From Pseudomonadota bacterium (GTDB taxonomy: Bacteria; Pseudomonadota; Gammaproteobacteria; Steroidobacterales; Steroidobacteraceae), in assembly GCA_947449495.1 (NCBI GenBank), contig CANFSB010000010.1, positions 1 to 48,109 on the forward strand: a DNA stretch of 48,109 nucleotides. Direction: 5' to 3'. The first letter of the stretch is position 1; each line of letters begins with the position of its first letter. The translations under genes were made by a program, and so were the position numbers. Below are positions 1-48,109 of the stretch, one piece after another. The notes under the pieces are model-generated. The model was given only the letters and a program-made list of their open reading frames with translations. It was not told the DNA's origin and searched no databases.

Positions 1-713
1 GCATCGGGCGTGGTGTCGGCCTGCGGCGCACCGTGCAATACCAGCGTGATCTCGCCGCGAGCAAAATTGCTGTCTTTGCCGCAGATATCGAGCAACTCGG
101 CCAGTGTGCCGCGATATATCGTCTCGTGCGCTTTGGTGATTTCACGGGCTACTGCGGCGCGCCGCTCGGGGCCACAGGCCGTGGCCAGGTCTGCCAAGGT
201 GTCGGCAATGCGATGCGGCGCCTCAAACAGCACCAGCGTACGCGGCTCCGTGGCCAGCTCGCGGCAACGCTCCAGTCGCGCACCCGCCTTGGTTGGCAAA
301 AAGCCTTCAAAGCAAAAGCGATCGGTGGGCAGACCGCTGGCCGCCAGCGCCGCCAGCACGGCCGAGGGGCCGGGTATGGCCTGCACATCAAAGCCAGCGG
401 CCAGCGCAGCGGCCACCAGCGCATAGCCCGGGTCCGACACCAGGGGAGTGCCGGCATCACTGATCAACGCAATCACCTGGCCTTGCGCCAGGCGCGCCAG
501 GAGTTCGTCTATGCGGTCGCGTTCGTTGTGTTCGTGCAAAGACAGCATCGGCTTCTGCAGCCCCAGCGAGCGCAGCAACCCGCCGCTGTGCCGCGTGTCC
601 TCGGCGGCCACCACATCGGCATGGGCCAGCGCATCGCGCGCCCGTGGCGACAAATCAGCCAAATTGCCTATCGGCGTGGCCACGACATCAATCCGGCCTT
701 TTGCAGCACCCAC
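1..713 (-). CDS. rsmI: 16S rRNA 2'-O-methyltransferase RsmI (3' end outside window)
   Basis: Reverse-strand reading frame open to the left edge, so the C-terminus is missing. RsmI uses S-adenosylmethionine to 2'-O-methylate C1402 of 16S rRNA in the decoding centre. The translation shows the family signatures in order: VVATPIGNLADLSPRA near the N-terminus, AAEDTRHSGGLL, LISDAGTPLVSDPG and AIPGPSAVLAAL. I chose the GTG at 713 because GGAGAG lies 4 bases upstream and because family members start just before the VVATPIGN strand. An in-frame ATG at 770 would add 19 residues and lie 7 bases from divergent lpoA, but has no ribosome binding site. The rsmI/lpoA divergent pairing is typical of gammaproteobacteria. 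Identity is confident; the exact start is less so. Confidence 0.93.
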   Translation of the reverse strand, partial: MGAAKGRIDVVATPIGNLADLSPRARDALAHADVVAAEDTRHSGGLLRSLGLQKPMLSLHEHNERDRIDELLARLAQGQVIALISDAGTPLVSDPGYALVAAALAAGFDVQAIPGPSAVLAALAASGLPTDRFCFEGFLPTKAGARLERCRELATEPRTLVLFEAPHRIADTLADLATACGPERRAAVAREITKAHETIYRGTLAELLDICGKDSNFARGEITLVLHGAPQADTTPD

Positions 714-777
714 TATACTCTCCAGTCGGCGCACATCGGCCTCAAGGGATACCAGCTTGCCCCCCACCATCAAAGCG

Positions 778-2622
778 ATGCAACCCAGCTTTGTCCGCGC
801 TGCCCTGATGGGCCTGACGCTGCTGCTGGCAGCGTGCAGCCCGCTGCAGGTCAGCGCACCGCCCGCCTCGGTCGAACAGGCCGCAAGGCTGGCTGAGCGC
901 GGCGACCATGCCGCAGCAGCGGCCATGTATGGCGAGCTGGCAGCCACCAATCCGCCGCCGCTGGGTCTGCAGCTGGCCCTGTCGGCAGCGCGCCAATGGC
1001 TGGCCGCCGGTAAGCCCGATACCGCGCTAGCTGCACTACCGCCGCTAGGAGCCGGTTACACCCCGGCACTCACACTGGAGCGCGGACTGCTCGAAACCAC
1101 CGTGCACTTGGCACGTGACAAGCCCGCTGACGCCTGGAAGGTCATGGCCACTTTGGCGGCACCGGCCACCGACGCGCTGCCCTACTGGCAACTGCGCCAG
1201 CGCGCCGCATTTGCTGCAGGTCGCCCGGTCGATGCGGTGCGCGCTGCGCTGACCGCAGAACCGCTGTTGATCAACGATGCCGAGCGCACTGCACAGCGGC
1301 GTGCACTGCTCGGCGCGCTGCGCCAATCCGCCGAGCGCGGCACCAAATACACTGTTCCACCCGCCAACGAGCCCATCGTCCGTGGCTGGCTCGATCTGGG
1401 CACGCTGGCCGCCACCGCTGCACGCAGTCCGTTATCGGCAGCGCGCGAGCTGGCCGCTTGGCGCAAACGCTATCCCTCGCATCCTGGCAGCAGCATTTAT
1501 ATGGCAGAACTCACCACCGCCGGCGGTCCGGCCCCCGCTCTGGCTGCACTGGCCAATGTCCCCGTCGCAGTGTTGCTGCCCTTGGGCGGGCGCAACGGCG
1601 CAGCCGCAGCCTTGGTGCGCGATGGCTTACAAGCCGCGCTGTCGCAATTGCCCGAGGGCCAACGGCCGCAGCTGCGCATCCACGACACCAGCACCATGTC
1701 GGTCGCCGATGCAGTGACCAAGTCCCAAGCCGACGGCGCTGGGTTGATCATCGGACCGCTGACCCGCGACGAGGCGGTGGCTGCTGTCGCCGCCAACACG
1801 CGTGGTACGCCCATGCTGCTGCTCAATTCGCTGCCAGCTGGTCAACTGGCACCCGCCAACGTTTGGCAATACAGCCTGTCGCCCGAAGACGAAGCACGAC
1901 AGATTGCCCGCCATGCATTGGCTCAGGGCCACAAGCGCGCCCTGCTCATCACACCGACGGGCGATTGGGGCACGCGCGTGGCTGCTGCCTTCAACAGCGA
2001 GCTACTGGCCGGCGGCGGCAAGCTGCTGGCGCAGACCACCTACGATCCGCAGGGCACAGAGTTCACCGCACAGATCACCGCCGCGCTGCGAATAGATGAG
2101 AGCCGCGCGCGCCACAAGCGCGTGCAAGACCTGGTCGGCGGCAAGCTCAACTTCGAGTCGCGCCGTCGCGCCGATGTCGATTTCATCTTTGCAGCCGGCC
2201 AATCTTTGGCGCTTCGACAAATCCGCCCGCAGCTGCGTTTCTTCTATGCCGGCGATGTACCCACCTATATGACGTCGGATGGCTACGAGCCCAACCCGCA
2301 GGCCAACCGCGATATCGACGGCATGCTATTCCCCGACATGCCGTGGCTGCTGCAAGAGACCGGTCTGGTAGCCGATACGCGCACGGCGACTCAATCAACG
2401 TGGGGCGGCCCCACCGCCACACCACCGCGTCTCTATGCGTTTGGCTATGACGCGGGTCAATTGGCTTTGGCGCTGCGTGATCCGCGCTGGCAATGGCCAC
2501 TGGCAGGTGTCACCGGCAGGCTCGCACTCGATGCAGAGCGACGCATCCGCCGCGAACTGGACTGGGCTCAGATGCGCAGCGGCAAACCAGTGCTGCTGTC
2601 GGCGCCGCCGCTGATTCCGTGA
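778..2622 (+). CDS. lpoA: Outer-membrane lipoprotein LpoA, activator of penicillin-binding protein
   Basis: A 614-residue lipoprotein of the LppC/LpoA family. In Escherichia coli LpoA sits in the outer membrane and activates the peptidoglycan synthase PBP1A through the periplasm. The N-terminus has a hydrophobic stretch and a lipobox (LAAC, lipidated Cys20), which fixes the start at 778; the open frame extends further upstream but would bury the signal. The first third is alanine-rich helical sequence consistent with TPR-like repeats. From about residue 255 a periplasmic-binding-protein-like fold follows (VAVLLPLGGRNGAAAALVRDG, then GLIIGPLTRDEA). It overlaps yraN by 4 bases (GTGA), so the two are probably co-translated. 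A TATACT element at 714-719 might serve as its -10, but I find no good -35. Confidence 0.9.
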   Translation: MQPSFVRAALMGLTLLLAACSPLQVSAPPASVEQAARLAERGDHAAAAAMYGELAATNPPPLGLQLALSAARQWLAAGKPDTALAALPPLGAGYTPALTLERGLLETTVHLARDKPADAWKVMATLAAPATDALPYWQLRQRAAFAAGRPVDAVRAALTAEPLLINDAERTAQRRALLGALRQSAERGTKYTVPPANEPIVRGWLDLGTLAATAARSPLSAARELAAWRKRYPSHPGSSIYMAELTTAGGPAPALAALANVPVAVLLPLGGRNGAAAALVRDGLQAALSQLPEGQRPQLRIHDTSTMSVADAVTKSQADGAGLIIGPLTRDEAVAAVAANTRGTPMLLLNSLPAGQLAPANVWQYSLSPEDEARQIARHALAQGHKRALLITPTGDWGTRVAAAFNSELLAGGGKLLAQTTYDPQGTEFTAQITAALRIDESRARHKRVQDLVGGKLNFESRRRADVDFIFAAGQSLALRQIRPQLRFFYAGDVPTYMTSDGYEPNPQANRDIDGMLFPDMPWLLQETGLVADTRTATQSTWGGPTATPPRLYAFGYDAGQLALALRDPRWQWPLAGVTGRLALDAERRIRRELDWAQMRSGKPVLLSAPPLIP

Positions 2623-2990
2623 CGGTCGATCGTCGCGCTATCGGCCAAGAGGGCGAGACGCTGGCCGTGGACTACCTGCAATCGCAGGGCCTGCAGGTGA
2701 TCGCGCGCAACTACCGTTGCCGCATGGGCGAGATCGACATCGTCGCCACGCAAAAGCCGGACATCCTGATCATTGCCGAAGTGCGACTGCGCAGCCGTCG
2801 CGACTACGGTGGCGGTGCGGCTAGCGTGGATTGGAAAAAGCGCTGTCGTATTCTGCGCACCAGCCGTCACTTGCTGATGCAGCAACCGCAGTTGGCAAAA
2901 CTGCGGGTGCGTTTTGATGTGCTGGCTATACAGCCCAACGACGGGCGCCATCACATCGAGTGGATCCGCGGCGCCTTTGATGCGCTCTGA
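2619..2990 (+). CDS. yraN: YraN family protein (UPF0102, endonuclease-like fold)
   Basis: A 123-residue UPF0102 protein, normal length for the family. It starts at GTG 2619, overlapping the lpoA stop by 4 bases. The frame is open further upstream, but that part lies inside lpoA. Visible family features are GQEGETLAVDYLQSQG, RNYRCRMGEIDIVA and AEVRLRS, corresponding to the restriction-endonuclease-like GEID...EVK/R core. E. coli YraN also has EVR here, so the arginine is not a defect. The ending RFDVLAIQPND..IEWIRGAFDA is also typical. The family's function is not firmly established. The lpoA-yraN order matches other gammaproteobacteria, but the next genes of the E. coli locus (diaA, yraP) are not present here. 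Confidence 0.88.
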   Translation: MTVDRRAIGQEGETLAVDYLQSQGLQVIARNYRCRMGEIDIVATQKPDILIIAEVRLRSRRDYGGGAASVDWKKRCRILRTSRHLLMQQPQLAKLRVRFDVLAIQPNDGRHHIEWIRGAFDAL

Positions 2991-3008
2991 CGCCGCGGTC
3001 CGCTCTAA

Positions 3009-4718
3009 CTAGCGCTTGCCTGTGTAAGCGATGCGATAGATCAGGTTGGCGCCATCATCACTGATGAGCAGCGAACCATCCTTAGCCACCGCTGCACCCA
3101 CCGGACGACCCCAAGCATCGCCACTGTCGGTGATCATGCCGGTCATGAAGTCTTCGTACTCACCGGTCGGGACGCCGTTCTTCATCAGCACGCGCACCAC
3201 CTTGTGGCCGGTACGGAAGGCGCGGTTCCACGAACCATGCAACACCGCAAAGCCTTCACCCACGTAGTTGCGGGGGAACGCTGCAGCACCACTGGTAGCC
3301 GTGTAGAAAGCCAGATTCAATGCAGCCGAGTGAGCCTGGAAAGGCACATCGGGCACGGTGGCCTTACCGGCCAGATCCGGACGCTCGCCCTTGTGGCGCG
3401 GGTCTTCGTGATTGCCCATGTAGTACCAGGGCCAGCCATACCACTTGCCCTCCTGCACGCGCGTGCTGTAGTCGGGCACCAGATCATCTCCGAGCATGTC
3501 GCGCTCGTTGGTGGTGCACCACAGCTCGCCCTTGACCGGCTGCATGGTCAGGCCCACGCAGTTGCGAATGCCGTTGGCAAACACTTTGCCGGTGCCCGGG
3601 TTGGCCACATCAAACACCAACACGGCGGCGCGACGCGTCTCGCTATCCCAAGACGCACCAAGGCCATATTGCTTTTCGAAGGCCTGCGCCTCGGCAACGG
3701 TCTTCTTGCTGATGTGCTCTGCCACATTCGTCTCGGAACCCACCGAGACAAACATGCGCTTGCCATCCAGCGAGAACACCAGGTCGCGGGTGAAGTGACC
3801 ATTGGCGCGGCTGTTGTACAACTGCGCCACCACCACTTCCGGCACGCCAGTGGCCACGGTATCGCCCACCTTGTAGGCATAGCGGACCACGCGATTGAGC
3901 TCGGCGACATACAGCCACTTGGGATCATTGGCCGGATACAACGCCATGCCAAACGGCAGGTTCAAGCCTTGCGCAAAGGTCGTGACCTGCGCAGCCTTGC
4001 TGCCATCAGCAGAGGGACGCAGCACGGCAATGCGGTTGGACTGTGTCTGCGCCAGTAACACATCGCCGTTGGGCGCAACGCGCATGTTGCGAGCGCCCGG
4101 CAGATCTTTGGCAAACACATCGACGCTGAAGCCATCGGGCACCTTGAGCGATGCACCAGCGGGCTTGTCGACAAAGCGGGGGAAGTTGCTGGCCGACGGC
4201 GTCTCGAAAGGCGCAGGCAGCTTGGCAAGATCAATGCGATGACGGCGGCCCGGCGCATCCTTCTTCCAATCAGCATCGCCACTGGCTGCCTTGGTGGCCG
4301 GCGGCGGCACAAAACCCGCGCGTGCAGCAGCTGGCTTGAATGTGCCTTCCTTGACGGCCTTGAAGTACGCCACCACATCGGCGCGATCTGCGGCATCGGT
4401 CACCGCCACCACCATCGCCGAACCCGGCACCACGCTAGTGGGCGCGGCGAGAAAACGCTCTAGCGTTGCTTCATCCCAGGTGAGGTTGGAAGCCTTTAGA
4501 GCAGGCGTATAGCTGAAGCCAGCACCGGTGGCTGACTTGCGACCGAACAGATCGTGCAAGGCGGGGCCTTGCGCACCACCGTTATCGTTAGGCTCCGCAC
4601 TGTGGCACAGCGCGCACTGCGATCCGAACACTTGCTTGCCGGCGTTGGCATCGGCAGCAAGCGCCGGTGCTGTAAACGCAGCCAGCAGCAGTGCGGCCAG
4701 CGTCATTGGCTTGTTCAT
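3009..4718 (-). CDS. Cytochrome c fused to sorbosone/glucose-dehydrogenase-like beta-propeller
   Basis: A secreted 569-residue protein. Residues 1-21 look like a Sec signal (cleavage after ALA21). A class I cytochrome c domain follows, with the heme motif CALCH at 35-39, a mitochondrial-type GPALHDLFGRKSATGAGF stretch and probable axial Met102 (PGSAM). From about residue 185 it resembles the L-sorbosone dehydrogenase/soluble glucose dehydrogenase propeller (DGFSVDVFAKDLPGARNM, SNRIAVL, HGSWNRAFRTGHKVVRVLM). The likely role is periplasmic oxidation of a sugar or aldehyde with electrons passed to the fused heme; PQQ dependence and substrate are inferred. The start at 4718 follows GGGGATGG. A TATGCT -10 candidate lies at 4747-4752 on this strand. 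It is divergent from the GH3 gene, suggesting a shared carbohydrate theme. No PQQ synthesis genes are in the window. Confidence 0.82.
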   Translation of the reverse strand: MNKPMTLAALLLAAFTAPALAADANAGKQVFGSQCALCHSAEPNDNGGAQGPALHDLFGRKSATGAGFSYTPALKASNLTWDEATLERFLAAPTSVVPGSAMVVAVTDAADRADVVAYFKAVKEGTFKPAAARAGFVPPPATKAASGDADWKKDAPGRRHRIDLAKLPAPFETPSASNFPRFVDKPAGASLKVPDGFSVDVFAKDLPGARNMRVAPNGDVLLAQTQSNRIAVLRPSADGSKAAQVTTFAQGLNLPFGMALYPANDPKWLYVAELNRVVRYAYKVGDTVATGVPEVVVAQLYNSRANGHFTRDLVFSLDGKRMFVSVGSETNVAEHISKKTVAEAQAFEKQYGLGASWDSETRRAAVLVFDVANPGTGKVFANGIRNCVGLTMQPVKGELWCTTNERDMLGDDLVPDYSTRVQEGKWYGWPWYYMGNHEDPRHKGERPDLAGKATVPDVPFQAHSAALNLAFYTATSGAAAFPRNYVGEGFAVLHGSWNRAFRTGHKVVRVLMKNGVPTGEYEDFMTGMITDSGDAWGRPVGAAVAKDGSLLISDDGANLIYRIAYTGKR

Positions 4719-4814
4719 CGTCCATCCCCGTTGGTAACCTGCGCCGAGCATACCTTGAACCTCGCAATGCCACAGGCGGCCGCGTCGGTCACGGAACACA
4801 ACAGGGGACCCGCG

Positions 4815-7019
4815 ATGAGAATGTTCCGGCAGCTTGCTGGCACCGTGCTGGCAGTGGCCAGCGCTGCCGTATTGCCCGCCCTCAGTGCCACACCTGCTGC
4901 CGGCGACCCGGACGTGCGTGCCGAACAGACGCTGCGCAACATGCGCCCGGCCGAACGCACCACACTGCTGCACGGTTTGTCAGCTGCCTGGCTGCCGCCG
5001 CCGGTGCCACCCGGTCACGTACCCGGCGCAGGCTATGTGTATGGCATCCCGCGTCTGGGTGTGCCGCCACTCATCGAATCCGATGCCAGTCTGGGTGTGG
5101 CCTGGGTCGGAGGACGCCGCGGCGACAAAGAGGCGACCACGGCACTGCCCTCCGGCCCGTCGATGGCCTCCAGCTGGAACCCGCAGTTGCTGCAACAAGG
5201 CGGCGCAATGATCGGCACCGAGGCACATGCCAAGGGCTTTAACGTGTTGCTGGCCGGGGGCAACAACCTGCTGCGCGAACCGCGCAACGGTCGCACGTTT
5301 GAATACTTCAGCGAGGATCCGCTGCTGTCGGGCACGCTGGCCGGCGCTGCAGTGGCCGGTATCCAATCCGCGCACGTGCTCTCGACGGTCAAACACTACG
5401 CACTCAACGACCAAGAAACCGGTCGTGCATTTCACGACGTACGCATCGGTGAGCCGGCCGCACGCGAAAGCGATCTGCTGTCATTTCAATTGGCCATAGA
5501 GCGAGGCCAGCCCGGTGCCGTCATGTGTGCTTACAACCGCATCAACGGCAGCTTTGGCTGCGGCAACGACTGGCTGCTCAATCAAGTGCTCAAGCGTGAA
5601 TGGGGCTACAAAGGCTGGGTAATGTCCGACTGGGGTGCAGTGCACTCGCTGGACTTCGCGCTGCAGGGTCTGGACCAGCAGTCGGGCCAGCAGATCGACC
5701 CGCAAGTGTTCTTCGACAAACCGCTGCTCGACGCAGCCAAAAATGATGCCGGCTATGTGGCGCGTGTCGATGACATGAACCGTCGTGTGTTGCGATCGAT
5801 CTACGCGGTTGGGCTCGACCGTCATCCCCCCAAGCTGCGCAAAGTCGACGCCAAGGCCCATGCCGCCGTAGCCGAACAGGTGGCATTGCAGGGCAGCGTA
5901 CTGCTGCGCAACAACGCTGCACTGCTGCCGCTGCCTGGCAACCTTAAGCGCATTGCGTTGATCGGCGGGAACGCAGATGCCGGTGTCATGGCCGGTGGCG
6001 GATCAAGCTTGGTGCATGGACCCGATGGCCCTGCAGCGCAGCGCACTATCGGCCCTGAAGGCCCGTTCTCCAAAATGATGAACGAGACCTATCACGACAG
6101 CAGTCCCATCAAGGCGCTACGGGCACGCGCCCCCAATACACAACTGAGCTTTCGCAGTGGTCGCTACATCAGCGACGCCGTCGCTGCGGCACGCCAGGCA
6201 GATGTGGCCATCGTATTTGCGACGCAATACATGAGCGAAGGCTATGACGTGCCCGATCTGTCGCTGCCCGATGGCCAAGACGCGCTGATCGCCGCAGTAG
6301 CTGCCGCCAACCCGCGCACGGTGGTCGTACTGCAAACAGGCGGACCGGTGCGGATGCCTTGGCTGGGCAGCGTGGGCGCAGTGCTACAGGCTTGGTATCC
6401 CGGTGCACGGGGTGCAGAGGCCCTCACTGCGCTGCTGTTCGGCGATGCAAATCCTTCCGGTCGCTTGCCAGTCACCTTCCCATCCAGCGAAGCACAATTG
6501 CCGCGTCCGGCACTCGATGGTGCCGAGACCGTCGAGCCGGGTTTTGTGGGTCGGGGCAGACCAGGACAAACGCTGACGATCAACTATGACATCGAAGGCA
6601 GCGACGTCGGCTATCGCTGGCATGCGCGCCAAGGTCAGCAGCCGCTGTTCGCGTTTGGCTTTGGTCTGTCTTACACGCGCTTTGATACACACTGCAGCAA
6701 CCCCGTGGCCACGCCCACGCCGCAACTGACCTGCAGCGTGCGTAATACGGGTGATCGCGCCGGTGCCGAGGTCGTGCAGATCTATCTCACCTCGATGGCC
6801 GGCACAGTCACGCGCCGGCTGGCCGGTTATCAGCGCGTCATGCTCGCGCCGGGCGAAAGCCGCGAGCTGCGCATCGATCTGGAACCACGGGTGCTGGCGC
6901 ACTGGCGGGACGGCCAATGGCAACAGCCTGCCGGCCAGTATCTGTTAGCCAGTGGCCGTTCATCCCTGGATCTGGATCCGCCTCTTACCCTTACCCTGCC
7001 CGCACGCAACTGGAAATAA
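4815..7019 (+). CDS. Glycoside hydrolase family 3, beta-glucosidase-like, secreted
   Basis: A 734-residue protein with an N-terminal signal-like segment (residues 1 to about 30). The GH3 N-domain shows FNVLLAGGNNLLREPRNGR, VKHYALNDQET and VMSDWGAVHS, which places the catalytic nucleophile at Asp272. The GH3 C-domain follows (GSVLLRNNAALLPLP, IALIGGNAD, IVFATQYMSEGYD), and a fibronectin-III-like domain closes the protein (NTGDRAGAEVVQIYL). The probable reaction is release of terminal beta-linked glucose or a related sugar; the substrate cannot be fixed by sequence. The start ATG 4815 has GGGGA upstream; longer in-frame starts would lie in the cytochrome gene's promoter region. The FHS transporter begins 3 bases after the stop, so hydrolysis and uptake are probably one operon. 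Confidence 0.88.
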   Translation: MRMFRQLAGTVLAVASAAVLPALSATPAAGDPDVRAEQTLRNMRPAERTTLLHGLSAAWLPPPVPPGHVPGAGYVYGIPRLGVPPLIESDASLGVAWVGGRRGDKEATTALPSGPSMASSWNPQLLQQGGAMIGTEAHAKGFNVLLAGGNNLLREPRNGRTFEYFSEDPLLSGTLAGAAVAGIQSAHVLSTVKHYALNDQETGRAFHDVRIGEPAARESDLLSFQLAIERGQPGAVMCAYNRINGSFGCGNDWLLNQVLKREWGYKGWVMSDWGAVHSLDFALQGLDQQSGQQIDPQVFFDKPLLDAAKNDAGYVARVDDMNRRVLRSIYAVGLDRHPPKLRKVDAKAHAAVAEQVALQGSVLLRNNAALLPLPGNLKRIALIGGNADAGVMAGGGSSLVHGPDGPAAQRTIGPEGPFSKMMNETYHDSSPIKALRARAPNTQLSFRSGRYISDAVAAARQADVAIVFATQYMSEGYDVPDLSLPDGQDALIAAVAAANPRTVVVLQTGGPVRMPWLGSVGAVLQAWYPGARGAEALTALLFGDANPSGRLPVTFPSSEAQLPRPALDGAETVEPGFVGRGRPGQTLTINYDIEGSDVGYRWHARQGQQPLFAFGFGLSYTRFDTHCSNPVATPTPQLTCSVRNTGDRAGAEVVQIYLTSMAGTVTRRLAGYQRVMLAPGESRELRIDLEPRVLAHWRDGQWQQPAGQYLLASGRSSLDLDPPLTLTLPARNWK

Positions 7020-7022
7020 GCC

Positions 7023-8324
7023 ATGGCACAGCATCTGGACACTCGTGACATTTCGTCCACCGATCCGGTGCCCGGCAGCGACACGCCGCCGCATGGGCAT
7101 GACGCTCCCGACCTTCGAGTGTTCGTGTTCGTGCTGTTCTTCGTATTCGGTGGCATCACCAGTCTCAACGACGTGTTGATTCCCAAGCTCAAAGAACTGT
7201 TCACCCTCAGCTATGCGCAGGCGATGCTGGTGCAATCGGCATTCTTCGCGGCGTATTTCATCGTGTCGATTCCAGCGGCACGCATCGTGCGTCGCTACGG
7301 CTATCTGCGCACCGCTGCACTGGGCGTCGCAGTCATGGCAGTAGGCTGCTTGCTGTTCATCCCCGCCTCACAGGCAGGTGTGTTTGCGCTGTTCCTGCTA
7401 GCGCTGTTCATCGTCGCTGCCGGTATCACCACCGTACAAGTAGTGGCCAATCCGCTCATCTCTTTGCTGGGCACACCACGCACTGCGCACAGTCGCCTTA
7501 CCTTCGCGCAGGCGTTCAACTCTCTGGGCACGACGATCTTCCCGTTTGTCGGCTCGCTGCTGATCCTGGCCCCGCTGGCGGGCATTGCCACCGAGGCCCT
7601 GCAAGGCGAATCGCTGCTGGCCTATCGTCAGCGCGAGACATCGGTCGTCAGCCACACCTACATGGGGCTGGCCGCAGCACTGGTGGTGCTGGCTGGCTTG
7701 ATCTGGATGCGTCGTCATCGCCTTCAGGATCGTCATGCAGCCACGCTGCGTTGGAGCCATACAATCGAACTGCTGGGCCGTGCGCGCTTTGGCTATGGCG
7801 TGGCCTGCATCTTTTTGTATGTGGGTGCAGAGGTGGCCATCGGCTCTCTCATCGTCAACTTCCTGATGCAGCCGTCCACTCTGGGTCTGGATGCGCAAAG
7901 CGCCGGCACGCATGTACCGTTCTATTGGGGTGGCGCGCTGGTCGGTCGCTTCATCGGCGCGGCACTGCTGCGTTTGGTGTCGCCTGGCAAAGTGCTGGCT
8001 GCGGCAGCCAGCGCATCTATTGTGCTATTGCTCACTGCTCTGCTGTCAGAGGGTGCCGTATCAGGTTGGGCCCTGCTGGCCATCGGCCTGTGCAACTCGA
8101 TCATGTTCCCGACTATCTTCAGTCTAGCCTGCGAAGGCTTGGGCGCACGGGCCGCAGACGGATCAGGCATCTTGTGTGTAGCGATTGTCGGCGGTGCGAT
8201 CATCCCGCCGCTCACCGGCCATCTAGCCGATCTGTTTGATCTGCGTCTGGCGTTGCTACTGCCGGCAGCTTGCTACGCGCTGATTGCTGCCTACGGCGTG
8301 TATGCCAGGCGTTCGGTTATCTGA
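7023..8324 (+). CDS. Sugar MFS transporter, FHS/FucP-GluP family
   Basis: A 433-residue integral membrane protein with about 12 predicted helices and a 35-residue cytoplasmic N-terminal leader rich in His, Pro and Asp. Family marks are the early FGGITSLNDVLIPKLKELF segment and VVANPLISLLGTPRTAHSRL followed by FNSLGTTIFPF, typical of the fucose-galactose-glucose:H+ symporter (FHS) group. It probably imports the monosaccharide released by the preceding GH3 enzyme by proton symport. The gene starts 3 bases after the GH3 stop and overlaps the convergent sspB end by 8 bases. Glucose, galactose or fucose are all possible substrates. Confidence 0.85.
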   Translation: MAQHLDTRDISSTDPVPGSDTPPHGHDAPDLRVFVFVLFFVFGGITSLNDVLIPKLKELFTLSYAQAMLVQSAFFAAYFIVSIPAARIVRRYGYLRTAALGVAVMAVGCLLFIPASQAGVFALFLLALFIVAAGITTVQVVANPLISLLGTPRTAHSRLTFAQAFNSLGTTIFPFVGSLLILAPLAGIATEALQGESLLAYRQRETSVVSHTYMGLAAALVVLAGLIWMRRHRLQDRHAATLRWSHTIELLGRARFGYGVACIFLYVGAEVAIGSLIVNFLMQPSTLGLDAQSAGTHVPFYWGGALVGRFIGAALLRLVSPGKVLAAAASASIVLLLTALLSEGAVSGWALLAIGLCNSIMFPTIFSLACEGLGARAADGSGILCVAIVGGAIIPPLTGHLADLFDLRLALLLPAACYALIAAYGVYARRSVI

Positions 8325-8748
8325 CGATCTTGAGACTGGGGCGCGGCCGCGTGGGCCCGGCCGCTCCGCTACCGGCAGGTGGTGCTGCGGGCGGCGGATC
8401 TGCCGGATCAGAGGGATCCGCATCAACTGCCGCACCCTCTTCCGGAAACACCATGCCTTCACTGGTCTCGCGGGCATAGACGCCCTGCACTGCCTGAATC
8501 GGCACGCGCACGTAGTGGCTGACGCCACCAAAGCGGGCCGTGAACTCGAGAAAATCTGCGCCGATTAGCAGGCCTTGAGTGGCCGACAGCGACACGTTGA
8601 GAACGATGCGCCCTTCGCTGACAAACCCGAGCGGCACTTGTACGCCGTCCTTGGTGGCATCCACCACGACATGCGGCGTGTAGCCGCTGTCGCAGATCCA
8701 ATCATGCATCGCCCGCAACAAATACGGGCGGCGCGAGAGTTCTGCCAC
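8317..8748 (-). CDS. sspB: ClpXP protease specificity-enhancing factor SspB
   Basis: SspB binds ssrA-tagged and some other substrates and tethers them to ClpXP. The translation matches the substrate-binding domain (RRPYLLRAMHDWICDSGYTPH, GVQVPLGFVSEGRIVLNVS, LIGADFLEFTARFGG). A proline/alanine-rich linker follows, and the protein ends PRPSLKIVR, equivalent to the C-terminal ClpX-docking tail. I chose GTG 8748, which gives 143 residues and an N-terminus aligning with E. coli SspB. A TTG at 8811 is possible but lies within petC. AAGGA is 16 bases upstream of the GTG, so translation may be coupled to petC, which ends 19 bases earlier. Confidence 0.88.
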   Translation of the reverse strand: MAELSRRPYLLRAMHDWICDSGYTPHVVVDATKDGVQVPLGFVSEGRIVLNVSLSATQGLLIGADFLEFTARFGGVSHYVRVPIQAVQGVYARETSEGMVFPEEGAAVDADPSDPADPPPAAPPAGSGAAGPTRPRPSLKIVR

Positions 8749-8767
8749 GGAGGGTGGAACGACGTCC

Positions 8768-9598
8768 TTAGTGGACGTCGCGCCAGTACTCGCGCTTAAG
8801 CAACCACGCAAAGCCCGTGAAGACCAGCAGGAACAACACGACCCAGATGCCCAAGGCGCCGCGCTGCAGTTGCGACGGCTCGCCGGCGTAAGACAGGTAG
8901 TTCACTGTGTCACGCACGAACGCGTCGTACTTCTCGGGTGACAGCGAACCGGCAGCGACTTCATCAAACCGCTCTACTACGGGACCGCCGCCGTGACCAC
9001 CGACCGTGCCGTGCTCTGCGAACACCGCGCGCTTGACGCCCTCAAGCTCGGACAGCACCGCCGGCATGGCCGCACCCGGCAGCGCCAGGTTGTTGCTCTT
9101 GGTGGCAGTGCTCTCGTCGACGTAGAAGCCCTTGAGGAACTGGAAGACGTAGTCGCTACCCTTGGAACGGGTGATGAGCGACAGATCTGGCGGCAGCTTG
9201 CCAAACCACGCCTCAGCATCGGCCTTGGGGAAGTTGACCATCATGTAGTCGGTGGGCTTTGCGCCATCCGGCATGAGGTTCTTGCGCAGCAGATCGTCGG
9301 GAATGCCCAGGTCCTTGGCCATGCGCTCGTAACGCAGGTACTTGAGCGAGTGGCAGCTGGCGCAGTAGTTGGCGAAGTTGGCCGCACCGCGTTGCAGTGA
9401 GGCCTGATCGCCGATCTGATTATTGGCTTTCCAGTCCTGCCAGTTGACGTGAGCCGGCTCACCGCCATGACCCTCGGCCTCAGCTGCCATGGCAGCCGGT
9501 GCAAGCATCAGCGGCGCCAACAACAAGGGTGCCAGCAGACGCACAGAGAAGCCGCTGCGGCGGCGCGTGATGCGGGTGCTCATCTGGATTTCACTCAT
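8768..9598 (-). CDS. petC: Cytochrome c1 subunit of ubiquinol-cytochrome c reductase
   Basis: A 276-residue periplasmic heme subunit of complex III, passing electrons from the Rieske centre to soluble cytochrome c. It has a hydrophobic signal segment at about residues 15-38. The heme motif is NYCASCHSLKYLRYERM, and PGAAMPAVLSELEGV probably holds the axial Met. A C-terminal membrane anchor (GIWVVLFLLVFTGFAWLL) precedes the basic tail. The start overlaps the petB stop by 8 bases (ATGAGTGA), so it is translationally coupled as third gene of petABC. It is followed by sspB, a conserved arrangement in beta- and gammaproteobacteria. Confidence 0.95.
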   Translation of the reverse strand: MSEIQMSTRITRRRSGFSVRLLAPLLLAPLMLAPAAMAAEAEGHGGEPAHVNWQDWKANNQIGDQASLQRGAANFANYCASCHSLKYLRYERMAKDLGIPDDLLRKNLMPDGAKPTDYMMVNFPKADAEAWFGKLPPDLSLITRSKGSDYVFQFLKGFYVDESTATKSNNLALPGAAMPAVLSELEGVKRAVFAEHGTVGGHGGGPVVERFDEVAAGSLSPEKYDAFVRDTVNYLSYAGEPSQLQRGALGIWVVLFLLVFTGFAWLLKREYWRDVH

Positions 9599-10844
9599 GG
9601 TCGTAAGTCAGGCGGGTCGGCACCGGCTTGACCGGGTCCAGACGGGTGTAGATGGGCATCAACACGAAGAACGCGAAGTAGACCACCGAGCAGATACGCG
9701 CCAACGTGGTGTACAGCGGCGACGGCGGCATCAGGCCCAGATAACCCAAGGTCACAAAGGAGATGACGAACAGCGTCAGCGCCGTTTTCCACATCCAGCC
9801 GCGATAGCGGATAGAACGCACCGGCGCACGGTCGAGCCAGGGCAACAGCACCAGGCAGACCAGCGACAGCGCCATGGCCAGCGCACCGAGCTGCTGGTCG
9901 GGCACTGCACGCAGAATTGCGTAGAAGGGCGTGAAGTACCACACCGGTGCGATGTGATCCGGCGTCGACATGGCGTTGGCCACTTCGAAGTTAGGCTTCT
10001 CCAGGAAGATGCCGCCGAAGGTGGGGATGAAGAACACCACGATGCAGAACAGCGTCAGGAACACGCCCACACCGAACACATCCTTGATGGTGTAGTACGG
10101 GTGGAACGCAATGCCGTCAACCGGGTTGCCCTTGGCATCCTTGTTGTCTTTGATCTCGACGCCATCGGGATTGTTGGAACCGGTTTCATGCAGCGCCACC
10201 AGATGCAGCGCGACCAGCAGCAACAGCACCAACGGCACGGCCACAACGTGCAGCGAGAAGAAGCGATTGAGAGTGGCGTCGGCAATGCCATAGTCACCGC
10301 GGATCCACTCGACCAGGCCCGGCCCGATGACCGGAATGGTGCCGAACAGATTGACGATCACCTGCGCGCCCCAGAACGACATGTTGCCCCAAGGCAGCAC
10401 ATAGCCCATGAAGGCCTCAGCCATCAGCGCCAGATAGATGACCATGCCGAACAGCCACAGCAGTTCGCGCGGGGCTTTGTACGACCCGTACAGCATCGCG
10501 CGGAACATGTGCAGATAGACAACGATGAAGAACGCCGAAGCGCCGGTGCTGTGCAGATAGCGCAGCAGCCAGCCATAAGGCACCTCACGCATGATGTACT
10601 CGACAGAGTCGAAGGCAGTGGCTTCACCAACCTTGTAGTGCATCGTGAGGAAGACGCCGGTAATCAACTGCATGACCAGCACCAGCAGTGCCAGCGAGCC
10701 GAAGAAGTACCAGATGTTGAAGTTCTTGGGCGCGTAGTACTCGGTCATCGAGCCCTTGACGAAGGCGTCGACCGGCAAGCGCTTGTTGAGCCAGCCCATG
10801 AAACCGGTACGCGCCGGCACGGTCTCGCTGCTATGACCGCCCAT
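9591..10844 (-). CDS. petB: Cytochrome b subunit of ubiquinol-cytochrome c reductase
   Basis: A 417-residue polytopic membrane protein carrying hemes bL and bH and the quinone sites of the bc1 complex. The histidine pairs are visible in LRYLHSTGASAFFIVVYLHM and in RFFSLHVVAVPL..LVALHLVAL. The Qo-site motif reads PVWY (in HIAPVWYFTPFYAILRA) instead of the mitochondrial PEWY. The petA stop and petB start share one base (TAATG). Length and hydropathy are normal for the bacterial family. Confidence 0.95.
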   Translation of the reverse strand: MGGHSSETVPARTGFMGWLNKRLPVDAFVKGSMTEYYAPKNFNIWYFFGSLALLVLVMQLITGVFLTMHYKVGEATAFDSVEYIMREVPYGWLLRYLHSTGASAFFIVVYLHMFRAMLYGSYKAPRELLWLFGMVIYLALMAEAFMGYVLPWGNMSFWGAQVIVNLFGTIPVIGPGLVEWIRGDYGIADATLNRFFSLHVVAVPLVLLLLVALHLVALHETGSNNPDGVEIKDNKDAKGNPVDGIAFHPYYTIKDVFGVGVFLTLFCIVVFFIPTFGGIFLEKPNFEVANAMSTPDHIAPVWYFTPFYAILRAVPDQQLGALAMALSLVCLVLLPWLDRAPVRSIRYRGWMWKTALTLFVISFVTLGYLGLMPPSPLYTTLARICSVVYFAFFVLMPIYTRLDPVKPVPTRLTYDHE

Positions 10845-11482
10845 TATGCGGCTCCCTGAACTGCATCATCCTTGCCGATGATCAGTGTGCTGTCGTTGCT
10901 GAAAGAATAAGGCGGGATGCGCAGATTGACCGAGGCGGGCGAGCCTTGGAACACGCGGCCGGCCAGATCGAAACGCGAACCGTGGCAGGGGCAGAAGAAG
11001 CCGCCCGGCCAGTCTGCGCCCAGCTCTGGCTGCGCCTTCTCGAACCGCGCCTTGGGCAGGCAGCCCAGGTGCGTGCAATTGCCGATGACCACCAGGAACT
11101 GGTCGCGCACTGCGCGATTGACGTTGGTGGCATAAGCGGGCTGTTCGGAGGCCTTGGAGCCCGGGTCTTTTAGCTGACCATCGTGGCCCGGCAAACTGGC
11201 AATCATTTCCGGCGTGCGGTGCACGACATAGATGGCCTGCTTGCGCCAAGTGAGCGTGACCATCTGGCCCGGCTCAAGCTTGGTGACATCGACATCAACC
11301 GGAGCACCCAGCGCGCGGGCGCGCTCGGAGGGGCTCCAGGAAGCGATGAAGGGCACTGCGGCAAAGGCTGCGCCAAGCGCGCCTAGGGCAGTGGTGGCTT
11401 GCGTCAGAAAAACCCGACGGCTGCTGTCCACCGCAGGGGTTTCGGGGCTGCCGTGCAGGGCGCCGCCGCTGGTGTCGCTCAT
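10844..11482 (-). CDS. petA: Rieske iron-sulfur subunit of ubiquinol-cytochrome c reductase
   Basis: A 212-residue protein with an N-terminal SSRRVFL twin-arginine segment and one membrane helix (TTALGALGAAFAAVPFIASW), as expected for a Tat-inserted Rieske protein. The [2Fe-2S] cluster ligands are in CTHLGC and CPCHGS. The start ATG 11482 is the first that gives a normal Rieske N-terminus; the open frame continues over 250 codons upstream, but that part is antisense to the divergent protease gene. First gene of petABC-sspB. A perfect TATAAT lies 30 bases upstream of the start. Confidence 0.95.
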   Translation of the reverse strand: MSDTSGGALHGSPETPAVDSSRRVFLTQATTALGALGAAFAAVPFIASWSPSERARALGAPVDVDVTKLEPGQMVTLTWRKQAIYVVHRTPEMIASLPGHDGQLKDPGSKASEQPAYATNVNRAVRDQFLVVIGNCTHLGCLPKARFEKAQPELGADWPGGFFCPCHGSRFDLAGRVFQGSPASVNLRIPPYSFSNDSTLIIGKDDAVQGAA

Positions 11483-11512
11483 GGATCTCGGCTCGTAGGT
11501 GAAAACCGGCGC

Positions 11513-11518
11513 ATTATA
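11513..11518 (-). promoter_or_regulatory. -10 box for petABC
   Basis: Reverse-strand TATAAT, 30 bases before the petA start codon. The -35 region is poor (GTCAAA at 17-base spacing). The element lies in the 72-base gap between petA and the divergent DegS-like gene. Confidence 0.5.
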
Positions 11519-11554
11519 CACAATCAGGTTCGGGCTTTGACTGTGAGCTGGTGC

Positions 11555-12790
11555 ATGTTTAACAACCCGTTGAGACACACAACTCTGTTCTGGCTGGCAT
11601 GGGCTGCAGCGGGGCTGCTGGGCGCCTTGTTGGCCATCCGCCAGTGGCCGAGTTTGTTGCACACGCAAGCACCAGCTGCTGCTGCCAGCACAGCCAGCGT
11701 CTTGCCACCCACCGAACGACCGACGGCGACGCTGGTTGCGGCACATTCCAAGCCGGCCTTCGGTCCCTCTGACGAGGCAGATGGCGACACACCTGCGTTG
11801 GTTGCTCAGCCGCCTGTCACCACCTATGCCCCGGCCGTGCAAGTCAGCGCGCCCGCGGTCGTCAACATCTTCACGCAAGGCAAGGTCACCGAACGCGTGC
11901 CGCCGACCGGGCTGGAACAGTTGATGCCAGGCGCGATGCCGCCGCGCTACCGCCAGCGGATCCAACAGGGCCTGGGCTCGGGCGTCATCGTCGATGCGCA
12001 AGGTCATATTGTCACCAACAATCATGTGATCGCCGGTGCCGACAAAATCCAAGTGCAGCTGGCCGACGGTCGCAGCGGTGATGCAGAGGTCGTCGGTCGT
12101 GATCCCTATACAGATCTGGCCGTGCTGCGCGTGCGCTTGGCGCACCTGCCGGTGATGCAACTGGGTCGTTCGGATCGTTTGCAAGTCGGCGATGTGGTGC
12201 TGGCCATCGGCAGTCCACTGGGGCTGACGCAAACCGTCACACACGGGATCATCAGCGCGACCGGTCGTGCTGATCTGGGCGTGGCCACCTTCGAAAACTT
12301 CATCCAGACCGATGCGGCCATCAACGAAGGCAACTCCGGTGGTGCGCTGGTCGATGTAAGTGGCGCACTGATCGGTATCAACACAGCGGTGCTGGGCAAG
12401 AATCGCGGCGCCGAGGGAATTAGTCTGGCCATTCCGGTGGATCTGGTGCGCGGCGTGATGCGCGAGATACTCAGCAAGGGACGCGTGGTGCGCGGTTGGA
12501 TCGGCATCATCCCAGTTAATGCCGAAGCAGCACGTGCTGCACAGCTGGGCTATCCGGCAGGCAGTGTGGTGATCGACGATCTGTACATCGACTCACCGGC
12601 GCTGCGCGCCGGACTGGATGTCAACGATCGCGTGGTGTCGGTCGACGGCAAGCCAATACGTAATGCTCAAGACGCCACGGCGCAGATCGCTCTGCGGCCG
12701 CCGGGCAGCAGCATCAAGCTCAGCGGTATGCGCGGCACCCAGCGCTTTGATACCGAGCTCAAAGTCATCGAGATGCCAACGGCCCGCTGA
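11555..12790 (+). CDS. DegS/AlgW-like periplasmic serine protease (HtrA family, one PDZ)
   Basis: A 411-residue HtrA-family protease with an N-terminal membrane anchor (about residues 9-27) and a low-complexity Ala/Pro/Thr linker. The trypsin-like domain has catalytic His157 (VTNNHVIAG), Asp187 (YTDLAVLRV) and Ser261 (EGNSGGAL). A single PDZ domain follows ([33 protein letters not shown]). The anchored, one-PDZ layout is that of DegS/AlgW, which cut anti-sigma factor RseA/MucA in the envelope stress cascade; that role is inferred. I used ATG 11555; a GTG 12 bases upstream is also in frame. It ends 14 bases before the convergent murA stop, with a small GC hairpin at 12782-12798. Confidence 0.87.
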
Positions 12791-12804
12791 CTGCGGGCGC
12801 CAAG

Positions 12805-14305
<1,501 letters not shown>

Positions 14306-14362
14306 GGTGGGCCTCGGGCCAAGTCGGGGGCGCTAATCTTAAGCTATGATCGACCTTCTGAC

Positions 14363-15352
14363 ATGAACACCGCCCCCCACATCCCGGCCGCAACCCTGAT
14401 CGACGCTGGTCGGCGCACCCTCGATATCGAAGCGCGTGCTGTCCAGGCACTGGCCGGTCGCATCGACGAGCAGTTCGCCAGCGCCTGCCAACTGTGTCTG
14501 GGCGCCACCGGGCGCGTGGTTGTCACCGGACTGGGAAAGTCGGGTCATGTAGGGGGCAAGATCGCCGCCACGTTGGCCAGCACCGGCACACCCTCGTTCT
14601 TTTTGCATGCGACTGAAGCGGCACATGGCGATCTGGGCATGGTGTCGCGCGGCGACGTGGTCATCGCAATCTCCAACTCCGGCGAAACCCCTGAAGTGGT
14701 GATGCTGCTGCCGCACCTTAAGCGACTGGGCTTGCCGGTGATCGCCATCACCGGTGGCAGCACCTCCACGCTGGCGCAAGCCGCCAACGTCAATCTGGAC
14801 GTCAGCGTTGCCGAAGAAGCCTGTCCGCACAATCTGGCGCCCACCGCCAGCACCACAGCCACGCTGGCTATGGGTGATGCGTTGGCTATCGCCTTGCTCG
14901 AAGCACGCGGCTTCACCCCCGAAGACTTTGCCCGTTCGCATCCCGGTGGCAGCCTCGGCCGCAAGCTGCTGCTGCATGTTGCCGATGTCATGCGCAGCGG
15001 CGATGAACTGCCCTGCGTGGGCCCGCAGACCGCGCTGGCAGCGGGTCTGATCGAAATGACCCGCAAGCGCTTGGGCCTTACTGCTGTGGTCGATGCGCAG
15101 CAGCGCGTATTGGGCGTGTTCACCGATGGTGATCTGCGCCGTGTCATCGATCGTCAAGTCGATTTGCATGCCACCACCATGCAGCACGTGATGACCGCCA
15201 ACCCGCGCTGCATCCAAGCGCAGGCGTTGGCAGCAGAGGCCGTTAACCTTATGGAGCAGCACGGCATCACCGCACTGTTGGTGGTCGATGCATCGCAGCA
15301 ACTGGTGGGCGTTCTCAACATCCACGATCTGCTGCGCGCAGGAGTCGTCTGA
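14363..15352 (+). CDS. kdsD: D-arabinose 5-phosphate isomerase KdsD (KpsF/GutQ family)
   Basis: A 329-residue enzyme converting ribulose 5-phosphate to arabinose 5-phosphate, the first step to Kdo of lipopolysaccharide. It has an N-terminal SIS domain (VVTGLGKSGHVGGKIAATLASTG, AISNSGETPEVV), the HPGGSLGRKLL motif between domains, and two CBS motifs. The frame is open upstream but there it opposes ibaG, so ATG 14363 is used. A TATGAT sequence at 14345-14350 could be its -10. First gene of a block through zapE; shares one base with kdsC (TGATG). Confidence 0.93.
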   Translation: MNTAPHIPAATLIDAGRRTLDIEARAVQALAGRIDEQFASACQLCLGATGRVVVTGLGKSGHVGGKIAATLASTGTPSFFLHATEAAHGDLGMVSRGDVVIAISNSGETPEVVMLLPHLKRLGLPVIAITGGSTSTLAQAANVNLDVSVAEEACPHNLAPTASTTATLAMGDALAIALLEARGFTPEDFARSHPGGSLGRKLLLHVADVMRSGDELPCVGPQTALAAGLIEMTRKRLGLTAVVDAQQRVLGVFTDGDLRRVIDRQVDLHATTMQHVMTANPRCIQAQALAAEAVNLMEQHGITALLVVDASQQLVGVLNIHDLLRAGVV

Positions 15353-15870
15353 TGGCTGCGCGCCGCAAGGCTGTGCGCCTTACTGCCGCACTGGCCCAAC
15401 GCCTGCGTTTGCTGGTGCTCGACTGCGACGGCGTACTCACTGATGGCGCGCTGTATTTCGGTGCCAGCGGTGAACAACTCAAAGTCTTTCATGTGCGCGA
15501 CGGCCACGGCATCAAGCAAGTGCAGGCCGCCGGCATAGAGGTGGCCGTTATCTCGGGTCGCCGCAGTCCGGCGCTCTCCCGCCGCTGTCGTGAGCTGGGT
15601 ATCCGGCACCTCTACCAAGGCGTGGCCGACAAATCCGCCACGCTGGATGTGCTGCTGCGCAAGCTCAAGCTCAGCGACACACAGACTGCCTGCGTGGGCG
15701 ATGACACGCCGGATGTGGCGCTGTTCAAGCGCGCTGCGCTGGCTGTGGCCGTAGCCGATGCACACGTCGATGCGCTGGCCGCCTCACACTGGATCACAAC
15801 ACTGCCTGGTGGTCGCGGCGCAGTACGCGAGGTCTGCGATGCGCTGTTAGCGGCGCGGAGCCGCTCTTGA
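15352..15870 (+). CDS. kdsC: 3-deoxy-manno-octulosonate-8-phosphatase KdsC
   Basis: A 172-residue HAD-superfamily phosphatase that dephosphorylates Kdo 8-phosphate. HAD motif I is LDCDGVLTDGALYF, motif II is VISGRRSP, and motif IV is CVGDDTPDVAL. Length is typical of the tetrameric cap-less C0 HAD subfamily. It overlaps kdsD by one base and lptC by four (TTGA), indicating translational coupling. Confidence 0.95.
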   Translation: MAARRKAVRLTAALAQRLRLLVLDCDGVLTDGALYFGASGEQLKVFHVRDGHGIKQVQAAGIEVAVISGRRSPALSRRCRELGIRHLYQGVADKSATLDVLLRKLKLSDTQTACVGDDTPDVALFKRAALAVAVADAHVDALAASHWITTLPGGRGAVREVCDALLAARSRS

Positions 15871-16427
15871 AAGCGGTCCTGGTGGTGATTGCTGGACTGT
15901 TTCTGGTCGGATTGGCTTTTGTGCTTGGGCGCACCGGCAACGCACCCGGCGCAGTCACGCCGCCCGATGTGGCAGCGGCTCCACCACCCAGTTACGTCGC
16001 ACTCGATGCGCGGCTGCGGCAGAGCGCTGTCGACGGTTCCACGCTCTATACGCTCACTGCAGATCGCTTAGCGCAAGAAACAGGCAGCGGCACACTGCGC
16101 GCCAACACACTTACCCTCAACTACGCCACCGGTGCCGCCAAGCCTTGGACGCTTACCGCGCGCGAAGGGCTGTTGCCAGGCGGCACCACACGCATAGAGC
16201 TGCGCGGTGATGTACAGCTGCGCGGACTGCCGCCAGGTTCACAGCAATCGACTCGCATCGAGTCACAGCGACTGGACTACGACACGCGCAGCCAAATAGT
16301 GCACACCGAATCACCTGTGCATATCGTATGGGGCACACGCGAACTCGACGCACGCGGTTTGACCGCCGATCTGTCCGGCTCACACCTGCAGCTGCAGGCA
16401 GATGTTCATGGCCACTTTAAACCCTGA
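15867..16427 (+). CDS. lptC: LPS export protein LptC
   Basis: A 186-residue bitopic inner-membrane protein: one N-terminal helix (VLVVIAGLFLVGLAFVLG), then a periplasmic beta-jellyroll that passes LPS from LptFG to LptA. Recognisable strands include LYTLTADRLAQE, LTAREGLLPGGTTRIELRGDV and YDTRSQIVHTESPV. The start is TTG 15867, inside the kdsC stop, with GGAG about 7 bases upstream. It overlaps lptA by 26 bases. Sequence identity in this family is low, so the call rests on fold pattern and position. Confidence 0.9.
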   Translation: MKAVLVVIAGLFLVGLAFVLGRTGNAPGAVTPPDVAAAPPPSYVALDARLRQSAVDGSTLYTLTADRLAQETGSGTLRANTLTLNYATGAAKPWTLTAREGLLPGGTTRIELRGDVQLRGLPPGSQQSTRIESQRLDYDTRSQIVHTESPVHIVWGTRELDARGLTADLSGSHLQLQADVHGHFKP

Positions 16428-17079
16428 ACGAACTCTGCTGTGGGTACTGCTGCTGTGTTTGCCCTTGGCAGCATCGGCAGCCAAAACGCCTGCCGCTGCA
16501 ACCGCTGCTGTAGCCACCGTACCCGATATCGTGCTCGATGCCGGATCGTCGCAGATCGACTACAGCGCCAATCGGTTGACCTTTACCGACGTGACCATCT
16601 CGCAAGGGGAACTGCGTATCCGTGCGGACAAAGCGGAAGCCAATGGCACAGGCCTGCGCTTTGACGACAGTCGCTGGGAGTTCAGTGGCAACGTTCGCAT
16701 TGTGTTTCCCAACGGCACGCTCACTGCCACCGATGCCAGCGTGCGCTTCAGCGGCAATCGCATGGCACTGGCGCAGGCACGCGGTGCGCCGGCGCAGTTC
16801 GAGCAGCAGTTGGCATCGCTGCCGCGACCGGTGCGCGGACGTGCCGGTCGTATCGACTTCGACTTCATCGCGCAAACACTCAAGCTATCGCAGGACGCAT
16901 GGCTGTTTGATGGTCGCAATGAGATGGCCAGTCCCGCGTTGCTCTACGATATACGCGAGCAAGTAGCGCGCAGCGAAACCAAGCCCGGTGCCGGCGAGCG
17001 CGTCCAGATCACCATCCGCCCAGAGTCCGGCGACCCCATCGCGCCGCCCTCACCTGCCAAGCCCGGTGACAAGCGATGA
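16402..17079 (+). CDS. lptA: Periplasmic LPS transport protein LptA
   Basis: A 225-residue protein with a Sec signal ([16 protein letters not shown]) and an OstA/LptA beta-jellyroll ([34 protein letters not shown] is the hallmark, spanning roughly residues 49-81). LptA forms the periplasmic bridge between LptC and LptD. A proline-rich C-terminal tail of about 25 residues is longer than in E. coli. ATG codons at 16402 and 16408 are both plausible starts. It overlaps lptB by 4 bases (ATGA). Confidence 0.9.
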
Positions 17080-17801
17080 GCACACTGGTCGCCAGTCATT
17101 TGCAAAAAGCCTACAAAGGCCGGCGTGTGGTGCAAGACCTGTCGTTGGAGGTCAAGGCTGGCGAAGTGGTTGGCCTGCTGGGCCCCAACGGTGCAGGCAA
17201 GACCACTGCTTTTTACATGATCTCGGGCTTGGTACAGGCAGACGCTGGTACCGTGCTGCTCGATGATGCGGATGTCACGCCGCTGCCCATGCACCGCCGG
17301 GCCCAACTGGGCCTAGGCTATTTGCCGCAAGAGGCCTCGGTGTTTCGCCGACTGTCGGTCGAGGACAACGTTCGGGCCATCCTGGAGACGCGCAGCGATC
17401 TGGATCGCGCCGGCCGCGAACAACAACTCGAAACACTGCTCACTGATCTGCGCATCGACCGGGTACGCAGCAGTGCAGGCCAGTCGCTATCAGGCGGCGA
17501 ACGACGGCGCGTCGAGATCGCCCGCGCCCTAGCAGCCAATCCGCGCTTCATGCTGCTGGACGAACCCTTCGCCGGCGTCGACCCCATTTCAGTCATCGAT
17601 ATCCAACGACTGATCAGCGATCTGGCAGCGCGTGGCATCGGCGTGCTCATCACCGATCACAACGTGCGGGAGACGCTGGGCGTCTGCAACCGCGCTTATA
17701 TCGTCGACCGCGGAACTGTGATCGCGTCGGGATCTGCAGCGGAAATCCTTGCCAACGCACAAGTGCGTGAGGTGTACTTGGGAGAGAATTTCCGGATGTG
17801 A
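17076..17801 (+). CDS. lptB: LPS export ABC transporter ATP-binding protein LptB
   Basis: A 241-residue ABC ATPase powering LPS extraction with LptFG. Walker A is GPNGAGKTT, the Q-loop lies in [17 protein letters not shown], the ABC signature is [15 protein letters not shown], Walker B is [13 protein letters not shown], and the switch His is in [10 protein letters not shown]. The sequence closely follows the LptB subfamily. Last of the overlapping kdsD-lptB genes; rpoN begins 91 bases later. Confidence 0.97.
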
Positions 17802-17892
17802 GCCGGAAATTTATTTTCTCAATACATTCAAGGGGTTGAAATCCTACACTCCCCCGGGAACGCCACCCGGACACGGCAGGTAGGCACGAATC

Positions 17893-19374
17893 ATGCTTAA
17901 GACCTCGCTACAGCTGCGGATGAGCCAGCAGCTGACGATGACGCCGCAGCTGCAACAGGCCATCCGCCTGCTGCAGATGCCCGCCATCGAATTGCAGGCA
18001 CACATCAACGAACTGCTCGAAAGCAACGTGATGCTCGAGGCCGACGAAGAGGCCGACCCACTCACCAGTTTCGAATCCTTGGGTGCCGCACCCCACGAAG
18101 AAGCATCGGCCCAGCCGCAGGGCGACGATAGCGAGATGTCCTCGGCGTCTGCTGAGACCGAGCCCGAACCCACTGTCGAAATCGTCGACGACGTCTGGGA
18201 TGAACGCAGTGCCAGTGCCTCAGACACGCCGTACAACCCCGAAGACGATGATCGCGGTCAGGACTTCAGTGATGCCTCGAGTGAAACGCTGCAAGAGCAC
18301 TTGCTGTGGCAGCTCGAAATGGAAAAGCTCGGCACGCGCCAACGCGACATAGGCCGTGCAGTCATCGATGCCATCAACGAAGACGGCTATCTGACGGAGT
18401 CCCTCGATGACATCGTCGCCACGCTGCGACCCGACGTCGAAGCCGACGAAGACGAAATCGATACTGTGCTGACTCTGGTGCAGCGCTTTGACCCTGCCGG
18501 GATTGGTGCGCGAAACCTGTCCGAGTGCGTGCTGCTGCAACTGGACCGCCTCGATCCCAAGACCGCCGGCCTGAGCTTGGCAAGGCGCATCGCAGCGCAG
18601 CATCTGGAACTGCTGGGGCAACGTGACTCCTCGGTGCTCAAGCGCATGCTGGGCATCAGCGACGACGAGCTGGCACAGGCGATGTCTCTGGTGCGCAGCT
18701 GCCATCCAAAACCGGGATCACAGATCAGTTCAAGCCGGCCGGAATACATCGTTCCCGATGTGTTCGTACGCCGCGGCAGTCACGGCTGGACTGTCGAAAT
18801 GAACCCGTCGACACAGCCCCGCGTGCAGGTCAATCAAGCCTATGTCGGCATGCTGGGCGGCCGTTCGCCGGGCCACGCCACACTGCGCGCCCAGTTACAG
18901 GAAGCGCGCTGGCTGCTCAAAAGTCTGGAAATCCGCCAGGACACGCTGATGCGCGTGTCGCGATCTATCGTCGAACGCCAGATTGCCTTCCTTGAGCAAG
19001 GCGATGAGTTTATGAAGCCGATGATCCTGCGGGACATCGCCGAATCCATCGAAATGCACGAATCCACGGTTTCGCGCATTACGTCGGGTAAGTACATGCA
19101 CACGCCACGAGGGGTGTTCGAGCTGCGCTATTTCTTTTCCAGCCACGTCGGTGGCGATGGCGACAGCGCCGAGACCTCGTCCACGGCGATACGGGCCAAA
19201 ATCCGCAAACTTATCCGCGACGAACCACCGGCCACCCCCCTCAGTGATAGCCGGATCGCGGAGCTGCTGTCTAGTGAGGGTATTCCGGTAGCGCGGCGCA
19301 CAGTTGCCAAGTACCGTGAAGCCATGGGGATAGAACCGTCGAACGAACGCAAGCGCGCAATGGCTCGCGTCTAA
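17893..19374 (+). CDS. rpoN: RNA polymerase sigma-54 factor RpoN
   Basis: A 493-residue sigma-54. Region I is the Gln/Leu-rich start (SLQLRMSQQLTMTPQLQQAIRLLQM), region II is a long acidic linker (about residues 50-120), then the core-binding domain (EHLLWQLEMEKLG, RFDPAGIGARNLSECVLLQL). Region III follows, with a helix-turn-helix (SIEMHESTVSRITSGKYMHTPRG region) and the RpoN box ARRTVAKYREAMGI that reads the -24 element. The 91-base upstream gap has no convincing promoter, though the CCGGG..CCCGG inverted repeat may form a small hairpin. Followed by hpf. Confidence 0.97.
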   Translation: MLKTSLQLRMSQQLTMTPQLQQAIRLLQMPAIELQAHINELLESNVMLEADEEADPLTSFESLGAAPHEEASAQPQGDDSEMSSASAETEPEPTVEIVDDVWDERSASASDTPYNPEDDDRGQDFSDASSETLQEHLLWQLEMEKLGTRQRDIGRAVIDAINEDGYLTESLDDIVATLRPDVEADEDEIDTVLTLVQRFDPAGIGARNLSECVLLQLDRLDPKTAGLSLARRIAAQHLELLGQRDSSVLKRMLGISDDELAQAMSLVRSCHPKPGSQISSSRPEYIVPDVFVRRGSHGWTVEMNPSTQPRVQVNQAYVGMLGGRSPGHATLRAQLQEARWLLKSLEIRQDTLMRVSRSIVERQIAFLEQGDEFMKPMILRDIAESIEMHESTVSRITSGKYMHTPRGVFELRYFFSSHVGGDGDSAETSSTAIRAKIRKLIRDEPPATPLSDSRIAELLSSEGIPVARRTVAKYREAMGIEPSNERKRAMARV

Positions 19375-19389
19375 CCAGGAGTGATGCAG

Positions 19390-19710
19390 ATGCAACTCAA
19401 GCTCACCGGACACCATGTCGAGGTTACAGAGGCGCTAAGGGCCTACGTTGAAAAGCGACTGGGGCGCGTCAGCCGCCACTTTGACGAGATCATCGACCTG
19501 CACTGCACACTCACGGTCGAAAAGCTCGAACAGAAAGCCGAAGCCACACTGCATGTGCGCGGCGGCACCATCCATGCCGAAGCCGTCGATGCAAACATGT
19601 ATGCGGCGATTGATGCGCTAGTCGACAAGCTAGATCGCAATGTGGTCAAGCACAAAGAGAAGCTGCAAGATCATCACGCCGAGGAGGCGCGTCGCGCATT
19701 GCGCGGCTGA
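19390..19710 (+). CDS. hpf: Ribosome hibernation-promoting factor HPF (short form)
   Basis: A 106-residue short HPF/YfiA-family protein that promotes ribosome dimerisation or inactivation. The fold is seen in MQLKLTGHHVEVTEALRAYV, VSRHFDEIIDLHCTLTVEKL and VDANMYAAIDALVDKLDRNVVKHKEK. AGGAG at 19377-19381 is 8 bases from ATG 19390, which selects that start over GTG 19381 and ATG 19384. Short form, lacking the C-terminal dimerisation domain of long HPF. Located just behind rpoN as in many proteobacteria; rapZ begins 2 bases after its stop, with no ptsN between. Confidence 0.95.
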   Translation: MQLKLTGHHVEVTEALRAYVEKRLGRVSRHFDEIIDLHCTLTVEKLEQKAEATLHVRGGTIHAEAVDANMYAAIDALVDKLDRNVVKHKEKLQDHHAEEARRALRG

Positions 19711-19711
19711 T

Positions 19712-20620
19712 ATGAGCATGCGACTAGTGTTTGTCAGCGGTCTGTCGGGTGCCGGCAAAAGCGTGGCTTTGCACATGCTCGAGGACCTCGATTTTTACTG
19801 CGTCGACAACATCCCTGCTGCACTGCTCAATTCCTTCATCGCGCACACGCTGCGCAGCAACGATCCTGTCTACCGCCGCACGGCGGTAGGCTTGGACGCT
19901 CGCAACACCGAGGCGGAGATCGCCACGGTGCCCACACTCATTGATGAACTACGTCGATCTGGCATCAGTTGCGAACTGATCTACCTCATCGCCAACGAAC
20001 AAGAGCTGCTGCGCCGCTTCGCCGAAACGCGCCGCCGCCACCCACTTAGCCGTAACGGTGAAAGCCTGCGCGAGGCCATCGACATCGAGCGACGTCTGCT
20101 CGAGCCCATTGCACAGCACGCCGATCTCACACTCGACACCACGCGAATCGGCGTGCATGACCTGCGCGAAGCGATGCGCCAGCGCGTTGAGCAGCGCGCC
20201 ACGCCGCGCATGTCGCTGCAATTTGCCTCATTTGGTTTCAAGCATGGCATTCCAGGCGATGCTGATTTCGTATTCGATGCCCGCACCCTGCCCAATCCGT
20301 ACTGGGATCCGGCACTGCGCGGACTCACTGGCCGCGATACCGAGGTCATCCGTTTCCTTGAAGCCTGCGAACCGGTGGGCCGTCTGATCAACGACATCGA
20401 ACACTTTGTCGAAGGGCGCCTCAAAGACCTGCAAGACAGCAACCGTCGCTATGTCACCGTGGCCATCGGTTGTACTGGTGGACGCCATCGGTCGGTCTAT
20501 CTGGCCGATCAACTGGCGGCGCGTTTTAATCCGCGCTATCCATCCGTATCCGTGCGTCACGCCAGTCTGACTGGCACCGATATGTTGCTGCCGTCGCAGC
20601 CAAACCCACCGCATGGCTAA
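19712..20620 (+). CDS. rapZ: RNase adapter RapZ
   Basis: A 302-residue P-loop protein. RapZ in E. coli directs RNase E to the GlmZ small RNA, tuning glucosamine-6-phosphate synthase. Walker A is VSGLSGAGKSVAL; other marks are DFYCVDNIPAALL, RRRHPLSRNGESLREAI, FASFGFKHGIPGDADFVFDAR and the C-terminal AIGCTGGRHRSVYLADQLA, which belongs to the RNA-binding domain. It overlaps zapE by 8 bases. An RraB-like RNase E inhibitor is also in this window (26719-27120). Confidence 0.96.
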   Translation: MSMRLVFVSGLSGAGKSVALHMLEDLDFYCVDNIPAALLNSFIAHTLRSNDPVYRRTAVGLDARNTEAEIATVPTLIDELRRSGISCELIYLIANEQELLRRFAETRRRHPLSRNGESLREAIDIERRLLEPIAQHADLTLDTTRIGVHDLREAMRQRVEQRATPRMSLQFASFGFKHGIPGDADFVFDARTLPNPYWDPALRGLTGRDTEVIRFLEACEPVGRLINDIEHFVEGRLKDLQDSNRRYVTVAIGCTGGRHRSVYLADQLAARFNPRYPSVSVRHASLTGTDMLLPSQPNPPHG

Positions 20621-21710
20621 ACTGCTGGTGCAGGCCTACCAGCAACTAGTTGCCAGTGGCAGCCTGACGCCAGACGATGCGCAAGTGGCGCTGGCGCAGC
20701 GACTGGCACTGCTGGCCGAGCAACTCAGCGCACTGCCAAAGCCCAACTTGTTACAAAGGCTCGGGCTGCAACGCAGCACTACCCCGAGCGCACGCGGTAT
20801 ATACCTGTGGGGCCCTGTGGGTCGCGGTAAAACGCTGCTGATGGATCTGCTGCCATCCTCGCTACCACCGGGTATCAGCCGGCGCGTGCACTTTCACGCC
20901 TTTATGCGCGAAGTCCATGCAGAGCTGGCCAAGTTGCGTGACATCAGCGATCCGCTGCGCACTGTCGCCGGACAACTCGTCGGTAAGGCCCGCCTGCTGT
21001 GTCTGGACGAACTGTTCGTGACTGATATAGGCGACGCGATGATCCTGCATGGCTTGCTCGATGCGCTGTTGGCGCAGGGCATCACACTGGTGATCACCTC
21101 CAACACGCCGCCACACAAACTCTATGCCGGCGGGCTGCAGCGCGAACGCTTTATGCCGGCCATCGAGCTGCTGCAACAGCAACTGGATGTCGTTGAGCTC
21201 AACGGCGGTACCGACTACAGGCTGCGCCAGCTCGAGCAGGCCGGCACGTGGATCCAAGGCAGCGACACTCAGGCGCAGCAACGGCTGCAAACGCTGTTTA
21301 ATCAATTGGCAGGTGACACCGCACAGCAAGTGGGCGGCACCACGCTGCTCGAAGGACGGCAAGTACCGCGAGTGCGTGCAGCTGCAGGGCTCGAGTGGTT
21401 TGAGTTTGCTGCGCTGTGCGAAGGTGCGCGCGGCACCCACGATTATCTGGCGTTGGCATCGCGCACGCGCACGCTGTTTGTCAGCAACGTGCCACGCCTG
21501 GGTGTTTTGCAGGATGACGCCGCACGACGCTTCATCTCTCTGGTCGATGTGGCTTATGACGCAGGGGTCACGCTGGTCATCGGCTCAACGGTGGCCACTA
21601 CCGGGCTGTATGACGGCACACGTCTGGCAGCAGACTTTCAGCGCACCACCAGCCGCCTGATCGAAATGCAGAGTCGCGATTATCTGACTAAGTCGCGCTG
21701 CGCCAAGTAA
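20613..21710 (+). CDS. zapE: Cell division protein ZapE (AFG1-like ATPase)
   Basis: A 365-residue AAA-type ATPase of the AFG1/ZapE family; in E. coli ZapE associates with FtsZ during constriction. Walker A is LWGPVGRGKTLLMDLL, Walker B is LLCLDELFVTDIGDAMIL, with sensor-like LVITSNTPPHKLYAGGLQRERFMPAI and FVSNVPRLGV later. The conserved FHAFMREVHAEL segment follows Walker A. Its end overlaps the convergent rarD end by 31 bases. Last gene of the kdsD-zapE block. Confidence 0.93.
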   Translation: MAKLLVQAYQQLVASGSLTPDDAQVALAQRLALLAEQLSALPKPNLLQRLGLQRSTTPSARGIYLWGPVGRGKTLLMDLLPSSLPPGISRRVHFHAFMREVHAELAKLRDISDPLRTVAGQLVGKARLLCLDELFVTDIGDAMILHGLLDALLAQGITLVITSNTPPHKLYAGGLQRERFMPAIELLQQQLDVVELNGGTDYRLRQLEQAGTWIQGSDTQAQQRLQTLFNQLAGDTAQQVGGTTLLEGRQVPRVRAAAGLEWFEFAALCEGARGTHDYLALASRTRTLFVSNVPRLGVLQDDAARRFISLVDVAYDAGVTLVIGSTVATTGLYDGTRLAADFQRTTSRLIEMQSRDYLTKSRCAK

Positions 21711-22573
21711 CGCCGCAGCGCATCGGTCGAGAACAACACCAGCGCCAGCCAGATGCAGGCAAATGTAACCTTCTGCACGTAACCAAATGGTTCGTGGAAC
21801 ACAAACACCGCGATGAGCATGCTGACGATGGGCGCCAAATACTGCAAAAATCCCAGCAGTGTCAGCGGTACGCGGCGCGCGCCATAAGCGAACAGCACCA
21901 GCGGCAACGCGGTGACGCTACCGCCGACAGCCATCAGCACATCCAAGTGCACTGCCTCACGCAGGAATACGCCGTCTCCCAGCGATTCGCGCCACAGCAG
22001 AAATGCTACTGAGGGCAATAGCAGGATCAGGCTCTCGACCGCCAATCCATGCACTGCATCGACCGCAGTGAACTTGCGGATCAGTCCATAAGAAGCAAAC
22101 GAGAACGCCAGCACCAGCGCGATCCACGGCAGGCTGCCCAGTTGCCAGGCCATCCAGGCCACGCCCGCAGCCGCGCAGATCACCGCTGCCCATTGCAACA
22201 GGTTGAGTCGCTCACGCAGCAACACCACTCCGCACAGCACATTAACCAGCGGCGTAATGAAGTAGCCCAGGCTGGTGTCGAGGACATGGCCGGTATTGAT
22301 GCCGACGATGAACACGCCCCAATTGAATGAAATACACACGGCACTGGCCGCCAACATGCCCCATAGCCGGGGCGTAATGCCCCGCCACCAAGCCCCGTCG
22401 CCGCGCAACAGCAAGAACAGCCACACGACCACTGCGCACCAGGCGACGCGGTGCGCCAATAGCTGTGCGCTGGGGACACTGGCCAGCAGGCGCCAGTACA
22501 GGGGGAACAGGCCCCAAATAAAATAGGCAGCGGCAGCAGCCACAAAGCCACCACGATTGGACAGAGCAGTCAT
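21680..22573 (-). CDS. rarD: EamA-family transporter RarD
   Basis: A 297-residue membrane protein with about 10 helices in two EamA (DMT) repeats. RarD-subfamily features are the N-terminal GFVAAAAAYFIWGLFPLYW, HRVAWCAVVVWLF, NWGVFIVGINTGHVLDTSLG and FGYVQKVTFACIWLAL. RarD substrates are uncertain; the name comes from chloramphenicol sensitivity phenotypes. It is alone on the minus strand between zapE and pdhA, and its 3' end overlaps zapE. Confidence 0.88.
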   Translation of the reverse strand: MTALSNRGGFVAAAAAYFIWGLFPLYWRLLASVPSAQLLAHRVAWCAVVVWLFLLLRGDGAWWRGITPRLWGMLAASAVCISFNWGVFIVGINTGHVLDTSLGYFITPLVNVLCGVVLLRERLNLLQWAAVICAAAGVAWMAWQLGSLPWIALVLAFSFASYGLIRKFTAVDAVHGLAVESLILLLPSVAFLLWRESLGDGVFLREAVHLDVLMAVGGSVTALPLVLFAYGARRVPLTLLGFLQYLAPIVSMLIAVFVFHEPFGYVQKVTFACIWLALVLFSTDALRRYLAQRDLVR

Positions 22574-22655
22574 CAGCGATTCACGCAGTCACTAAATATC
22601 TGTGCATCCTACGCTTATACTGCAGGCCATCCGACACCTGCACCCGGGATCCGCC

Positions 22656-23732
22656 TTGCACAGCGTCGCGAACTTCGACATCCACTACCGCCAACTGCTC
22701 GATGCAGCCGGCATGCCCACGGGCGAGTGGCCGGGCTTTGGCCGCGATCCAGCGCAGTTGCTGGCCATGTATCGCATGATGACGCTGTGCCGAGTGTTCG
22801 ACACCAAGGCCATCAACCTGCAGCGCACCGGACGACTTGGAACCTATGCGCCCTGCACCGGCCAAGAAGCCACGCATGTGGGCGTGGGTGCGGCCATGCA
22901 AGCCGACGATGTGCTGTTCCCGGTGTATCGCGAATACGGCACGCAGCTGTGGCGCGGCGTCACGCTGGCCGGCATCTATACCTACTGGAATGGTGACGAA
23001 CGCGGCACCTGGTTTGACGGCCCACGCCAAGACTTCCCGTGGTGCGTGCCCATCGCCTCACAGATGCCTCATGCCGCCGGCGCTGCTATGGCCTTCAAGG
23101 TGCGGGGCCAAGCCCGATGTGCCGTGGCCTATATCGGCGATGGCGGTACCTCCCAAGGCGCCTTTTACGAGGCGCTCAATGCCGCCGGCGCACAAACGCT
23201 GCCGCTGGTGGCGGTTGTGGTCAATAACGGCTGGGCCATCTCGGTGCCGGTGGCCGAGCAAACCGCCGCGCGCACACTTGCACAAAAGGCTATCGCTGCC
23301 GGAATCGCTGGCATACAGGTCGATGGCAACGACATCATCGCGGTGCGTGCCGTCATGGAAGAGGCTCTGGCCCGCGCCCGCAATGGCGGCGGCCCGACCT
23401 TGGTCGAAGCACTCACGTACCGGCTCAGCGACCACACCACCGCCGACGATGCCACGCGTTACCGGCCCGCAGGCGAGCTCGAAGCGGCTTGGCAACGTGA
23501 GCCACTGCTACGCACGCGCCACTATCTGCAGGCGCACGGTCACTGGAGCGATACGCAGGAAGCTGCACTGCGTGCCGACTGTCAGGCACAGGTCGATGCA
23601 GCGGTCAGCGCCTATCAAGCTCTGCCCGCCGCCAGCACCGATTCGATGTTCGAGCACCTGTTTGCGCAGTTGCCACACGAGTTGCAGGCCCAGCAAGCCA
23701 GCGCGCGCCATTACGCCGCGCACAAGGGCTAA
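22656..23732 (+). CDS. pdhA: Pyruvate dehydrogenase E1 component, alpha subunit
   Basis: Thiamine-diphosphate enzyme subunit decarboxylating pyruvate (or a branched 2-oxoacid). Features are TKAINLQRTGRLGTYAPCTGQEA and the ThDP motif GDGGTSQGAFYEALN...NNGWAISVP; RYRLSDHT-type phosphorylation-loop sequence is present (TYRLSDHTTADDATRY). I start at TTG 22656 because GGGA lies 6 bases upstream, a TATACT -10 candidate sits at 22616-22621, and the resulting N-terminus (NFDIHYRQLLDAAG) matches close relatives. The GTG at 22602 would place that -10 inside the gene. Substrate could be pyruvate or branched-chain 2-oxoacids; the Xanthomonas-like sequence favours pyruvate. Confidence 0.88.
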   Translation: MHSVANFDIHYRQLLDAAGMPTGEWPGFGRDPAQLLAMYRMMTLCRVFDTKAINLQRTGRLGTYAPCTGQEATHVGVGAAMQADDVLFPVYREYGTQLWRGVTLAGIYTYWNGDERGTWFDGPRQDFPWCVPIASQMPHAAGAAMAFKVRGQARCAVAYIGDGGTSQGAFYEALNAAGAQTLPLVAVVVNNGWAISVPVAEQTAARTLAQKAIAAGIAGIQVDGNDIIAVRAVMEEALARARNGGGPTLVEALTYRLSDHTTADDATRYRPAGELEAAWQREPLLRTRHYLQAHGHWSDTQEAALRADCQAQVDAAVSAYQALPAASTDSMFEHLFAQLPHELQAQQASARHYAAHKG

Positions 23733-23737
23733 GGCAT

Positions 23738-24715
23738 ATGGCCAAACTCACACTCGTCGAAGCCATCAACCTGGCGCTGGCGCACGCGCTGCAAAACGAC
23801 CCTGACGTCGTGCTCATGGGCGAGGACATCGGTCGCAATGGCGGCGTGTTCCGTGCCACCGCAGGGTTGCAACAGCGCTTTGGTGCACTGCGCGTACAAG
23901 ACTCCGTGCTGGCCGAAGGCGTCATCGCGGGCATGGCGGTGGGCATGGCGGCCCAAGGCCTCAAGCCAGTAGCCGAAATTCAGTTCATGGGTTTCATCTA
24001 CCCGGCACTCGACCAGATCTGCAATCACATGGCGCGCATGCGCAACCGTACACGCGGCCGTATCACCCTGCCCATCGTGGTGCGCATGCCGCATGGCGGT
24101 GGCATCCATGCGCCTGAACACCACTCCGAAAGCCTCGAATCATTGCTGTGCCATCACGCCGGACTGCGCGTGCTGTGCCCGTCCACACCCGCACGTGCCT
24201 ACGGGCTGCTGCTGGCTGCAATCCGCAATCCAGACCCGGTTATTTTCCTCGAGCCCACGCGTCTGTATCGACTGGCACGGCAAGAAGTAGAGGATGACGG
24301 CGTCGCCGCAGACTTGGACTGCTGTCATCTGCTGCGCGAAGGGCAAGACGTCACCGTGGTGTGCTGGGGCGCAGCCACCCACGATGTACTGCAGGCCGCA
24401 CACGCCCTCGAGAGCGAAAGCATCGACTGCGAAGTCATAGACCTGTCGTCGCTGTCACCTATCGATCACAACAGCATCCTCGACTCGGTGGCACGTACCG
24501 GTCGCTTGGTCATCGTGCACGAGGCTGCGCGCAACTGCGGCGTGGGCGCCGAGATTGCTGCCACTGTGGCCGAGCGCGGGCTCTACCACCTGCACGCTCC
24601 CATCCGCCGTGTCACCGGCTACGATACGGTCATGCCGTATTTCCGGCTTGAGCACGACTACATCCCCAGCGTCACGCGCATTGCCGATGGCATCCGCGAG
24701 ACGGTGCAAGCCTGA
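23738..24715 (+). CDS. pdhB: Pyruvate dehydrogenase E1 component, beta subunit
   Basis: A 325-residue transketolase-like beta subunit forming the heterotetrameric E1 with the preceding gene. Motifs include VVLMGEDIGRNGGVFRAT, VLAEGVIAGMAVGMAAQGL, PHGGGIHAPEHHSES and VICWGAATHDVL-type sequence (TVVCWGAATHDVLQAA), with DLSSLSPID near the C-terminal domain. It starts 5 bases after the pdhA stop and precedes the E2 gene by 22 bases, so the three form one operon. No E3 (lipoamide dehydrogenase) is adjacent. Confidence 0.92.
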   Translation: MAKLTLVEAINLALAHALQNDPDVVLMGEDIGRNGGVFRATAGLQQRFGALRVQDSVLAEGVIAGMAVGMAAQGLKPVAEIQFMGFIYPALDQICNHMARMRNRTRGRITLPIVVRMPHGGGIHAPEHHSESLESLLCHHAGLRVLCPSTPARAYGLLLAAIRNPDPVIFLEPTRLYRLARQEVEDDGVAADLDCCHLLREGQDVTVVCWGAATHDVLQAAHALESESIDCEVIDLSSLSPIDHNSILDSVARTGRLVIVHEAARNCGVGAEIAATVAERGLYHLHAPIRRVTGYDTVMPYFRLEHDYIPSVTRIADGIRETVQA

Positions 24716-24737
24716 CGCACGTCGCAAGGACAGCACC

Positions 24738-25922
24738 ATGTTCAGATTCACACTGCCCGATCTTGGCGAAGGCCTGCAAGACGCAGAAATCGTGTCTTGG
24801 CACGTCGCAGTAGGGGATCGCGTGGCTGTTGATCAACCGCTGGTCGCCATGGAGACTGCAAAGGCCGTGGTCGAAGTCCCCTCACCCGTGGCCGGCGTAA
24901 TCGTCGCGCTGCACGGTCAGGCCACCGATCGCATCGACACCGGTGCGGCACTGGTCGACTTCAAGCTCGATACCGACGACGCGGTCGATGCGCCGACGCC
25001 AGCACCGGCCACTGCCTCCGGAGGCGTGGTCGGCCACATGCCCACCAGTGATCAAGAGATCAGCGCCACACCACAACGCAGCAGCAGCACCAGTGCCGGA
25101 GCGCGCAGCTCACGTGCCGTGCCCGCTGCTCGCGATCTGGCCCGCCACCTCGGCATCGACATCAGCAACCTGCGCGGCAGTGGCCGCGATGCACTGATCA
25201 CCGTCGAAGACGTCATGGCTGCGGCAGCGCTCACTGTTCAGCCTCAGGGCAGCGCGATGCGCCCGACACTGCCCGCTACAGCAGGTGGCGAGTTCGACGT
25301 GTTGCGCAGCCTGCGCCGCGCCATGGCGCAAAGCATGTCGATGGCACGTGACAACGTCATGGAATGTACCGTCGTCGATGATGCCGACATCCATGCCTGG
25401 GAATCGGGCAACGACTACACCGCACGATTGCTGCGCGCCATCGCCGCAGGCTGCCGCGCTGAACCGGGCATCAATGCCTGGTACGACGCCACCTCGCAGG
25501 GCCGCCGCATCTTCCACCACATCGACGTGGGCATCGCTGTCGACACGCCCGATGGGCTGCTGGTGCCGGTGATCCGTGATGTGGGTAACCGTACTCCCGA
25601 GCAACTGCGTATCGAAATCAATCGCCTCAAAGTCGGTGCCCGCGAGCGCAGCCTGCCGGCCTCCGACCTGCGCGACTTCACCTTCATGCTGTCCAATTTC
25701 GGCGTCATGGCAGGACGCTATGCCACACCCGTCGTCGTGCCGCCGGCCATCGCCATCCTCGGTGCGGGCAAGGTGTCACGCGATGTGGTGGCAGTAGGTG
25801 ATGCGATCGAGATCCACCGCCGCATGCCGTTGTCGCTGACCTTCGATCATCGCTGCGTCACCGGCGGCGAGGCCGTGCGCCTGCTAGCTGCCATCATCGT
25901 CGACCTGCAACGACCCAACTGA
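24738..25922 (+). CDS. pdhC: Dihydrolipoamide acyltransferase (E2) of the pyruvate dehydrogenase complex
   Basis: A 394-residue E2: one lipoyl domain with the lipoylated Lys42 in [13 protein letters not shown], a linker, a peripheral-subunit-binding domain ([22 protein letters not shown]) and the acyltransferase core. The active-site motif reads [11 protein letters not shown]: the catalytic His is kept, but the usual Asp of HRxxDG is Thr. AAGGA sits 9 bases before ATG 24738; the frame is open further upstream into pdhB. It transfers the acetyl group from E1-bound hydroxyethyl-ThDP to CoA. Branched-chain substrates are the alternative. Confidence 0.9.
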
Positions 25923-25956
25923 TCTCTGCACTGCACACTTCACTGGAGCATCCATC

Positions 25957-26706
25957 TTGACCGGCAAACTCGTCCTTCTGCGTCATGGCCAAAGCGTCTG
26001 GAACGTGGCCAATCTGTTCACCGGTTGGACCGATGTCGATCTGTCGGATCAGGGCAGACAGGAAGCGGCGCAGGCCGGACGCGAGTTGCGGGCCACTGGC
26101 ATTCGCTTCGACTACTGCTACACCTCGATGCTCAAGCGCGCGATCCGCACGCTGCATCTGGCCTTGGACGAAATGGACCGGCTGTGGCTGCCCATCGAAA
26201 AGACCTGGCGCCTAAACGAGCGCCACTACGGCGCACTGCAAGGCCTCGACAAAGCTCAGACCGTCGAGCGGCATGGCGAAGCGCAGGTCAAAATCTGGCG
26301 GCGCAGCTACGACATCCCGCCGCCGCCGCTAGCCGCCAGCGATGACCGGCATCCTTGTCACGATGTGCGTTATGCGGGGCTTGATCCAGCGCTGCTGCCA
26401 GCCACCGAGTCACTCAAAGACACGCTCGCGCGCGTGATGCCGGTGTGGAACGAATCCATTGCACCGCGCCTTAAGGCGGGACAGAACGTGCTGGTCGCGG
26501 CCCATGGCAATAGCCTGCGGGCCATGGTCAAGATGCTCGACAACGTCGCCGAGTCTGAGATCACCGAACTCAACATCCCCACCGGTGTGCCGTTGCTCTA
26601 CGAGTTGGACTCAGACCTCAAGCCGCTGTCGAGCCGTTATCTGGGCGATCCAGCAGCCATTGCTGCCGCCGCCGAGGCCGTACGCCGTCAGACCGAGAAG
26701 AAGTAA
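25957..26706 (+). CDS. gpmA: 2,3-bisphosphoglycerate-dependent phosphoglycerate mutase
   Basis: A 249-residue dPGM interconverting 3- and 2-phosphoglycerate in glycolysis. Catalytic phospho-His lies in [10 protein letters not shown], with [14 protein letters not shown], the acid residue region [15 protein letters not shown] and the second His in [13 protein letters not shown]. Start is TTG 25957 with GGAG 9 bases upstream. It follows the pdh cluster by 34 bases. Its last codons and stop form one arm of a 10-bp perfect inverted repeat shared with the convergent rraB end. Confidence 0.95.
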
Positions 26707-26724
26707 GCGCCGCAGCGCTTACTT
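26701..26724. terminator. Inverted repeat spanning both convergent stop codons
   Basis: AAGTAAGCGC, loop CGCA, then GCGCTTACTT: a perfect 10-bp stem with a four-base loop. Each arm contains AAG TAA, so it encodes the final Lys and stop of gpmA on the plus strand and of rraB on the minus strand. Neither strand has a T-run after it, so intrinsic termination is uncertain; it may instead protect 3' ends. Confidence 0.6.
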
Positions 26725-27120
26725 GCCGATCGCCCAGCCGTCGTAGCGTCCGCCGCGCGACTGGGCCGTCGCATTGAAGCGCAGCGTATAGGCTTTCATC
26801 TGCTCCACCTGCAAGCGCAGCGTGCGGTGCGCGTGCAGGCTCCAGCGACCGGTGTCAGGCTCATAGCGGCTGTCCACCGCAAACTGCTCCGGCTCCAACT
26901 CCTCGGTCACTTCGCGGCAGGCCTGCTCATCCGGCAGGTCAAAGAAGAAGTCGATCGGATAGGGATCAAACGGCGCAAAACCCATCTTGCGCAGCTGGTC
27001 GATGAATCGCGTATCGAAATCATCGGCCACCTTCGGCTTGAGGCTCGTGCGCAGCTGCGACACGATGCGCGCCAGCGAGATCAATGCTGCCAAGATCAGC
27101 AACGCAACTGTCCAGTTCAT
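26719..27120 (-). CDS. RraB-domain protein with N-terminal membrane anchor
   Basis: A 133-residue protein. Residues 2-20 are a hydrophobic helix (MNWTVALLILAALISLARIV). The rest fits the RraB domain (Pfam RraB): DFDTRFIDQLRKMGF, YPIDFFFDLPDEQACREVTEEL, GRWSLHAHRTLRLQ and the typical end RGGRYDGWAI. RraB in E. coli binds and inhibits RNase E. ATG 27120 is used because the upstream extension has no family similarity and covers the preceding gene. It follows the ornithine-decarboxylase-like gene by 19 bases. The membrane anchor is not part of E. coli RraB, so this may be a distinct subfamily. Confidence 0.78.
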   Translation of the reverse strand: MNWTVALLILAALISLARIVSQLRTSLKPKVADDFDTRFIDQLRKMGFAPFDPYPIDFFFDLPDEQACREVTEELEPEQFAVDSRYEPDTGRWSLHAHRTLRLQVEQMKAYTLRFNATAQSRGGRYDGWAIGK

Positions 27121-27139
27121 TCGCTCACTCCAGCCATGA

Positions 27140-28303
27140 TCACAGTTCCAGCACAGATCCCTTATCGCCAGGCGTCTCGTTAACCGACACAACCGTGGCC
27201 TTGGGGAAAAAATTGAATTCGGACGCCGAGGCCCAGGTATAGGCACCCATCGCCGCACCCACCACAATATCGCCTTCTCGCAGCCGTGGCATGGGCACGC
27301 CCTCGGCCACCACATCGATGCTGTCGCATGTCGGGCCCGCCAGCACCGACGGCTGCATAGGGCCCTTGCGCAGCGCGCGCACCGGATAGCGGCCGTGATC
27401 AAACACCTGGCCGCTGTACGAACCGTACACACCGTCATCCAGGTAATACCACCAGGCACCGCCGCGCTGCGCCCGCCCCATGACTCGCGACACAGCCACC
27501 GCTGAGGGTCCAGAGATAAAGCGACCTGGCTCGGCAATCACTCGTACGCGCTTAGGCACGGCCTTGAGCGCCTTACGAATCGGTGCACAAAAGCGGCCTA
27601 TGTCCGCTACTGCCTCGACGTAATCGATGGGAAACCCGCCACCAATATCGAGCGTATCGAGCGGCCCGAGTTTTTCGCGGCGTGCCGCGGCCAGCAATGC
27701 CGTGCACACCTCCATGGCCTGCACATGCATACGCGCATCCGGTGCCTGCGATCCCACATGAAACGACAAACCGCGCAGCTTGACGCCCAGACTTGCTGCC
27801 AGTCGCGCCAACTCCAGCGCGTCCTGTGGCTCACAGCCGAACTTACGCGACAGATCACTGACCACGCCCGGACTGCGGAACGACACACGCAACAGCAACT
27901 CGGCCTTGTCACGGTACCGACGGAACTTGCGCACCTCGTCAGGATTGTCGGCCACAAACACCGTCACGCCTGCAGCCAGTGCGTTGCGGATGTCCTGGTC
28001 GCGCTTGATGGGATGGGTGTGGATGCAGCGGCGCGGATCCGCGCCTAAGCGCTGCGCCAACTGCACCTCACCAGTGGTAGCCAGATCTAGCCAGCCTCCC
28101 AACGCCAGCATGGTGCGAACGATGGCCGGATGCGGCAACGGCTTGAGTGCGTAATGCAGGTCTACGCCCGGCAACGCCTTGGCCAGCTTTTTGTACTGCG
28201 CACGCGCGCGTTGGCAATCGACGATCAGCAGCGGTGAGCCATATTGGGCCACCAGTCGCTCGATGTGCGCATCTTCAAACGGATCGATCCAGCTCGCAGT
28301 CAT
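27140..28303 (-). CDS. Type III PLP-dependent decarboxylase (ornithine decarboxylase-like)
   Basis: A 387-residue alanine-racemase-fold enzyme. The PLP lysine is Lys54 (HYALKPLPHP), followed by LDLATTGEVQLAQRLG, LSFHVGSQ, the phosphate-binding LDIGGGFP, AEPGRFISGPS, and GPTCDSIDVVAEG with Cys326 and Asp327 equivalent to the ODC active-site Cys-Asp pair. This favours ornithine (or lysine/ornithine) decarboxylation to putrescine over diaminopimelate decarboxylation, which usually has GPxCES. It is unlike the large fold-I SpeC of E. coli. Located between tsaC and rraB on the same strand; 40 bases separate it from tsaC. Confidence 0.82.
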   Translation of the reverse strand: MTASWIDPFEDAHIERLVAQYGSPLLIVDCQRARAQYKKLAKALPGVDLHYALKPLPHPAIVRTMLALGGWLDLATTGEVQLAQRLGADPRRCIHTHPIKRDQDIRNALAAGVTVFVADNPDEVRKFRRYRDKAELLLRVSFRSPGVVSDLSRKFGCEPQDALELARLAASLGVKLRGLSFHVGSQAPDARMHVQAMEVCTALLAAARREKLGPLDTLDIGGGFPIDYVEAVADIGRFCAPIRKALKAVPKRVRVIAEPGRFISGPSAVAVSRVMGRAQRGGAWWYYLDDGVYGSYSGQVFDHGRYPVRALRKGPMQPSVLAGPTCDSIDVVAEGVPMPRLREGDIVVGAAMGAYTWASASEFNFFPKATVVSVNETPGDKGSVLEL

Positions 28304-28343
28304 AGTGACGTTGCCGCCCTCGGGGCACCAGGCCCATTGATGA

Positions 28344-29321
28344 TCAACAGGCGGACTTCGCGGCCCGGCTCAGCCGGTCGCGCACCGCATCCCACGCATC
28401 GCCCGCAGGCGCTGCCACAGCCAACAACTGCGTACAGCCGGATGCATCCAGCTGTCGCAGGTTCGCATACAAGTCATGACCAAAGGCGGCCGCCGTAGCC
28501 GGCGCCTGCAGCCACAGCGTCGTCTGCACATCAACCGGTGCTGCGCTGCGCGCCAGCACGCCAACGCGCGCGCCCTGCGCCAGCAGCGAGGCCACTGCCT
28601 GCATCAACGCCTGATCCTCTACCAGCCGCAACGCAGTACGCGGCGCATAGTGCTGCAGCGTACTGCCTGGCACACGCGGCGCATCCTTATCGCCGGCCGC
28701 ATCGACCTCACCAGCTACTGCTCGCAACTGCGACAGGCTGATGCCACCGGGTCGCAGCAACTGCACCCTGCCCTGCAGGCAAGACACGATGGTCGACTCT
28801 AACCCGACCTCGCAGTCACCCCCGTCGAGCACCTGCACCGCATCACCAAACTCAGCGCGCACATGCGCAGCCGATGTTGGGCTGATATGTCCGTAGCGAT
28901 TGGCCGAAGGCGCCACGATGCCACCACCGAAGGCCGCCAACAGCTCACGCGCCAGCGGATGTGCCGGCACTCGCAGCGCAACAGTATCCTGCCCGCCGGT
29001 AATCACCTCACTAACGCCCGGCGCGCGCGGCAATACTAGCGTCAACGGTCCTGGCCAGAAGGCGCCGGCCAAGCGTTGCGCGACCGGCGGCACCTGACTT
29101 ACCCACTCCTGCATTTGGGCTGCATCATGCAGATGCACAATGACAGGATGAGTAGAGGGCCGGCCCTTGAGTGCAAACAGGCGCCGTACGGCCGCCTCGT
29201 TGCGAGCATCTGCCCCCAAGCCATAAACCGTCTCGGTGGCAAAGGCCACCAAGCCGCCGGCGTGCAGCGTCGCGACAGCGCGCTGCAGCTCATCTACGGG
29301 TGGCGGGACGGTCAGAACCAT
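28344..29321 (-). CDS. L-threonylcarbamoyladenylate synthase, long Sua5 form
   Basis: A 325-residue Sua5/YciO/YrdC protein making threonylcarbamoyl-AMP for t6A37 of ANN-decoding tRNAs. The YrdC domain shows FATETVYGLGADA, KGRPSTHPVIVH, FWPGPLTLVLPR, VALRVPAHPLA and APSANRYGHISPT. A C-terminal Sua5 domain follows (about residues 215-325), joined by the PGSTLQHYAPRT linker that distinguishes Sua5 from the short TsaC. The ATG at 29321 lies 6 bases after a TAGACT box on the same strand (29328-29333), a possible leaderless start inside the operon. The protease gene ends 25 bases upstream. Confidence 0.93.
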   Translation of the reverse strand: MVLTVPPPVDELQRAVATLHAGGLVAFATETVYGLGADARNEAAVRRLFALKGRPSTHPVIVHLHDAAQMQEWVSQVPPVAQRLAGAFWPGPLTLVLPRAPGVSEVITGGQDTVALRVPAHPLARELLAAFGGGIVAPSANRYGHISPTSAAHVRAEFGDAVQVLDGGDCEVGLESTIVSCLQGRVQLLRPGGISLSQLRAVAGEVDAAGDKDAPRVPGSTLQHYAPRTALRLVEDQALMQAVASLLAQGARVGVLARSAAPVDVQTTLWLQAPATAAAFGHDLYANLRQLDASGCTQLLAVAAPAGDAWDAVRDRLSRAAKSAC

Positions 29322-29346
29322 CCCGTCAGTCTACCAAGGCCGCTGC

Positions 29347-32166
29347 CTACTCAATCGGTTTGCGTTCCCACCCCTGCGGTCCACGACGCAACTCATAAGT
29401 AGGCCAGTACTGCCGATCCAGCTTCAGCGTGATGACCTCAGGCGCGTTATTCCAGGTCAGGATTCGCAAGCGCAAAGAGCTGCGGTCCGCACGCCCGGCC
29501 ACCACCTTCAGAAAAGCATCCAAGTCGGGTGTGGGCTGTCCGTCGACCTCCACGATGCGGCGGCCCGGCACCAGTCGATAGCGCGTTGCCGGCGAGCCAT
29601 AGCTGAAATAAGACACATACACGCCTTCGGGCTTGATGCCACGTTGCGTGCTCATCGCCCGGTGCGGCGATTGCAAGGTTGCGCCAGCCCACAATACGAT
29701 TCTGTCGATGTCCGTGCCTGGCAACGCCGTCGTCGGCACTTGCAGAACATGTTCGGCATCGTTGCGCCACACCGTGACCGTCACTGCCTCTCGTGACACC
29801 ACGCGCTTCTCCACATCGCGCAGACGCGTCACAGGCTGACCATCGATGGCCAGCAACAGATCACCCTGCTGCAGCAACTTGCTGGACGCAGCGCCGCCGG
29901 TCAGCCGGTTGATAGTCAGCACCTGCCGCGCCTCGGGGTTGGCCTGCTCTATGCGCCGCACCCACTCATCAGACAGCCCCAAACGCCGTGCTGATGCCAA
30001 GGGCTGTAGCACTAGATCGGCATCGAGCGAGTACAACGGCTGACCGCCGCGCAACCGCTCGAGCATCTCGGTGACCAACTCGATGGGTACACCGCGATTA
30101 CTCTGCACCGTGTCGCGGCCACTCTCGAACACAAAGCTGGACCACAGGCCACGCACTTCACCGCGCGCATTGACCAACACCCCATCAAAGTCGTCGGGCG
30201 GATTGAGCAGTTGCACCACTTCAATATTGGAATCGCGGAACTGCATAGTGCGCGACAGCGGCAGGAACAGCGGATCACGCGACACAATGCTGGTCGGGCG
30301 CGACTTGATGTCGCCATCGCCATCGAGCCCCACCACGGTTACCGCATCACCCAAGTTCAATCCGCCCATGTCGAGTTTGGCCGATTTGACCGGCGTCGTG
30401 CCCACCAACGCAGGGTCATAGGAGATCACGGCAAGATTGTGCAGCGGATGGATGAACTCCACCTTGCCCGGCACTTCCACCGCACCGCCAAACACCAATC
30501 TCACATCGCCCAGTGCCACCGGCACAGTGTTTCGATCCGTCACGACCAATCCGCGTGCGGCATCCACCACCAAGCCTGTGCCGTGGTAGTTGCGCTCGCT
30601 GATGCCCGACACCGCATAAGGCATGTCAAAGCTCAGCTGCACCAGTGACGGCGCCAACGCAGTGACCAGCGGATCCTTGCTGGTGGCATAAGTGGTCGAG
30701 CGCGGCGATTGCGGCTTGGCCGGTGCAGCGTCTGGCAGACGTGTGCAGGGCCACAGTCCCGACGCGTCATCACGCTGGCATTGCGAAGCCGGGAACCAGC
30801 GCCGGTCCATACGAAACGACTTGAGTGCACTGCCATTGGGATTAGCCAGCGTGGTGTAGCGCAGCGTTGCACGCTCACCCTCACCGAGCTTTTGCAGTGC
30901 GGCAGTGAAATCCGCCAAGCGTGCAACAGGCTGGCCATTGATTGCCGTCACCAGTGCCGCCCGCGGCACACCAGCAGCACCCAGTGCATAGCCCGGGTTG
31001 GCCACATACACACCCTGCACCGGCAGATTAAAGTGACGCGCCTGTTGATACGAGAAGTCGTGCACCACCGACTCCCCGAACTCCACGAAAGAGGCAGGCG
31101 AGATTGCCTCTAGATCTCCCACCTTCAATTCGGTAGTCAGCGTCTTGCCACCGCGCTGCAGTTCGACAGTGACGTTCTTGCCGACTGCATCGTCGAGTAC
31201 CGCTTCCAGTGGTTCAAATTGCGTAACGTAACGTGAGTCCAGCTTTACCAGCACATCACCCGGCTGCAACTGCCCAAAGGCTGGCGAGCCCGGCTGCACC
31301 TGACCGACCACCAGCATGCCGGTGCCCGTCGGAAAGGTTTTGCGGATGGTCGCTTCCGTATCTGCAGCCAAACCCAGTCGTCGCAATTCATCAAACGGTG
31401 TGTAGCCGAACACCGTCTGCAAGGTGCCGCGCGTGACCGGCTTGCCAGCCCGCAGCAACTCCACAGCACGACGCACACGACCCAACGGCAGGTAAAAGCT
31501 AGAGGCATTGCCCGTGGCGCCACCTGCGTTGAGCGCAACGACCCGCCCTTCAATGTCGATCACCGGCGAGCCCGACGAGCCACCGGAAGTGCCCGAGGCT
31601 GCCTGAAGATAGAAGGTATTGAAGTCGTTGTACTTGCCCAGCCCATAGGCCGGTGCCTCACGATCCAGCCGTGCCAGCGTGCCCGCCAGAATCGACAACT
31701 GCTCACCGGCATTGTTGCCAATGACGCGAATCTCACGGCCTACCTGCGCACCTTCCGGGTACAGCGGCAACGAGCGCGGCTTGATAAAGCGCAGCTTGCT
31801 CGGGTCATAGCGGTACAGACCAAAGTCATGGACCGGATCGCGGTACAGCGGAAACAGCTGGACTTCCTCGCGATCAAGAAACGTCGCCTCAGCGGTCACT
31901 GGACCGGCTGTAACCACGTGGCGGTTGGTAAGGATGAGACCTTTTTCAGCATCGATCACAAAGCCCGTGGCTTGTCCGGAACTGCTCTCTTCGGTATCGA
32001 AAGCACGCACCGAATCGATCTGAATGGCTACCACGCTTTGCGCAATGCGCTCGAGCGTGGCAGACCAACTGGCGTTCTCTGCTCCTGGCGGTTGCTGCGC
32101 AGCGGCAGGCAGTGCCAGAACAGCCGCCAGTGCCGGCAGTACCCACCCGCGCAGCGCGCGGCTCAT
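29347..32166 (-). CDS. Tandem HtrA-type serine protease with four PDZ domains (Nma111/Deg7-like)
   Basis: A 939-residue exported protein with a signal segment (GWVLPALAAVLALPAAAQQ). A first trypsin-like domain has a complete triad: His83 (LTNRHVVTAG), Asp114 (VHDFGLYRY) and Ser198 (GGSSGSPVIDIEG). Two PDZ-like domains follow (GQVQPGSPAFGQLQPGDVLV; GVYVANPGYALGAAG..AINGQPV). A second protease-like domain begins near residue 525 but is degenerate: VTDRNTVP at the His position, HNLAVISYDP at the Asp position, and no GxSG. Two more PDZ-like domains end the protein (RLTGGAASSKLLQQGDLLLAIDGQPV; SPATRYRLVPGRRIVEVDGQP). This layout is that of yeast Nma111 and plant Deg7. ATG 32166 overlaps the dgkA stop (ATGA). 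Substrate unknown; the periplasm is the likely site. Confidence 0.85.
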   Translation of the reverse strand: MSRALRGWVLPALAAVLALPAAAQQPPGAENASWSATLERIAQSVVAIQIDSVRAFDTEESSSGQATGFVIDAEKGLILTNRHVVTAGPVTAEATFLDREEVQLFPLYRDPVHDFGLYRYDPSKLRFIKPRSLPLYPEGAQVGREIRVIGNNAGEQLSILAGTLARLDREAPAYGLGKYNDFNTFYLQAASGTSGGSSGSPVIDIEGRVVALNAGGATGNASSFYLPLGRVRRAVELLRAGKPVTRGTLQTVFGYTPFDELRRLGLAADTEATIRKTFPTGTGMLVVGQVQPGSPAFGQLQPGDVLVKLDSRYVTQFEPLEAVLDDAVGKNVTVELQRGGKTLTTELKVGDLEAISPASFVEFGESVVHDFSYQQARHFNLPVQGVYVANPGYALGAAGVPRAALVTAINGQPVARLADFTAALQKLGEGERATLRYTTLANPNGSALKSFRMDRRWFPASQCQRDDASGLWPCTRLPDAAPAKPQSPRSTTYATSKDPLVTALAPSLVQLSFDMPYAVSGISERNYHGTGLVVDAARGLVVTDRNTVPVALGDVRLVFGGAVEVPGKVEFIHPLHNLAVISYDPALVGTTPVKSAKLDMGGLNLGDAVTVVGLDGDGDIKSRPTSIVSRDPLFLPLSRTMQFRDSNIEVVQLLNPPDDFDGVLVNARGEVRGLWSSFVFESGRDTVQSNRGVPIELVTEMLERLRGGQPLYSLDADLVLQPLASARRLGLSDEWVRRIEQANPEARQVLTINRLTGGAASSKLLQQGDLLLAIDGQPVTRLRDVEKRVVSREAVTVTVWRNDAEHVLQVPTTALPGTDIDRIVLWAGATLQSPHRAMSTQRGIKPEGVYVSYFSYGSPATRYRLVPGRRIVEVDGQPTPDLDAFLKVVAGRADRSSLRLRILTWNNAPEVITLKLDRQYWPTYELRRGPQGWERKPIE

Positions 32167-32525
32167 GCCGGCCACAATACGAGTAGCCAAGTCACTGCGA
32201 GCAACAGCAGCGACATCCACACCGCCGCAGACCCGAAGTCCTTGGCCATGCCCGACAGGGCATTAGGTTCGATTCCGATACGGTCCACAGTTGCCTCCAC
32301 GGCGCTGTTGATCAGTTCGACGATGACGACCAGAAACATCGGCCCGATGAGCAACACGCGCTCGATGCCGTTGTGACCTAGATACAGCCCGAGCGGAATG
32401 ACCACGACAGCCAAGGCCATCTCCTGGCGAAACGCCGCTTCTTGCTGCCATGCCTGCACCAGGCCCTGCCAGCTCACCAGCAGTGCTTTGAGCAGACGGG
32501 GGCCGCGCAGCTTGGGGCGTTCCAT
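32163..32525 (-). CDS. dgkA: Diacylglycerol kinase DgkA
   Basis: A 120-residue inner-membrane enzyme with three helices, recycling diacylglycerol from membrane-derived oligosaccharide and LPS modification to phosphatidic acid. The catalytic region [15 protein letters not shown] and the amphipathic N-terminus with [11 protein letters not shown] are clear. AGGTG lies 6 bases before ATG 32525. An extended -10 (TGC TATGCT) lies upstream on the minus strand, about 40 bases from the start. The 4-base overlap with the tandem protease implies co-translation and suggests an envelope role for that protease. Confidence 0.94.
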
Positions 32526-32573
32526 GGAGGGCACCTGTGATGGCACAAAAATGACAGTCCAGCATAGCAAGGC

Positions 32574-32603
32574 TTGGGCCCACGCCGCTGGCGTGCCTAC
32601 AAT
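32574..32603 (+). promoter_or_regulatory. Sigma-70 promoter of ispG, leaderless arrangement
   Basis: TTGGGC (32574-32579), an 18-base spacer, then TACAAT (32598-32603). The ATG at 32611 begins 7 bases downstream, where transcription would start. The upstream ATG at 32602 overlaps the -10 box and is therefore unlikely to be the start codon. Confidence 0.6.
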
Positions 32604-32610
32604 GGCAGCC

Positions 32611-33840
32611 ATGAGCTTCATCCGCCGCCAAAGTCTCACTACCACCGTCGGCGCCGTGCGCATCGGCAGCAGCGCACCGATCGCCGTGCAGTCCATGACC
32701 AACACCGACACCGCCGACATCGACGGCACCGTCGAGCAGGTTCGCGCGCTGGCCAAAGCCGGCTCAGAACTGGTGCGAATCACGGTCAACAGCAGCGAAG
32801 CCGCTGCGGCCGTGCCGCACATCCGCGACCGCCTGGCCGCCGCAGGTTGCACAGTACCGCTGGTCGGCGACTTTCACTTTAATGGCCACAAACTGCTGAC
32901 CGAGCATCCGGCCTGCGCCGAGGCGCTGGCCAAATACCGTATCAACCCCGGCAACGTGGGGCGCGGCAGCAAGCGCGACAGTCAGTTTGCCCAAATGATC
33001 GACATCGCCTGCCGCCAGGCCAAGCCAGTACGCATCGGCGTCAACTGGGGCAGCCTGGACCAAGACCTGCTGGCCCGGTTGATGGACGAGAACAGCGCGC
33101 TGCCGCAACCGGCTACTGCTCAGACCGTGATGCGGGAAGCCATCGTGCGCTCAGCTCTCGAAAGCGCGCAGCTGGCCGTAGAGCTGGGCCTGCCGCGCGA
33201 TCACATCATCCTGTCGGCCAAGGTCAGCGGCGTTCAAGACCTCATCGCGGTCTATCGCAGTCTGGCTGCACGCTGCGATTGGCCCTTGCACCTGGGCCTG
33301 ACCGAAGCCGGCATGGGATCCAAGGGCATCGTGGCCTCCACTGCCGGTATCGGCATCCTGTTGGCCGAAGGCATCGGCGACACCATCCGTGTGTCACTGA
33401 CTCCAGAGCCCGGTGGTGATCGCACCCAAGAGGTCATCGTCGCCCAGGAAATATTGCAGACCATGGGTCTTCGCGCCTTCCTGCCGATGGTCGTGGCGTG
33501 CCCGGGTTGCGGCCGCACCACCAGCACCTATTTTCAAGAACTGGCACAGCGCATCCAATCGCATATCCGGCATCGCATGCCGCAATGGCGCCAGCACCAT
33601 GTAGGCGTGGAAAACATGACCGTCGCGGTAATGGGCTGTGTGGTCAACGGCCCGGGCGAAAGCCGACACGCCAATCTGGGCATCAGCTTGCCCGGCACTG
33701 GCGAGCGTCCCGTGGCGCCGGTCTATGAAGACGGCGAGAAAACCGTAACGCTCAAGGGCGACCACATCGCCGACGAGTTTCAGCAACTCATCGAACGTTA
33801 CATTGAGCGCACCTATCCGCCGCGCGGCAACACCCCATGA
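32611..33840 (+). CDS. ispG: 4-hydroxy-3-methylbut-2-en-1-yl diphosphate synthase IspG (GcpE)
   Basis: A 409-residue [4Fe-4S] enzyme converting MEcPP to HMBPP in the MEP isoprenoid pathway. The TIM-barrel part shows [36 protein letters not shown] and [18 protein letters not shown]. The cluster domain shows [16 protein letters not shown] and [20 protein letters not shown]. Length and motifs fit the family. ATG 32611 is preferred over ATG 32602 because of the promoter position. The phhB start overlaps its stop by 4 bases. Supplies isoprenoids, consistent with the facing ubiquinone genes. Confidence 0.96.
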
Positions 33841-34175
33841 CCAACATCGCCGAACGTCGCTGTGTACCTTGTGAGGGCGGCGTACAGGCACTGGCTCGCG
33901 CGGCAGCGACCGAAATGCTGCAGTACCTGCATGAGTCGTGGCAGCTGTCATTGGATGGCGCCAGCATCCAGCGCGAATTTCGCTTCATCGATTTTTTGCG
34001 GGCAATGAGCTTTGCCAATGCCGTGGCGCATGTGGCCAACATCGAAGACCACCATCCCGACATAGAAATCGGCTGGGGCTATTGCCGGGTGCGCTACACC
34101 ACCCACGCCATACAGGGTTTGTGCGAGAACGACTTCATCTGCGCCGCCAAGCTCGACGCCATCGCTCTCAGCTAA
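33837..34175 (+). CDS. phhB: 4a-hydroxytetrahydrobiopterin dehydratase (DCoH-like)
   Basis: A 112-residue pterin-4a-carbinolamine dehydratase-like protein. Family marks are the N-terminal CVPCEGG, the helical core [21 protein letters not shown] and the metal-free active-site [23 protein letters not shown] containing the His-His pair. Normally it recycles the oxidised pterin from phenylalanine hydroxylase; no such hydroxylase is in the window, so the role here is uncertain. It overlaps ispG by 4 bases, and the convergent ubiI end by 8. Confidence 0.92.
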
Positions 34176-35415
34176 AGACCCCGCGCGCCGCAGCCGGCGC
34201 TTCACCGGCCGTACCCATCGCCTGACGCGCGAACCACTGCCGCAGCAACGCACTGCGCGCCACCACACTCATGCCTTCGCGCGCCAGTCGCCCGGCCATA
34301 TCCGGCGGTCGCGACAGCAAATGATCCAGCGCATCCATCAGGCCGCCCACCAGCGCATTGCCGCTGCGACGTCCCCGCTCATAGCGACGCAACAGCCGCA
34401 AGGCGCCCACATCTTCCTGCGGCGGTCGTTGGGCTACCGCATCGCATAGCGCGGCAGCATCGAGCAACCCTTGGTTCACTCCCTGACCTGCCAGCGGATG
34501 AATGACGTGCGCCGCATCACCGACCAATACACAGCGCCCGGCAACATAGCGCTGCGCAGATAAGCGTCGTAGCGGGAAATGCGCCCGTGCACCGGTGAGC
34601 TGCAATCGACCCAGCACACCACCACTGGCACGTGTCAGCGCTGCACTGAACTCATCAGCCGACAGCTCGAGCAACTGCGGCACCTGCGCATCGACCATCG
34701 ACCACACCAGCGAACAGTGGTTGCCCGGCAAGGGCAGTAAGGCCAGCGGCCCAGTGTCCAAAAACACCTGCCAGGCTGTCTGCTGATGCGGCAACTCGCA
34801 CTGCAGATTGCCCACGATGGCCTGTTGGCCATAGCTGCGCTCGGTACTGGTGATACCCGCCAACTGCCGAACACGCGATGCCGCACCGTCGGCACCGATC
34901 ACCAGTGCGGCGGTGCACTGGCGTGACTGCAACTGCAACTGCACGGCTCTAGCAGACTGGGTCAGCGACACCAGCGCATCGCGCTGCGGCACCACCCCGG
35001 CCGCGATGCAGCCCGACAGCAGGGCCGCCTGCACTGCGCGGTTCTCTACTATCACGCCCAAATCCACAGCCCCGACGGCAGCAGCCTCAAAGCGCAAGGC
35101 ATCGCGGCTCTGGGCCGTGCTCCCCTCGTGCCAGACGCGCATAGCCTCATAAGGCTGCACACGCGAACTATCGAGCAAGTCATAGGCGCCGGCTGCGTGC
35201 AGCACGTTGCGACTGGCCTGCGACAGCGCCCACACCCGCAAATCAAACGGTGCATCAGCAGCCGGTGGGGCAATCGTTCCGCCATCCTCCAACTCGCGTT
35301 CCACCAACAGCACACGCTGTGGGTCGATGCGGGCCTGGCGTACAAGCAATGCCGCCAACGCAGCACCCACTACGCCACCACCCACTATCGCCACATCATA
35401 GTCGGGCCGGCTCAT
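34168..35415 (-). CDS. ubiI: UbiI/VisC-like FAD-dependent ubiquinone hydroxylase
   Basis: A 415-residue flavin monooxygenase of the UbiH/UbiF/VisC/COQ6 family. The Rossmann start is DVAIVGGGVVGAALAALLV, the mid motif VIGADGAASRVRQLAGI and the second FAD motif GRCVLVGDAAHVIHPLAGQGVNQGLLDA. The probable reaction is C5 hydroxylation of the octaprenylphenol ring. Family members are hard to separate by sequence; assignment as UbiI rests on its position behind ubiH, as in E. coli pepP-ubiH-ubiI. It overlaps ubiH by 4 bases (ATGA). Confidence 0.85.
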   Translation of the reverse strand: MSRPDYDVAIVGGGVVGAALAALLVRQARIDPQRVLLVERELEDGGTIAPPAADAPFDLRVWALSQASRNVLHAAGAYDLLDSSRVQPYEAMRVWHEGSTAQSRDALRFEAAAVGAVDLGVIVENRAVQAALLSGCIAAGVVPQRDALVSLTQSARAVQLQLQSRQCTAALVIGADGAASRVRQLAGITSTERSYGQQAIVGNLQCELPHQQTAWQVFLDTGPLALLPLPGNHCSLVWSMVDAQVPQLLELSADEFSAALTRASGGVLGRLQLTGARAHFPLRRLSAQRYVAGRCVLVGDAAHVIHPLAGQGVNQGLLDAAALCDAVAQRPPQEDVGALRLLRRYERGRRSGNALVGGLMDALDHLLSRPPDMAGRLAREGMSVVARSALLRQWFARQAMGTAGEAPAAARGVFS

Positions 35416-36662
35416 CGCAATGCCTGACCGCGGGTCAGCCGCGGTGTCTGCGTACCAAAACCCAAGCTCACACGACTCAGTGCCTGCTTGGCTGCCGGCA
35501 ACAGATCGAAGGCCAGCAAACCCAGATCACGCAAGGCAGCCACACCAGGGCGCGTATCCGAGAACACACGCACCAGCGCATCGGTAAAGCGCACTACGCC
35601 TTGACGATCAGCGCCGCGCTGCGCTTCAAAACGCGCCAGCACTTGTGCAGAGCCTGGATCCAGGCCATCTGCGACAGCCTCTGCCAGCACCTCGGCCAAC
35701 TCGGCCGCATCACGCAAACCCAAGTTGAAACCCTGCCCCGCCACCGGATGCAACGCCTGTGAGGCATTGCCCAGCAGCACAGCACGCGTGGCCACGGTGG
35801 CGTCTGCCTGCTGCAACGACAGCGGATACGAGGCTCTGCGACCCAGCTGCAGCGCTGCACCGGCGCGCCAGCCAAACGCCTGCTGCCACTGCTGCATGAA
35901 CTGCGCGTCATCCAGCGCCAGCAGCTTGATGGCTTCATCCGGAGCAGCAGCCCACACCAAACCGTGCCAGTTACCCTGGCGTGTGCTGCGCAGCGGCAGC
36001 AAGGCCATAGGCCCCTGAGTGGTGAAACGCTCATGCGCAGTGCCGTCGAGCGGCTGATCGGTGCGCAGCGTGGTCACGATGGCGGTCTGCGCGTAATCGT
36101 TGCGCTGTGCGCCGATGCCTGCCACGCGTCGCACCAGCGACTGCGCGCCATCGGCGGCCACCACCAATCGTGCCTGCAGCATCGACACACCGTCTGCGTC
36201 CTGCACTTCCAGCGTGGCACCCGCCGCTGCTAACTGTACCTGACGCACCTGCGCCGGCATACGCAGCGTCACCGCCGGCGTAGCGCGCAACGCAGACCAC
36301 AACTCTCGCCCCAGTACGCGATTTGACACCACATAGCCCAGTGCATCGAGTTGCAACTGCTGCGCTTCAACACGTGCAAAGCCAAACCGGCCCGCATCCG
36401 ACACATGGATACGGCGGATGGGTGCCGCCTCTTCTGCCAGCTTGGACCAGATGCCTAATGCTTCAAACACACGCCGGCTGCCATTACCCAAGGCAGTGGT
36501 GCGGTCATCGAAACTCGGTTGTGACTCAGACTCGGGCGCCTGAGCTTCCAGGACGACGAGGGACAAGCCCGTACCGGCCAAGGCCAAAGCCAAGCTGGCA
36601 CCGACCAAGCCACCGCCTACGATGGCGATGTCGAATATGACCGGTGCAGTGCTGTGGCTCAT
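35412..36662 (-). CDS. ubiH: 2-octaprenyl-6-methoxyphenol hydroxylase UbiH
   Basis: A 416-residue paralogue of the next gene. The Rossmann motif is DIAIVGGGLVGASLALALAGTGL, then DDRTTALGNGSRRVFEALGIW (typical for UbiH), VAADGAQSLVRRVAGI and VLLGNASQALHPVAGQGFNLGLRDAAEL. It hydroxylates C1 of the quinone ring precursor. ATG 36662 has one base between it and the pepP stop; the longer open frame runs inside pepP. Member of pepP-ubiH-ubiI, with ygfB upstream. Confidence 0.9.
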   Translation of the reverse strand: MSHSTAPVIFDIAIVGGGLVGASLALALAGTGLSLVVLEAQAPESESQPSFDDRTTALGNGSRRVFEALGIWSKLAEEAAPIRRIHVSDAGRFGFARVEAQQLQLDALGYVVSNRVLGRELWSALRATPAVTLRMPAQVRQVQLAAAGATLEVQDADGVSMLQARLVVAADGAQSLVRRVAGIGAQRNDYAQTAIVTTLRTDQPLDGTAHERFTTQGPMALLPLRSTRQGNWHGLVWAAAPDEAIKLLALDDAQFMQQWQQAFGWRAGAALQLGRRASYPLSLQQADATVATRAVLLGNASQALHPVAGQGFNLGLRDAAELAEVLAEAVADGLDPGSAQVLARFEAQRGADRQGVVRFTDALVRVFSDTRPGVAALRDLGLLAFDLLPAAKQALSRVSLGFGTQTPRLTRGQALR

Positions 36663-36663
36663 G

Positions 36664-38004
36664 TCAGAGGCCTGTGCCGACCAGCGCCTCAACGGCTGCG
36701 ATATCAGAGGGCACTGCTGAGGTGAGGTTCTCGTGGCCAGTGCGCGTGACCACGATATCGTCTTCGATGCGCACGCCGATATTCCACCAACGCTTGGGTA
36801 TGCCTTTCGAGCCTGCCGGAATGTAAATGCCTGGCTCAACCGTCATGACCATGCCCGGCTCGAGCACACGCCACTCGTCGCCCACCTTGTAATCCCCCAC
36901 ATCGTGCACATCCAACCCCAGCCAATGGCCGGTGCGGTGCATGAAGAAGCGCTTACAGGCACCGGATTTTAGCAGCGCTGACAGCTTGCCCTTGAGCAAC
37001 CCCAGCTCCATCAAGCCGCGAGTGATGACTTCAGTGGCCGCCTCATGCGGCGCATTCCAATGGTTACCCGGCTTCACTTGGGCGATGGCCGCCTGCTGCG
37101 CCTCCAGCACCACTTCATAGATGGCGCGCTGCGCCGGCGTAAAGCGTCCGTTAACCGGCCAGGTACGGGTGATGTCCGAGGCATAGCCGGCCACTTCACA
37201 ACCGGCATCCACCAGCAGCAAATCTCCATCAACCAGCGGCTGATCGTTTTCACGGTAATGCAGGATGCAGCTGTTGGCTCCGCCACCGACTATGGGCTGA
37301 TAAGAGCAGTCGGCATTGTTGCGGCGAAACTCATGCAGTAATTCGGCAACGATGCCGTACTCATGGCCACCGGGACGCGTGTGCCGCATGGCTCGCACAT
37401 GCCCTGCGGCGGCAATGGCACCGGAGGTCCGCATCAAACCCAGCTCTGCGCGGCTCTTATAGAGACGCATGTCGTGCAGCACATGGTCTAACGCCACCAT
37501 TTCTAAAGGCGCCTGCCGACCGCTGCGTGCTGACTGCGAACGCAAATGCTGCAGCCACGACACCATGCGGTGGTCAAACTCCGGATGCCCACCCATGGCG
37601 TAAAACACCTTGGCACGGTTCTCCATCAGGCCCGGCAAAATCTCATCGATGTCGGTGATGGGGAATGCATCGTCGGCACCATAGTTCGTGCGTGCGCCAT
37701 CGGGGCCGGCACGCCGGCCATCCCAGGTCTCGCGCAGCGCATCCCGATCACGCACGAACAATATGTACTGCGCATGCTCGCGGCCCGGCACCAACACCGC
37801 CACCGAATCAGGCTCACCGAAGCCGGTCAAATAGTGAAAGTCGCTGTCCTGGCGATACGGGAACTCAACGTCGCTGTTGCGATGTTTGACCGTTGCTGCC
37901 GGCACGACCGCAATCGCGTCGCGGCCCATGCTGCGCATCAATTGCTGGCGGCGGCGGGCAAACTCCTCGCGGCCAGCGCGTTCGAGTCGGGGTGTTGCCT
38001 GCAT
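36664..38004 (-). CDS. pepP: Xaa-Pro aminopeptidase PepP
   Basis: A 446-residue di-manganese pita-bread aminopeptidase removing N-terminal residues before proline. The creatinase-like N-domain precedes the catalytic domain, whose metal ligands are in LLVDAGCEVAGYASDITRTW (two Asp), GHWLGLDVHDVGDY (His), VMTVEPGIYI (Glu) and GVRIEDDIVVT (Glu). I prefer ATG 38004, 9 bases after an AGG, to GTG 38013. It follows ygfB by 13 bases in a conserved ygfB-pepP-ubiH-ubiI order. Confidence 0.95.
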   Translation of the reverse strand: MQATPRLERAGREEFARRRQQLMRSMGRDAIAVVPAATVKHRNSDVEFPYRQDSDFHYLTGFGEPDSVAVLVPGREHAQYILFVRDRDALRETWDGRRAGPDGARTNYGADDAFPITDIDEILPGLMENRAKVFYAMGGHPEFDHRMVSWLQHLRSQSARSGRQAPLEMVALDHVLHDMRLYKSRAELGLMRTSGAIAAAGHVRAMRHTRPGGHEYGIVAELLHEFRRNNADCSYQPIVGGGANSCILHYRENDQPLVDGDLLLVDAGCEVAGYASDITRTWPVNGRFTPAQRAIYEVVLEAQQAAIAQVKPGNHWNAPHEAATEVITRGLMELGLLKGKLSALLKSGACKRFFMHRTGHWLGLDVHDVGDYKVGDEWRVLEPGMVMTVEPGIYIPAGSKGIPKRWWNIGVRIEDDIVVTRTGHENLTSAVPSDIAAVEALVGTGL

Positions 38005-38017
38005 GCTCGTCACCTAC

Positions 38018-38578
38018 TTAATGAAAGGGCGTTCCCGGTGGCGGCACCGGGGGCTCGCGCAGCGGCTGCAACTGTTCATAGAGCAATTGCACGCCGACAC
38101 GCACGAATTCAACCAATTCGGTATAGGCCGTCTCGCTGGCCTCCAGGCTGTCGTCAGGGTCGACATCAACCTGCGTGATGGCCGTGAAGTCAGCAATGAT
38201 TTCGCCGACCTCACCCCCGGCCGAGGCAGAGTCCTGCAAATGGCCTGTGCCCAGCCCATACAAAAACCCCTGACACCATTCACCCAGTGCAGTGGTGCGT
38301 TCGGCCAAAGTCTGCTCGTCGTCAGGCAACAGCATGTCAAAGGTCATTTGCCGGCCATCCAAGGCATCGCGCGTGGACTTGAAGACCAATCGCAGTGTTT
38401 CGCGGACGGCCGCCGGCGCATTGCCCTCGGGGAGAATCTCGCCCAGCCAGTCGGCCAGCGTGTAGGCACGCGACGCACATAACGCACCGGCCAGCGTGCC
38501 ATGTGATTCGGCGGCATCGGCGAGCGCGTTACAGCGTTGCAGCGCCTCCTGCAGGCGCGGATGAGCGGGAGTGTCCAT
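38018..38578 (-). CDS. ygfB: YgfB/UPF0149 family protein
   Basis: A 186-residue YecA/YgfB-family protein without enzymatic motifs. Matching features are SHGTLAGALCASRA near the N-terminus, FDMLLPDDEQTLAERTTALGEWCQGFLYGLG, and EIIADFTAITQVD followed by YTELVEFVRVGVQLLYEQL. In some pseudomonads YgfB acts as a regulator of autolysis-linked genes, but the role here is unknown. A CATAAT box at 38585-38590 on the minus strand ends 6 bases before ATG 38578. Alternative starts 9 or more codons upstream overlap that box. Confidence 0.88.
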   Translation of the reverse strand: MDTPAHPRLQEALQRCNALADAAESHGTLAGALCASRAYTLADWLGEILPEGNAPAAVRETLRLVFKSTRDALDGRQMTFDMLLPDDEQTLAERTTALGEWCQGFLYGLGTGHLQDSASAGGEVGEIIADFTAITQVDVDPDDSLEASETAYTELVEFVRVGVQLLYEQLQPLREPPVPPPGTPFH

Positions 38579-38584
38579 CTGCTT

Positions 38585-38590
38585 ATTATG
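38585..38590 (-). promoter_or_regulatory. -10 box for ygfB-pepP-ubiH-ubiI, leaderless arrangement
   Basis: Reverse-strand CATAAT followed by AAGCAG and then the ygfB ATG. Transcription would start at or next to the start codon. No clear -35 at 16-18 bases; the region overlaps the divergent zapB promoter. Confidence 0.45.
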
Positions 38591-38610
38591 CCCGATAGCG
38601 TGCATTGCGA

Positions 38611-38640
38611 TTGACCCCCGCAAGAGTGCGGCCCTATAGT
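38611..38640 (+). promoter_or_regulatory. Sigma-70 promoter of zapB-zapA, leaderless arrangement
   Basis: TTGACC (38611-38616), an 18-base spacer and TATAGT (38635-38640), then TTTGCG and the ATG at 38647. The predicted transcription start falls on the start codon. This is the best-matching promoter in the window. Confidence 0.7.
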
Positions 38641-38646
38641 TTTGCG

Positions 38647-38877
38647 ATGCAAACCAGCACGCAATCCCACTTCGACGCCGAACTGCAGCGCCTAGAGCTG
38701 CGCATCGATGAACTCGTGGCGCTCGCAGACCGCCTGCGCGACGAAAACCGCGCGCTGCGCCAGCGGCAGGAAACCATCAGCGCAGAACGCACAGCGCTGC
38801 TGCACAAAAACGAACAGGTACGGACCCGTGTCGAGGCGATGATCGGTCGGCTGCGCACGCTGGAGCAGGGTTCATGA
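38647..38877 (+). CDS. ZapB-like coiled-coil protein (TIGR02449 family)
   Basis: A 76-residue, almost wholly helical protein with a heptad pattern (LQRLELRIDELVALADRLRDENRALRQRQ region), charged and lacking Cys and Trp. Small coiled-coil proteins directly upstream of zapA in gammaproteobacteria belong to the TIGR02449/ZapB-like group and are thought to act at the division ring with ZapA. ATG 38647 is chosen from the promoter position; a longer frame begins upstream of the -10. It overlaps zapA by 4 bases (ATGA). Confidence 0.8.
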   Translation: MQTSTQSHFDAELQRLELRIDELVALADRLRDENRALRQRQETISAERTALLHKNEQVRTRVEAMIGRLRTLEQGS

Positions 38878-39194
38878 GCGACAGCGACGAACAGGCTCGC
38901 GTCAGCATCCGCATACTGGAAAAGGAATACTTCATCGTCTGCAAGCCGTCAGAGCGCGACGATCTGCTGCAATCGGCGCAGTACCTCAACGGCAAGATGA
39001 AAGAGATCCGGGACACCGGCAAGGTGGTCGGCCTCGACCGCATCGCCGTCATCGCCGCGCTCAACATGGCCAACGAGCTAACCAAGCTGAACGCACAGGT
39101 GCCCCAGCAAAGTGGGCAACTGGCCACTCGCGTCAACTCCATTCGAGAACGTGTCGAACGCGCCCTAGACGCCAGTCGCCAGCTCGAACTGTAG
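38874..39194 (+). CDS. zapA: Cell division protein ZapA
   Basis: A 106-residue ZapA, which cross-links FtsZ protofilaments. The N-terminal globular part shows VSIRILEKEYFIVCKPSERDDL and LQSAQYLNGKMKEIRDTGKVVGLDRIAVIAALNMANEL, followed by a C-terminal coiled coil. Translationally coupled to the upstream ZapB-like gene. The 6S RNA gene begins 15 bases after its stop, the conserved zapA-ssrS-ygfA arrangement. Confidence 0.95.
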   Translation: MSDSDEQARVSIRILEKEYFIVCKPSERDDLLQSAQYLNGKMKEIRDTGKVVGLDRIAVIAALNMANELTKLNAQVPQQSGQLATRVNSIRERVERALDASRQLEL

Positions 39195-39208
39195 TACCAT
39201 CGAACCGG

Positions 39209-39396
39209 ACGTCACCTGCGGTGTTCGACAAGTGGCTCGGGTTACCTCGGACCCTAATTGAAACACCCAGGGGCCAGGCCATCCGACAGCATTGTGCATG
39301 TCCGCCTTGTGCGGGGAGTCTTACCTGTCTTGGCCTGCCCCACCTGTTGCTCCGGTTCGAGAGCAACGATCCGCACCGGCATCTGCGGGTGACGTC
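39209..39396 (+). ncRNA. ssrS: 6S RNA
   Basis: About 188 bases between zapA and fau, the usual place of 6S RNA in gammaproteobacteria. The ends pair perfectly: GACGTCACC (39209-39217) with GGTGACGTC (39388-39396), forming the closing stem. A long irregular stem with a central bubble is plausible inside. TACCAT at 39196-39201 ends 7 bases before the proposed 5' end and fits a -10 box. 6S RNA mimics an open promoter and holds sigma-70 RNA polymerase in stationary phase. The ends are set by the stem and could shift by a few bases. Confidence 0.88.
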
Positions 39397-39405
39397 CACC
39401 TTCCT

Positions 39406-40014
39406 GTGATCACTCCAACTCCCGCAATTACAGACCTGCGAGCACTGCGCCGCCAGTTGCGAGCGGCGCGTCGCGCCGTGCCGGCAGCGCAGCGTCGCAA
39501 TGCCGCGCGTGCCATTGCACGTATTGCATCGCAGCGCCATTGGCTGCGTCCCGGCCGTCGCATTGCGCTGTTTTTATCTATGCCCGAAGAGATCGACACC
39601 AGCGTGCTGCTGCAACGTGTGCGGCAGCGCGGCTGCTTGGTCTACGTACCGCGCATCACCAACCAGCGGCGCAACAACATGCAATTTCTGCCGCTCACCG
39701 GAACCATGGGACGCGGCAGCTTCGGTATCAGTGAACCTACCGGTGGCAAGCCATTACGCGCCAGCCACTTCGATCTCATCTTCATGCCCTTGGTCGGATT
39801 TGATACTGGCGGCAACCGCATCGGCATGGGCCGTGGGTACTACGACCGGGCTCTATCGTTCCGCCATCGCAGGCAACATGGCGGCACGCCCTTGCTTGTC
39901 GGACTGGCCTACGACTGTCAGCAAGTGCCTGCATTACCAGTGCAAACGCACGATGTGCCACTTGATGCGATCCTCACTCCCAGCGGTTTGCGCCGCTTCA
40001 CTCGCAACACCTGA
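39406..40014 (+). CDS. fau: 5-formyltetrahydrofolate cyclo-ligase
   Basis: A 202-residue enzyme (YgfA/MTHFS) converting 5-formyl-THF to 5,10-methenyl-THF with ATP. Matching segments are [58 protein letters not shown] (metal and ATP loop) and VGLAYDCQQVPALPVQTHDVPLDAILTP. Start GTG 39406 lies 9 bases after the 6S RNA 3' end; longer frames would run through the 6S gene. No ribosome binding site is obvious. Co-transcription with 6S RNA is known elsewhere and likely here. Confidence 0.92.
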   Translation: MITPTPAITDLRALRRQLRAARRAVPAAQRRNAARAIARIASQRHWLRPGRRIALFLSMPEEIDTSVLLQRVRQRGCLVYVPRITNQRRNNMQFLPLTGTMGRGSFGISEPTGGKPLRASHFDLIFMPLVGFDTGGNRIGMGRGYYDRALSFRHRRQHGGTPLLVGLAYDCQQVPALPVQTHDVPLDAILTPSGLRRFTRNT

Positions 40015-40026
40015 GATGCAACCAAA

Positions 40027-40491
40027 ATGAACTACTGGCTGCTCAAGTCGGAACCGTCGGTGTTCTCCATCGACGCACTCGCAGCGGCGCCGCGCAAAAC
40101 CACGCACTGGGAAGGCGTGCGCAATTTTCAGGTCCGCAACATGCTGCGCGACGACTTCAAGAAGGGTGATCTGGGCTTCTTCTATCACTCGTCCTGTGCC
40201 GAGCCAGGCATCGCTGGCATCGTCGAGGTAGTACGCTCAGGCTATCCAGATGCTTCTGCCTGGGATTCTCGCAGCGAGTACTACGATGCTAAAAGCACTG
40301 AAAACAAGCCTCTTTGGTACTGTGTTGATGTAAAGCTTGTACGTCGTACCAAGCGCATCATCACTCTCGACATGCTGCGCATGCACGCCGAGACACAACT
40401 CAAAAGCATGTTGTTGCTACGCCGTGGCAACCGCTTGTCGGTCACGCCAGTCGATGAATCGCATTGGGAGTTCGTCCTCTCCCTCGAGTAA
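40027..40491 (+). CDS. EVE domain-containing protein
   Basis: A 154-residue protein nearly fully covered by one EVE domain (PUA-like fold): MNYWLLKSEPSVFSIDAL, THWEGVRNFQVRNML, KKGDLGFFYHSSC, GIAGIVEVVRSGYPD and SHWEFVLSL. Similar to human THYN1 and bacterial stand-alone EVE proteins, which are proposed to bind modified nucleic-acid bases; the ligand here is unknown. It begins 12 bases after fau, a conserved neighbour in many proteobacteria. Confidence 0.93.
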   Translation: MNYWLLKSEPSVFSIDALAAAPRKTTHWEGVRNFQVRNMLRDDFKKGDLGFFYHSSCAEPGIAGIVEVVRSGYPDASAWDSRSEYYDAKSTENKPLWYCVDVKLVRRTKRIITLDMLRMHAETQLKSMLLLRRGNRLSVTPVDESHWEFVLSLE

Positions 40492-40527
40492 GCGACACCC
40501 ACGAGCAAAAAAAAATTGCAAACACAC

Positions 40528-40559
40528 TTGCTTGTAAATTACTAACGCGTGTATATACT
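40528..40559 (+). promoter_or_regulatory. Strong promoter of the lysine-rich peptide gene
   Basis: Overlapping solutions: TTGCTT (40528-40533) with an 18-base spacer to TATATA (40552-40557), or TTGTAA (40532-40537) with 16 bases to TATACT (40554-40559). An A-tract (40507-40515) lies upstream like an UP element. The stretch is clearly AT-rich compared with its surroundings. Confidence 0.65.
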
Positions 40560-40591
40560 CAACCCCGGACTAACCCTAATGGAGAACTCTC

Positions 40592-40642
40592 ATGGCGAAA
40601 GCCAAGAAGAAGGCCAAGAAAAAGGCCGCTAAGAAGAAGTAA
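40592..40642 (+). CDS. 16-residue lysine/alanine-rich basic peptide
   Basis: The ORF encodes MAKAKKKAKKKAAKKK: ten Lys, five Ala, no acidic residue. GGAG (40581-40584) is 7 bases upstream of the ATG, ideal spacing. A promoter with an A-tract lies before it, and two hairpins (40648-40687, 40701-40724) after it. It resembles the repeat units of bacterial histone H1-like tails, but is far too short to be such a protein. It could bind nucleic acid or ribosomes, could be a by-product of a small RNA, or could act by ribosome pausing on the Lys run. Expression is inferred from signals only. Confidence 0.65.
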   Translation: MAKAKKKAKKKAAKKK

Positions 40643-40647
40643 CTTCG

Positions 40648-40687
40648 AGGTGACGGCGAGTTGATCTCAAGTCTTCTCGCCCCACCT
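40648..40687 (+). other. Extended RNA hairpin after the lysine-rich ORF
   Basis: AGGTG (40648-40652) pairs with CACCT (40683-40687), and GGCGAG (40655-40660) pairs with CTCGCC (40676-40681), leaving a 15-base loop that itself holds TTGA..TCAA. It starts 5 bases after the stop codon. No T-run follows. This may be a functional part of a small RNA or a 3' protective element. Confidence 0.55.
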
Positions 40688-40700
40688 ACAAGATACTCAA

Positions 40701-40724
40701 CTGTGCCCGCGAAAGCGGGCACAG
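40701..40724 (+). terminator. Terminator-like hairpin with GAAA loop
   Basis: CTGTGCCCGC, GAAA, GCGGGCACAG: a perfect 10-bp stem with a GNRA tetraloop, followed by TCGTTTAAAG, only a weak T-tract. It would end the transcript begun near 40566, about 160 bases long, before rpiA. Confidence 0.75.
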
Positions 40725-40759
40725 TCGTTTAAAGTCCCTTGTTTTCCGGTGTCCCGCGC

Positions 40760-41440
40760 ATGAGCACATCTTCCGACAGTCAGCAGTTGCGTAAGCAGCG
40801 CGTCGCTGCAGCAGCAGTAACCGAACTCACCGAGGGCATGATCCTTGGTGTCGGTACCGGTTCCACAGTCAACGCCTTCATCGATGCTCTGGGTCCTTGG
40901 GCCGAGCGATTGGCTGGTGCCGTGTCGAGTTCCGAAGCATCCACCACCAAGCTGCGCGCACTGGGCATACCCATACTCGACCTCAACGACACCGACGGGC
41001 TGGGCCTGTACATCGATGGTGCCGATGAGACCAACGCCGATCTGCAACTGATCAAGGGTGGCGGGGCAGCGCTCACACGCGAAAAAATCATCGCCGCTGC
41101 TGCAGCACGCTTTGTTTGTATCGTTGATGAAAGCAAGCTGGTCACCACATTGGGCAACTTCCCGTTGCCGGTCGAGGTCATCCCGATGGCGCGCAACCTG
41201 GTAGCCAGGCAGTTGCTGCTGCTGGGTGGGCAGCCTCGCTGGCGTGAAGGTGTGGTCACCGACAACGGCAATCACATCCTCGATATACACGGCCTGCACA
41301 TCACCGATCCGATCACTCTCGAGCAGCGCATCAACCAGATCACCGGAGTGGTCGCAGTGGGTCTGTTTGCCGCACGACCAGCCGATCTGCTGTTGATCGG
41401 CACTGCCGACGCAGTGCGACGCATCTCGCGCAGCAGCTAA
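40760..41440 (+). CDS. rpiA: Ribose-5-phosphate isomerase A
   Basis: A 226-residue enzyme interconverting ribose 5-phosphate and ribulose 5-phosphate. Motifs are [57 protein letters not shown] (catalytic Asp and Glu/Lys region), [11 protein letters not shown] and [11 protein letters not shown] 40760 is used; a TTG 7 codons upstream is in frame but adds nothing conserved. It provides substrate for nucleotide synthesis and, in reverse, ribulose 5-phosphate for KdsD. Confidence 0.96.
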
Positions 41441-41448
41441 GCTCAGTC

Positions 41449-41478
41449 TTGCGGCGCGCCGGCCGGGCCTGCTAGGGT
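41449..41478 (+). promoter_or_regulatory. Promoter of the leuA leader
   Basis: TTGCGG (41449-41454), an 18-base spacer and TAGGGT (41473-41478). A small ORF begins 6 bases later at 41485, the same geometry as for ispG and zapB. It is the only promoter-like pair I find in the 239 bases between rpiA and leuA. Confidence 0.45.
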
Positions 41479-41484
41479 CGGACC

Positions 41485-41565
41485 ATGCGTCACCTCCAGC
41501 ACTCAATCGACCGACCCGTTCGCGGCGGCGTGATGCTGGGTGCGCGCCTGCACCTGCGTCGCTAG
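41485..41565 (+). CDS. Putative 26-residue leader peptide upstream of leuA
   Basis: A small ORF starting 6 bases after a -10-like box. It begins MRHLQHS and ends GARLHLRR, with four Leu codons (one CTC, three CTG near the end) and six Arg. Its last codons fall inside RNA stems: GGGTGCGC (41538-41545) can pair with GCGCACCC (41596-41603), and TGCGTC (41555-41560) with GACGCA (41565-41570) across the stop. Ribosome position could therefore change the fold before leuA. There is no run of Leu codons as in the classical leu leader, so function is tentative. Confidence 0.35.
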   Translation: MRHLQHSIDRPVRGGVMLGARLHLRR

Positions 41566-43368
<1,803 letters not shown>

Positions 43369-43397
43369 TCCCGATGAACGATCCCTCCAAACGAAAA

Positions 43398-43420
43398 GGG
43401 CGCCGCTTTTGGCGACGCCC
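43398..43420. terminator. Bidirectional terminator between leuA and the rplM-rpsI-tRNA operon
   Basis: On the minus strand GGGCGTCGC and GCGGCGCCC form a 9-bp stem (one G-T pair) with loop CAAAA, followed by TTTTCGTTT: a good intrinsic terminator for the tRNA transcript. On the plus strand the same stem has one mismatch and is followed by TCTTGTTT, which would serve leuA. The only hairpin in the window with clear T-runs on both sides. Confidence 0.8.
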
Positions 43421-43427
43421 TCTTGTT

Positions 43428-43501
43428 TGGTTGGGGGACTAGGATTCGAACCTAGGTTGACGGAGTCAGAGTCCGTAGTCCTACCACTAGACGATCCCCC
43501 A
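43428..43501 (-). tRNA. tRNA-Gln (anticodon CUG), CCA encoded
   Basis: A 74-base cloverleaf on the minus strand. Acceptor TGGGGGA pairs with TCCCCCA, followed by discriminator A and an encoded CCA. The D stem is GTCT/GGAC, the anticodon stem ACGGA/TCCGT with loop CTCTGAC, giving anticodon CTG (43467-43469) for codon CAG. The T stem is CTAGG/CCTAG with loop TTCGAAT. It begins 6 bases after the rpsI stop, so it is probably cut out of the ribosomal-protein transcript. Confidence 0.95.
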
Positions 43502-43507
43502 AGAGTC

Positions 43508-43900
43508 TTAACGCTTGGAGTACTGCGGACCGCGACGGGCCTTGCGGCGACCGACCTTCTTGCGCTCGACTTCACGTGCATCGCGCGTGACGAAACCAGC
43601 CTTACGCAGCGGTGAACGCAGCGACTCATCGTATTCGATGAGTGCGCGAGTGATGCCGTGACGGATGGCGCCGGCCTGACCGGTGATGCCACCGCCCGCG
43701 ACCGTCACGTTGATGTCGAAACGGCCTTCGAGCTGCACCAGCTCAAGCGGCTGACGCACGATCATGCGACCGGTTTCACGAGCAAAGAACTGCTCGATAG
43801 TGCGCTGGTTGATCGTGATACGACCGGTGCCAGGCGCGAGATAAACGCGCGCGGTGGAAGTCTTGCGACGACCGGTGCCGTAATTGGTGTTGAGTGCCAT
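43508..43900 (-). CDS. rpsI: 30S ribosomal protein S9
   Basis: A 130-residue uS9, the same length as in E. coli. It begins [19 protein letters not shown] and contains [37 protein letters not shown], ending in the basic [17 protein letters not shown] tail whose final Lys-Arg reaches the P-site tRNA. ATG 43900 is the normal start; the frame is open 24 codons further upstream into rplM. Second gene of the rplM-rpsI operon, 16 bases after rplM. Confidence 0.98.
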
Positions 43901-43916
43901 GCTGTTGATCCTGGAA

Positions 43917-44345
43917 TTACAGTTCGAGCGGCTTGGGCTGCTGCGCCTGATGCGGGTGCGTGGCACCTGCAAAGACGTGCAGCTTGCGGAACATCATGCG
44001 ACCCAGTGTGTTCTTCGGCAGCATGCCCTTGACGGCAAACTGCAGCGCACGCTCCGGGTGCTCGGCCAGCAACTTGCCCAGCGCGATGGACTTGAGGTTG
44101 CCCACGTAGCCGGTGTGGTGGTGGTAGAACTTGTCCTGCAGCTTGTTGCCGGTGACCTTAACCTTGCCCGCATTGAGCACGATGAGGTTGTCGCCCATGT
44201 CAACGTGGGGGCTGTAGTCAGTCTTATGCTTGCCGCGCAGGCGATGCGCCAGCTCGGTAGCCAGACGACCCAGGGTCTTGCCCTCGGCGTCAATCACGAA
44301 CCAATCAGCACGGACTAAGCCGGGCTTTGCAAAAACAGTACTCAT
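43917..44345 (-). CDS. rplM: 50S ribosomal protein L13
   Basis: A 142-residue uL13, same length as in E. coli. Clear features are [78 protein letters not shown] and a C-terminal HPHQAQQP. First gene of the rplM-rpsI-tRNA-Gln unit, with a good promoter at 44386-44414. Confidence 0.98.
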
Positions 44346-44385
44346 CGTGTCTGCTCGCTAGGTGAGCCGGAAATAAAGGGCGCGT

Positions 44386-44414
44386 AGATTAACCGCGCAG
44401 ACCTCGCTTTGCAA
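44386..44414 (-). promoter_or_regulatory. Sigma-70 promoter of rplM-rpsI
   Basis: On the minus strand TTGCAA (44414-44409), a 17-base spacer and TAATCT (44391-44386). Transcription would start near 44379, giving a leader of about 34 bases before the rplM ATG, long enough for a ribosome binding site or r-protein control. Confidence 0.65.
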
Positions 44415-44465
44415 AGCCGATTCACCCAGAGTGTGGGAAGGGCCCAGACTGCCCCTGCCGCACCT

Positions 44466-44471
44466 TATAAT
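44466..44471 (+). promoter_or_regulatory. -10 box for coq7, leaderless arrangement
   Basis: A perfect TATAAT followed by GAGCCC and the coq7 ATG at 44478. No recognisable -35. With the usual 6-7 base distance the transcript would begin at the start codon. Confidence 0.5.
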
Positions 44472-44477
44472 GAGCCC

Positions 44478-45134
44478 ATGAGCGCACCCACTACCCCGCC
44501 TGCCCTGGATCTGCCCGACCACCTGCTGGCAGCCGCCGACCGGGCGCTGCGCGCCGTGTTCGCGCCGGCCACCGCCTCGCGTCCATTGCCGGCCCCCACT
44601 CGAAGTGACGCCACGCCCCTCACCGAGGCCCAGCGCCAGCAAGCCGCCGGTCTAATGCGCGTGAATCACGCCGGCGAAATCGCCGCTCAGGGGCTCTACC
44701 ACGGCCAAGCTTTGGCGGCACGCAACCCGCAGGTGCGCGACATGCTGCTGGCTGCCGGCCGCGAGGAAACCGATCATCTGGCGTGGTGCCAAACGCGACT
44801 GGCAGAACTGGGCGATCGGCCCAGCCGACTGGACCCGCTGTGGTACGCCGGTTCGCTCACGCTTGGGCTGGTGGCCGGTCTGATCAGCGACAAGGCCAGC
44901 TTAGGGTTTGTGTCCGAAACCGAGCGGCAGGTGGAGCGTCACCTGGATGGTCACCTGCAGGCACTGCCCGAGGCCGATACGCGCAGCCGCGCAATCCTTG
45001 AGCAAATGCGCAGCGACGAAATCCAGCACGGCCAACAGGCCCGCGATGCTGGCGGCATCGAGCTGCCCACACCCATCAAAAAACTGATGCAACTCACATC
45101 ACGGCTCATGACCCGCACGGCCGTGCACTTTTGA
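44478..45134 (+). CDS. coq7: 2-polyprenyl-3-methyl-6-methoxy-1,4-benzoquinone monooxygenase Coq7
   Basis: A 218-residue di-iron hydroxylase for the last hydroxylation in ubiquinone synthesis, replacing UbiF of E. coli. The iron-binding Glu/His motifs are [33 protein letters not shown] and [11 protein letters not shown]. An N-terminal extension of about 60 residues precedes the domain, as in other proteobacterial Coq7. ATG 44478 follows TATAAT by 6 bases; the longer open frame begins before that box. With UbiI and UbiH in this window, three ring hydroxylases are covered. Confidence 0.93.
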
Positions 45135-45159
45135 CACAGTTCACACTTTGATCCACTAA

Positions 45160-45186
45160 TGATTCAGAACGGTTGAAACTGAATCA
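45160..45186. promoter_or_regulatory. Inverted repeat, putative operator upstream of crp
   Basis: TGATTCAG (45160-45167), an 11-base spacer, CTGAATCA (45179-45186): an 8-bp perfect inverted repeat, with a smaller AAC.GTT repeat in the spacer. It overlaps TTGAAA (45173-45178), a possible -35, with TAATAC 15 bases on. It does not match the CRP consensus TGTGA-N6-TCACA, so a different regulator is likely. The arm and spacer sizes suit a dimeric protein. Confidence 0.5.
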
Positions 45187-45241
45187 GGTTATGTAATACA
45201 AGACATGCAATGGCTAACGCCGCATTGCTTGGATTAACACA

Positions 45242-46000
45242 ATGATCGATACCGTCAAGCCGCTGAGCGAGATACCGGCCATCAACCGGTTCCTCAGCTA
45301 CTGCCGCATTCGCACTGTCTCCTCCAAGACCGTCATCATCCATGCCGGCGACATGCCCGATGTCCTCTACTACATCATCAGCGGCTCGGTCGAAGTGATG
45401 ATCGAGGACGCCGAAGGCAACGAAATGGTGCTGGCCTATCTGAACAAGGGCCAATTCTTCGGTGAAATGGGTCTGTTCCACGAAGAGCCCACCCGCAGCG
45501 CCTGGGTGCGTACACGCAACGCCTGCGAACTGGCCGAAATGACTTACCCGCGCTTCAGGCAGATTGCCGCCGAGAGTCCCGGTCTGGTGTTCGAACTGGC
45601 CACCCAGCTGGCCACCCGCCTCGACCGCACCAACCGCAAGTTGGGCGATCTGGCTTTCGTCGATGTCACCGGTCGTGTCGCGCACGCCATCATGGATCTA
45701 TGTGGCGAACCCGATGCCATGACCCATCCCGAGGGCATGCAAATCAAGGTGTCCCGTCAAGAGTTGTCGCGGCTGGTGGGTTGCTCGCGCGAGATGGCGG
45801 GCCGTGTGCTCAAGGTGCTCGAAGAACAGGGCCTGCTGCGCGCCACCGGCAAGACCATCGTGGTGTTCAACGCCCGACCCAAAATGAAAACGCGCCCGGT
45901 GACTGTGCCTGCGCAGGGTGGAGCCAAGCCTGGCGCCGCCAAGCCGATGCCGCCGCGGCGCGCCCCCGTCATCGACGATGACGAGGACGACGAAGAATAA
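45242..46000 (+). CDS. crp: CRP-family global transcription regulator with acidic C-terminal tail
   Basis: A 252-residue CRP/Clp-type regulator. The cyclic-nucleotide domain (residues 15-135) keeps the phosphate-binding GEMGLFHEEPTRSAWVR with Glu75 and Arg85 equivalent to E. coli Glu72 and Arg82. Thr130 is kept, but Asn131 replaces Ser128. The winged helix has SRQELSRLVGCSREMAGRVLK with the Arg-Glu...Arg DNA-reading residues, so TGTGA-type sites are expected. The core ends near residue 212; a 40-residue tail follows, proline/lysine-rich and ending IDDDEDDEE, absent from E. coli CRP (210 residues). Ligand may be cAMP, or c-di-GMP as for Xanthomonas Clp. Confidence 0.9.
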   Translation: MIDTVKPLSEIPAINRFLSYCRIRTVSSKTVIIHAGDMPDVLYYIISGSVEVMIEDAEGNEMVLAYLNKGQFFGEMGLFHEEPTRSAWVRTRNACELAEMTYPRFRQIAAESPGLVFELATQLATRLDRTNRKLGDLAFVDVTGRVAHAIMDLCGEPDAMTHPEGMQIKVSRQELSRLVGCSREMAGRVLKVLEEQGLLRATGKTIVVFNARPKMKTRPVTVPAQGGAKPGAAKPMPPRRAPVIDDDEDDEE

Positions 46001-46007
46001 TCGGTAC

Positions 46008-46029
46008 AGCGGCGCCTTCAGGCGCCGCT
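46008..46029. terminator. Hairpin between convergent crp and rpe
   Basis: AGCGGCGCC, loop TTCA, GGCGCCGCT: a 9-bp perfect stem in the 36-base gap between convergent genes. No T-run on the plus side (TGCACATTC). Likely a shared 3' end signal. Confidence 0.6.
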
Positions 46030-46036
46030 TGCACAT

Positions 46037-46747
46037 TCATGCCTTCATAAGGCCTGCGTCGCGAGCCGCAGCAATTTCATCACGCATGCGGCCGATCATC
46101 TGGCCATAGTCCGGCGCACCAAAGATGGCTGAACCGGCCACGAAGGTATCTGCGCCTGCGGCAGCAATGGCGCGGATATTGTCGGCCTTAACGCCACCGT
46201 CCACTTCCAAGCGCACTGCACGGCCACTGGCATCGATGCGACGGCGCACCTCGGCCAGCTTGGTCAACGCACCGGGAATGAACTGCTGGCCACCGAAGCC
46301 CGGGTTCACCGACATCAGCAGCACCATGTCGAGCTTGTCGAGTGTGTGATCGAGCCAGTGCAAAGGCGTGGCGGGATTGAACACCAGCCCCGGTTTGCAA
46401 CCGAGTTCGCGGATCAAACCGATGGTGCGATCGACGTGCTCGCTGGCTTCGGGATGAAACGTGATGTACGTGGCACCGGCCTTAGCGAAGTCCGGAATGA
46501 TGCGATCTACGGGCTTTACCATCAGGTGCACGTCGATCGGTGCAGTGATGCCGTGGCGACGCAGTGCCTCGCAGACCAACGGGCCGATGGTGAGATTGGG
46601 GACGTAGTGATTGTCCATCACATCGAAGTGCACGATGTCGGCGCCTGCGGCCAGCACGCCAGTGACCTCTTCACCCAGCCGGGCAAAGTCAGCCGAGAGG
46701 ATGGATGGCGCAATCCACGGCGCCTGCAACTGTGAAGGTATAGCCAT
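46037..46747 (-). CDS. rpe: Ribulose-phosphate 3-epimerase
   Basis: A 236-residue TIM-barrel enzyme interconverting ribulose and xylulose 5-phosphates. Motifs are [36 protein letters not shown] (metal-binding His and Asp), [58 protein letters not shown] 46747 is the family-like start, 29 bases after the djlA stop; the open frame upstream enters djlA. TAGACT lies 8 bases before the ATG. Works with RpiA and links to the pentose supply for purine synthesis. Confidence 0.96.
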
Positions 46748-46776
46748 GGGCCAGCAGTCTACGCCAGCACCGCCGC

Positions 46777-47553
46777 TCAACCCAGCCCGCGCTTCTCGCG
46801 CAGCAGTTCCCAAGCCTCGCGGATCTGCTGCGTGCGCTCCTTGGCATGCTCAAGCATGGAGTCTGGCAGGCCGTTGGCTTTGAGCTTGTCGGGATGGTTG
46901 CGACTCATCTGGCGCCGATAGGCCTTGGTAACCTCAGCGTCGCTGGCATCGGACTCTACTTCCAGCACGCGATATGCGGCTGCCATACGCGCTTCGGCGC
47001 TGACCCCTGCAGTGCTGCCGCTGCCGCTGCCCCCGCCGCGCAGCGCGGCTTCCAGGCGCCCCAGCGAGGCAGCATCAAAGCCCAGCGCCAAGGCCACTCG
47101 CGTGACACGCTCACGGGCCGGCCCGCTCATGTCGTTGCCTGCCAGCGCAGCGCGCAGTTGGATTTCCATGAACACGGAGCGCAACCCGCTTTGCGGACTG
47201 CAGGCGGTGCACAGGCGCTGCAGTTCGAGGTTCAAATTGAAGTCTGTGCGCTTGCCGCTGTTGAACAGCGCAATGGCCTGCAACACCTGCGGCGGCGTCA
47301 GCCGCAATGCGCTCATCACGCTGCGGGCAGCGGCAATTTCGCGCTCGCTGACGCGGCCGTCGGCCTTGGCGACATGACCCATCACCAGAAACGTCGCGCG
47401 AAAGAACGACTCCTGCGGTCCCGCCGATGCTGCGATCTGACGCGACTCCACGTGCGAGTCGTATTGATGGCCCAAAAAGGCACCAACCGCCGCGCCAACC
47501 GGTCCCAGTGCCGCGCCCAGCGATGCGCCGATAATCTTGCCTGTCCAACCCAT
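46777..47553 (-). CDS. djlA: Membrane-anchored co-chaperone DjlA
   Basis: A 258-residue DnaJ-like protein. The N-terminus has a glycine-rich membrane segment ([22 protein letters not shown]), followed by a TerB-like helical domain ([23 protein letters not shown]) and a Gly/Ser linker near residue 175. A C-terminal J domain follows with the catalytic HPD ([19 protein letters not shown]). J domains stimulate DnaK. The layout equals E. coli DjlA. Followed by rpe on the same strand. Confidence 0.93.
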
Positions 47554-47618
47554 GCGATGTGCCTGCGTCTTGACCCCGTTCGGGGCAGGGCCGCAAGATG
47601 CGCGCCCCCTTTGCGCCT

Positions 47619-48109
47619 ATGGTAACAACCTTGGCAACGCCTCCGGACACCGTGTTTGAGACTGACATCCACAGCCTGCAGCGCCTGCATAAAGGCAAGG
47701 TGCGCGATGTCTATGCCATCGACGAGCACAGCCTGCTGATCATCACCACCGACCGGCTATCAGCCTTTGATGTGGTGTTGCCCGATCCCATTCCGGGCAA
47801 GGGTCGCGTGCTCAATCGCATCTCCAATTTCTGGTTCGCGCGCACCGGTCACATCGTGCCCAATCATCTGCTGCAGCGGCCGCTGGCCGAGGTGTTGCCC
47901 GATGCTGCCGAACGCCGCCAAGCCGAAGGCCGTAGCGTCATTGCGCGGCGACTGCGTGCGCTGCCGGTAGAGGCCGTGGTACGCGGCTATCTGATCGGCT
48001 CGGGCTGGAAGGACTATCAGGCCACCGGCAGTGTCTGCGGCATCACGCTGCCGCAAGGTTTGCGTCAGGCCCAGCGTCTGCCACAACCGCTGTTCACACC
48101 GGCCACCAA
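47619..48109 (+). CDS. purC: Phosphoribosylaminoimidazole-succinocarboxamide synthase PurC (3' end outside window)
   Basis: An open frame running off the right edge. SAICAR synthase ligates aspartate to CAIR in purine synthesis. Motifs are LHKGKVRDVYAIDEHSLLII, TTDRLSAFDVVLPDPIPGKGRVLNRIS, FWFARTGHIVPNH, and VEAVVRGYLIGSGWKDYQATG, as in the longer, eukaryote-like PurC forms. ATG 47619 is used. ATG 47598 is in frame with an AGGG upstream and would add 7 residues; a TTG at 47631 is also possible. It is divergent from djlA. Confidence 0.93.
   Translation, partial: MVTTLATPPDTVFETDIHSLQRLHKGKVRDVYAIDEHSLLIITTDRLSAFDVVLPDPIPGKGRVLNRISNFWFARTGHIVPNHLLQRPLAEVLPDAAERRQAEGRSVIARRLRALPVEAVVRGYLIGSGWKDYQATGSVCGITLPQGLRQAQRLPQPLFTPAT

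Follow-up and report, generated by a model that had tools for sequence, protein, structure and literature searches.

A family-wide gene of Steroidobacteraceae in front of rpiA encodes a 14-30-residue Lys/Ala peptide, most likely an extremely shortened H1-like protein

Introduction

Lysine-rich proteins of the H1-like type differ in length through their repeats, and to our knowledge it is an open question how small such a protein can get and yet be retained. A known representative is Hc2, the bacterial histone H1-like protein encoded by Chlamydia hctB, which has relatives in Bordetella and Burkholderia (Pfam PF07382). The DNA analysed here (the window), a stretch of 48,109 nt from a member of the Steroidobacteraceae, contains a very short lysine-rich ORF between an EVE-domain gene and rpiA, which raises the question whether this ORF is a gene and, if so, what its product might be. 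A previous sequence-only reading of the window had described the locus as a self-contained transcription unit for a small peptide, possibly a dual-function small RNA, and had been unable to name a family for it. In the open-licence PMC literature, we found no paper on this peptide unit.

Results and Discussion

Organization of the locus

The following features were identified, in order along the + strand:

40027 to 40491, + strand: EVE-domain gene (Pfam PF01878), Pfam-confirmed upstream neighbour of the peptide unit
40532 to 40559, + strand: promoter, TTGTAA (40532-40537), 16 nt, TATACT (40554-40559), read directly and found in a promoter scan
40566 to 40591, + strand: 5' leader CGGACTAACCC..GGAG, with the Shine-Dalgarno sequence GGAG at 40581-40584
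40592 to 40642, + strand: ORF for the short lysine-rich, H1-like peptide MAKAKKKAKKKAAKKK, read directly and conserved in relatives
about 40648 to 40687, + strand: hairpin 1, variable, from folding and comparison with relatives
40700 to 40725, + strand: terminal hairpin with an 11-bp stem and a GAAA (GNRA) loop, found in 96/96 units
40726 to 40730, + strand: weak U-tract CGTTT after the terminal hairpin
40760 to 41440, + strand: rpiA (Pfam PF06026), Pfam-confirmed downstream neighbour of the peptide unit

Direct reading agreed with most of what had been described. The ORF encodes 16 residues, ten of them lysine and five alanine, GGAG is well spaced at 7 nt 5' of the ATG at 40592, and the G+C content is 0.45 over 40500-40699 compared to about 0.60 in the surroundings. 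Two points needed correction: the upstream A-tract is present at 40507-40515, 5' of the promoter, but is missing from most of the relatives shown, and the GAAA-capped hairpin exists with a stem of 11 instead of 10 bp. In the promoter scan, TTGTAA/TATACT was scored as one promoter-like site, with a mean of 0.2 in shuffles, and the position of the -10 element would place the transcript start near 40564-40567. Compared with its own shuffles, the 170-nt segment that starts at 40566 folds 6.6 SD lower. In the entire window, the peptide ORF is the sole ATG ORF in the 12-79 aa range whose lysine content reaches 50%, and 20 base shuffles of the window yielded none. The GAAA-capped hairpin ends about 30 nt 5' of rpiA; a terminator scan did not call it on the + strand, where its U-tract is poor (CGTTTA), and called only the - strand side. 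An Rfam search with the window and the unit returned no match for the unit over the gathering score, the best sub-threshold E-values being 0.6 and 8.2. The same search detected a tRNA and, at 39210-39395 on the + strand, 6S RNA (RF00013, 75.4 bits), whose neighbours on either side were identified by eye as fau and an ORF resembling ZapA.

Occurrence in Steroidobacteraceae

The peptide unit is a real, conserved gene that occurs throughout the Steroidobacteraceae. In a survey of 100 genomes of the family anchored on rpiA (at least 90% complete; one locus being that of G023, L208, and 98 others analysed together), the unit was present in 97, absent from one and unreadable in two, corresponding to 97 of 98 readable loci. 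The unreadable loci were those of G063, where the match is preceded by 39 nt, and G094, with only the end of rpiA. The single absence is a real loss: in L277 (genome G297), the EVE stop codon lies about 40 nt from the rpiA start (L277 640-690). A DNA search of 60 genomes recovered the unit in 34 of the 36 other members of the family, and the two misses, G015 and G034, are genomes of 74% and 82% completeness. A pattern made of the -10 region plus leader had an exact match in 95 of 150 family genomes, almost always at a single place, against 0 matches for the reversed pattern, and a promoter/leader scan of a public genome collection gave at least 120 stretches carrying it. In relatives that share the gene order, the ORF and the terminal hairpin have both been retained. 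The description as a self-contained transcription unit holds; the unit is conserved and its peptide ORF is real.

Unit counts given here rest on selection by a neighbouring gene (EVE or rpiA anchor), whereas other sets were picked by promoter and leader. The leader-selected set comprised 156 units among the matches listed; L118, which contains N, was dropped and identical sequences were collapsed to 114. No hairpin is seen in six of the 156 units; each of these stretches stops either short of it or inside it. Loci L326-L328 lie outside the analysed sets.

In 4 of the 95 matching genomes (G026, G149, G165 and G171), the promoter/leader pattern occurred at two places, several of them at contig ends, which is probably assembly overlap and not two genes. 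The unit was also present in GenBank records titled Candidatus Planktophila lacus (L045) and Janthinobacterium lividum (L083); these bins look mislabelled or contaminated. Among 11 loci of the genus designated g19, all kept the unit, with EVE seen in three, not found in six and two stretches too short; the six (L284, L300, L301, L302, L303 and L318) have no EVE in the approximately 800 nt fetched around the rpiA start.

Promoter, leader and hairpins

The promoter context GCTTGTAA(T/A)TT...TGTATATACTC is conserved, with a -10 region that is near-identical across the family and recognisable in other families of the order. That leader and promoter might be shared with other genes was considered and rejected, as genomes contain the full pattern about once each. 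In the window's own genome, the leader 10-mer alone was found at 2 places, as was its reversed control, and the hairpin core at 3 places versus 1 for the control.

The 6-bp core GCCCGC/GCGGGC of the terminal hairpin is invariant by construction, since the search pattern demands it, and conservation of the structure is better judged from the outer stem. Among 44 different stems, 225 of 264 outer cells can pair, compared to a mean of 181 and a maximum of 197 in 1000 shuffles. Compensatory changes were found in these outer pairs; changes on both sides occurred at five of six positions and unpaired cells at four of six, counts that are inflated by relatedness. GNRA loops close 86 of the 96 terminal hairpins, and the T-tract is poor: in 79/96 units, the 8 nt that follow the stem contain no more than four T. 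The terminal hairpin is probably the 3' end of the transcript or a partial terminator.

The spacer between stop codon and hairpin core measured at most 23 nt in 13 units, 24-45 nt in 18 and at least 50 nt in 65 (n = 96). Hairpin 1 is variable and, because it is lacking in one clade, is by this comparison not essential. The end of the hairpin core lies a median of 42.5 nt (range 2-110) 5' of the rpiA start, as positioned by protein alignment, and in many genomes there would be little room for a separate rpiA promoter.

Long H1-like proteins in the same slot of sister families

A search anchored on EVE covered 59 genomes of the order, of which 46 had a match and 40 of these lay outside the family; 39 of the 40 were examined and G182 (f7) was left out. 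Directly after EVE, a K/R-rich ORF (more than 33% lysine plus arginine, preceded by GGAG) was present in 28 of the 39 loci, and 11 of the 13 other families surveyed had such a slot ORF (f2, f3, f4, f5, f6, f8, f9, f10, f11, f14 and f16). In 19 of the 28 loci, rpiA is the next gene, and the other nine stretches end first. No K/R-rich ORF followed EVE in the remaining 11 of 39 loci, namely three of four in f6, where EVE and rpiA are 11, 11 and 148 nt apart, and all eight of f7 and f13, where the rpiA motif was not found after EVE in the fetched stretch.

With one exception, the 21 complete slot ORFs measure 94-209 aa, the 94 aa of L187 probably resulting from a frameshift. The exception is L177 (f10, genome 73% complete), in which a stop codon occurs after 26 codons while the K/R-rich reading continues, indicating a broken gene or an assembly error. 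H1-like repeats such as KKKVAKKK, PAAKKK and TRKKATRKK are found in the long forms, which are preceded by TGTATATACTC-like and CGGACACCCGACACGGAGA-like sequence (common pattern TGTATATACTC / CGGACxxCCCGACA-GGAGA). The upstream stretch CTGGAATTTT...GTGTATATACTCG...CGGACACCCGACACGGAGA of the sister families resembles CTTGTAATTTG...GTGTATATACTCC...CGGACTAACCCGACATGGAGA of Steroidobacteraceae, with a larger departure in f11 and f16. When the leaders of 30 of 89 family units were locally aligned with 24 others, the median score was 24, compared to 13 both for shuffles and for an upstream control; the separation is not clean, as only 68% of the pairs scored above the control's 95th percentile and the top control pair reached 65.

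Beyond the order, L192 (family f55) has a 74-aa form whose promoter is of the same type. Of 90 genomes with a match, 28 class-level rpiA loci lying outside the family were read, and this was the only slot ORF among them; in L195, L199 and L204, also among these 28, EVE is near rpiA without such an ORF.

In model searches with the long forms, L179 matched Pfam HC2 with an E-value of 3.7e-9 and 37.4 bits, below the cut-off of 40, and with 61.3 bits, over the cut-off, in the genome search, and it reached 20.1 bits against a cut-off of 80 with the NCBIfam H1-like model. Seven of the eight long forms searched had no match in Pfam and seven of eight none in NCBIfam, and matches of low-complexity sequence need care. 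The 16-mer is below the 20-aa limit of these searches. At the level of whole genomes, PF07382 gave 0 matches and hence no second H1-like gene in the window's own genome, whereas HC2 matches were present in 3 of 19 family genomes (G001, G006 and G011), in 1 of 14 control genomes and in several genomes of other families.

Peptide sequence and selection

In rpiA-selected (n = 96) and leader-selected units, the peptides are 14-30 aa long with a single exception of 61 aa. All 96 end in KKK and 82 in KAAKKK, lysine accounts for 60.5% and alanine for 31.8% of the residues, and GGAG precedes the ATG by 6-10 nt in 93 units; starts were ambiguous in L258, L264 and L278, which have two nearby ATGs. Arginine is nearly excluded from the family peptides, whereas several long forms of sister families contain up to 24% arginine. 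EVE and RpiA offered too few lysine columns (1 and 5, with arginine shares of 0 and 3%) as a yardstick for this preference.

The pN/pS ratio was 0.076 for 16-mers (15 different ORFs), 0.000 for 17-mers (7), 0.159 for 21-mers (25) and 0.333 for 22-mers (13), with a pS of about 0.6 per site between different peptide ORFs. In 34 loci, synonymous divergence at lysine codons was 20.2% in the peptide ORF, 22.4% in EVE and 22.9% in RpiA, and at alanine codons 44.5%, 52.6% and 58.6%, respectively. Because same-codon changes are close to those in EVE and rpiA, the protein is the conserved layer, and by this measure selection acts on the peptide. Such a comparison of peptide codons and hairpin pairs across relatives had been proposed in the sequence-only reading; it has now returned protein-level selection together with compensatory changes in the terminal hairpin.

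These data bear directly on the idea that the transcript is an abundant small RNA with the peptide as secondary or second product, which we regard as unlikely. Beside the ORF, conservation is good in the leader CGGACTAACC and in the terminal hairpin, codon choice is position-specific (e.g. codon 11 is AAA in 39 of 44 16-mers) and alanine codons show slightly fewer changes than their counterparts in the flanking genes, leaving room for a mild constraint on the ORF at the RNA level. However, the ORF has in other respects accumulated synonymous changes to nearly the same extent as its neighbours, hairpin 1 is free to vary and dispensable, and neither the window nor the unit search assigned the unit to an Rfam family. 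Because a similar leader precedes a protein of 94-209 aa in other families, leader and hairpin can be read as ordinary mRNA 5' and 3' ends. With selection at the protein level, the proposal of a dual-function RNA was not upheld.

Still less probable is a role as leader peptide, in which ribosome stalling on lysine codons would control termination at the hairpin and thereby rpiA expression. The hairpin with its weak U-tract, the short distance to the rpiA start and the presence of 1 arginine versus 1107 lysines in the 1829 residues of the 96 peptides would suit such a device. RpiA is a pentose-phosphate gene and not a lysine gene, though, and an antiterminator was not found: upstream pairing of the 5' arm of the hairpin did not exceed that in base shuffles (median z +0.99, with 4 of 96 units below -2). 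Alanines and the KKK end are moreover conserved as residues, and the ORF extends to 61 aa in one genome and to 94-209 aa in sister families. Attenuation of rpiA is thus disfavoured: no antiterminator was found, and the gene downstream does not belong to the pathway of lysine, the amino acid that would be sensed.

That the ORF is the non-functional stub of a decayed H1-like gene would be compatible with the family-wide loss of the repeat array and with outright loss of the ORF in L277 and in three of four f6 loci. We consider this highly improbable, given that nearly every readable genome retains promoter, Shine-Dalgarno sequence, frame, KKK end and hairpin, with a synonymous divergence between different ORFs of about 0.6 per site.

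A probable miniaturised H1-like protein

We therefore favour, with a probability of roughly 0.7, the interpretation that the unit is a gene for a miniaturised syntenic ortholog of the long H1-like slot protein, a small Lys/Ala polycation. The slot protein of the sister families thereby supplies the likely family that had been reported as missing. Low complexity prevents linking the 16-mer to the long proteins by sequence alone, and orthology is instead suggested by slot (EVE - ORF - rpiA in both groups, with rpiA seen in 19 of the 28 long-form loci and the other stretches cut), by similar promoter and leader, and by the composition of the ends, several long forms ending in KKK. The GCCCGC..GCGGGC hairpin is likewise found in many sister-family loci. 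In these families, a hairpin followed by TTTT was found in 12 of 18 complete loci, but as the pattern demands T's, the contrast to the weak T-tract of Steroidobacteraceae is only suggestive. The long forms also differ in often containing Arg, Thr, Pro or Val.

In the proposed course of events, the repeat array would have contracted in the ancestor of Steroidobacteraceae, leaving roughly the two ends MA(K/T/A)KKKA ... KKAAKKK, with one later re-expansion to 61 aa. Ancestral contraction is the simplest reading. A tree of EVE alone, with 45 rows (L280 had no usable row), required three changes for the short-form family f1 and is too weak to show it as one clade or to prove the direction.

PMC2848022 describes Hc2 as a DNA-binding H1-like protein of 165-237 aa that changes in size by whole repeat units. 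Both Hc2 and the unit peptide are lysine-rich low-complexity chains, the latter dominated by lysine and alanine like the class as a whole. In contrast to Hc2, the unit peptide has no repeat array and almost no arginine, and its gene is located before rpiA; a long chain of tandem lysine-rich repeats, as seen in the slot proteins of sister families, is missing at 14-30 aa (61 in one case). A second comparison is offered by AlgP (AlgR3) and the C-terminal KPAA tail of PhaF from Pseudomonas, also a gammaproteobacterium, which are Lys/Ala-rich disordered polycations as well. AlgP consists of a helical N-terminal domain of 124 aa and a KPAA repeat region of 154 aa, whereas the 16-residue peptide lacks a domain and has almost no proline. 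In PMC9239181, AlgP, with its lysine-rich H1-like tail, is reported to associate with polyphosphate granules and described as DNA-binding, and KPAA-repeat peptides to bind DNA in vitro.

As for the mechanism, a promoter of the sigma-70 type, in which G+C-rich sequence follows the -10 element, would produce a short transcript of about 160 nt that ends at the GNRA-capped hairpin, while some transcription would continue into rpiA. Such a G+C-rich segment immediately 3' of the -10 element is reminiscent of stringently controlled promoters. Expression would be strong, the peptide would be translated, and with its ten lysines it may bind polyanions, namely DNA, RNA or polyphosphate, without sequence specificity, as proposed by likeness to the lysine-rich tails of AlgP, Hc2 and H1. 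Size, charge and an apparently strong promoter might also suggest a ribosome-bound basic peptide by analogy to bTHX or Sra of E. coli, but these have a fixed length and mixed Arg and Lys, and a length of 14-61 aa with repeat proteins as orthologs makes such a function very doubtful.

Going beyond the miniaturised ortholog itself, and with the odds somewhat against it, the family may have exchanged an H1-like protein of 100-200 residues for a free-standing, lysine-specific peptide of 14-30 residues with a KKK end that still does the job. It might then be among the shortest genome-encoded agents condensing the nucleoid (or polyphosphate or RNA), and a leaky hairpin could allow one promoter to set both polycation supply and rpiA expression.

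Together with its sister families, this family-wide gene, which is far below the usual length limits of annotation, forms a natural length series that runs from some 200 residues down to 14, all in one slot and behind similar promoters. With this length series, the minimal length at which a disordered polycation functions can be tested directly. Within Steroidobacteraceae, the single 61-aa version, in L245 with the same peptide in L140, contains KAKVKTKAKA repeats and probably represents one re-expansion.
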